Assembly (NCBI GenBank): GCA_022566265.1
Contig: JADFJG010000021.1
Coordinates: 1 to 39,347, forward strand
Source: Pseudomonadota bacterium
GTDB lineage: Bacteria; Pseudomonadota; Alphaproteobacteria; SMXQ01
DNA length: 39,347 bases
Direction: 5' to 3'
Shown: positions 1 to 39,347 of the stretch, in pieces
Layout: the number at the start of each line of letters is the position of its first letter
Position numbering within the stretch: the first letter of the stretch is position 1
Translations under genes and position numbers: made by a program
Notes under the pieces: generated by a model
Told to the model about the DNA's origin: nothing
Database searches by the model: none
The model's input: the letters and a program-made list of their open reading frames with translations, nothing else

Positions 1-2
1 GC

Positions 3-134
3 CTCGCCAATCCCACCAGCGAGGTCATCGCGCGCTGGATCTGGGACCGTCTGAAGCCCGAATTGGCGGGCCTTTGCAAGGTGGTGCTGCACGAGACCTG
101 TACCGCCGGCTGCGTCTATCGCGGCGGTGAGTGA
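3..134 (+). CDS. queD: 6-carboxytetrahydropterin synthase QueD, 3' end only (truncated by window start)
   Basis: Reads [43 protein letters not shown], typical of the C-terminus of the 6-pyruvoyl/6-carboxytetrahydropterin synthase family; adjacent to queF. Confidence 0.8.
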
Positions 135-137
135 AGC

Positions 138-605
138 TTACCGCCCCCGTCCCTTATAGGGCTCGACGCCCTGATCGGGAACCCACAGGCCCTCAGGCGT
201 TGGCCCGGTCTGGTAGAACACGTCGATGGGGATGCCGCCCCTGGGATACCAGTAGCCGCCGATGCGAAGCCATTTCGGCTCGACCGCCTCAATGATGCGC
301 TTGGCGATCTTTAGCGTGCAGTCCTCGTGGAAAGCGCCGTGGTTGCGGAATGACGCCAGGAAGAGCTTCAACGACTTGCTCTCGATCAACCGATCGCTGG
401 GCGCGTAGTCGATGACGAAATGGGCGAAGTCCGGCTGGCCGGTGATCGGACAAAGGGCAGTGAACTCCGGGCAGGTGAAGCGCACGAGGTACAACTCGCC
501 CTTTTGCGGGTTGGCGACGCTCTCGAGCCTGGCCTCATCGGGCGAAGCGGGAATTTCCGCCCGCTGGCCGAGCTGGGTCAGTGTTTCTTGCTTGATCTCG
601 CTCAT
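138..605 (-). CDS. queF: NADPH-dependent 7-cyano-7-deazaguanine (preQ0) reductase QueF
   Basis: 155 aa with the QueF motif [22 protein letters not shown] and the C-terminal [13 protein letters not shown]. Confidence 0.95.
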
Positions 606-725
606 GGCCCAAGGGTACGTCGGAACGCACGCACGGCCAAGGGCGATATGGCGCCTTTACAAACATTATTCGTCAACATAATAAAATGGCGATATTATAC
701 TTTCCGTACCCAGCGGGGATGAGTT

Positions 726-1565
726 ATGACCCCCCGTGGCGACGAGGGTTTTGCTCGATTTCTTGAAATTATGTTGCCGAAAGGCGGCTATGTGCTGGGA
801 ATGGTCGAGGTCTATTTAGACGAAAGCGGCACCCACAAGGGCGCCCCAATACTATGCATTGGTGGCTATCTCTTTGAGCGGGGCAGGGCCAAGGAATTCG
901 ACGCCGCATGGCGTATCATGCTCCAAGAACTTGAGGTCCCTTTCTTCCATATGTCGGCTTGTGAAGCTGGTGAGTCCCCCTTTGATAAGACCCCATCAGA
1001 AATTAGGCAGGCGATGGTCAATCGCGCCATTGGGATCATCCAGAAATATATGACCTACGGAATTGTGGTTGCTGCGGTAGAGGAAAGATTCGATTCGATT
1101 GTTCCAGTCCATCCTCTCGTGGGCAATGCTTATAGCTGGCTGGCGAATCAAGTCCTTTCGGCAGTGAAGGTGTGGGCGGATCGGAACCAGTACGATGGTC
1201 CAATCTCATATTTTTTCGAACGCGGACATGCACACCAGGAAGAAGCCAATCGCATCATGAATTTGTCTGCATTGAACGAACAGCTTCAGAAAGAATCTCG
1301 ATACATCGGCCACGCCTTCCGAAAAAAGCAGGAATCTCCAGCATTACAAGCGGCCGATCTTTTGGTGTGGCACTACTGCAATGATTGGACGCGTCAGTCT
1401 AAGGGCGATTATAGCCGTGATCGATATGCTCGTTTGATCGATTCAAATTATTGGCACTTTCGATGGAAGGATGACGATCTAAACGACTTCGCGGCCACCA
1501 TCAAAAAGGCTATTGAGACTTATCCTGACGCCGGGAAGCCTTTGGACTCCCAGTCGGATGCTTAG
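726..1565 (+). CDS. DUF3800 domain-containing protein (start could be 801, MVEVYLDESGT)
   Basis: YLDESGTHKGAPILCIGGYLF N-terminal signature and C-terminal ALQAADLLVWHYCNDW typical of DUF3800; AT-richer than surroundings. Confidence 0.8.
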   Translation: MTPRGDEGFARFLEIMLPKGGYVLGMVEVYLDESGTHKGAPILCIGGYLFERGRAKEFDAAWRIMLQELEVPFFHMSACEAGESPFDKTPSEIRQAMVNRAIGIIQKYMTYGIVVAAVEERFDSIVPVHPLVGNAYSWLANQVLSAVKVWADRNQYDGPISYFFERGHAHQEEANRIMNLSALNEQLQKESRYIGHAFRKKQESPALQAADLLVWHYCNDWTRQSKGDYSRDRYARLIDSNYWHFRWKDDDLNDFAATIKKAIETYPDAGKPLDSQSDA

Positions 1566-1620
1566 GCGGCGCTACCTTACCGAATGCGCGCTCAAACGCC
1601 TCGCCGCTTAATTATCGTGA

Positions 1621-1887
1621 TTATGCGTTAGCGGTGGACGCCGCCGGGGTGCCGCGCAACAGGCCCTCGGTGCTGAGGTCTTCGTCGAGATCGGGCCAAT
1701 GGATGCCGTAACCGGCGCCGGCGATTTCCCAACGGGCAAGTTGATCCGGCGTCGCATTGGCGAGACGTGGGTACCACACAAGCGGCACGGTGATCGTGCG
1801 CCCGTCCATCAGGTCGACGCTCAACGTATCCCCGCCGATCCTCACATCCTTTACCCGTTCATCGGCGTTCGCCGCCAAGATGCCCAT
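1621..1887 (-). CDS. DUF2442 domain-containing protein
   Basis: VKDVRIGGDTLSVDLMDGRTITVPLVWYPRLANATPDQLARWEIAGAGYGIHWPDLDEDLSTEGLLRG matches the DUF2442 consensus. Confidence 0.9.
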   Translation of the reverse strand: MGILAANADERVKDVRIGGDTLSVDLMDGRTITVPLVWYPRLANATPDQLARWEIAGAGYGIHWPDLDEDLSTEGLLRGTPAASTANA

Positions 1888-1965
1888 GCCATGCCTCCAT
1901 AAAGGCAGTTTGATTTTCGCTCACCACAGCTTGCAATGCCCAAAATTCTTGCGCAATGCCCGAAG
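1859..1965 (-). pseudogene. C-terminal remnant of a DUF4160 protein, overlapping DUF2442 start
   Basis: Frame reads AQEFWALQAVVSENQTAFMEAWHGHLGGERR*, resembling the DUF4160 C-terminus; upstream sequence runs into non-homologous DNA and the tgt-tail duplicate. Left boundary approximate. Confidence 0.5.
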
Positions 1966-1997
1966 TTCCTGCCCGCCTAGCGCCAGCGGCGCGCCAT

Positions 1998-2087
1998 TTA
2001 CAACGCCTCGATGTCGCCCCTTTCATACTCGGCGAGGAAGGCTTCGGCGTAGGCGTCGAAGGTCCCGGCCTCGATGGCCCGGCGCGA
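1998..2087 (-). pseudogene. Duplicated 3' tail of tgt
   Basis: Encodes RRAIEAGTFDAYAEAFLAEYERGDIEAL*, versus genuine Tgt C-terminus [28 protein letters not shown]; first 66 nt differ from 2966-3031 at 7 positions by eye. Confidence 0.85.
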
Positions 2088-2145
2088 TCCTCGATAACAC
2101 GCGGATAGCGCGGGACGGCTCGTCCGTCTCGATCGGACATTTCGC

Positions 2146-2580
2146 CTAGGCGCCCACCAGCTGTAGCGTCGGTCGTTTGCCGAGTGCCGCATAAGCTTGG
2201 TCGATCTGGTCGAGGCGCGAGGCGTGACGCAGGTCAAGCAGGCGGTCGATCTGCTTTTGGTTGCGGTCCAGTCGCCGTGCCAACTCCGCCTTGGTGACCC
2301 CTTGTCCCCGCATCTCGCGGTAAAGCGAAACCTTGAGTTCGATCCGGGTCGGGAGCGCCAGAATTTCCTCCTTCGCCGGGTCTATCCCCGCGGGATCGAG
2401 ACCTTCGGGGATGTCCTCACGGTCGCGAATGCGCCCCGCCAGCGTCTCGATCAAAGCGTCACGCGCCGCCTCCAGTGCGTCTTCCTTGTCGTCGCCATAG
2501 GTGAAAAGCTCGGGGAAGCTGTGGCTGCGCACGAGCACCTGGCCGTCGGTCTCCTCGAAGGTGATTCTATAGATCAGCAT
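2146..2580 (-). CDS. hicB: HicB-family antitoxin with C-terminal HTH
   Basis: MLIYRITFEETDGQVLVRSHSFPELFTYGDDKEDALEAARDALIETL matches the HicB-like fold; followed by KAELARRLDRNQKQIDRLLDLRH HTH; adjacent to hicA. Confidence 0.9.
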   Translation of the reverse strand: MLIYRITFEETDGQVLVRSHSFPELFTYGDDKEDALEAARDALIETLAGRIRDREDIPEGLDPAGIDPAKEEILALPTRIELKVSLYREMRGQGVTKAELARRLDRNQKQIDRLLDLRHASRLDQIDQAYAALGKRPTLQLVGA

Positions 2581-2646
2581 GGCGTCTTTTCCTCATTCTT
2601 TTGTGCGGTCAGTCGGGGCATATCCGGAAGGCGGGGGCGCCGGGGC

Positions 2647-2871
2647 TCAGTAAAGAGCGCCCGGATCGATGCCCAGCTGCTTGAGGAACGCCTTGACCAC
2701 GCCTGGCTTCATCTCTTTGTGTTGCCGAAGGGTGGCTTTGCGGCCCTTGTAGTAGACCATCCGGTGGCTGCCTTTGCCCTCGCTCTTCTCGACCCGGAGA
2801 TGGCGCCGGATTTCCTTGTTCTTCCGCAGTCTACGCAACAGCTCCTCCGGGGTCATCGGGGCATTTCCCAC
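2647..2871 (-). CDS. hicA: HicA-family toxin (mRNA interferase); start may be 2856
   Basis: KGSHRMVYYKGRKATLRQHKEMKPGVVKAFLKQLGI: HicA dsRBD-like motif with the conserved GSHR; upstream of hicB on the same strand. Confidence 0.9.
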   Translation of the reverse strand: MGNAPMTPEELLRRLRKNKEIRRHLRVEKSEGKGSHRMVYYKGRKATLRQHKEMKPGVVKAFLKQLGIDPGALY

Positions 2872-2887
2872 TTTCCTCTTGGTGTTA

Positions 2888-2967
2888 CCAGGATACGACA
2901 GAAGTGTCTCACCGGCAAGGGAAAAGCGACAGATGTGTCGTATTCTGGGAATAAAGGGGGCACCTTT
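2888..2967. repeat. Nested inverted repeats between tgt stop and hicA start
   Basis: CCAGGATACGACA (2888-2900) versus TGTCGTATTCTGG (2936-2948), 12/13 complementary; then AAAGGGGGCACCTTT (2953-2967). Confidence 0.75.
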
Positions 2968-4114
2968 ACAACGCCTCGATGTCGCCGCTTCGGTACTCGG
3001 CGAGGAAGGCCGTGGCGTAGGCGTCGAAGGTGTCGTTGGCGATGGCGTCGCGCAGGCCCGCCATCAGGTCCTGGAAGAATTGCAGGTTGTGCCAGCTCAT
3101 CAGCGTGCCGCCCAGCATCTCGCCGGCGCGCGCCAGATGGCTGAGATAGGCGCGGGAATAATCGGCGCAGGCCGGGCAGCGGCAGGCCTCGTCCAGCGGC
3201 CGCGGATCCTCGATATGGCGGGCATTCATGATGTTGATCTCGCCACGGCGCGTGAACGCCTTGCCGGTGCGCCCCGAACGGGTCGGCAGCACGCAGTCGA
3301 ACATGTCGATGCCGCGCCCGACGGCGCCGATGATGTCGGCGGGATAACCGGCGCCCATGAGATAGCGCGGCGCCTCCTCGGGCAGCGCCGGCACCGTCGC
3401 CTCCAGGGTGCTCAGCATCAGCTCCCGGCCCTCGCCGACGGCGAGCCCGCCGATGGCGTAGCCGTCGAAGCCTATTTCGATCAGCGCCGCCGCCGATTCC
3501 CGGCGAAGATCGCCCCAGACGCCGCCCTGGACGATGCCGAACAGGCCGGTGCCCGGCCGCCGGTCGAAGGCGGCCGCAGACCGCTGTGCCCAGCCCATCG
3601 ACAGGCGCATGGATTTGGCGGCGTCGGCCTCGCTCGCCGGATAGGGCGTGCATTCATCCAGCACCATGGAGATATCGGCGCCGAGTTGGTGCTGGATTTC
3701 GATCGCGCGCTCGGGCGTCAGTTCATGCCGGGAGCCGTCGAGATGGGACTGGAAGACGACGCCGCCGTCGGTGATCTCGCGGAATTTGGCCAGCGACATG
3801 ACCTGGAAACCGCCCGAGTCGGTGAGGATCGGCCGCCGCCAGTTCATGAACCGGTGCAACCCGCCGAGCTTGGCGATGAGTTCGGCTCCCGGGCGCAGCA
3901 TCAGATGATAGGTGTTGGCCAGCACCATCTCCGCCCCGGTCGCGGCCACCGCTTCGGGCGTCATCGCCTTGACGGTGCCGGCGGTGCCGACGGGGATGAA
4001 GGCCGGGGTGGCGACGGTGCCGTGGGCGCATGTGATCCGGCCTGCGCGCGCCGAACCCGAACGCGCCAGGAGCTCGAAACCGAAGCCGTCCTTATTCATC
4101 GCCGTCGCCGTCAT
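2966..4114 (-). CDS. tgt: Queuine/preQ1 tRNA-ribosyltransferase Tgt (start 4114 or 4099)
   Basis: [76 protein letters not shown] motifs. Confidence 0.95.
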
Positions 4115-5162
4115 GCCCTTCGCCCGCCGCCTCCGGGTTCGGCCAAAGCAGGCAGCCATCGCCGTAGGAATAGAAGCGGTAGCCGGCCTCCTTGGCGTGC
4201 CCGTAGGCCGCCCGCATCCGCGCCAGGCCCGAAAACGCCGAAACCAGCATGAACAGGGTGGATTTGGGCAGATGGAAATTGGTCAACAACAGATCGATAG
4301 CGCGAAAGCGGTAACCGGGCGTGATGAAGAGATCGGTTTCGCCGGCGAAGGGTCGCACGCGCCCGGCATCATTCGCCGCCGATTCCACCAGGCGCAGCAC
4401 CGTCGTGCCGACGGCGACGATGCGCCCGCCGCCGTCGCGCGCCCGGTTGATGGCGCCGGCGGATTCCTCAGATATGGTTCCGGTCTCGCTGTGCATCCTG
4501 TGGTCCCTGGTGTCGGTGGCCTTCACCGGCAGGAAGGTGCCGGCACCGACATGAAGGGTGATGAAGACGCGCCCGATCCCCCGCGCCTCCAAGGCGTCGA
4601 ATAGCGCCGGCGTGAAATGGAGCCCGGCCGTCGGCGCCGCGATGGCGCCTTCATCGCGGGCATAGACCGTCTGGTAGTCTTCGCGGTCCCTGGCGTCGGG
4701 GCCGCCGGCGCGGCGGATATAAGGCGGCAGGGGGGCTTGGCCGAAACGCTCGATCGCCTGCCTGAAGGCGGCGCCTTCGAGGCCGAATTCGAGGCTGACC
4801 TCGCCGTCCGCGCCCTTGGCGGCGACATCGGCCCAAAAGCCGGGCGCGAAATCGATCCGGTCGCCGGGGCGCAGCCGGCGCGATCCCTTGGCGAAGGCCC
4901 GCCACGACCGCGCCCCGTCCTGTTTATGGAGCGTCACCTCGACCGTGGCCTCCCCGCGCCTGCCGCGAAGGCGCGCCGGGATCACCTTGGTGTCGTTCAG
5001 CACCAACAAATCGCCCGGCCGCAGCAGTTCGGGCAGGTCACGGACGGAATGGTCGCCCAGACTCTCACCCACCGCGAGCAGGCGCGCGCTATCCCTCGGC
5101 GTCACGGGCCGGCCGGCGATCATCTGGCGCGGCAGGTCGAAATCGAAATCAGAGACTTTCAT
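4092..5162 (-). CDS. queA: S-adenosylmethionine:tRNA ribosyltransferase-isomerase QueA
   Basis: [75 protein letters not shown]. Confidence 0.95.
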
Positions 5163-5211
5163 CGCCGTTCAGGGCATCGCCGTTCAGGGACCGGCGTCGA
5201 TCGCGGCATCG

Positions 5212-6351
5212 TCATGCCGGCACCTTGACCGGCGCCCGCCATTCGGCGGCGACGCCGGCATCGGTTTCCCCTGGCGCGTGCCGCGCCCGCAAGCGATCGA
5301 AATCGCCGGGGTCCATGAGCCGCGTCAGCGCCCACACCGCCATGGCGCGGACCAGGGGAGAAGGGTCGGCGAGCACACCCGCGATCACCGGGACCATCGC
5401 GGCGTCCCCGGAATTCCCCAGCGCGATCAAGACGTTGCGGACGAAACGCGCCCGCCCGATGCGTTTGATCGCCGAGCCCGCGAACATCTTGCGGAACCCG
5501 GCGTCATCCAGCCCGGCGAGGTCGGCAAGTTTCGGCGCCGTCAATTCGGCGCGCGGCTCGAAGGCGTACTCCTTGGTGCTGGAGGCGTATTTGTTCCACG
5601 GGCAGACCGCCAGGCAGTCGTCGCAGCCATAGATGCGGTTGCCCATGGGTTTCCTGAATTCCCTGGCGATATGGCCCTTATGTTCGATGGTGAGATAGGA
5701 GATGCAGCGCCTGGGGTCGAGCCGATAGGGCGCCGGGAAGGCGTCGGTCGGGCAGACGTCGAGGCATCTGTGGCATGACCCGCAATGATCGGCCTCGGCG
5801 GCGTCGGCGGGAAGTTCCAGGGTGGTGAAGATTTCGCCGAGAAACAGCCACGATCCGTGCCGGCGCGAGACCAGATTGGTGTGCTTGCCCTGCCAGCCGA
5901 TCCCGGCCTGCTCGGCCAGGGGCTTCTCCATCACCGGCGCGGTGTCGACGAACACCTTGACGTCGCAGCCGTACCTCCCGACCAGCCAGCGGCCGAGCGC
6001 CTTGAGCCGCTTCTTGACGACGTCGTGGTAATCCCGGCCCTGGGCATAGACCGAGACGGCGCCGAGATCGGGGCGGGCCAGGATCTCCAGGGGGTCATGC
6101 GAGGGGCCGTAGTTAAGCGTCAGGACGATGACGCTCTTGACCTCGGGCCAGAGGTGCTTGGGCTGGGCCCGCGCGCCGGCGCGCCGGAAAAGCCAGTCCA
6201 TGTCGCCGTGAAAGCCGAGATCGAGGTAGCGGGCGAGATTCCGGCCGGCCTCGGCATCCAGCACCGGCGGGGCGAAACCGGCCCCGTCGAAGCCAAGCCG
6301 GCGCGCCATGGCGCGGATCGTCGATTTCGCTTCAGCCGATTCCATCATCAC
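5212..6351 (-). CDS. queG: Epoxyqueuosine reductase QueG (likely start 6345; SD AGAGGTG upstream of ATGATGATG)
   Basis: Two 4Fe-4S motifs CGSCHRCLDVCPTDAF and CDDCLAVCPWNKYA, GIGWQGKHTNLVS. Confidence 0.95.
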   Translation of the reverse strand: MMMESAEAKSTIRAMARRLGFDGAGFAPPVLDAEAGRNLARYLDLGFHGDMDWLFRRAGARAQPKHLWPEVKSVIVLTLNYGPSHDPLEILARPDLGAVSVYAQGRDYHDVVKKRLKALGRWLVGRYGCDVKVFVDTAPVMEKPLAEQAGIGWQGKHTNLVSRRHGSWLFLGEIFTTLELPADAAEADHCGSCHRCLDVCPTDAFPAPYRLDPRRCISYLTIEHKGHIAREFRKPMGNRIYGCDDCLAVCPWNKYASSTKEYAFEPRAELTAPKLADLAGLDDAGFRKMFAGSAIKRIGRARFVRNVLIALGNSGDAAMVPVIAGVLADPSPLVRAMAVWALTRLMDPGDFDRLRARHAPGETDAGVAAEWRAPVKVPA

Positions 6352-6356
6352 CTCTG

Positions 6357-6657
6357 GGAGCCTATCCGAGTATTGATCACGGGCTGCACCGCGTTTTCAA
6401 GGTCTTGGGCTAGGATGGTGCCGCGCCGCGATGCCGGGCGCATCGCAAGCGGTGCCAGACGACGTCCCAAGGCCTTGAAAACGCGGCCCGCCGGGTCGGC
6501 CAGACAGACGCGATTGCCGCGTCGCGAAGGCTTGCCGATGCGCCCGGCACTCGCCTCGGCGAAGCCTCCGGCGGAGCCAGGGTCGCCCGCGCCTCCGCTC
6601 CTAACACTCGCGTCTGTCTGGCCGATGCAGTCCATGATCAATACCCGGATAGGCTCC
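6357..6657. mobile_element. Bipartite palindromic MITE-like element, copy A
   Basis: 23-bp TIR GGAGCCTATCCGAGTATTGATCA (6357-6379) / TGATCAATACCCGGATAGGCTCC (6635-6657), 22/23 complementary. Two internal long stems: 6389-6409/6466-6486 and 6496-6512/6609-6625. Confidence 0.8.
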
Positions 6658-6873
6658 TGGGGCCTCGCCATGCGCCGGGGCATCGCCGCGCCCAGCGCCT
6701 TGTCGCACATTTCAGGATACCCACCCTGGAACCGACGGTGCAAGCCGGCCGATTCGTGCCGCCGTTGGCGTTTCGCGCGCCCGACGTAGGCTTTGGTCTT
6801 ACCGGGGGTTAACAAAATTTTAGGGCGTCCGGGCCTAGGCTTTTGGCGGGCTAGCCATGGAGTTGGAAAGAGT

Positions 6874-8427
6874 ATGCCAACGAAACAAGGCCTCAAGGGC
6901 TTCAGGGCCCGGGTCGCCGAATATTTCTACGAGGACGTGCCGCTTGGCCATGCCAAGGGGCGCAAGGGCGAGGGCAAGGCGGCAAGGGGGCCAGGCGCCC
7001 CGGCCGCCCGGGACGAGTTCAACGAGCGCGCCCAAAAGCTGCTCGAGACATTCCCCGATCCCAAGCTGACGGCCGGGAAGCTCCAGATCCTCGGGCTCTA
7101 CGGCCTGCGCAAGACCGCCACCACGCAGTGGGATGAAATTTCCGACGAGGTGCAGGATCTCATAGCCTCGGCGATGCGGCGCCACCTCGATCCGAGCGAC
7201 ATCTACACCCGCTATGACGAAGAAACCTTTGTCGTGCTGTTCTGCCAGCGGGACATGGAGGAGGCAGAGAAGAAGACGCTGACGATCGCCAAGGAGGCGA
7301 AATCCTTCCTCAAGCGCTACCTCGCCAAGATACTGCCCAAGCAAAAGGCGGCGCGCGATGCCATCGACGTTCGTGGCGAGGTCGCCGAGATCGATTGCGC
7401 GAATTCGGGTTCGGGCGAGACCATCTTCGATGTCATCGCCAATAGGCTCGGAGTGAAAACCACCGAGCCGGCGGATGGCCCCGACGGCGGGCGTCGGCCG
7501 GATGGCGGACCCATGAACGGCCAAGAAGGCGCGCCCGGCCCTTCCCGGCATAACGCCCGTCTGCCCGCCAATAGCCGCGGTGGAGGCGGCGGTGGCGGCG
7601 GGGAGGCCAAGGAGCGGCGCAAATACGGCGCGCCGCGTGAACGGGCGCTCCGTGGCCACACATTCGTCCGCTCGGCGAACGACGTTGCCGGTGAAGCGGA
7701 TGAGCGCCCGCATGACGGCGAGGCCCATACCGCTGCCGCCTTGTCCGCCGCGCCGCTCGTCTTCCTGCCGGTCTGGGGGGCGGTGCAGAGCCTCGTTTCC
7801 ACCTATGCCTGCGCCCTGCCGCCCGCGCCCGCCGCCGGTCCCGCGCCCGGCATGAGCCAGGCCGATCGCGACCGGCTTCTGCTCGGCAATATCATCCGCG
7901 GATTCGAAACCCTCGATCACCGTAAGTCATCGGCGCTGCTCATCGCGGCGGTGGATTTCGAGACGCTGACGGGCAAAACCTCGCGCCGGAAGTTCATGGA
8001 TCTCTGCCGGCGGATACCGTCGTCCAACAGGAAATTCATATTGTTCGAGATATGCAACCTGGCCGGATACGCGCCCTGGCCGGAAGCCAACCGGGTGTGG
8101 CAGGAACTGCAACCTTACTGTCTTTCGATCATCGTCCGCCTGCCCCTCGAGAATCCGGTGATGGACGGAATAGAGACGCCTAAGCTCTATGCCTTCTCGA
8201 CCGATCTCGGTCATCTCGACGGCAAGGCGGTGGCGAGGCGCGCGGACATCGCCGCCTTCGTCGGCGCCGCCGAGGCCAAGGGCCTGAGGACCCTCGCCCA
8301 CGGGGTCAACAGGGCGTCCGTCGGCGAATGGGCGCTCAGCGCCGGCGTCGCCTACATGAGCGGCGAGGCCATCGCGCCGGCGGAGATAATGGCGAAGCCG
8401 ACCTACGGTTACGACCCCTTCCGTTAG
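6874..8427 (+). CDS. Degenerate GGDEF / EAL-like domain protein
   Basis: Degenerate GGDEF loop IYTRYDEETFVVLF; EAL-like C-terminus RTLAHGVNRASVGEWALSAGVAYMSGEAIAP; Gly-rich linker NSRGGGGGGGGEAKERR. Confidence 0.6.
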   Translation: MPTKQGLKGFRARVAEYFYEDVPLGHAKGRKGEGKAARGPGAPAARDEFNERAQKLLETFPDPKLTAGKLQILGLYGLRKTATTQWDEISDEVQDLIASAMRRHLDPSDIYTRYDEETFVVLFCQRDMEEAEKKTLTIAKEAKSFLKRYLAKILPKQKAARDAIDVRGEVAEIDCANSGSGETIFDVIANRLGVKTTEPADGPDGGRRPDGGPMNGQEGAPGPSRHNARLPANSRGGGGGGGGEAKERRKYGAPRERALRGHTFVRSANDVAGEADERPHDGEAHTAAALSAAPLVFLPVWGAVQSLVSTYACALPPAPAAGPAPGMSQADRDRLLLGNIIRGFETLDHRKSSALLIAAVDFETLTGKTSRRKFMDLCRRIPSSNRKFILFEICNLAGYAPWPEANRVWQELQPYCLSIIVRLPLENPVMDGIETPKLYAFSTDLGHLDGKAVARRADIAAFVGAAEAKGLRTLAHGVNRASVGEWALSAGVAYMSGEAIAPAEIMAKPTYGYDPFR

Positions 8428-8568
8428 GATCGCGGGGCATCTCGGGCTTACCCGCTTGCGCGGCGCACAAATACTTGGAATTCTAACCTTCTCGGAATAC
8501 AATCCTTGTCAATCGGGCGTTTGGCGTGATTTGGGCGCGGCGCCGGCGAGGCGAGAGCATTCCGTGCG

Positions 8569-9063
8569 ATGGCGAAGTCGAGTGAAAACAAGGTTTCCCC
8601 GGAGCCCGACGACAAAGAAGAGAGGGTCGAGTTCCACCCCGAACATTCCACCGGTTATCTGCTGCGCGACACATTCCGCGCCTTTTCCAAGGTCCTCTCG
8701 GCGCGAATTTCGGCCCATGGCGTCACCATCGGCCAGTGGTATTTCCTGAGGGTGCTTTGGGAGGAGGACGGGCTGACACAACGCGAGTTGAGCCAACGCG
8801 TCGGCATGATGGAACCGACCACGGTGACGGCGCTGAACGGCATGGAAAAGCGGGACTACGTCCGCCGGGTGCGCAGCACCGAAGACCGGCGCAAGGTCAA
8901 TGTCTTCCTCACCAGGAAGGGAAGATCGCTGCGCAACAAATTGCTGCCCTTCGCCATCGAGGTGAACCGGCTCGCCACCGAGGGGGTGTCCGAGGACGAT
9001 CTCGAAAACCTCCGCGCCACGCTCCGGCACATGCGGGACAGGCTTCAGGCCGAAAGCGAATAG
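8569..9063 (+). CDS. MarR family transcriptional regulator
   Basis: LTQRELSQRVGMMEPTTVTALNGMEKRDYVRRVRSTEDRRKVNVFLTRKGRSL: wHTH and MarR wing. Confidence 0.95.
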   Translation: MAKSSENKVSPEPDDKEERVEFHPEHSTGYLLRDTFRAFSKVLSARISAHGVTIGQWYFLRVLWEEDGLTQRELSQRVGMMEPTTVTALNGMEKRDYVRRVRSTEDRRKVNVFLTRKGRSLRNKLLPFAIEVNRLATEGVSEDDLENLRATLRHMRDRLQAESE

Positions 9064-9083
9064 CCCCCGTGTTTCGCCAACCT

Positions 9084-9350
9084 AGTACTTACTTTCATAG
9101 AAGGGTGACACATCTGACGGCCTTGCGGGGTCTTCGGCTAGGAGCGTGGTCCGCCGTGATGCTGGCGCATCACAAGGGCCGCGCGACGACGTCCGAAGGG
9201 CCCGCAAGGCCGCCCGCAGGGTCGCTTTTCGCGGCCACCGGAGGGCGTCACCGCCGCTTGACGATGCCCTGGCATCGTCGGCGCGACGCTTCCTACCCGG
9301 TGGCCGCGAAAAACGATCATATGTGCCACCCTTCTATGAAAGTAAGTACT
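9084..9350. mobile_element. Bipartite palindromic MITE-like element, copy B
   Basis: 30-bp TIR AGTACTTACTTTCATAGAAGGGTGACACAT (9084-9113) / ATGTGCCACCCTTCTATGAAAGTAAGTACT (9321-9350), 29/30 complementary. Internal stems 9118-9137/9193-9212 and 9226-9241/9297-9312; loop motifs shared with copy A. Confidence 0.85.
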
Positions 9351-9361
9351 CACGATAGCCG

Positions 9362-10120
9362 ATGACCGCCGCCGCCAAGCAACCGAACCGGGACCCCTCG
9401 TTGGCGCCGCTGAGGGGACAGTTGGCGGCGCTCACCCGTCTTTTGCACCGCGAGCGGATCCTCAATTACAGCGGCCATGCCTCGGTCCGCATTCCCGGCC
9501 GCGACGCTTTCCTCATCCAGTCCCTCTACGAGAGCCGGGCGAAGGTCTCTCCCGACAGCCTGATCGCCGTCGATTTCGACTGTAACGTCATCGACGGGCC
9601 GGACGGCTTCGAGCCGCCCCGCGAGGTCCGTATCCACGCCGAGATCCTCCGCGCCCGCGCCGACGTCGAGGCGGTGGTGCATACCCATTCGGAACTGGCC
9701 GCCGCCTTCACCATGGTCGAGGGGGTCGAGCTTCGCCTGATGAAGTCCCACGCCGTGCGCTGGAAGAGCGGCATCCCCATCCATCCCGATCCTTCCCACA
9801 TCATGACGCCCGAGCAGGGCCGTGAGCTCGCCGATACGCTGGGGCCCCATCAGGGCGCGCTGCTCCGCGCCCATGGCGGCGTGCTGGTGGCGGAAAGCGT
9901 GCCGGCGCTGCTCATCGATGCGGTGCATTTCGACGAGAACGCCCGCGCCCAGTTGCAGGCGGCGGCCATCGGCCGGCTCAAGCCGCTGACCGAGGCCGAG
10001 CTCGAGTTGTTGGCCTCCCGGTCGAACCGCGACCAGCATGTCTCCAAGCTCTGGAGCTATTACCTCGCCGCCGGCATGGACTCCGGCATCATCCCGAGGG
10101 ACTGGAACGAGCTGCTCTGA
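9362..10120 (+). CDS. Class II aldolase/adducin family protein
   Basis: NYSGHASVRIPGRDAFLIQ, HAEILRARADVEAVVHTHSELAAAFTM, RAHGGVLVAES. Confidence 0.9.
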   Translation: MTAAAKQPNRDPSLAPLRGQLAALTRLLHRERILNYSGHASVRIPGRDAFLIQSLYESRAKVSPDSLIAVDFDCNVIDGPDGFEPPREVRIHAEILRARADVEAVVHTHSELAAAFTMVEGVELRLMKSHAVRWKSGIPIHPDPSHIMTPEQGRELADTLGPHQGALLRAHGGVLVAESVPALLIDAVHFDENARAQLQAAAIGRLKPLTEAELELLASRSNRDQHVSKLWSYYLAAGMDSGIIPRDWNELL

Positions 10121-10207
10121 GGGGCTCTCAAACCGCCGAAGGTCGGCGGGCGCGGGCGTCCGCCCGCTTGGCTTTCCTCGCTTCGGCTCGGGGCGCGCGG
10201 TCGCGCT

Positions 10208-10243
10208 TGCCAGCGGGCCGATGAAGGTCTTCATCGGCCCGCT
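10208..10243. terminator. Perfect 16-bp stem hairpin between convergent genes; possible bidirectional terminator (no clear T tract)
   Basis: CCAGCGGGCCGATGAA-GGTC-TTCATCGGCCCGCTGG. Confidence 0.5.
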
Positions 10244-10286
10244 GGTATCGAAGCGCCGAAGTCCGGCGGCAACTTCCTGGAAATAC

Positions 10287-11720
10287 TCAGACGAAGGCGT
10301 CGGGGAAGCGCTTGCGCACCTCCTCGGCGAGCTCCGGCGAGGTCTGCGCCACCCGCGGGAAATCGCCGAGCCTTTCGTAGGGGATGCAGGCGTCGATCAC
10401 CATGCGCGAGTTATAGAGCTTGTCGTAATCGGTGACCATGGTGTCGATGCGCGACGACCAGCAGTGATCGAGCGTGTGGGTCCTGGTCTTGGGATCGCAG
10501 CGCGTTCCCATCGCCCAGATGACGTCGTGGATGTCGCTGGGATCGATGTCGTCGTCGACGACGACGATCCAGCGGCTGATATAGCCCGCCGGGCTGACCT
10601 GGGAGGCGACCAGCCCGACCTGGGTCGAATGGCCGAAATAGCGCTGCTTGATGGAAACGACGATGAAGGTGCGCCCCGCCCCGGCCTGGTGCGCCCACAC
10701 CCCCTTGACGTCGGGGATGCCGGCGCCCTCGAGGGAATCCATCAGCGCCGCCGATCGGAGGAAGCAGCGCTCGAACAGGTGCGAGTGCGGCGGCTTCTGG
10801 CTGGCGGCGCAGGTCAGGATCGGATCGTTGCGGAAGTAGACCCGCTTGATGTCGATGACCGGCTCCTGGCGGGCCTCGCCGGCGTAATAACCGTGCCACT
10901 CGCCGAACGGCCCCTCGAGGTCGGTCTCGGTGGCGCTGACCTCGCCCTCGAGCACGATCTCGGAGTTTGCCGGGAAGGGCAGGCCGGTGATCTCGCCCTT
11001 GACCACGTCGAGCGGCTGGCCGGCAAGCCCGCCGGCCCAGTCGAGCTCCGGCACCTTGTCGGACAGCGTATAGCGCGCCGCCATGTAGGTGACCGGGTCG
11101 ATGCCGACGACGATGACCATGGGGCAGGGCTTGCCGGCGGCGAGATACTTGTCGCGGTGGATCCGCCCCTGCTTGCCGTTGGAGATGTAGGAGGTGCAGG
11201 TGTTCTTGCTCCTGACCTGGACCCGGTAGGTGCCGACATTCACCCTGCCCGAGTCGGGGTCGCGGGTGATGACGCCGCACGCGGTGCCGATGTAGCGCCC
11301 GCCGTCATGCTCGTGATGGATGGGAACCGGCAGCTTGAGAAGATCGACATCGTCCCCTTCCATGATGTTCTCATAGACCGGTCCGTCATTGACCTCGCGC
11401 GGGGTGACGGGCTCGAACGATTTCATCCTGGCGCGGACGGCGTTGAGCATGTCGATGCGCCTCGTCGAGACAGCCGTATCGAGCCCGAGGGTGAGGGACA
11501 GGCGCAAGGGCGAGCCCATCATGCCGTAAAGGCAGCGAAAACCCTTGGCATAGCCGGGAATTTCGTCGAACAAGAGGGCCGGCGCCTTGTCGACCTTCTC
11601 GCGGTAGAGCACCTCGGTCACCGCCCCCATCTCCTTGTCCCAATGGGCGCCGGTCACGGTCTTGAGCTCGCCGCCCTTCTCGACCTCGGCGAGGAACTCC
11701 CGCAAATCACTCTGGATCAT
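10287..11720 (-). CDS. UbiD family decarboxylase
   Basis: MIQSDLREFLAEVEKGGELKTVTG; INIMEGDD/PVPIHHEHDGGRYIGTACGVITRDPDSGRVNVGTYR; EFGEWHGYY-type motif; IVVVDDDIDPSDIHDVIWAMGTRCDP. Confidence 0.95.
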   Translation of the reverse strand: MIQSDLREFLAEVEKGGELKTVTGAHWDKEMGAVTEVLYREKVDKAPALLFDEIPGYAKGFRCLYGMMGSPLRLSLTLGLDTAVSTRRIDMLNAVRARMKSFEPVTPREVNDGPVYENIMEGDDVDLLKLPVPIHHEHDGGRYIGTACGVITRDPDSGRVNVGTYRVQVRSKNTCTSYISNGKQGRIHRDKYLAAGKPCPMVIVVGIDPVTYMAARYTLSDKVPELDWAGGLAGQPLDVVKGEITGLPFPANSEIVLEGEVSATETDLEGPFGEWHGYYAGEARQEPVIDIKRVYFRNDPILTCAASQKPPHSHLFERCFLRSAALMDSLEGAGIPDVKGVWAHQAGAGRTFIVVSIKQRYFGHSTQVGLVASQVSPAGYISRWIVVVDDDIDPSDIHDVIWAMGTRCDPKTRTHTLDHCWSSRIDTMVTDYDKLYNSRMVIDACIPYERLGDFPRVAQTSPELAEEVRKRFPDAFV

Positions 11721-12004
11721 GAGTTTCTCCTGACAAACGGCGCCAGCCCCGCCCCCGGGCTCTCTTGGCGCCCGGCCGGGGAGGCACGAAACCCTTGGTT
11801 TCCGCCACAATCTCGGTGCCAACATAGACCGCAAAGGCGGACCCCACAAGGGCGGGTGAGGCGCCGGATCGGGCCGGTTTCGCCGCTTGGGGCGGTTTCG
11901 CGGCCGCCGTCAAGGACCTTTGGTATTATCCCCTGCCGCCCGGCGAATTTACTTATACTCGATGGGCTGAGAATCCACGGTTTTACAGAAGGATTGCGTT
12001 CGAT

Positions 12005-12793
12005 ATGGCTGAAATCTCACCGAGCGAGCCGAGCCTCGATCTCGCCGGCCGGACGATCATCGTCACCGGCGGCGGCAAGGGTCTCGGCAAGGTCTATTGC
12101 CGTCATCTGGCGACGGCCGGGGCCAAGCTTGTCGTCGCCGACATCGATGCCGAGGCCAGCGTCGAAGTGGCCAAGGAGATCGTCTCCAAGGGCGGCGTGG
12201 CGGTCGCCGAGCCGACCGACGTTGCGGATGAAAAGGCGGTCGGGCGCATGGCCGAAGCGGCGATCGAGGCTTACGGGCGCATCGACGGGCTGATCAACAA
12301 CGCCGCCTTGATGAGCGAACTTCCGCGCCAGCCATGGCACCGGATCGACGTCGGGGAATGGGACCGGGTGATGGCGGTGAACCTCCGGGGCATGTTCCTC
12401 TGTTGCCGCGCCGTCTATCCCCAGATGAAGAAACAGGGCAAGGGCAAGATCGTCAATATTTCCTCGAGCCGGGTGTGGGCCGGGGCGCCGGACCGGCTGC
12501 ATTACACCACCTCGAAGATGGGGGTGGTGGGGCTGACCCGGGCGCTCGCGCGCGAAGTCGGCGATGACAATATCGTCGTCAACGCGGTGGCGCCGGGCTT
12601 CACCCTCAGCGACACCCAGGTGGCGACCTCGTCGAACGAATATCTCGCCAACAAGCGCAACGACCGCCGCGCCTTGAAGCGCGCCCAGGTGCCCGAGGAT
12701 CTGGTCGGCGTGGTCATGTTCCTGCTGTCGGACGCGTCGAACTTCATGACCGGCCAGACCATCACCGTCGACGGCGGCCACATGATGCATTGA
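12005..12793 (+). CDS. SDR family NAD(P)-dependent oxidoreductase
   Basis: IIVTGGGKGLGKVYCRHLA, INNAALMS, YTTSKMGVVGLTRALAREVG, ITVDGGHMMH. Confidence 0.95.
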   Translation: MAEISPSEPSLDLAGRTIIVTGGGKGLGKVYCRHLATAGAKLVVADIDAEASVEVAKEIVSKGGVAVAEPTDVADEKAVGRMAEAAIEAYGRIDGLINNAALMSELPRQPWHRIDVGEWDRVMAVNLRGMFLCCRAVYPQMKKQGKGKIVNISSSRVWAGAPDRLHYTTSKMGVVGLTRALAREVGDDNIVVNAVAPGFTLSDTQVATSSNEYLANKRNDRRALKRAQVPEDLVGVVMFLLSDASNFMTGQTITVDGGHMMH

Positions 12794-12815
12794 CCCCATG
12801 ATGCACTGAACGGGG

Positions 12816-12842
12816 CCCCGCCCTAATTTAGGGCGCCGGGGA
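12816..12842. terminator. Candidate bidirectional terminator between converging SDR and RibB-like genes
   Basis: CGCCCTAA-T-TTAGGGCG palindrome flanked by C- and G-rich arms. Confidence 0.5.
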
Positions 12843-12843
12843 T

Positions 12844-13992
12844 TCAGATGTCGGGCATGGTTATGGGCAGCTGGTCGACGAGGTTGAGCCCGTGGCCCTC
12901 CAGCGCGATGATGGAGCGTTTCGAGTTCGACAGCAGGATCATCTCCTTGACGCCGAGATCGAGCAGGATCTGCGCCCCGACCCCGTAATCGCGGAGCTCC
13001 GCCACCGGCCCTTTCGCCGCTTCCTCTTCGCGCTGCTTCAAGAAATCGCTGAGGCTGGTGGCCTTGGCTTCGCGGATCATCACCACCACGCCGCGGCCGG
13101 CCTCGCCGATCATGCCCATGGCGGCCTGCAGCTCGCCGCCGCGGTTGCGCGCCTCGCCGCCGCCGAACCGGCTTACGGTGGTATCGCCCAACACGTCGCC
13201 GAGCACATTGAAGGCGTGCATGCGCACCAGCACCGGCTCGGGCCCTGAGATGTCGCCCTTCACCAGGGCGATGTGCTCGGCATAGGCGATGCGGTTGATG
13301 TAGAGATAAAGCTTGAACTCACCGCCGTAGCGGCTGGTGATCGTGGTCTCGGCGACGCGTTCGATGAGCTTTTCGTGGCGCCGGCGGTGGGCGATGATGT
13401 CGCTGATCGTCGCCACCTTGAGGCCGTGGAGCTGGGCGAACTTCACCAGGTCCGGCAGCCGCGCCATGGTGCCGTCGTCGTTCATGACCTCGCAGACGAC
13501 GCCTGACGGGTCGAGGCCCGCCATGCGGGCGATGTCGATGGCGGCCTCGGTATGGCCGGCGCGCACCAGAACGCCGCCTTCCTCGGCGACCAGGGGGAAG
13601 ATGTGGCCGGGGCTGACGATGTCGCCGCGTCCCTTGGCCGGGTCTATGGCGACGGCGATGGTGCGTGCCCTGTCGGCCGCCGATATGCCGGTCGTCACCC
13701 CTTTCCGCGCCTCGATGGAGACGGTAAAGGCGGTCTGGTGGCGGGTTTCGTTCTTCGCCGACATCAGCGTCAGCCCCAGATCGTCGACGCGCGCCGGGGT
13801 CAGCGCCAGGCAGATGAGCCCCCGCCCGTGCGTGGCCATGAAATTGATCGACTCCGCCGTCGCCTTTTCCGCCGGGATGATCAAATCGCCCTCGTTCTCC
13901 CGGCTTTCGTCATCGACCAGGATGAACATCTGTCCCTGGCGGGCGGCCTCGACGACGTCGTCGATGGATGACAGGTAATCGCTTATGGACAC
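12844..13992 (-). CDS. ribB: 3,4-dihydroxy-2-butanone-4-phosphate synthase with degenerate GTP cyclohydrolase II-like domain (RibBA-like; start approximate)
   Basis: RibB motifs DDESRENEGDLIIPAEK, GHIFPLVAEEGGVLVRAGHTEAAIDIARMAGL; C-terminal domain has RDYGVGAQILLDLGV but lacks the GCHII Cys triad. Confidence 0.9.
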   Translation of the reverse strand: MSISDYLSSIDDVVEAARQGQMFILVDDESRENEGDLIIPAEKATAESINFMATHGRGLICLALTPARVDDLGLTLMSAKNETRHQTAFTVSIEARKGVTTGISAADRARTIAVAIDPAKGRGDIVSPGHIFPLVAEEGGVLVRAGHTEAAIDIARMAGLDPSGVVCEVMNDDGTMARLPDLVKFAQLHGLKVATISDIIAHRRRHEKLIERVAETTITSRYGGEFKLYLYINRIAYAEHIALVKGDISGPEPVLVRMHAFNVLGDVLGDTTVSRFGGGEARNRGGELQAAMGMIGEAGRGVVVMIREAKATSLSDFLKQREEEAAKGPVAELRDYGVGAQILLDLGVKEMILLSNSKRSIIALEGHGLNLVDQLPITMPDI

Positions 13993-14160
13993 GAAAGATC
14001 CTTCTCGTTCGCCGGCCGCGAAGGGCGGGGCCGGTGGGGCAAGGTATCGCGCCAGCGCGCCGTGAATCAAGAGCCGAGGCCGCGGGGCAAGGGCGCGGTC
14101 GCCCGACGCCCGGCATCGAAGGACGCGTCCCCGGCGGGCCGGGAAGGCGCCGGGCGGCTC

Positions 14161-14194
14161 AAAAAAATCGGGCGCGCCCGCCAGGACGCGCCCG
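14161..14194 (-). terminator. Rho-independent terminator of the tctABC operon
   Basis: On the minus strand CGGGCGCG...CGCGCCCG stem followed by an A/T-tract (ATTTTTTT), just downstream of the 14218 stop. Confidence 0.75.
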
Positions 14195-14217
14195 CGATAA
14201 CGAATGAGCCCCCGGAT

Positions 14218-15147
14218 CTATTTAAACTTATCCTTGTGGCCGGTATAGAACGCTACCAACTCGTCGATCAGCTTCTCCGACTCCTTGCCCTTGAGCGCCG
14301 CCAGCGGGCGCCGCGCCTTCTTGGCCCATTTCTTGAAGCCGGCATCGTTGATCGAAGCGAATAGCGCGTCCTCGAGCGTCTTCTTGATGTCCGCCGGCAG
14401 ACCCGGCGGAGCGGCCACCAGGCGGTGGATGCGCAATTTGGACAGCCCCGGCTTGCCCAATTTGATGGCGCCCTTCTCGTCCAGCGCCGCTATGGCCCTG
14501 AGATCGCCCGACTTGGCGAACTTGCTATAGCTGCGGTAGGCGAAAAACCCGATGTCGGTGTCGCCCCGGATCACCGCGATCGACATGCCGCTCGATCCCT
14601 TGTAGCCGGTCACCAGTTTCAACTTGAGGCCGAGAATGTTGCCGGCGATCTGGGACACCACATAGGAAGTCGCGCCCTTGCCGGTCCCCGCGGTCTTGAT
14701 GGTCCGGCCCAACTTCTTCAAGTCCGCGATCGACTTGATCTTGGATTTGCCGGCGACCGCGATGACGTAGCTGTCCGACGCGATCTGGCCGAGCCAGGTG
14801 AATTTGCGGATGTCGTAGCCGACGCCCTTCTTGCCCTGGATGGCGGCAATCGCCTTGCCCGGCAGGTTCATGATCGAGATGCGATAGCCGTCGGGCTTCG
14901 ATTTATAGAGGTACGTCGCCCCCTTGCGGCCGCCGGCGCCCGGCATGTTCTTGGGCACCACGGTGACTCCAAGGCGCTTCTCGAGGATCGGCGCCAGTGC
15001 CCGGACATAGGTGTCGAACCCACCGCCCGGCTTATAGGGGATGATGAAGGTAATGGTTTTTTCGGGGTACTTGGCCACCGCGCCCGGTATGGCGAAGGTG
15101 GTGGCGATGGCAAGCGCGATCGCGCCTAAACCGAATCTTGCGAGCAT
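14218..15147 (-). CDS. tctC: Tripartite tricarboxylate transporter substrate-binding protein (TctC/Bug family)
   Basis: Signal peptide, YPEKTITFIIPYKPGGGFDTYVRALAPILEK, NMPGAGGRKGATYLY. Confidence 0.9.
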   Translation of the reverse strand: MLARFGLGAIALAIATTFAIPGAVAKYPEKTITFIIPYKPGGGFDTYVRALAPILEKRLGVTVVPKNMPGAGGRKGATYLYKSKPDGYRISIMNLPGKAIAAIQGKKGVGYDIRKFTWLGQIASDSYVIAVAGKSKIKSIADLKKLGRTIKTAGTGKGATSYVVSQIAGNILGLKLKLVTGYKGSSGMSIAVIRGDTDIGFFAYRSYSKFAKSGDLRAIAALDEKGAIKLGKPGLSKLRIHRLVAAPPGLPADIKKTLEDALFASINDAGFKKWAKKARRPLAALKGKESEKLIDELVAFYTGHKDKFK

Positions 15148-15291
15148 TAGGTGTCTCCCTTTCCCTGTTTCGCGGGGGCGTGGTTATCCCACCCTATTTT
15201 TTTCATGTCGCCGCGACTGATACATTTTGCAACCGCACCTTACAGCAAATCCGGTCGTAAATCCAAAGGTTTGAGAGCTCTCCGCGGCCCG

Positions 15292-15810
15292 TCACTCGGC
15301 GAAAACGCCCCGGTAAAGCTCGTATTTCAGCAGAAACTCGAACATCACCCAGACGAACACGGTGGTGCTGACGGCCCCGTAGGCGCACTTCTTGACGCTT
15401 TTTTTGCCCTGGAAATACATCGAGGAGAAGACATAGGCCGGCACCATCACCATGAAACCGACGATATAGATGCCGATGACCAGTCCCACCATCCAGGCCA
15501 TGGCGATGAGTTGGCGCGAAAGCTTGGGCGTGAATTTCGCTACCTTCCCGGTCTCCCCGGCCGCCGTTCCCGAAAACACGGTATTGATGATCCTGCCGAG
15601 CGCCGTGTCGGTCAGGCCGATCAGATCGAGGGTGCAGAGGATCAGGCCGGTATAGCCGACCATCAGGGGAAAGAGCCGCACATTGGGCGCGTAGTCGTAG
15701 CTCAGATAGATGAAGAAGACCGTCAGGGCGAAAAGGCCGAGGGCGAAATAGAGCGCGCCCCGTTTCTCCGGCGCCCCGATATTCATACCGCTATTCATGC
15801 CGTTATTCAT
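15292..15810 (-). CDS. tctB: TctB family tripartite tricarboxylate transporter small membrane subunit
   Basis: Four hydrophobic segments, position between TctA and TctC genes, ATGA overlap with tctA. Confidence 0.85.
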   Translation of the reverse strand: MNNGMNSGMNIGAPEKRGALYFALGLFALTVFFIYLSYDYAPNVRLFPLMVGYTGLILCTLDLIGLTDTALGRIINTVFSGTAAGETGKVAKFTPKLSRQLIAMAWMVGLVIGIYIVGFMVMVPAYVFSSMYFQGKKSVKKCAYGAVSTTVFVWVMFEFLLKYELYRGVFAE

Positions 15811-17312
15811 ACCGGGCCCTCCCTTCTTTCTTTTCTCCTCTGCGCCCACAGCCGGAAAGAAGGGAGGGCGAGGGCGGCGGCGATCAGCACCAACAGGATG
15901 ATGGAGATGTTCCGGGTGATGAAGATCGACCAGTTGTCGTCGGAAATCAGCATCGTCTGGTGGAAGCTCCGCTCGGTGATCTCGCCGAGCACCAGGGCGA
16001 TGGTGAAAGTGACGCGGGGATAGTCGAAGCGGATCATCAAATAGCCGACGATGCCGAAGACCAGGGCGACGTAGACATCGCCGATCTCGGTCTGCAGCGC
16101 GTAAGCGCCGACCAGGGCGACGATGGTGACCGTCGGCACCAGGACATGGACGTCGATCATGGTCAGGAGCGCCAGGCTGCGGGCGAGGGCAAGGACGATC
16201 AGGGTGGCGAGAACGCAGGAGATCGTCAGCGTCAGGACCAGGGTGAAGATGACGTCCTCATGCTCGAACAGGATGGTCGGGCCGGGATCGAGGCCGTGGA
16301 GGATCAGCACGCCGAGGAAAACCGCGGTCTCGGCGCTGCCCGGTATGCCGAAGGCCAGCGTCGGGATCAGAGAGCCGCCGTCCTTGGCGTTATTGGCCGA
16401 TTCCGGGGCGATGACGCCGAGGATGTTGCCCTTGCCGTAGGTCTCCGGGTCCTTCGCCATCTGCACCTGGGTGGAATAGGAAAGGAACGCCGCCACGGTG
16501 CCGCCGACGCCGGGCACGGCGCCGATGAAGGTGCCGATGGCGGAGCCGCGCAACATGGTGGGGTAGTTCTTGAACACCGCCTTGACGCCATCGAAGACCT
16601 TCTGGATCTTCACGATCTCCGGGTTCTCGGCGACGGTGCCGCCCTTGACCGACAGATTGATCATCTCGGCGATGGCGAACAGGCCGATGAGCGCCGGCAC
16701 CAGCTTGACGCCGTCCCACAGGAAGTCGATGCCGAAATCGTAGCGGACCTCGCCGCTGACCCCGTCATAGCCGACGAAGCCGGCGATCAGGCCGACGCAG
16801 GCGGTGATCAGGCCCTGCAGCAGCCGCCCGCCGGTCGACACCGCGATGGCGCAAAGGCCGAACACCGCAAGCAGGAAAAACTCCGCCGGCGCGAACAGAA
16901 GCACGATCTCCTTGGCGATGGGGATGACGGCGACCAGGGTGAAGACGCCGATCAATCCGCCGAGCGCCGAGGCCGTCGCCGCGGCGCCGAGCGCCAGGCC
17001 CGCCTTGCCCTGTTGCGCCAGGGGATAACCGTCGAACGTGGTCGCCGCGTTGGGCGCGGTCCCCGGCGTGTTCAGGAGGATGGCGCTGACCGAGCCGCCG
17101 GTCGAGGTCGCCGCCATGACGCCGCCCATCAGGGTGATCGCCTCGAACTCCTTCATGCCGAAGGTCAAGGGGATCAGCAGCGCGATCGCCGTGGTGCCGC
17201 CGAGGCCGGGGATGGCGCCGAAAACGAGCCCGATGCAGGTCCCCATCACCAGGAAGCCCAGCGAATTGATGGTCAACAGATTGTCGAGCGCCAAGAGGAG
17301 CGAATCGAACAT
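15807..17312 (-). CDS. tctA: Tripartite tricarboxylate transporter permease TctA
   Basis: GAIPGLGGTTAIALLIPLTFGM, GSVSAILLNTPGT, GAVPGVGGTVAAFLSY. Confidence 0.95.
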   Translation of the reverse strand: MFDSLLLALDNLLTINSLGFLVMGTCIGLVFGAIPGLGGTTAIALLIPLTFGMKEFEAITLMGGVMAATSTGGSVSAILLNTPGTAPNAATTFDGYPLAQQGKAGLALGAAATASALGGLIGVFTLVAVIPIAKEIVLLFAPAEFFLLAVFGLCAIAVSTGGRLLQGLITACVGLIAGFVGYDGVSGEVRYDFGIDFLWDGVKLVPALIGLFAIAEMINLSVKGGTVAENPEIVKIQKVFDGVKAVFKNYPTMLRGSAIGTFIGAVPGVGGTVAAFLSYSTQVQMAKDPETYGKGNILGVIAPESANNAKDGGSLIPTLAFGIPGSAETAVFLGVLILHGLDPGPTILFEHEDVIFTLVLTLTISCVLATLIVLALARSLALLTMIDVHVLVPTVTIVALVGAYALQTEIGDVYVALVFGIVGYLMIRFDYPRVTFTIALVLGEITERSFHQTMLISDDNWSIFITRNISIILLVLIAAALALPSFRLWAQRRKERREGPV

Positions 17313-17672
17313 GAAGCTAACCCCGCCTGATAACCGGGCCATCGGTCCGATGTGGCTTGCCCTGCCCCATCGCCCATGGCCCGCGGCGCCGGTTTGCCGG
17401 CGCGCTCGATTTTTACCAGCATTGACCCGTGGGGTCCATATCCGCGGCCTGGGCGCGCACCGGCGGCGATTGACGGCGCGGCGAGTTCAATGATACCTAA
17501 GATACGGAATTTCCGGCATTCTTGCCGGCCGCCCGCCGGAAGCGGGAGGGCGGAAGGGAGCGAACCAGCGGTACGGCCGGCGGCGCCGGCGAAGCGCGCC
17601 GGCCGGTCGCGTGACAAGCACATGACAAACGCCGCGCCGGCGTGAGCGTGGCCGAACAGGGGGAGCCGCGAG

Positions 17673-19505
17673 ATGAACGAAACCAACCCCAATACCGTTG
17701 AACCCGCCGCCGGCGGCGCCGAAATCGAGGCCCCGGTCAAGCTCGAGGTGCGCCGCAACGCCGCCGAATACGGCTCCGACGCGGTGGTCGATCTGTTGCA
17801 TTCGCTGGGCTTCAGATACGCCTTCCTCAATCCCGGCTCGAGTTTCCGGGGGCTGCACGATTCCTTCGTCAACTACGGCGGCAACCGGGCCCCCCAGGTG
17901 ATCCTGTGCGCCCACGAGGATGCCGCCGTCTCCATGGCCCAGGCCTATGCCAACGCGACGGGCAGGGCGTCGCTGGCGGCGCTCCATGACATGGTCGGGC
18001 TGATGCACGGCGCCATGAGCATCTACAACGCTTATTGCGGCCGCTCTCCGGTGGTCGTGCTGGGCGGCAGCGGACCCGCCAATCCCGCCCTCAGGCGCGC
18101 CATCGACTATCTCCATTCGGCCAATACCCAGGGCGAGCTGGTGCGGCCCTTCGTCAAATGGGACGACGAGCCGGTCACCGCCGAGGGCGTCATCGAGTCC
18201 ATCACCCGCGCCCACAAGATCGCCACCACCGGGCCCAAGGGACCGGTCTATGTCGCCATCGACGCCGGCATCCAGGAACAGAAGATCGAAGCGCCGATCG
18301 AGTTACCCGACGTCTCGCGCTCCTGTTACCAGGCGCCGCCGGCGCCGGCGGCGAACGGGGACGCCGTCGAACGGGCGGTCGATCTCCTGCTCGGCGCGTC
18401 TTTCCCGCTGGTGATCGGCGGCCGGATCGGGCTCGACCCGGACGCCGGCGGACCGCTCAAGGAACTCGTCGAACTCCTCGGCGCCGCCTACCAGGACGTG
18501 CGCAACTACGTTTGTTTCCCGACGGCGCACGCCCAGAACCTTACCGGCGAAAAGGACCTCTTCCGTCAGGCCGACGTCGTCCTTGCCGTCGATGTCGAGG
18601 ACGTCACCGCCGAGATCGGCGGCTATGCCACCAGGGACCGCAACGTCAAGGGCGAGGGCATAGGCGAGGTCAAGGTCATCGATCTGTCGCAGAACGAATA
18701 TTTCATCCCCACCTGGGCGCGTATCGGCGGCTCGCTGGCGCCGACGGCGGAGCAGCTTCTGGCCGACCCGGTGGAGGGGTTGAAACAACTCATTACCCGG
18801 CTCAAGGCGCGCATTGGCGATGATCCGGCGCTCGCCGGGAAAGGCGCCGAAAGGGCGGCCGCCTTCGGCGAACGCAAGCAGGCGCTCATGGCCAGGCAGA
18901 AGAAGGACGTCGAGGAGGCCTGGGACGATGTGCCTATCTCGTCCGCCCGCCTCATCGGCGAGGTCTGGCGGGCGGTCAAGGACCGGCCCTGGCTGCTGAC
19001 CTTGCGCAACGCCAGGAGCTGGCGCCATGGCGTCTGGCAATTCACCGGCCCCGGCCAATATCTCGGCCATTCCGGCGGCGGCGGCGTCGGCCACGGGCCG
19101 GGCGCCATCGTCGGCGGCGCCTTCGCCGCGCGCGACCGCGGCCAGTTCGCGGTCGGCATCATCGGCGACGGCGATTTCATGATGACCTCGGGCGCGCTTT
19201 GGACCGCCGCCCATTACCGGGTGCCGGGTCTCGTCGTCATCTTCAACAACGCGTCCTGGTACAATGACGAGGCCCACCAGGTCGAGATCGCCAGCCAACG
19301 CAACCGGCCGCCGGAGAACGCCTGGATCGGCACGACGACGATTGACCCGAAGGTGGACCTGGCGGGTCTCGCGCGGTCCTACGGTTGCTGGGCCGAAGGT
19401 CCCGTGACCGAGCCGGACGAACTGGCGCCGGCGCTTGGGCGCGCCGTCGCCGAGGTCGATGCCGGAAGGTTCGCGGTCATCGACGTGCACACCCAACGCA
19501 AATAG
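17673..19505 (+). CDS. Thiamine pyrophosphate-binding protein (acetolactate synthase/benzoylformate decarboxylase-like)
   Basis: ILCAHEDAAVSMAQAYANATGR (catalytic Glu region) and TPP motif IIGDGDFMMTSGALWTAAHYRVPGLVVIFNN. Confidence 0.9.
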   Translation: MNETNPNTVEPAAGGAEIEAPVKLEVRRNAAEYGSDAVVDLLHSLGFRYAFLNPGSSFRGLHDSFVNYGGNRAPQVILCAHEDAAVSMAQAYANATGRASLAALHDMVGLMHGAMSIYNAYCGRSPVVVLGGSGPANPALRRAIDYLHSANTQGELVRPFVKWDDEPVTAEGVIESITRAHKIATTGPKGPVYVAIDAGIQEQKIEAPIELPDVSRSCYQAPPAPAANGDAVERAVDLLLGASFPLVIGGRIGLDPDAGGPLKELVELLGAAYQDVRNYVCFPTAHAQNLTGEKDLFRQADVVLAVDVEDVTAEIGGYATRDRNVKGEGIGEVKVIDLSQNEYFIPTWARIGGSLAPTAEQLLADPVEGLKQLITRLKARIGDDPALAGKGAERAAAFGERKQALMARQKKDVEEAWDDVPISSARLIGEVWRAVKDRPWLLTLRNARSWRHGVWQFTGPGQYLGHSGGGGVGHGPGAIVGGAFAARDRGQFAVGIIGDGDFMMTSGALWTAAHYRVPGLVVIFNNASWYNDEAHQVEIASQRNRPPENAWIGTTTIDPKVDLAGLARSYGCWAEGPVTEPDELAPALGRAVAEVDAGRFAVIDVHTQRK

Positions 19506-19507
19506 CC

Positions 19508-19771
19508 CAAAGGGGTCAAGTCTTGACAATTATCATTTTGTTTCAAAGGGGTCAAGTCTTGACAATTATCATTTTTGTTTGCGGCTGGGATGCTTGCCGT
19601 TGGCTCAAGCCAAAACCACCGGCGCATCGCTCGCCGCAAGCCAGCCTTTGAACCGGCCTCACAACCGGCGGTACCGTGGAATTTCCGCCCGCCGCCGAGT
19701 CAGTGCCACGAGGGCATGGGAAGGGAGGGTCGGTCGAATAAAATGATAATTGTCAAGACTTGACCCCTTTC
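19508..19771. mobile_element. Non-autonomous element bounded by RAYT-type repeats (two direct copies at left, one inverted at right)
   Basis: CAAAGGGGTCAAGTCTTGACAATTATCATTTT at 19508-19539 and 19544-19575; AAAATGATAATTGTCAAGACTTGACCCCTTT at 19740-19770; same repeat flanks the transposase at 32958 and 33981. Confidence 0.8.
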
Positions 19772-19879
19772 CGCAGGTCGCGACCCCTTCCATTCATTCG
19801 ACCGGTTGGAAAACCCGTCCGGCGCGCACTATATTGTGGGACCGGGTGAGGGACGTCGGATCAGACATCGGAGCCGGAC

Positions 19880-20845
19880 ATGACGGCGCGTGTATTCATC
19901 GATGGCGAGGTGGGAACGACCGGGCTGCAGATCAGCGCCCGCCTCGAGGGCCGGGATGACGTCGAACTCCTGCACCTCGCCGACGAGGAGCGCAAGGACC
20001 CGGCCAAGCGCGCGGATCTGCTGAACGCCGCCGATCTGGTCATCCTCTGCCTGCCCGACGACGCCGCGATCGAGGCCTTACGTTTGATCGATAACCCGGC
20101 GGTCAAGGTGATCGACGCGAGCACGGCGCACCGGACCGATCCCGATTGGGTCTACGGCATGGCGGAGTATGCCCCCGAGCAGCCCGGCCTGATCGCCGAA
20201 GCCAGCCGGGTGACGAACCCCGGCTGTTATGCCATCGGCGCCATCGCCCTGATCCGCCCGTTGGTGTCCCGCGGCGTGCTGCCGGCCGATTCCCCGGTCA
20301 CCATCAATGCCATATCGGGTTACAGCGGCGGCGGCAGGAAGCTGATCGAGGCCTATGAGGACCCCGAATCATCCGGTTATGTCGACAGCACCTATCGCGC
20401 CTACGCGCTTTCGCTCGAGCACAAGCACACCGAAGAGATGCGGGTGCATGGTCTGTTGGCGAAGCGGCCCCTGTTCGTGCCAAGCGTCGGGCGTTTCCGC
20501 CAGGGCATGATGGTCCAGGTGCCGTTGCAGCTTTGGGCGCTGCCCGGATCGCCAAGCGCCGGCGATCTCCACGAGGTGTTGGCCGATTATTATGACGGCC
20601 AGAGTTTCATCACCGTCGCCGGTCTCGCGGCAACGGCGGCGATCGAGCACCTCGACGCGGAAGCGCTTAACGGCACCAACGAGTTGCGCCTTCACGTCTT
20701 CGGGAACGACACCCACGAACAGGCGGTGCTGGTGGCGGTGCTGGACAATCTCGGCAAGGGCGCGTCCGGCTCGGCGGTGCAGAACATGAACCTGATGCTC
20801 GATCTGGCGCCCCAAGCCGGGCTCGAGACCCGCCTCGTCGCCTGA
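19880..20845 (+). CDS. argC: N-acetyl-gamma-glutamyl-phosphate reductase (ArgC, short type)
   Basis: MTARVFIDGEVGTTGLQISARL, VTNPGCYAIGAIALIRPL, SGYSGGGRKLIEAYE. Confidence 0.9.
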   Translation: MTARVFIDGEVGTTGLQISARLEGRDDVELLHLADEERKDPAKRADLLNAADLVILCLPDDAAIEALRLIDNPAVKVIDASTAHRTDPDWVYGMAEYAPEQPGLIAEASRVTNPGCYAIGAIALIRPLVSRGVLPADSPVTINAISGYSGGGRKLIEAYEDPESSGYVDSTYRAYALSLEHKHTEEMRVHGLLAKRPLFVPSVGRFRQGMMVQVPLQLWALPGSPSAGDLHEVLADYYDGQSFITVAGLAATAAIEHLDAEALNGTNELRLHVFGNDTHEQAVLVAVLDNLGKGASGSAVQNMNLMLDLAPQAGLETRLVA

Positions 20846-20862
20846 TCCTCTGGCCCGCTCCC

Positions 20863-20979
20863 CTCAACATGGCCGCCCATGGCGTCGAAGGCCTTGACCG
20901 TAGCCCAGGCTACGCTCCCGGGCCTTCTCCTGGTGGACCGGGAACCGCCCGACGCGATGACGCGCCTGTCCATGGTGAG
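20863..20979. repeat. Possible degenerate relative of the bipartite palindromic family
   Basis: Minus strand GGGAGCGTAGCCTGGGCTACGGTCAAGGCCTTCGACGCC resembles the A/B/C core (hairpin-TCAAG-GACGCC); ends CTCAACATGG/CCATGGTGAG form a short imperfect inverted repeat. Confidence 0.4.
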
Positions 20980-20988
20980 AAATCCGGG

Positions 20989-21459
20989 CTAGAACTCGCG
21001 GCCGATTTTCCGGTCCACCGACAGCGCGCCGCCGCCACAAAAGACGATGGCGAGGGCGACGACGCCCCACAGCAACGGATATTCGTAACCGCCGTTGAAC
21101 CAGAAGAAGCCGTTCTTGAGGTGTACTTGGAAGACGGCGACGGCCATGATGACGACGACGCCGATCGCCGCCGGGCGCGTCAGCAAGCCGATGGCAATGA
21201 GGAGGCCGCCGAAGAACTCGGTCACGCCGACGACATAGGCGAGCGGCAGGGCCGGCTCCAGCCCCAGTCTGGCGAAGCCCGCCGCCGTGCCTTCGATGCC
21301 GCGCCCGCCGAACCAGCCGAACAGCTTCCCGGCCCCATGGGGCATCAATACGAGGCCGGTGATGAAGCGGATGAGGGGATAGCCGAGGCCCGAGACGGCG
21401 TCATGGAAGCCGCCGAGCGCCGGGATGAACAATCTGGTCGATGAGCCTTGTTCGTTCAT
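20989..21459 (-). CDS. DoxX family protein
   Basis: RFITGLVLMPHGAGKLFGWFGG, GVTEFFGGLLIAIGLLTRPAAIGVVVIM. Confidence 0.9.
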   Translation of the reverse strand: MNEQGSSTRLFIPALGGFHDAVSGLGYPLIRFITGLVLMPHGAGKLFGWFGGRGIEGTAAGFARLGLEPALPLAYVVGVTEFFGGLLIAIGLLTRPAAIGVVVIMAVAVFQVHLKNGFFWFNGGYEYPLLWGVVALAIVFCGGGALSVDRKIGREF

Positions 21460-21516
21460 GACGACGCCTCCCCGATAGTGAACTTGTGATGTCTTCGTAA
21501 GCGCCTTTCTTCCCGC

Positions 21517-23664
21517 CTATTCCCCTTCGCGGCGCCAGGCGATCATCAGCCCGCCGAGACCCAAAAGCAGCACCAGGATGGCCGGCAGCAGGGAGATCTC
21601 GCGCACCCCCTTGACGATATAGTCGCGATTGGCCTTGAGCCCGATCCAGCCGCGCCCCGAGAAGTCGCGGCCGGGCCGGACGCGGCGGACCTCGGGTAGC
21701 GCGCCGTCGGCGATCCACGCCAGCTTGCCGCCCCTGGCCCTGACCAGCGGCGCCAGACGCGACGCCGAGGCGCGCACATCGGCGAACTCCAGGGGATTGA
21801 GCGTCCCGGCGATGGCGTAGACCGCCCGCTTGCCGCCGCGGTCGCTTATCCGGTAAAGGCCCAGCGCATTGATGGCGACGGTGCCGATGGCGCGACCGTC
21901 GGCCTGCTCGGTCAGCCTGACGGTCTGTTCCTCGCCCGAGGGGGACCGCACCGTCACCGGCGTCCCGTCCGGCTCGAGGCTGCGCCGGGTGATGGTCAGG
22001 CGGTTCTCGCGCACCGACGCCCTGAGGTCGTTCTCCTCCAGCTCCGGTTCCTTCATCAGCCAGTGGGCGAGGCGGCGCAGGAGCTCGGCCTGCGGGCCAC
22101 CGCCCTCGTAACCGCGCGCCCACAGCCAGATATGATCGGTCAGCAATTGGGCGATGCGGCCCTCGCCGGCGCGGTCGAGGATCAGGACCGGGCGGTTGCC
22201 GGGGCCCTCCATCAACACCATGCCGCGCCTGGCGTCGGCCTCGATCAGCCGGAACCAACGGCCCCATTGCTTGGCGCCCTCGCCCGGCGCCGCCTGGGAA
22301 CCGGCGAGATTCGACACCACCGGATGACGCCGCCCGAGTTTCGTCACCTTGACGCGATAACCCTTCTCGATGACCTTGCCGGTGGGGGCGCCGGGCAGGA
22401 TCTCGCCCAAAGGCGTGCGGAACAGCCCGAGAGCCGTGGCGAAGGCGGGGCCGCCGGATTCAAGCACGGCGCCGCCCCGGCGCACATAGTTGACGATGTT
22501 CTCGATATAGACGCTCGGCAACACGCCGCGGCGGTGGTAGCGGTCGAAGATGATGAGGTCGAAGTCGTCGAGCTTCTCCTCGAACAACTCGCGGGTGGGA
22601 AAGGCGATCAGCGACAACTCGCGCACCGGCGTGCCGTCCTGCTTCTCGGGCGGGCGCAGGATGGTGAAGTGCACCAGGTCCATCGATGGATCGGCCTTCA
22701 AGAGGTTGCGCCAGACCCGCTCTCCGGCATGGGGCACGCCGGAAACCAGAAGCACGCGGAGCCGGTCGCGGACGCCGTTGACGACCACCGCGGCGCGGTT
22801 GTTCGCCAGCGTCAGCTCGCCCTCGACGGGGGCGATCTCGAGCTCGAAGATATTGGGTCCGCCGTGTTCGATCTCGATCTCGAAGGTGTGCTTGCGGCCT
22901 ACCGGAAGGTCCATGCTTTGCTTCGGCCCGCCGTCGCGGCTGACGAAGAGGCGGGCGGTCGGGCGCGCCGCCGTCGCCGGCATGTCCTCGATGCGGACGA
23001 CCATCTGGATGCGGTTGCCGACGATGCCGTATCCCGGCGCCTGCTCGATCACCAGGCGGCGGTCCCGGGCGTTGCGCGTGCCGCTCAGCAGCACATGGAG
23101 GGGCCCGTCGAAAGAGAGCTTGTCGGCGCTCTCGGGCGCGTCGTGAACCTGGCCGTCGGTGATCATGATGACACCGGCGAGCCGCTGCGGCGGCACGTCG
23201 GCCAACACCCGGCCGAGCGCCGAAAACAGCCGCGTCCCCTCTTCCGGCGCGCGGGCCTCGGCGCTTTCACCGCCACTGGCACTGGCACTGGCACCGGCAC
23301 CGGCCTCGGCCCGGCCACCGACGCGAACGACGCGCACTTCGATGTCATCGAACCGGGCCAGTGTCTTGCGCAGATGGTCAAGCGCCGCCTTGGCGTGTTC
23401 CCGGCGCGGACCCACCGTCTGGCTCGGCGAGTCATCGACGACGATGACGGCGATATCGGAAAGCGGTTCGCGTTCCTCCTGCTTGAGGGAGGGGTTCAAC
23501 AGCGCCAGCACCAATATGCCCAGCGCCAGTGCGCGCCAGACGACGCCGCGCGCCCGCTTGAACAACGCCAAGCCGACGATAATCAGCGCCATCGCGCCGA
23601 TCGCGGCGATCACCGGCCACGGGATCAGCGGCGCCAATACGATGGAGGTGATGCCGCCGGTCAT
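21517..23664 (-). CDS. Conserved membrane protein of MoxR/DUF58 operon (VWA / glutamine-amidotransferase-like)
   Basis: Two N-terminal TM segments, IAVIVVDDSPSQTVG, VIMITDGQVHD; C-terminal TM; overlaps the DUF4159 gene. Confidence 0.75.
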   Translation of the reverse strand: MTGGITSIVLAPLIPWPVIAAIGAMALIIVGLALFKRARGVVWRALALGILVLALLNPSLKQEEREPLSDIAVIVVDDSPSQTVGPRREHAKAALDHLRKTLARFDDIEVRVVRVGGRAEAGAGASASASGGESAEARAPEEGTRLFSALGRVLADVPPQRLAGVIMITDGQVHDAPESADKLSFDGPLHVLLSGTRNARDRRLVIEQAPGYGIVGNRIQMVVRIEDMPATAARPTARLFVSRDGGPKQSMDLPVGRKHTFEIEIEHGGPNIFELEIAPVEGELTLANNRAAVVVNGVRDRLRVLLVSGVPHAGERVWRNLLKADPSMDLVHFTILRPPEKQDGTPVRELSLIAFPTRELFEEKLDDFDLIIFDRYHRRGVLPSVYIENIVNYVRRGGAVLESGGPAFATALGLFRTPLGEILPGAPTGKVIEKGYRVKVTKLGRRHPVVSNLAGSQAAPGEGAKQWGRWFRLIEADARRGMVLMEGPGNRPVLILDRAGEGRIAQLLTDHIWLWARGYEGGGPQAELLRRLAHWLMKEPELEENDLRASVRENRLTITRRSLEPDGTPVTVRSPSGEEQTVRLTEQADGRAIGTVAINALGLYRISDRGGKRAVYAIAGTLNPLEFADVRASASRLAPLVRARGGKLAWIADGALPEVRRVRPGRDFSGRGWIGLKANRDYIVKGVREISLLPAILVLLLGLGGLMIAWRREGE

Positions 23665-26501
23665 TGCCCCAGCCTTTCGAGAATCGCCGGAACATGGACC
23701 TGATCGGCCTTGTAGTTGCCGGTCAACGCATACATCACCAGATTGATCCCGAAGCGCAACGCCATTTCCCGCTGCTGCTCTCCGCCCGGAACCACGGGGA
23801 ACAGCGGCTGGCCGATTTCGTTGACCGCCCAGGCCCCGGCCCAGTCGTTGGCGCCGATGATGATCGAGGAAACACCGTCATTGAGATAATCGGAACCCTT
23901 CACCACCCACACCGTGCCGCCGGCCCAGCGGCCCGGGAAGTCCTGGATGAGGTAGAAGGCCTTGGTCAGGATATGATTTTGCGGCGCCGGGATCAGCGGC
24001 GGGATTTCAAGCCCCGAGAGGATCTGCCGGAGGTTCCGGCCACCGGGACCGCCCGGCGCGAAGGCGCCCGGCGTGATCAGGGTGCCGAGCCGCTGGTCTC
24101 TTGTATCGAATAGGATCATACCGCCATGGCGCAGATAGCGGTTGAGCTTCTCCCTCGCGCCTCGGCTGAGCGCGCTCTGGCGCGGCGACACCGGCCAGTA
24201 GATCAGCGGGAAGAAGGAGAGCTCGTCGGTCTCGACGTTGACCGCCATGGGTTTGGCGGGTTCGACCGAGGTGCGCCGCGTCAGGGCCTCGGAAAGGCCC
24301 GTAAGTCCGGCGAGGGAAGTCGCATCGAGCTCCGGGTCGCCGGTCTCGACATAGGCGAGGCGGGTCTTCAGCGTCGCCTCGAGGGCGAAGGCGTCGCTGG
24401 CCGATCCCGCCTGCGCGGCCGGAGCCGCTTCGGCGGGGCGAAGGCCCGCCTGTGCGAATGCGCCGGCCGGTTGCAGGATCACCAACAGGGCGGCGAGGAG
24501 ACCGGCGACGGTGCTCGCCGCCGCCCCCCGCCCGGCACGCGCGCCACTCCCGTCGCCCGGTCCCTTGCCCGGCCACGGGTTGGGCAGCAGTCCCCTCAGG
24601 ATCAGGCTGATCCACATATCGGCGATGGCGATAAGGAGGGCGGCGGTCAGCAGCCACGGCCTGAGGTCGCGTTCGCGGGTCTTGGAGTAGAAACTCCGCC
24701 TTACCCCGGCGGGCAACTCCTTGATGGCGGCAAGCTTGGTCAGCGACGGCGAAAGGTTGAGCGCGATCCTGGCCGAATCATTGCCGTAGAAGCCCGGCGG
24801 ATGGGTCGGGCCGATCGGCGTCCTCGCCAACGCCTCGCCGCTGATCGGCTCGGCGATGGCGGGCGGGTTCTGGAGGCGTCCGTAACCGTCAAGGGTCTGA
24901 AGCGGTGGCAAGGAGTACTTGGCGCCGCCCCCCGTCACCCCGTGGCTCAAGCCGACGATGCGGCGCAGCATTTCGACGAACAGCCCCGAAAGCGGCAGAT
25001 TCGACCACTCGATATCGGCGGACGTGTGCACCAGGGCGAGCCGCCCCTGGCCGCGGCGCTCGGCGGTGACCAGCGGCGTGCCGTCGGCGAGCCGCGCCCA
25101 GGTCTTGGCGCCGAGGTCGAGCGACGGCTGGGCAAGGACCTGGCGCGAGATCAGGACGTCGTCCGGCACCTTGATCCCGGCGAAGGGCGAGCCCGCCTCG
25201 AACGGGGCGAGCGCCGCCGGCCGGGTCCAGGACATGGCGCCGCCCAACGAGCGGTCGCCGGCGCGAAGCTTGACCGGTATCAGGCCGTCCTGCTTCTGGG
25301 CGAGGCGGGGTCCGGCGAAGCGGATCACGGTGCCGCCCTTGTTCATCCAGGCCTCGACGGCCTTGAGCGTGGCCTCGGTCACCGGGTTGGAGTCGGTGAG
25401 GATGAGGACCGCCAGGGAGCGCTTGAGAAGCTCATCGACGGGGCCCTTGCGCACCTCGCTGAACGGCGTCAGGGCGCGCTCGAGATAGTAAAGCTCATTC
25501 AGCAAGGGCTGGGCCGCGTCGGTCGCCGCCGTCGTCACCAGCCCGACGGGACGCCGCCGCCACCTTTCATCGAGAAGCACGACGGCGCCGGCGCTGTTCT
25601 CGCCTTCGAGGGCGAGGCGCGCGAGATTGTTGCGAAGCTCCGACGGTATGGCGAGGGTGACCTGCCTGGAGGTTTGCCCGTCCGCGAAGTCGACGCGTTC
25701 GCGCACCAACACGCGGCCGTCATCGCCGGTGCCGCGCAACCACAAACTCGCTTCCCCCGTCGCCTCGGCGCGCAGCACCTCGAGGGTGAACTCGGCGCCC
25801 TCGGTCTTGGGCGGCATCAGCACCCTGGCGAGCGCCGCCGGCTCATCGGCGATGACGTGCAGATTGCCGAAGCGCTGCAGCCGCTCGGCCAAGGGCCTGA
25901 CCGCCTCGTCGTCCAGCCCGTCGCTCAGCCACACGACGTTGGCGGCGCCTTCGATCCCGGCCGCCTCGATGACCTCCAGCACCCTGGCCCGGTCCACCGG
26001 CCACGGCTTGGGCGCCATCGCCCGCACCAGCGCGCGGGCATCGGCGGCGCGCAACAACTTGGGGGCGCCGACCGGCTTGCCCGATGCCGGCGGCGCCGTT
26101 CCCAGCACCATCACCGGGCGGGAGAGGCGTTCGGCCTGATCGAGAAGCTCGTCCATGGCGCCGATCCGCGCCCCCCAGTTGTGCCCGCCCGCCCAACCGT
26201 CGTCGACGACGAGGATGAGCGGCCCGGCGCCGGTCAGCCTGGTGCCCGGATTGAGCAGCGGATGGGCAAGGGCGAGAATGACGAAGGCGGCGAGCACCAT
26301 GCGCAATATGACCAGCCACAACGGCGTCTTGGCCGGCGTTTGCTCCTCCTCGTGCAAGCCGAACAGCAGGCGGACGGCGGGAAACCGCACCAGCAGGGGC
26401 GCCGGCGGCGTCACCTTGAGAAGCCACCACAGCACCGGCAGGATGACGAGCGCCGTGAGCATCCAGGGCGAGGCAAAAGCGAGGAAGCCAAAATTCAACA
26501 T
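23661..26501 (-). CDS. DUF4159 domain-containing protein with N-terminal BatA-like domain
   Basis: N-terminal FASPWMLTALVILPVLWWLLKVTPPAP (BatA-type); C-terminal LNRYLRHGGMILFDTRDQ ... FGINLVMYALTGNYKADQVHVPAIL. Confidence 0.85.
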   Translation of the reverse strand: MLNFGFLAFASPWMLTALVILPVLWWLLKVTPPAPLLVRFPAVRLLFGLHEEEQTPAKTPLWLVILRMVLAAFVILALAHPLLNPGTRLTGAGPLILVVDDGWAGGHNWGARIGAMDELLDQAERLSRPVMVLGTAPPASGKPVGAPKLLRAADARALVRAMAPKPWPVDRARVLEVIEAAGIEGAANVVWLSDGLDDEAVRPLAERLQRFGNLHVIADEPAALARVLMPPKTEGAEFTLEVLRAEATGEASLWLRGTGDDGRVLVRERVDFADGQTSRQVTLAIPSELRNNLARLALEGENSAGAVVLLDERWRRRPVGLVTTAATDAAQPLLNELYYLERALTPFSEVRKGPVDELLKRSLAVLILTDSNPVTEATLKAVEAWMNKGGTVIRFAGPRLAQKQDGLIPVKLRAGDRSLGGAMSWTRPAALAPFEAGSPFAGIKVPDDVLISRQVLAQPSLDLGAKTWARLADGTPLVTAERRGQGRLALVHTSADIEWSNLPLSGLFVEMLRRIVGLSHGVTGGGAKYSLPPLQTLDGYGRLQNPPAIAEPISGEALARTPIGPTHPPGFYGNDSARIALNLSPSLTKLAAIKELPAGVRRSFYSKTRERDLRPWLLTAALLIAIADMWISLILRGLLPNPWPGKGPGDGSGARAGRGAAASTVAGLLAALLVILQPAGAFAQAGLRPAEAAPAAQAGSASDAFALEATLKTRLAYVETGDPELDATSLAGLTGLSEALTRRTSVEPAKPMAVNVETDELSFFPLIYWPVSPRQSALSRGAREKLNRYLRHGGMILFDTRDQRLGTLITPGAFAPGGPGGRNLRQILSGLEIPPLIPAPQNHILTKAFYLIQDFPGRWAGGTVWVVKGSDYLNDGVSSIIIGANDWAGAWAVNEIGQPLFPVVPGGEQQREMALRFGINLVMYALTGNYKADQVHVPAILERLGQ

Positions 26502-26527
26502 CGTCCGCTACCGGTTTCGCGCGCCGA

Positions 26528-27406
26528 TTATACCGCCACCCGCGCCAGCGCTCCGTAAAGCGCCAGCAACGCCGAAGATGCCGGACGGTCGGTGTGATGC
26601 ACGGAAAAGGTCCAATCGTGTCGCCGCGCCAAGGCCGTGAGATTCGCCCTCAGACCCGCAAGCCGGTGGCGATACTGATCGCGCACCCGTTCGGTACGGT
26701 TGATCAGCGCGTCGCCTTCCTCCTCCAGGCCCTCGAAGCGGATGCGCCCCGAAAACGGGAACGCTTCCTCCGCCGGGTCGAGTATCTGCAAGAGATGCCC
26801 GGCGACGCCGCGCGCCGCATAACCCTTGACCGAGGTCTCGATTTCTTCGGAGGGACCCAGGAAATCGCTGAACAGCACGATTTGGGCGTCGCGCGGCAAG
26901 GGCTCCGGGGGCGGCGCGTTGGCGGTCGCGGTGCCGCCATGAAGCAGGGAAGCCGCCATGCGGTTGAGCACGGCGCGGCCATTGGAAGGCGGATATCCTT
27001 CTCCCATGAAGGCGACATGCTCGCCGCTGCGGATCAACAGTGACGCCAGCGCCAGCAGCAGAAGCTCCGCCCGGTCGCCCTTCTCCGGCAGGTTGCGGTC
27101 GGAAGCGTAATGCATGGACGCCGAAGCGTCCCGCCACAGCCAGATGCTCTGGGCCGCCTCCCATTCGTGCTCGCGGATGAAGACCCGCTGGGACTTCGCC
27201 GACTGGCGCCAGTCGATCCTTTGCGTCGTATCGCCGGGCTGGTATTGGCGGAACTGCCAGAAGGTGTCGCCCTGACCGATGCGGCGGCGCCCATGGACGC
27301 CCTGGGCGACGGTGCTCGCCACCCGCTCCGCCGCGACCAGGAGCGTTGGCATGGTGGCCGCCAGTTCTTCCGCCCGTTGCAGCGCCGTGGGCTGTGTTAC
27401 CGCCAT
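26528..27406 (-). CDS. DUF58 domain-containing protein
   Basis: GVHGRRRIGQGDTFWQFRQYQPGDTTQRIDWRQSAKSQRVFIREHEWEAAQSIWLWRDASASM. Confidence 0.95.
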   Translation of the reverse strand: MAVTQPTALQRAEELAATMPTLLVAAERVASTVAQGVHGRRRIGQGDTFWQFRQYQPGDTTQRIDWRQSAKSQRVFIREHEWEAAQSIWLWRDASASMHYASDRNLPEKGDRAELLLLALASLLIRSGEHVAFMGEGYPPSNGRAVLNRMAASLLHGGTATANAPPPEPLPRDAQIVLFSDFLGPSEEIETSVKGYAARGVAGHLLQILDPAEEAFPFSGRIRFEGLEEEGDALINRTERVRDQYRHRLAGLRANLTALARRHDWTFSVHHTDRPASSALLALYGALARVAV

Positions 27407-27466
27407 TGTCGCATTCGATCCCTTGCCGAAGGAGCCGCGTTCGGACCCTTTCCTAAAGGAGATGGC

Positions 27467-28498
27467 CTAAAGGAGAGGCGCGCATAATTTGTCGATCACC
27501 TGGTCCATGGTGACGCCGTCGGCCCGCGCCGAGAAATTCAGCGCCATACGGTGGCGCAGAATTGGATGGGCGAGGGCAAGCACGTCGTCGACCGATGGAG
27601 AGAGGCGTCCCTCGAGCACCGCCCGCGCCCGGCACGCCAGCATCAACGCCTGACTCGCCCGCGGCCCCGGTCCCCAGGACATGTGCTTCTTGATGTCCGG
27701 CAGTTCGGTGCTGTCGGGCCGGCCCGACCGGACGAGGGCGAGTATCGCCTCGACGACGCTGTCGCCGACGGGGATGCGGCGGATCAGCCTGTGGGCCTCG
27801 ATCAGTTCCTTGGCCGTCATCACCCGGGCGGGTCGCTCATCCTCGACGCCCGTGGTGGCGATCATTATCTGCCGCTCCGTGCCCTTGTCGGGATAAAGCA
27901 CGTCGATCTGCATGAGGAATCGGTCGAGTTGCGCCTCGGGCAGGGGATAGGTGCCTTCCTGTTCCAACGGATTCTGGGTCGCCAGTACGTAGAACGGCGT
28001 CGGCAGGTCGTGATCGTGGCCGGCGATGGAAACCTTGTGCTCCTGCATCGCCTGGAGAAGCGCCGACTGGGTGCGGGGACTCGCCCGGTTGATCTCATCG
28101 GCCATCAGAAGCTGGCAAAAGACCGGGCCCTTGATGAAACGGAAGGAGCGCTTGCCGGTCTCCGATTCCTCCAGCACCTCCGAACCCAGTATGTCCGCCG
28201 GCATGAGGTCGGGGGTGAACTGCACCCGTTTGTCGTCCAGACCCAGCACGTCGCCGAGTGTCTCCACCAGCAGCGTCTTGGCCAGTCCCGGCACGCCGAT
28301 AAGCAACGCGTGTCCGCCGGCGAGCAAGGTGATCAGGGATTCGTCGACGACCTGTCGCTGGCCGAAGATGACCTTGCCGATGGCCGCGCGCACTTCACCG
28401 AGGCGCTGGCCGAGGGCCTCGATCTCCGCGGCGAGCTTGGCCGATGGTTCGTCGGCGCGCGGGTTTGGGGTTTCGGGGGTTGTGTCGGGGACTGTCAT
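27467..28498 (-). CDS. MoxR family AAA+ ATPase
   Basis: IGVPGLAKTLLVETL (Walker A), LLMADEINRASPRTQSALLQAMQE, ATQNPLEQEGTYPLPEAQLDRFL. Confidence 0.95.
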   Translation of the reverse strand: MTVPDTTPETPNPRADEPSAKLAAEIEALGQRLGEVRAAIGKVIFGQRQVVDESLITLLAGGHALLIGVPGLAKTLLVETLGDVLGLDDKRVQFTPDLMPADILGSEVLEESETGKRSFRFIKGPVFCQLLMADEINRASPRTQSALLQAMQEHKVSIAGHDHDLPTPFYVLATQNPLEQEGTYPLPEAQLDRFLMQIDVLYPDKGTERQIMIATTGVEDERPARVMTAKELIEAHRLIRRIPVGDSVVEAILALVRSGRPDSTELPDIKKHMSWGPGPRASQALMLACRARAVLEGRLSPSVDDVLALAHPILRHRMALNFSARADGVTMDQVIDKLCAPLL

Positions 28499-28528
28499 TG
28501 TGGCATCTCTGCGCTTCTCTAGGACCAA

Positions 28529-29134
28529 ATGGCAAAAAATTACAGCGAATTAATGAAAAACGTGGACGCAGCAAAAGAGGTGGCGGAGTTAGCCGAAAAA
28601 TTCGGCGCCAGCGCTAAAAGCGCCGGTGCGCGCGGCCGTCCCGACGGGCCCCGACACTGCGGCGATCTCGAATTACGGATCGGCCGCGACGGTACTTGGT
28701 TTTACCATGGTTCGCCGATTGGCCGCAATCGGTTGGTGAAGCTGTTCGCCGGCGTGCTGCGGCGCGACTCCGAAGGCGTCTATTGGCTGGAGACTCCGGC
28801 GGAAAAAGGCCGGGTCGAGGTCGACGACGCGCCCTTCGTCGCCGTCGAGCTTACGGTCTCGGGCGCCGGCGAGGGGCAAGATCTGCGCTTTCGCACCAAC
28901 CTGGATGACGCCGTCACGGCGGACGCCGACCACCCCATCCATGTGACCTTCGACCCCGTGACCGGCGAGCCCAGTCCCTACATCCATGTGCGCGACGGCC
29001 TCGATGCCCTGATCGCGCGTCCGGTGTATTATGAACTGGTGGCGCTCGGGGTGGAAGAGACGGTGGAGGGCGAACGGCTTTACGGGGTATGGAGCAAGGG
29101 ACATTTCTTTGCGCTGGGGACGCCGGAGACATGA
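28529..29134 (+). CDS. DUF1285 domain-containing protein
   Basis: DLELRIGRDGTWFYHGSPIGRNRLVKLFAGVLRRDSEGVYWLETPAEKGRVEVDDAPFVAVEL; typical DUF1285 context before Nudix/CCA genes. Confidence 0.9.
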   Translation: MAKNYSELMKNVDAAKEVAELAEKFGASAKSAGARGRPDGPRHCGDLELRIGRDGTWFYHGSPIGRNRLVKLFAGVLRRDSEGVYWLETPAEKGRVEVDDAPFVAVELTVSGAGEGQDLRFRTNLDDAVTADADHPIHVTFDPVTGEPSPYIHVRDGLDALIARPVYYELVALGVEETVEGERLYGVWSKGHFFALGTPET

Positions 29135-29751
29135 AGCTGACCCCCGAAGTCATCGCCAGGCGGCTTAGCCCGGCGCTGGAGGCGCTGGCGCCGGTGGTGG
29201 ACGCGGACGCGGTCGTCGGCGCCGAGGAGGCCGATCTGGCGCTCGAGTTGAACGAGAAATTGATCCCGGCCGCCGTGCTGGTGCCCCTGATCGCGCGCTC
29301 CGGCGGCGTCACGGTGCTGCTGACCAAGCGCACCGACCATCTTGCCGATCACCCCGGGCAGATCAGCTTCCCCGGCGGGCGCATCGAGGCGGTGGACGGG
29401 GATGCGCGGGCGGCAAGCTTGCGCGAGTTGGAGGAGGAGACCGGCATCGCGGCGGACCGGGTGCGCATCCTCGGCCAGATCGAGGACCATGCCACCGTCA
29501 CCGGGTTCCTGGTGACGCCGGTCATCGGCATGATCACGCCGCCGATCGAAATTCGCCCCGATCCCCATGAGGTCGCCGAGGTGTTCGAATGCCCGCTGTC
29601 CTTCGCGCTGGATCCCGCCAACTTCAGGCGCGATACCGGCATACGCGACGGGCGCCGGCGCCACTTCTATGAGCTAACCTTCGAGGACCGCCGGATATGG
29701 GGTTTCACCGCGCGCATATTGGTGCGCCTGTCGGGGCTGCTATGGCGTTAG
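29131..29751 (+). CDS. NUDIX hydrolase, CoA pyrophosphatase-like
   Basis: RTDHLADHPGQISFPGGRIEAVDGDARAASLRELEEETGI. Confidence 0.9.
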   Translation: MKLTPEVIARRLSPALEALAPVVDADAVVGAEEADLALELNEKLIPAAVLVPLIARSGGVTVLLTKRTDHLADHPGQISFPGGRIEAVDGDARAASLRELEEETGIAADRVRILGQIEDHATVTGFLVTPVIGMITPPIEIRPDPHEVAEVFECPLSFALDPANFRRDTGIRDGRRRHFYELTFEDRRIWGFTARILVRLSGLLWR

Positions 29752-29755
29752 GCGG

Positions 29756-31078
29756 ATGCCGGGCGAGCTAGGGAACAGCGCGCCGCTGGCGCCCGCCGGC
29801 CGGATCGTGCCGCCGGACTGGATGGAGGCCGAAAGCACCCGCGCCGTCATCAAAGCGGTGACATCGGACGGCGGCGAGGCGCGCTTCGTCGGCGGTTGCG
29901 TGCGCGCGGCCGTGCTCGGGCGCGCCGTCAAGGACATCGACATCGCCACCGTCGAGCTCCCCGAAAGGGTGATCGCGTTGCTGGAGAAGGCGGGGATCAA
30001 GGCGGTCCCGACGGGCCTGGCCCATGGCACCGTGACCGCCGTGATCGGCGAGGCCAGGTTCGAGATCACGACGCTGCGCCTCGACGTCGAGACCGATGGC
30101 CGCCACGCCAAGGTCGCCTTCACCGACGACTGGGCGAGGGACGCGGCGAGGCGCGATTTCACCATCAACGCGATGTTCCTGTCGCCCGACGGTAAGCTGT
30201 TCGATCCCTGCCGCGGCTTGGCGGACCTGAAAGAGGGCCGGGTCCGCTTCGTCGGCGATGCCCATGAGCGCATAGCCGAGGACGTTTTGCGCCTGCTGCG
30301 CTATTTCCGCTTCTTCGCCGAGTTCGACCGCCCGCCGCCCGACGCCAGGGCGCTTGCGGCGTGCAAGGATCTGGCGGGCGAATTGGCGAAGCTGTCCGGC
30401 GAACGTGTTCAGGCCGAGCTGATGAAGCTTCTGACCGCCCCCGGCGCCGCGGCGGCGTTGGAGATCATGGCCGATGAAGGGATACTCCCCCATGTCCTTC
30501 CCGAAGCCAGTACCTTCGCGCGGCTTTCCGCCTTATGCGCCATCGAGGACGCCGCCGAGGCGCCCGGCGTCGCGCCCGATGGGCTGCGCCGCCTCGCTTG
30601 CGTGCTCGATGTCGATGGCGCCGGGGCCAAAGCGGTGGCGGCGCGCCTCAGGCTTTCCAATGCCGATGCCGATCGCCTCAAAGCGCTTGCCGGGCGCGCC
30701 GAGGGTCTGGGACCGGGCGCCGATGCCAAAGCCGTCAGGCGCCGGCTTTACCGATTGGGCGCCGATATCTTTCGCGACCTGGCGTTGATCGAGTGGGCCG
30801 GGGCCAAGGCGGCCGATGCCGATTTGCCCGAGACCGCGTCCGACGGTTACCGCGCCCAACTCGCCACCGCCGATAGTTGGATCCCTCCCTCCCTGCCGGT
30901 CGGCGGCGAGGACGTCCTTGCCCTTGGAATCGATGCTGGACCCGAGGTCGGCGCCCTCCTCGAGGAGATCGAAGCGTGGTGGCTGGACCAGGATTTCGGC
31001 CCCGGCCGCGAAGCGTGCCTCGATAAGCTCCGGGAAATGGTGGCAGATAAAAATGCCCAGGGAGAGACACGGCCATGA
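29756..31078 (+). CDS. CCA tRNA nucleotidyltransferase / poly(A) polymerase family
   Basis: ARFVGGCVRAAVLGRAVKDIDIAT, RRDFTINAMFLSPDGKLFDPCRGLADL, EDVLRLLRYFRFFAEF. Confidence 0.95.
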   Translation: MPGELGNSAPLAPAGRIVPPDWMEAESTRAVIKAVTSDGGEARFVGGCVRAAVLGRAVKDIDIATVELPERVIALLEKAGIKAVPTGLAHGTVTAVIGEARFEITTLRLDVETDGRHAKVAFTDDWARDAARRDFTINAMFLSPDGKLFDPCRGLADLKEGRVRFVGDAHERIAEDVLRLLRYFRFFAEFDRPPPDARALAACKDLAGELAKLSGERVQAELMKLLTAPGAAAALEIMADEGILPHVLPEASTFARLSALCAIEDAAEAPGVAPDGLRRLACVLDVDGAGAKAVAARLRLSNADADRLKALAGRAEGLGPGADAKAVRRRLYRLGADIFRDLALIEWAGAKAADADLPETASDGYRAQLATADSWIPPSLPVGGEDVLALGIDAGPEVGALLEEIEAWWLDQDFGPGREACLDKLREMVADKNAQGETRP

Positions 31079-32199
31079 AACCCTCCAAAAAGTTTCGTGA
31101 GGCGTTTATCAAATGGTGTGCCGAGAAAAATGAAACTCCCGATGTAGCATTGGCATTCAATAAATGGACGGACTCTGTTGAAAATTGGAATAAAATGAGT
31201 TCTGTTGACCTCGGAAATAAATTTGTCGAATATATTCAACAACAAATTAACAACGAAAAATCTATAAGTATAAATGTCAATATGCAGTGGGAGCCAACCC
31301 AAAAACTTGTCGGGCGAGGTGAGGGAAATTTTGTGGCGGAACTAGTTCATGTCGATTTTGTAGCAGGAAATCACAAGATCACCTTCGATAATTTAAACAT
31401 TAAAGATCTTTCGATTCATGGAGATCCGGATTCGACGATACTAATTGAAAATTGCCGGATATCGCGATTGCAATTAGGTATAGGTGGCGGAGGTTATAAC
31501 GTAAACTTAGTAATGCGAAAATCGTGGGTTGGAAATTTGGTGCTTTGTCCCAAGTCTATTCAACATTTTGAGATGACTGGAGGGGGAATCTTTAATATAG
31601 ATTGTCCTCCTCCAGATGGTGAAAATCCCTTTATGGGATCGGTGATATTTGGCAGAGACGTATTTCTGCCTCGTAATACCAAGCACTATCCCATAGAAGG
31701 GCCGCAGCCCTACCGGAGCCTTCAGGCGCACCTGGTAAAATTAGAGAATGGTCCAGCGGTCAGTTTCGTTCGCGCCGCTGAGCAGGCGATTGAAAGAGAA
31801 ACAGATACCCGTTTCAACAAATTACTGAGTTACCTTTACCAGTGGTTTTCTAACTACGGCTCGTCAAGTTTGCGGCCGGTGGTATGGTTGGTGTCTCTTT
31901 TGGCTTTCAATGCCTCGCTCATTTACTGGATTGATGGAGCTACCCAGGCTTTTCCGGATAAGTTTTATGTGGGTTGGCGGGAAGGCCTTTTAGACATAGG
32001 TGCTCCCGGTAGAGCGTCGCGGGCTGTACTGCTCTCCTTTCAGTCGATAGTGAACCCCTTCGGCATTTTCAGCGCGCGGGCCATGGTCGTCGCAGAAACG
32101 GGCTTACTGAATATCTGGCTCGGATTTTCCGGACTGTTTTCAGGCGTTCTGATTGCACTGCTGATCCTGGCGTTGCGCCGTCGGTTTAAAATGCGATGA
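31075..32199 (+). CDS. Uncharacterised membrane protein: beta-helix-like N-terminal half, 2-3 TM segments at C-terminus
   Basis: 374-aa uninterrupted ORF, ATGA overlap with upstream stop, AT-rich composition; TM segments PVVWLVSLLAFNASLIYWI and LGFSGLFSGVLIALLILALRRRFKM. Confidence 0.7.
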   Translation: MKPSKKFREAFIKWCAEKNETPDVALAFNKWTDSVENWNKMSSVDLGNKFVEYIQQQINNEKSISINVNMQWEPTQKLVGRGEGNFVAELVHVDFVAGNHKITFDNLNIKDLSIHGDPDSTILIENCRISRLQLGIGGGGYNVNLVMRKSWVGNLVLCPKSIQHFEMTGGGIFNIDCPPPDGENPFMGSVIFGRDVFLPRNTKHYPIEGPQPYRSLQAHLVKLENGPAVSFVRAAEQAIERETDTRFNKLLSYLYQWFSNYGSSSLRPVVWLVSLLAFNASLIYWIDGATQAFPDKFYVGWREGLLDIGAPGRASRAVLLSFQSIVNPFGIFSARAMVVAETGLLNIWLGFSGLFSGVLIALLILALRRRFKMR

Positions 32200-32221
32200 G
32201 TGTGCTTGCCATGGACAGCGA

Positions 32222-32875
32222 ATGACCGCGCTTCGCATCTGTTTCGTCGGCGACGCCATCATGCGCGGCGTCGATGACACGGTCCATCTCGGCTGGCCCG
32301 AAAGGCTGTGCACGAAGGCGCGCAAGGAAGGGCACGAGGTGACGCTGTGCAATCTCGCGGTCAGGCGGCGGACGACGGCGGAGATCGCCAGGCGCTGGCG
32401 CGCCGAATGCGAGGCGAGGCTGGCCTTCGATGTTCCCGGGGCGCTGATCTTCGCCTTCGGGGTCAACGACATGGCCTGCGATGCCGACGCCCTGTTTCGC
32501 GCCTCGCCCGCGCGGTCCGAGATCACGGCGCGCAAGATCATCGAGGAAGCGGCGGCATGGAAGCCGGTGCTGTGGATCGGACCCGCCCCGGTGGCGGAGC
32601 GCATCACCGCCGAAGCCGCCGCCCATGGGCTGGAGCCCGCCTATCACGACAAGCGCTTGACCATGCTGGCGCCGGCCTATGGCGCCATCGCCGAGGATCT
32701 CGGCGTGCCGTTCCTCGATCTCTACGCCGCGCTCGCCGGCGAGGAGCGCTGGGCCCAATGCCTGGAGGCGGGAGACGGCGTCTATCCGGACGGGGACGGC
32801 TACGGCCTGATCGCCGAGATCATCGGCCAATGGCCCGCCTGGCGGTCGTGGCTGGACGGAGGGGTCAAGTCTTGA
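32222..32875 (+). CDS. GDSL/SGNH-type esterase
   Basis: ICFVGDAIMRGVDD (block I variant), IFAFGVNDMA (block III), VYPDGDGYGLIAEII (block V-like); stop codon lies in a RAYT-type repeat. Confidence 0.8.
   Translation: MTALRICFVGDAIMRGVDDTVHLGWPERLCTKARKEGHEVTLCNLAVRRRTTAEIARRWRAECEARLAFDVPGALIFAFGVNDMACDADALFRASPARSEITARKIIEEAAAWKPVLWIGPAPVAERITAEAAAHGLEPAYHDKRLTMLAPAYGAIAEDLGVPFLDLYAALAGEERWAQCLEAGDGVYPDGDGYGLIAEIIGQWPAWRSWLDGGVKS
32861..32875 (+). repeat. Truncated copy of RAYT-type repeat (GGGGTCAAGTCTTGA)
   Basis: Exact match to first 15 nt after CAAA of the 32-bp repeat. Confidence 0.85.
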
Positions 32876-32883
32876 TGGCCCCG

Positions 32884-32951
32884 CCCCTCACGGCCAGGCG
32901 GCGAGTGGCGGCAGGGACATCAGGATGGCCTCGACATTGCCCTCGGTCTTG
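32884..32951 (-). pseudogene. Duplicated 3' tail of hemF
   Basis: Encodes [20 protein letters not shown], identical at protein level to HemF C-terminus; 3 differences in 68 nt versus 34005-34072. Confidence 0.9.
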
Positions 32952-32957
32952 CCATGA

Positions 32958-34010
32958 CAAAGGGGTCAAGTCTTGACAATTATCATTTTAGCCGCGAATG
33001 CAGCCTGCCGATGATGCCGTCGACGAGATTCCGCAGCACCGGGTCCTTCGCCAGCCGGCCCTTCAACCGGCTGGCGGCCACCGAAACGGTGGAGTAATGG
33101 CTGACGCCGAAGGCGCCGGCGATCTCCTTGAGGGTAAAGCCGCCGGGATTGCGGCAAAGCGCCATGGCCACCAGACGTGGCGCGTTTTCCGCGCCCCGGC
33201 CTCGCCGCGCGGTGCCGAGTGCCGCCGGGGCAACACCGAAGGCGTTGGCGGTAACTTCGATGATGCGCTCGACACCCGGCCTCGCCGTTAGGCGCCGGGC
33301 GCCGGGGATTTCTTTGTCGTCGCCGGCAGGCCTCGCGCGCGCCGCCGCCTGCTCGCGGAATGGGGCATCGCCGAGGACAGGGACGATCCGGGCCGTCCCG
33401 TAAAAGTCCTTTATTTCGGCGTCATCGCCGGCGGCGACATATTGCCGGTATCGGGAGGCGCGCTGGCGCTTGCCGAAGAGGTCGAGAATGGTCTCCGTGC
33501 ATAACCAGTCCGGCGCCGGCGTCTCGCCGATATAGGCTCGGTAGCTGGACCATCGATAGCGGTCGAGCCGCGCCACCAGGCGCGCTTGCAGTGGATTTCG
33601 GTGGACATAACGGCTCACTTGCATGAGCCAGGCGTCGGCGTCCAGGAGGATGGCCTTATACCGCCCCCGGAACAGCGGCCCGTCCCGGCCGGCGGCGCGG
33701 TTGTGACGCTGTGTGTAGACACCGTTCAGGTGCCGCATGGCGCGGCCGAGATTGCCGCGCGGGGTATGGAGTAGCAGATGATAGTGATTGCCCATGAGAC
33801 AAAAAACGTGGACCTCGACAGCGAAAATCTCCGAAACCTCGCCCAGGAGCGCCAGGAAAGCGAGCCGGTCGCGCTCGCTCGCGAAGACGGCTTGGCGGTT
33901 GGCGCCCCGGTTCATGACGTGATACCAGGCGCCCTCGAACTCGATGCGCAACGGGCGGGTCATGACGGCAGGCTATTGGTAAAATGATAATTGTCAAGAC
34001 TTGACCCCTT
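32958..34010. mobile_element. RAYT transposon unit bounded by inverted 30-32 bp repeats
   Basis: CAAAGGGGTCAAGTCTTGACAATTATCATTTT (32958-32989) and its inverted copy AAAATGATAATTGTCAAGACTTGACCCCTT (33981-34010) tightly flank the transposase ORF. Confidence 0.85.
32983..33963 (-). CDS. REP-associated tyrosine transposase (Y1/IS200-like RAYT) with C-terminal DnaA-domain-IV-like HTH
   Basis: MTRPLRIEFEGAWYHVMNRGANRQAVF, VFCLMGNHYHLLLHTP (HUH), YTQRHNR tyrosine region, YVHRNPLQARLV; C-terminus LVAMALCRNPGGFTLKEIAGAFGVSHYSTVSVAASRL. Confidence 0.93.
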   Translation of the reverse strand: MTRPLRIEFEGAWYHVMNRGANRQAVFASERDRLAFLALLGEVSEIFAVEVHVFCLMGNHYHLLLHTPRGNLGRAMRHLNGVYTQRHNRAAGRDGPLFRGRYKAILLDADAWLMQVSRYVHRNPLQARLVARLDRYRWSSYRAYIGETPAPDWLCTETILDLFGKRQRASRYRQYVAAGDDAEIKDFYGTARIVPVLGDAPFREQAAARARPAGDDKEIPGARRLTARPGVERIIEVTANAFGVAPAALGTARRGRGAENAPRLVAMALCRNPGGFTLKEIAGAFGVSHYSTVSVAASRLKGRLAKDPVLRNLVDGIIGRLHSRLK

Positions 34011-34923
34011 ACGGCCAGGCGGCCAGCGGCGGCAGGGACATCAGGATGGCCTCGACATTGCCCTCGGTCTTGAGGCCGAACTGGGTGCCGCGGTCGTAGA
34101 GCAGGTTGAACTCGGCGTAACGCCCGCGGCGGACGATCTGGTGGCGGCGCTGCTCCTCGGTCCAGGGCTCGGCCATGTGCCGCTCGACGATCTTGGGGTA
34201 GACATCGAGGAATGCCCGGCCGACGTCCTGGGTGAAGGCGAAGTCCGCCGGCCAGTCCCCGGTATCGATGTAGTCGAAGAAGATGCCGCCGATGCCGCGC
34301 GGCTCCTGGCGGTGGGGGAGATAGAAATACTCGTCGCACCAGTCCTTGAAACGCCGGTGGTATTCCGGGTCGTGGGCGTCGCAGGCGGCTTTCATCGCGG
34401 CGTGGAAATCCCTGGTGTCGGTCTCGTCCTCGACCATCGGCGTCAGGTCGGCGCCGCCGCCGAACCAGCCCTTGGTGGTGATGACGTGGCGGGTGTTCAC
34501 ATGCACCGCCGGAACCAGCGGCGACTGCATATGGGCGACCAGCGAGATGCCCGACGCCCAGAACCGCCCGTCGTCGGCGGCGCCCGGGATCTGTTTGCGG
34601 AATTCCTCGGAGAACGCGCCGAAGACGGTGGAGACGTTGACGCCGACCTTTTCGAACACCCGCCCGCGCATCACCGACATCACCCCGCCGCCACCGCCTT
34701 CCCCGCCGCCGCCTTCCCCGTCGTCGCCGCCCGGCCGGGTCCAGGATGTGCGCTCGAACCGCCCCGGTTCGGTGCCGGCGAAGCGTTCGGCGTTGACGCC
34801 GCCGAGCGCGTCCTCGAGCGCTTCGAAGCGGGCGCAGATGAGATCGCGAAGCTCTCCGAACCAGGCGCTGGCCCGTTCTTTTCGATCTTCCGAAATTGCT
34901 GCCGTATCGCCGATTTTCCTCAA
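34009..34923 (-). CDS. hemF: Oxygen-dependent coproporphyrinogen III oxidase HemF
   Basis: [87 protein letters not shown]. Confidence 0.95.
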
Positions 34924-35402
34924 GCCTCCGTGGCGGGAAAGCGCCCTGTCTGACGCAGGGCCTCACCCAACACCATCGCCGAGGCGAGGGCAACATTCAA
35001 GGAGCGCATGCCGTCCCCCATCGGCACCTTGACGCGCGCATCCGCCGCTTGGTGGACCGTACGGGGCGCGCCCGCGCTTTCCCGCCCGACGATCAGGGTA
35101 TCCAAGGCGTCGAAGACAAAATCGGTGTAGGCCACGTTCGCCTTGGTGGTCAGGAGCACGAGGCGGCCGGCGTTTCCACTTAGCCGGCCGGCGTCGCGGC
35201 TTTCGGTGAACGCGGCCCAGGAGGAATGGCGGGTGATGCTTACCGCGCCCAGATAGTCCATGCCGGCGCGCTTGAGGCGGGCGTCGGTGAAAACGAACCC
35301 GCACGGCTCGATGATGTCGACGCCGACGCCGAGACAGGCGGCGAGGCGCAGGATCGCGCCGGTGTTCTGGGGGATGTCCGGTTCGAAAAGGGCGAGGCGC
35401 AT
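34920..35402 (-). CDS. trmL: tRNA (cytidine(34)-2'-O)-methyltransferase TrmL
   Basis: [41 protein letters not shown] knot [11 protein letters not shown]...[28 protein letters not shown]. Confidence 0.93.
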
Positions 35403-35586
35403 ACTAATACCCGATCTTAGGGCTTTGCTTGACTCCGGTTTTATATTACATCCTCGTCTCGCAAGACTCATCCTCAAGCCCCATCGGCCGGTGGGCGCGC
35501 CCAAGCGGTCGTCTTCCCGGCCGGGTATCGATCCGGCGTGACGACGCAAATCGGACCGGTGCGGCGGGCAAAAAAAGGGTTCTTCA

Positions 35587-36162
35587 ATGTCCGATACGGT
35601 AGAGAGTCCCGCGCCAGGAGCCCCCGGCGCCGCCGACGGTGGCGAAGGAGGGGAGACCCGGCGCGATTTCCTGTTGCTGGCGACGACGGCGTTCGGCGCC
35701 GTCGGCGCCGCCTTCGCCGCCTGGCCGTTCATCGATTCGATGAACCCCTCGGCCGACGTCCTCGCCCTTTCCACCATCGAGTTCGACCTCGCGCCCATCG
35801 CCAAGGGCCAGCGCATCACCGTCAAGTGGCGGGGCGCGCCGGTGTTCGTCGAACACCGCACCCAGGCGCGGATCGACGCCGCGCGCAAGGACGACACCGC
35901 CGATCTTCCCGATCCCCAATTGGACAAGGACCGGGTCAAGCGTGCCGAATGGCTGATCATGGTCGGCATATGCACCCATCTCGGCTGCATACCGCTGGGC
36001 CAGAAGACGGGCCAGCCGAAGGGCGAGTGGGGCGGCTGGTTCTGTCCCTGCCACGGCTCCCATTACGACACCTCGGGGCGCATCCGCAAGGGCCCGGCGC
36101 CCAAGAACCTGCCGATACCGGAATACGAGTTCCTTAGCGACACCACTGTCCGTCTTGGCTAG
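35587..36162 (+). CDS. petA: Ubiquinol-cytochrome c reductase Rieske iron-sulfur subunit
   Basis: [10 protein letters not shown] and [23 protein letters not shown]. Confidence 0.97.
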
Positions 36163-36175
36163 GAGAAACCGTTAG

Positions 36176-37450
36176 ATGACCGTTTCCGAATGGCCGAAAC
36201 AGGCCGTCAGTTGGATCGACGAGCGGCTGCCGATCTTCACCTTCATGCAGCACGAGTTGAACGACTACCCGACGCCCAGGAACCTGAATTACTGGTGGAA
36301 CTTCGGCTCGCTCGCCGGCATCGTCCTGGTCATCATGATCGCCACCGGCATCGTCCTGGCGATGAATTACACGCCCCATGTCGACATGGCGTACGACAGC
36401 GTCGAGCAGCGGATCATGCGCGACGTCAATTACGGCTGGCTGATGCGGTACGTGCACCTGAACGGCGGCTCGATGTTCTTCCTTCTGGTCTATATCCATC
36501 TGTTCCGGGGGCTCTATTACGGCTCCTACAAGAAGCCGCGCGAGCTGTTGTGGTGGCTCGGTATCATCCTCCTGCTGCTGATGATGATGACCGCGTTCAT
36601 GGGCTACGTGCTGCCCTGGGGGCAGATGAGCTTCTGGGCGGCGACGGTGATCACCAACCTGTACTCGGCCATTCCCCTCATCGGCGATCAGATCGTCACC
36701 TGGCTGTGGGGCGGGTTCTCGGTGGGCAACCCGACGCTCAACCGCTTCTACAGCCTCCATTACCTGATGCCGTTCGTGATCGTCGGCGTCGTCGTGCTGC
36801 ATCTGGTGGCGCTCCATATTCACGGGTCCAACAATCCCTTGGGCATCGACCGTAAGGACGAGAGGGATTCGATCCCCTTCCATCCCTATTACACGATCAA
36901 GGACATGTTCGGCCTCGGCGTGTTCTTTATCGTCTTCGCCGTCTTCGTCTTCTTCGCCCCCAACTTCCTCGGCGAGGCCGAAAACTATGTCCGCGCCAAC
37001 CCCTTTCAGACGCCGACGGAGATCGTGCCGGATTGGTATTTTTTGCCTTACTACGCCATCCTGCGCTCGATCACCTTCGACCTCTGGTTCATCCCCGCCA
37101 AGCTGATCGGCGTCACCGCGATGTTCGGCTCGCTTTTGGTGCTGTTCGCCGTGCCGTGGCTGGATACATCGAAAGTCCGCAGCGCCCGCTTCCGGCCGAT
37201 CTACAAGCAGGTTTACTGGGTGTTCGTGGTTGACTGCCTGGTGCTTGGCTGGGTCGGCGCCAACAGGCCCGAGGGCATGTTCCTCATCCTCGGCCAGGTC
37301 GCGACGGCTTATTATTTCCTCCATTTCCTGGTGGTGATGCCGCTGATCGGCTGGTTCGAGAAGCCGAAACCGTTGCCCAACAGCATCTCCCAGCCGGTGC
37401 TCAAGCGTCCTGGCCAAGCGGCCGGGGCCGGGACGGGAGGGGCCGAATGA
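36176..37450 (+). CDS. petB: Cytochrome b
   Basis: [43 protein letters not shown] (PEWY variant PDWY). Confidence 0.97.
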
Positions 37451-38256
37451 TGCGCCGGGGTATGTTTGCCGCCTTACCGGCGGCGGTCATCGGGGCCACC
37501 TTATCGGCGGCGCTCATCGGGTTTGGGCTCAACCCTTCCGCTTCCGCCGCCGAGTTCGATCCGCCGCCGCTCCAGGACTGGTCGTTCTCCGGCATCTTCG
37601 GCGCTTACGACAAAGCGTCGATGCAGCGGGGGTTTCAGATCTACCGGGAGGTCTGCGCCGGTTGTCACAGCCTGAAGCTGGTCGCCTACCGCAACCTTTC
37701 GGCGCTCGGCTATTCGGAAAAAGAGATCAAGGCCTTCGCCGCCGAGGCCGAGGTCACCGACGGGCCCAATGACGACGGCGAGATGTTCCAGCGTCCCGGC
37801 CTGCCGTCGGACAGGTTCGTCCCCCCCTTCGCCAACGACCAGGCGGCGCGGGTGGCCAATAACGGCGCCTTTCCGCCGGATCTATCGGTCCTCACCAAGG
37901 CGCGCTACAGGCGCATGGGATGGGAAGGGTCCGATTATATCTACGCCTTGCTGACCGGCTATGGGGACCCGCCCAAGGGCGTCGCCGTGGGCGAGGGCCT
38001 GAGCTACAACCCCTATTTCCCCAACCGACGGATCGCCATGCCGCCGCCCTTGGCCGATGACGGGGTGGAATACGCCGACGGCACCAAGGCGACGGTCGAT
38101 CAGATGGCGAAGGACGTCACCACCTTCCTCGCCTGGACGGCCGAGCCCGAGATGGAGGAGCGCAAGCGGCTCGGCATCAAGGTCATCTTGTTCCTGCTCG
38201 TCATGACCGGGATGTTGTTCGCGCTCAAGCGCAAGATCTGGGCGGATTTGCACTAG
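37447..38256 (+). CDS. petC: Cytochrome c1
   Basis: [17 protein letters not shown] heme motif, C-terminal TM anchor, ATGA overlap with petB. Confidence 0.96.
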
Positions 38257-38292
38257 GTTCGAGACGCCGGTTACGCCGGCCTAGGGGCGACG

Positions 38293-39189
38293 ATGGCGGA
38301 TGACGAGAACAGCTCCGTGCTTGGCATCATCGGCGGCAGCGGCCTTTACGACATTCCGGGTCTCGCCGACACGCGCTGGCGGCGGGTGGCCTCGCCCTTC
38401 GGCGAGGCGTCGGATGAAATCCTCTTCGGCGTCCTCGACGGCAAACGGCTGGCGTTCCTGCCGCGCCACGGCCGCGGCCACCGGATACCGCCGACGGAGG
38501 TCAACTACCGCGCCAACATCGACGCGCTCAAGCGTTCGGGCGTCACCGACATCGTCTCGGTCAGCGCCGTCGGCAGCCTCAAGGAGGAACTCGCGCCTGG
38601 CGCCTTCGTCATCGTCGATCAGTTCGTCGACCGCACCTTCGCCCGGCCCGAAAGCTTCTTCGCCACCGGCCTCGTCGCCCATGTGTCGATGGCGCACCCG
38701 GTGTGCGCGCGGCTCGGCGACGGGATCGAGGCGGCGGCGAAGGAGGCGGGCGTCGCGGTGGTGCGTGGCGGCGCCTATCTCGTCATCGAGGGGCCGCAAT
38801 TCTCGACCCTCGCCGAATCGGAGCTTTACCGCCGGTCGGGTTGCGACGTGATCGGCATGACCAACATGCCCGAGGCCAGGCTCGCGCGCGAGGCCGAGAT
38901 CTGTTACGCCACCGTCGCCATGGTCACCGATTTCGATTGCTGGCACCCCGACCACGACGACGTGACGGTGGCGGCGATCATCGACACCCTGCATGACAAC
39001 GCCGATAAGGCCAAGGCGTTGATCGGCAAACTGGCGCCAAGCCTCGTCGCCTCGACGGATGATTGCGCCCAAGGCTGCCGCCGGGCCCTCGACAGCGCCG
39101 TGATCACGGCGCCCGAGGCCCGCGATCCGGCGCTGGTCGAAAAGCTCGACGCCATCGCCGGGCGGGTGCTTAATACCAAAGGTCCTTGA
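38293..39189 (+). CDS. mtnP: S-methyl-5'-thioadenosine phosphorylase
   Basis: LGIIGGSGLYDIPGL, FLPRHGRGHRIPPTEVNYRANIDALK, YLVIEGPQFSTLAESELYR, DVIGMTNMPEARLAREAEICYA. Confidence 0.95.
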   Translation: MADDENSSVLGIIGGSGLYDIPGLADTRWRRVASPFGEASDEILFGVLDGKRLAFLPRHGRGHRIPPTEVNYRANIDALKRSGVTDIVSVSAVGSLKEELAPGAFVIVDQFVDRTFARPESFFATGLVAHVSMAHPVCARLGDGIEAAAKEAGVAVVRGGAYLVIEGPQFSTLAESELYRRSGCDVIGMTNMPEARLAREAEICYATVAMVTDFDCWHPDHDDVTVAAIIDTLHDNADKAKALIGKLAPSLVASTDDCAQGCRRALDSAVITAPEARDPALVEKLDAIAGRVLNTKGP

Positions 39190-39237
39190 TAATGACCCCT
39201 AGAGATCGGGCAGGCGATCTGTCGGGCCATCGGGCGG

Positions 39238-39347
39238 GTAGGAGGGAAGCCGCCGGCGATGCACCGCATCGTCAAGGCTTTCCGACGCCCGCCGGCGGTT
39301 CGCATGCCCGACCGGAACGGCGGCTTCCCAAGGCTTTCGGACGGCGT
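39238..39347 (+). mobile_element. Bipartite palindromic MITE-like element, copy C (truncated at window edge; left end undetermined)
   Basis: GTAGGAGGGAAGCCGCCGGCGATGCACCGCATCGTCAAGGCTTTCCGACGCCCG carries the TAGGA / GATGC-GCATC / CAAG / GACG core of copies A and B. Confidence 0.6.

Follow-up and report, generated by a model that had tools for sequence, protein, structure and literature searches.

The intergenic elements described here probably belong to a superfamily of non-autonomous, TA-targeting MITEs whose members carry a pair of REP-like hairpins, α and β, selected as folded strands. Elements A and B, and a third, truncated element (C), lie in the window, by which we mean the whole 39,347-nucleotide stretch of DNA analyzed. 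In A and B, a long terminal inverted repeat (TIR) surrounds two opposed hairpins bearing one common core, which consists of [C/G]TAGGA, a stem of 8–9 bp, a GCC/AA loop, a GATG..CATC hairpin and GACG. A reading of the sequence only had proposed this architecture for two intergenic elements, and it is present in both, far beyond chance. The core pattern occurs four times in the window (A1, B1, B2 and the core of element C) versus 0.14 expected, and none of 100 shuffled sequences reached four.

Element A (6357–6657, plus strand) has the TIR GGAGCCTATCCGAGTATTGATCA of family S4, with arms at 6357–6391 and 6623–6657 that are 89% complementary. It is flanked by TG on both sides (6355–6356 and 6658–6659); the flanks of the other S4 copy of the genome (C136) are TA and TA. 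Its first hairpin, A1 (6389–6486, plus strand), is of the α type, running from CTAGGA to GACGACGT, with inner hairpin arms at 6389–6409 and 6466–6486 and a core at 6410–6465 (103 bits with the covariance model). The second, A2 (6496–6625, minus strand; inner arms 6496–6516 and 6605–6625), is β-like, begins with TTAGGAGCG and ends with GCGACGCGG, and contains extra sequence in its apical stem. About 48 bp of this apical insert (6545–6593) is itself a repeat, found at several further places in the congener (G004) and within an S1 copy on contig C97.

Element B (9084–9350, plus strand) lies in the interval bounded by a gene of the MarR family and one for a class II aldolase. Its TIR, (A)GTACTTACTTTCATAGAAGGGTGACACAT, belongs to family S1 and has arms at 9084–9143 and 9291–9350. 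Hairpin B1 (9114–9216, plus strand) is of the α type, with a core at 9138–9192 that scores 99 bits with the covariance model, while B2 (9222–9317, minus strand; inner arms 9222–9241 and 9297–9316) is of the β type, running from GTAGGA to GACGCCCT around a core at 9246–9295. The earlier suggestion that the second hairpins repeat the core is thus correct for B2; it also applies to A2, but with an extra stretch inside the apical hairpin. Element C (39174–39347, plus strand; TIR TACCAAAGGTCCTTGATAATGACC, family S5) is cut off by the contig end, and retains a β core (39239–39287) followed by the start of an α hairpin. The RNA folding z-scores of elements A and B are −14.8 and −15.5, respectively.

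Two other features were observed in this part of the window. An ORF of 544 residues without a Pfam match (6793–8427, plus strand), between queG and marR, is missing from the matching interval in related genomes. A 105-bp repeat at 10144–10248, which ends in a strong palindrome (10210–10245) and has about nine counterparts, 90–93% identical, in the congener, is another repeat family.

The elements are numerous in their own genome. The exact core pattern gave 8 matches there, versus none for the reversed pattern; a covariance model built from A1 and B1 only found 111 cores, and the refined model 134, which group into ∼75 elements. The usual arrangement is a plus-core followed by a minus-core ∼103 bp further on. 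Many elements of the host genome are located at contig ends, i.e. at assembly breaks. The TIRs define five families (S1–S5) in this genome, and the whole element is conserved inside each family, while between families only the core is shared. The proposal of conserved loops on changing stems therefore holds between TIR subfamilies, but within a subfamily the elements behave as ordinary MITEs, conserved throughout. TIRs, many copies and a lack of coding capacity, the features that define a MITE, were all found. No Rfam 15 family matched the window at the gathering score, and a search of the interval 5000–10000 with E-values up to 10 returned chance matches only.

To relate the elements to those of other genomes, the covariance model was run at several taxonomic levels. 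The congener contains 104 cores, and two genomes of another genus in the family contain 24 and 16; the other seven family genomes examined gave no cores. The order-level search covered the same 11 genomes as the family-level search. In a class-wide sample, 30 of 384 genomes matched (threshold E<1e-4, with values down to 1e-17), almost always as plus/minus pairs, so the copies of the window are far from unique, and the multi-copy family that had been supposed does exist. Clustering of the TIR arms from 92 elements gave 10 groups without detectable similarity to each other, whereas the cores remain unchanged, which bears out the claim of unrelated TIRs around conserved cores. The 17 exact-pattern matches from mixed phyla in a collection of genome contigs were discarded, none being upheld by the covariance model. 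Scans of plasmids gave one real carrier, plasmid p1536_1 of Nitratireductor thuwali. This copy (L300:1450–1635) keeps the TIR and the α hairpin and has lost most of β; it lies between ugpC and a permease gene and is annotated as a hypothetical protein. Judging from this carrier and from the QueA of the window, for which the plasmid collection gave its best matches in Sinorhizobium, Methylobacterium and Shinella (∼59% identity), the class to which the superfamily belongs is almost certainly the Alphaproteobacteria. A side observation is an ORF (L009:1968–2564, minus strand) with an in-frame tandem repeat of KMETGP, ∼6 units long.

That the elements are mobile, as had been surmised from the TIRs and the multiple copies, is well supported by empty sites, target duplications and nested insertions. 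For 14 elements, the two flanks were joined and compared with the congener, and 12 of these joined sequences match element-free sites there at roughly 81–97% identity. The congener contig ends beside the locus of element B, and its empty site was read in other related genomes: where both neighbours can be aligned, marR adjoins the aldolase gene and element B is missing, which identifies B as an insertion in this lineage. The readable junctions fit a duplication of TA in the context YTAR. The duplication is clear in S3 and S4, compatible with the junctions of S2 and S5, and partly degenerate in S1, several copies of which have a degenerate TA (element B has TA on the left and TC on the right). 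An S1 element is nested inside an S2 copy, and an S5 element inside an S3 copy. The former shows insertion, but the duplication made by S1 is not readable from that copy alone.

Members of the IS630 family insert into and duplicate TA, and IS630 itself prefers CTAG (PMC2170065). A TA duplication in YTAR is the signature of IS630/Tc1-mariner transposases. We found no autonomous element with the same TIRs in the genome, in the plasmids or in the viral contigs, the last of which gave no TIR matches; for the genome, this absence of a transposase with matching ends is weak evidence because the assembly is a draft. Two IS630-family genes (PF13358) of the same genome were considered as the source of the TIRs and rejected, as their own TIRs differ. 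Without a matching autonomous element, we infer the IS630 assignment from the TA/YTAR signature only.

Selection on a folded single strand seems to act on the hairpins and not on the TIRs, an interpretation that has statistical support from three kinds of evidence and agrees with the earlier suggestion of selection on a folded form. The covariation of the core stem is 0.490 in the own genome versus 0.167 after shuffling, and 0.628 versus 0.200 in the class-wide set; slid controls reach at most 0.14, and the loops are likewise better conserved than their controls. In 89 dereplicated hairpins, the ratio of G.T to A.C on the core-sense strand is 194:28 (94:11 for α and 69:12 for β). A mutation bias affecting one whole strand does not explain this excess, as the two hairpin types are on opposite strands. 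The excess is limited to the hairpins, the TIR arms on the α strand having a ratio of 33:60 (Fisher p∼1e-19 against the hairpins). Finally, the base that follows TAGG and the one that precedes ACG, beside the stem, switch together: the dereplicated counts are A.G 56, C.A 26, A.A 1 and C.G 0, which is the behavior expected of a non-canonical pair. Both the fitting of the alignments used here (A3 and A4) to the covariance model and the common descent of the copies mean that these counts are not independent events. A recount without the covariance model, in which G.T and A.C were scored alike, gave 56:8 for the outer and 63:15 for the inner stem, and A.G 43 and C.A 20 at the switch position.

Two further points concern the same alignments and folds. 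Class-wide, a mild bias in the other direction is seen in the TIR arms when they are read on the α strand, A.C exceeding G.T by 60:33 (p = 0.007). A third small hairpin between α and β (CC..GG), which would form a four-way junction, is seen in folds and was dismissed, as it does not rise above shuffled linkers.

An explanation that dispenses with selection on the fold is that template switching or gene conversion keeps the palindromes intact, the core being simply an interior that was inherited from a common ancestor and evolves slowly. The conservation of the whole element within each TIR family fits this idea, as does the fact that all arms, those of the TIRs included, are near-perfect inverted repeats. 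However, correction of this kind would treat both strands alike and would affect the TIRs as well, whereas the G.T excess is limited to the hairpins; it would also neither make an unpaired position follow the A.G/C.A rule nor keep the core loops while the TIRs diverge past recognition. We therefore consider this explanation improbable. A role as an mRNA element that acts in stability, processing or attenuation in UTRs, and whose fold is preserved by its use to the host, is less easily set aside, and yet we regard it as unlikely. The tolerance of G.T together with the A.G/C.A switch is what structured RNA shows, the elements adjoin genes, and every transcript across an element bears one sense hairpin in either reading direction. 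Folding as ssDNA would yield identical statistics, however, and the sites that are empty in a close relative imply that individual copies are not conserved. The gene context, according to crude gene calls, is tandem for 30 elements, divergent for 15, convergent for 13 and unclear for 28, and the α hairpin is sense in 10 cases, antisense in 10 and undetermined in 10. No preference for a position on the mRNA was seen in these calls, with neither an excess of tandem or convergent sites nor an orientation bias. Published REPs avoid divergent regions (PMC3733652), in contrast to the random-looking context of the present elements, which lends no support to a role at transcript termini. The context is compatible with roles in ssDNA and with orientation-independent roles in RNA.

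It is very improbable that the elements are REPIN-like and moved by REP-associated tyrosine transposases (RAYTs), which would recognize the TAGGA-stem-GA hairpins as ssDNA, with the TIRs as passengers. The foot of the hairpin does resemble the REPs of Pseudomonas and Xanthomonas, e.g. GTAGGAGCG...CGCGA (PMC2817692), and the inverted pair has the geometry of a REPIN, for which a clover fold has been proposed (PMC3116915). Tyrosine transposase genes were also found in 14 of 33 carriers, compared with 1 of 17 sampled non-carriers (p = 0.009). Nevertheless, a RAYT as a requirement is rejected by the 19 of 33 carriers in which a PF01797 gene is absent, including G115, a genome that is 99% complete and has at least 12 cores, and G309, a genome in one contig, and by the absence of cores from the RAYT gene neighbourhoods that were searched. 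Both RAYT genes of the own genome are flanked by different repeats of their own, the insertions duplicate TA, and the copied unit is defined by the TIRs. The window itself contains a PF01797 tyrosine transposase gene (32983–33963, minus strand) between inverted copies of GGGGTCAAGTCTTGACAATTATCATTTT (region 32962–34008); the same motif recurs three times at 19512–19767 (region 19509–19770). This gene and its flanks look like the TIRYT/TIRtron arrangement of PMC3733652 and appear to be unrelated to the core.

A non-autonomous, TA-targeting MITE superfamily with a selected hairpin pair thus remains the probable interpretation, and its members share features with several known systems. They resemble Correia/NEMIS, ERIC and MITEs of the IS630/Tc1-mariner type, being short, non-coding and intergenic, with long TIRs, TA duplication, many copies and strong folding. 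However, bacterial MITEs usually have one TIR family per element, whereas here about ten unrelated TIRs occur around one conserved hairpin pair. The hairpins also recall the CGTC REPs of PMC3733652. GACG on the sense strand is conserved class-wide, and the hairpins carry an unpaired CGTC tag at one end, as CGTC REPs do; both occur mostly as inverted pairs facing the same way, lack a dedicated transposase and are found mainly in Alphaproteobacteria. The CGTC REPs described there are 20–40 bp long, with a stem of 8–9 bp that starts with AT, a loop of 4–5 nt and a CCA tail. The present stem instead starts with G/C (G-C in 125 of 143 rows) and runs on into a second helix; a further internal loop is present, as is a GATG/CATC tip, and the hairpin lies inside a second stem and a TIR. 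Membership in CGTC REP families 1–4 was rejected, since the AT start, the 4–5 nt loop and the CCA tail are lacking.

Like GTAG REPs and REPINs (PMC2817692, PMC3116915), the hairpins have a GTAG/CTAG-like head, GA on the 3′ side and an inverted doublet arrangement. They differ in that no RAYT is flanked by cores, more than half of the carriers are without a RAYT, and TIRs and TA duplication are present. At the foot of the hairpin, a GTAG-like head occurs together with a CGTC on the opposite strand, features that recall the two REP super-families of PMC3733652. The closest published architecture in the open-licence literature is that of REP dimers within long palindromes, which the same paper gives for GTAG-15 of Anabaena variabilis and CGTC-1 of Halothiobacillus neapolitanus; these differ in having one palindrome per species and other hairpins, and TA duplication is not mentioned in that passage. 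Caulobacter CIR (cited in PMC10969869) and rhizobial RIME are likewise intergenic alphaproteobacterial repeats. CIR is named for its CcrM (GANTC) sites; GANTC is not enriched in the present elements (1.52 per kb versus 1.82 in the flanks, with none in A and B). With regard to RIME, the DNA covered was a 50-kb segment of Sinorhizobium meliloti pSymB, which gave no matches. The present elements are best described as a superfamily of TA-target MITEs whose hallmark is the conserved folded interior and not the ends.

These observations suggest the following model. The elements would be small non-autonomous transposons, presumably of alphaproteobacterial origin as a superfamily, in which some ten unrelated kinds of outer TIR may be cut and joined in trans by TA-target transposases, putatively of the IS630/Tc1-mariner type. 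Each kind of TIR encloses the same inverted hairpin pair, α on one strand and β on the other. Each hairpin is predicted to fold on its own sense strand, around TAGGA/GACG as internal loop, which may be a tandem G.A motif, and a tip (GATG/CATC) that hardly varies. The fold would most likely serve as a recognition site on ssDNA or nascent RNA and, with one hairpin on each strand, this site could be used whichever way the element is oriented. More tentatively, the α/β hairpins may represent a portable, structurally conserved nucleic-acid module with a specific cellular partner, kept or repeatedly captured by about ten unrelated lineages of TIR transposons, with the TIRs turning over along with their transposases and the folded module persisting.

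The usual definition of a bacterial MITE rests on its ends, the inside being filler, whereas here the structured interior is conserved and the ends are replaceable. The superfamily links two repeat worlds, TIR-bearing MITEs and tagged REP hairpins, and bears on a question raised in PMC3733652, namely how CGTC-tagged hairpins spread without a transposase. With the covariance model of the core, repeats that now carry no label can be annotated, one copy being currently called a hypothetical protein, and the covariation rules of the stems, the A.G/C.A switch and the GATG/CATC tip provide testable predictions for a binding partner.
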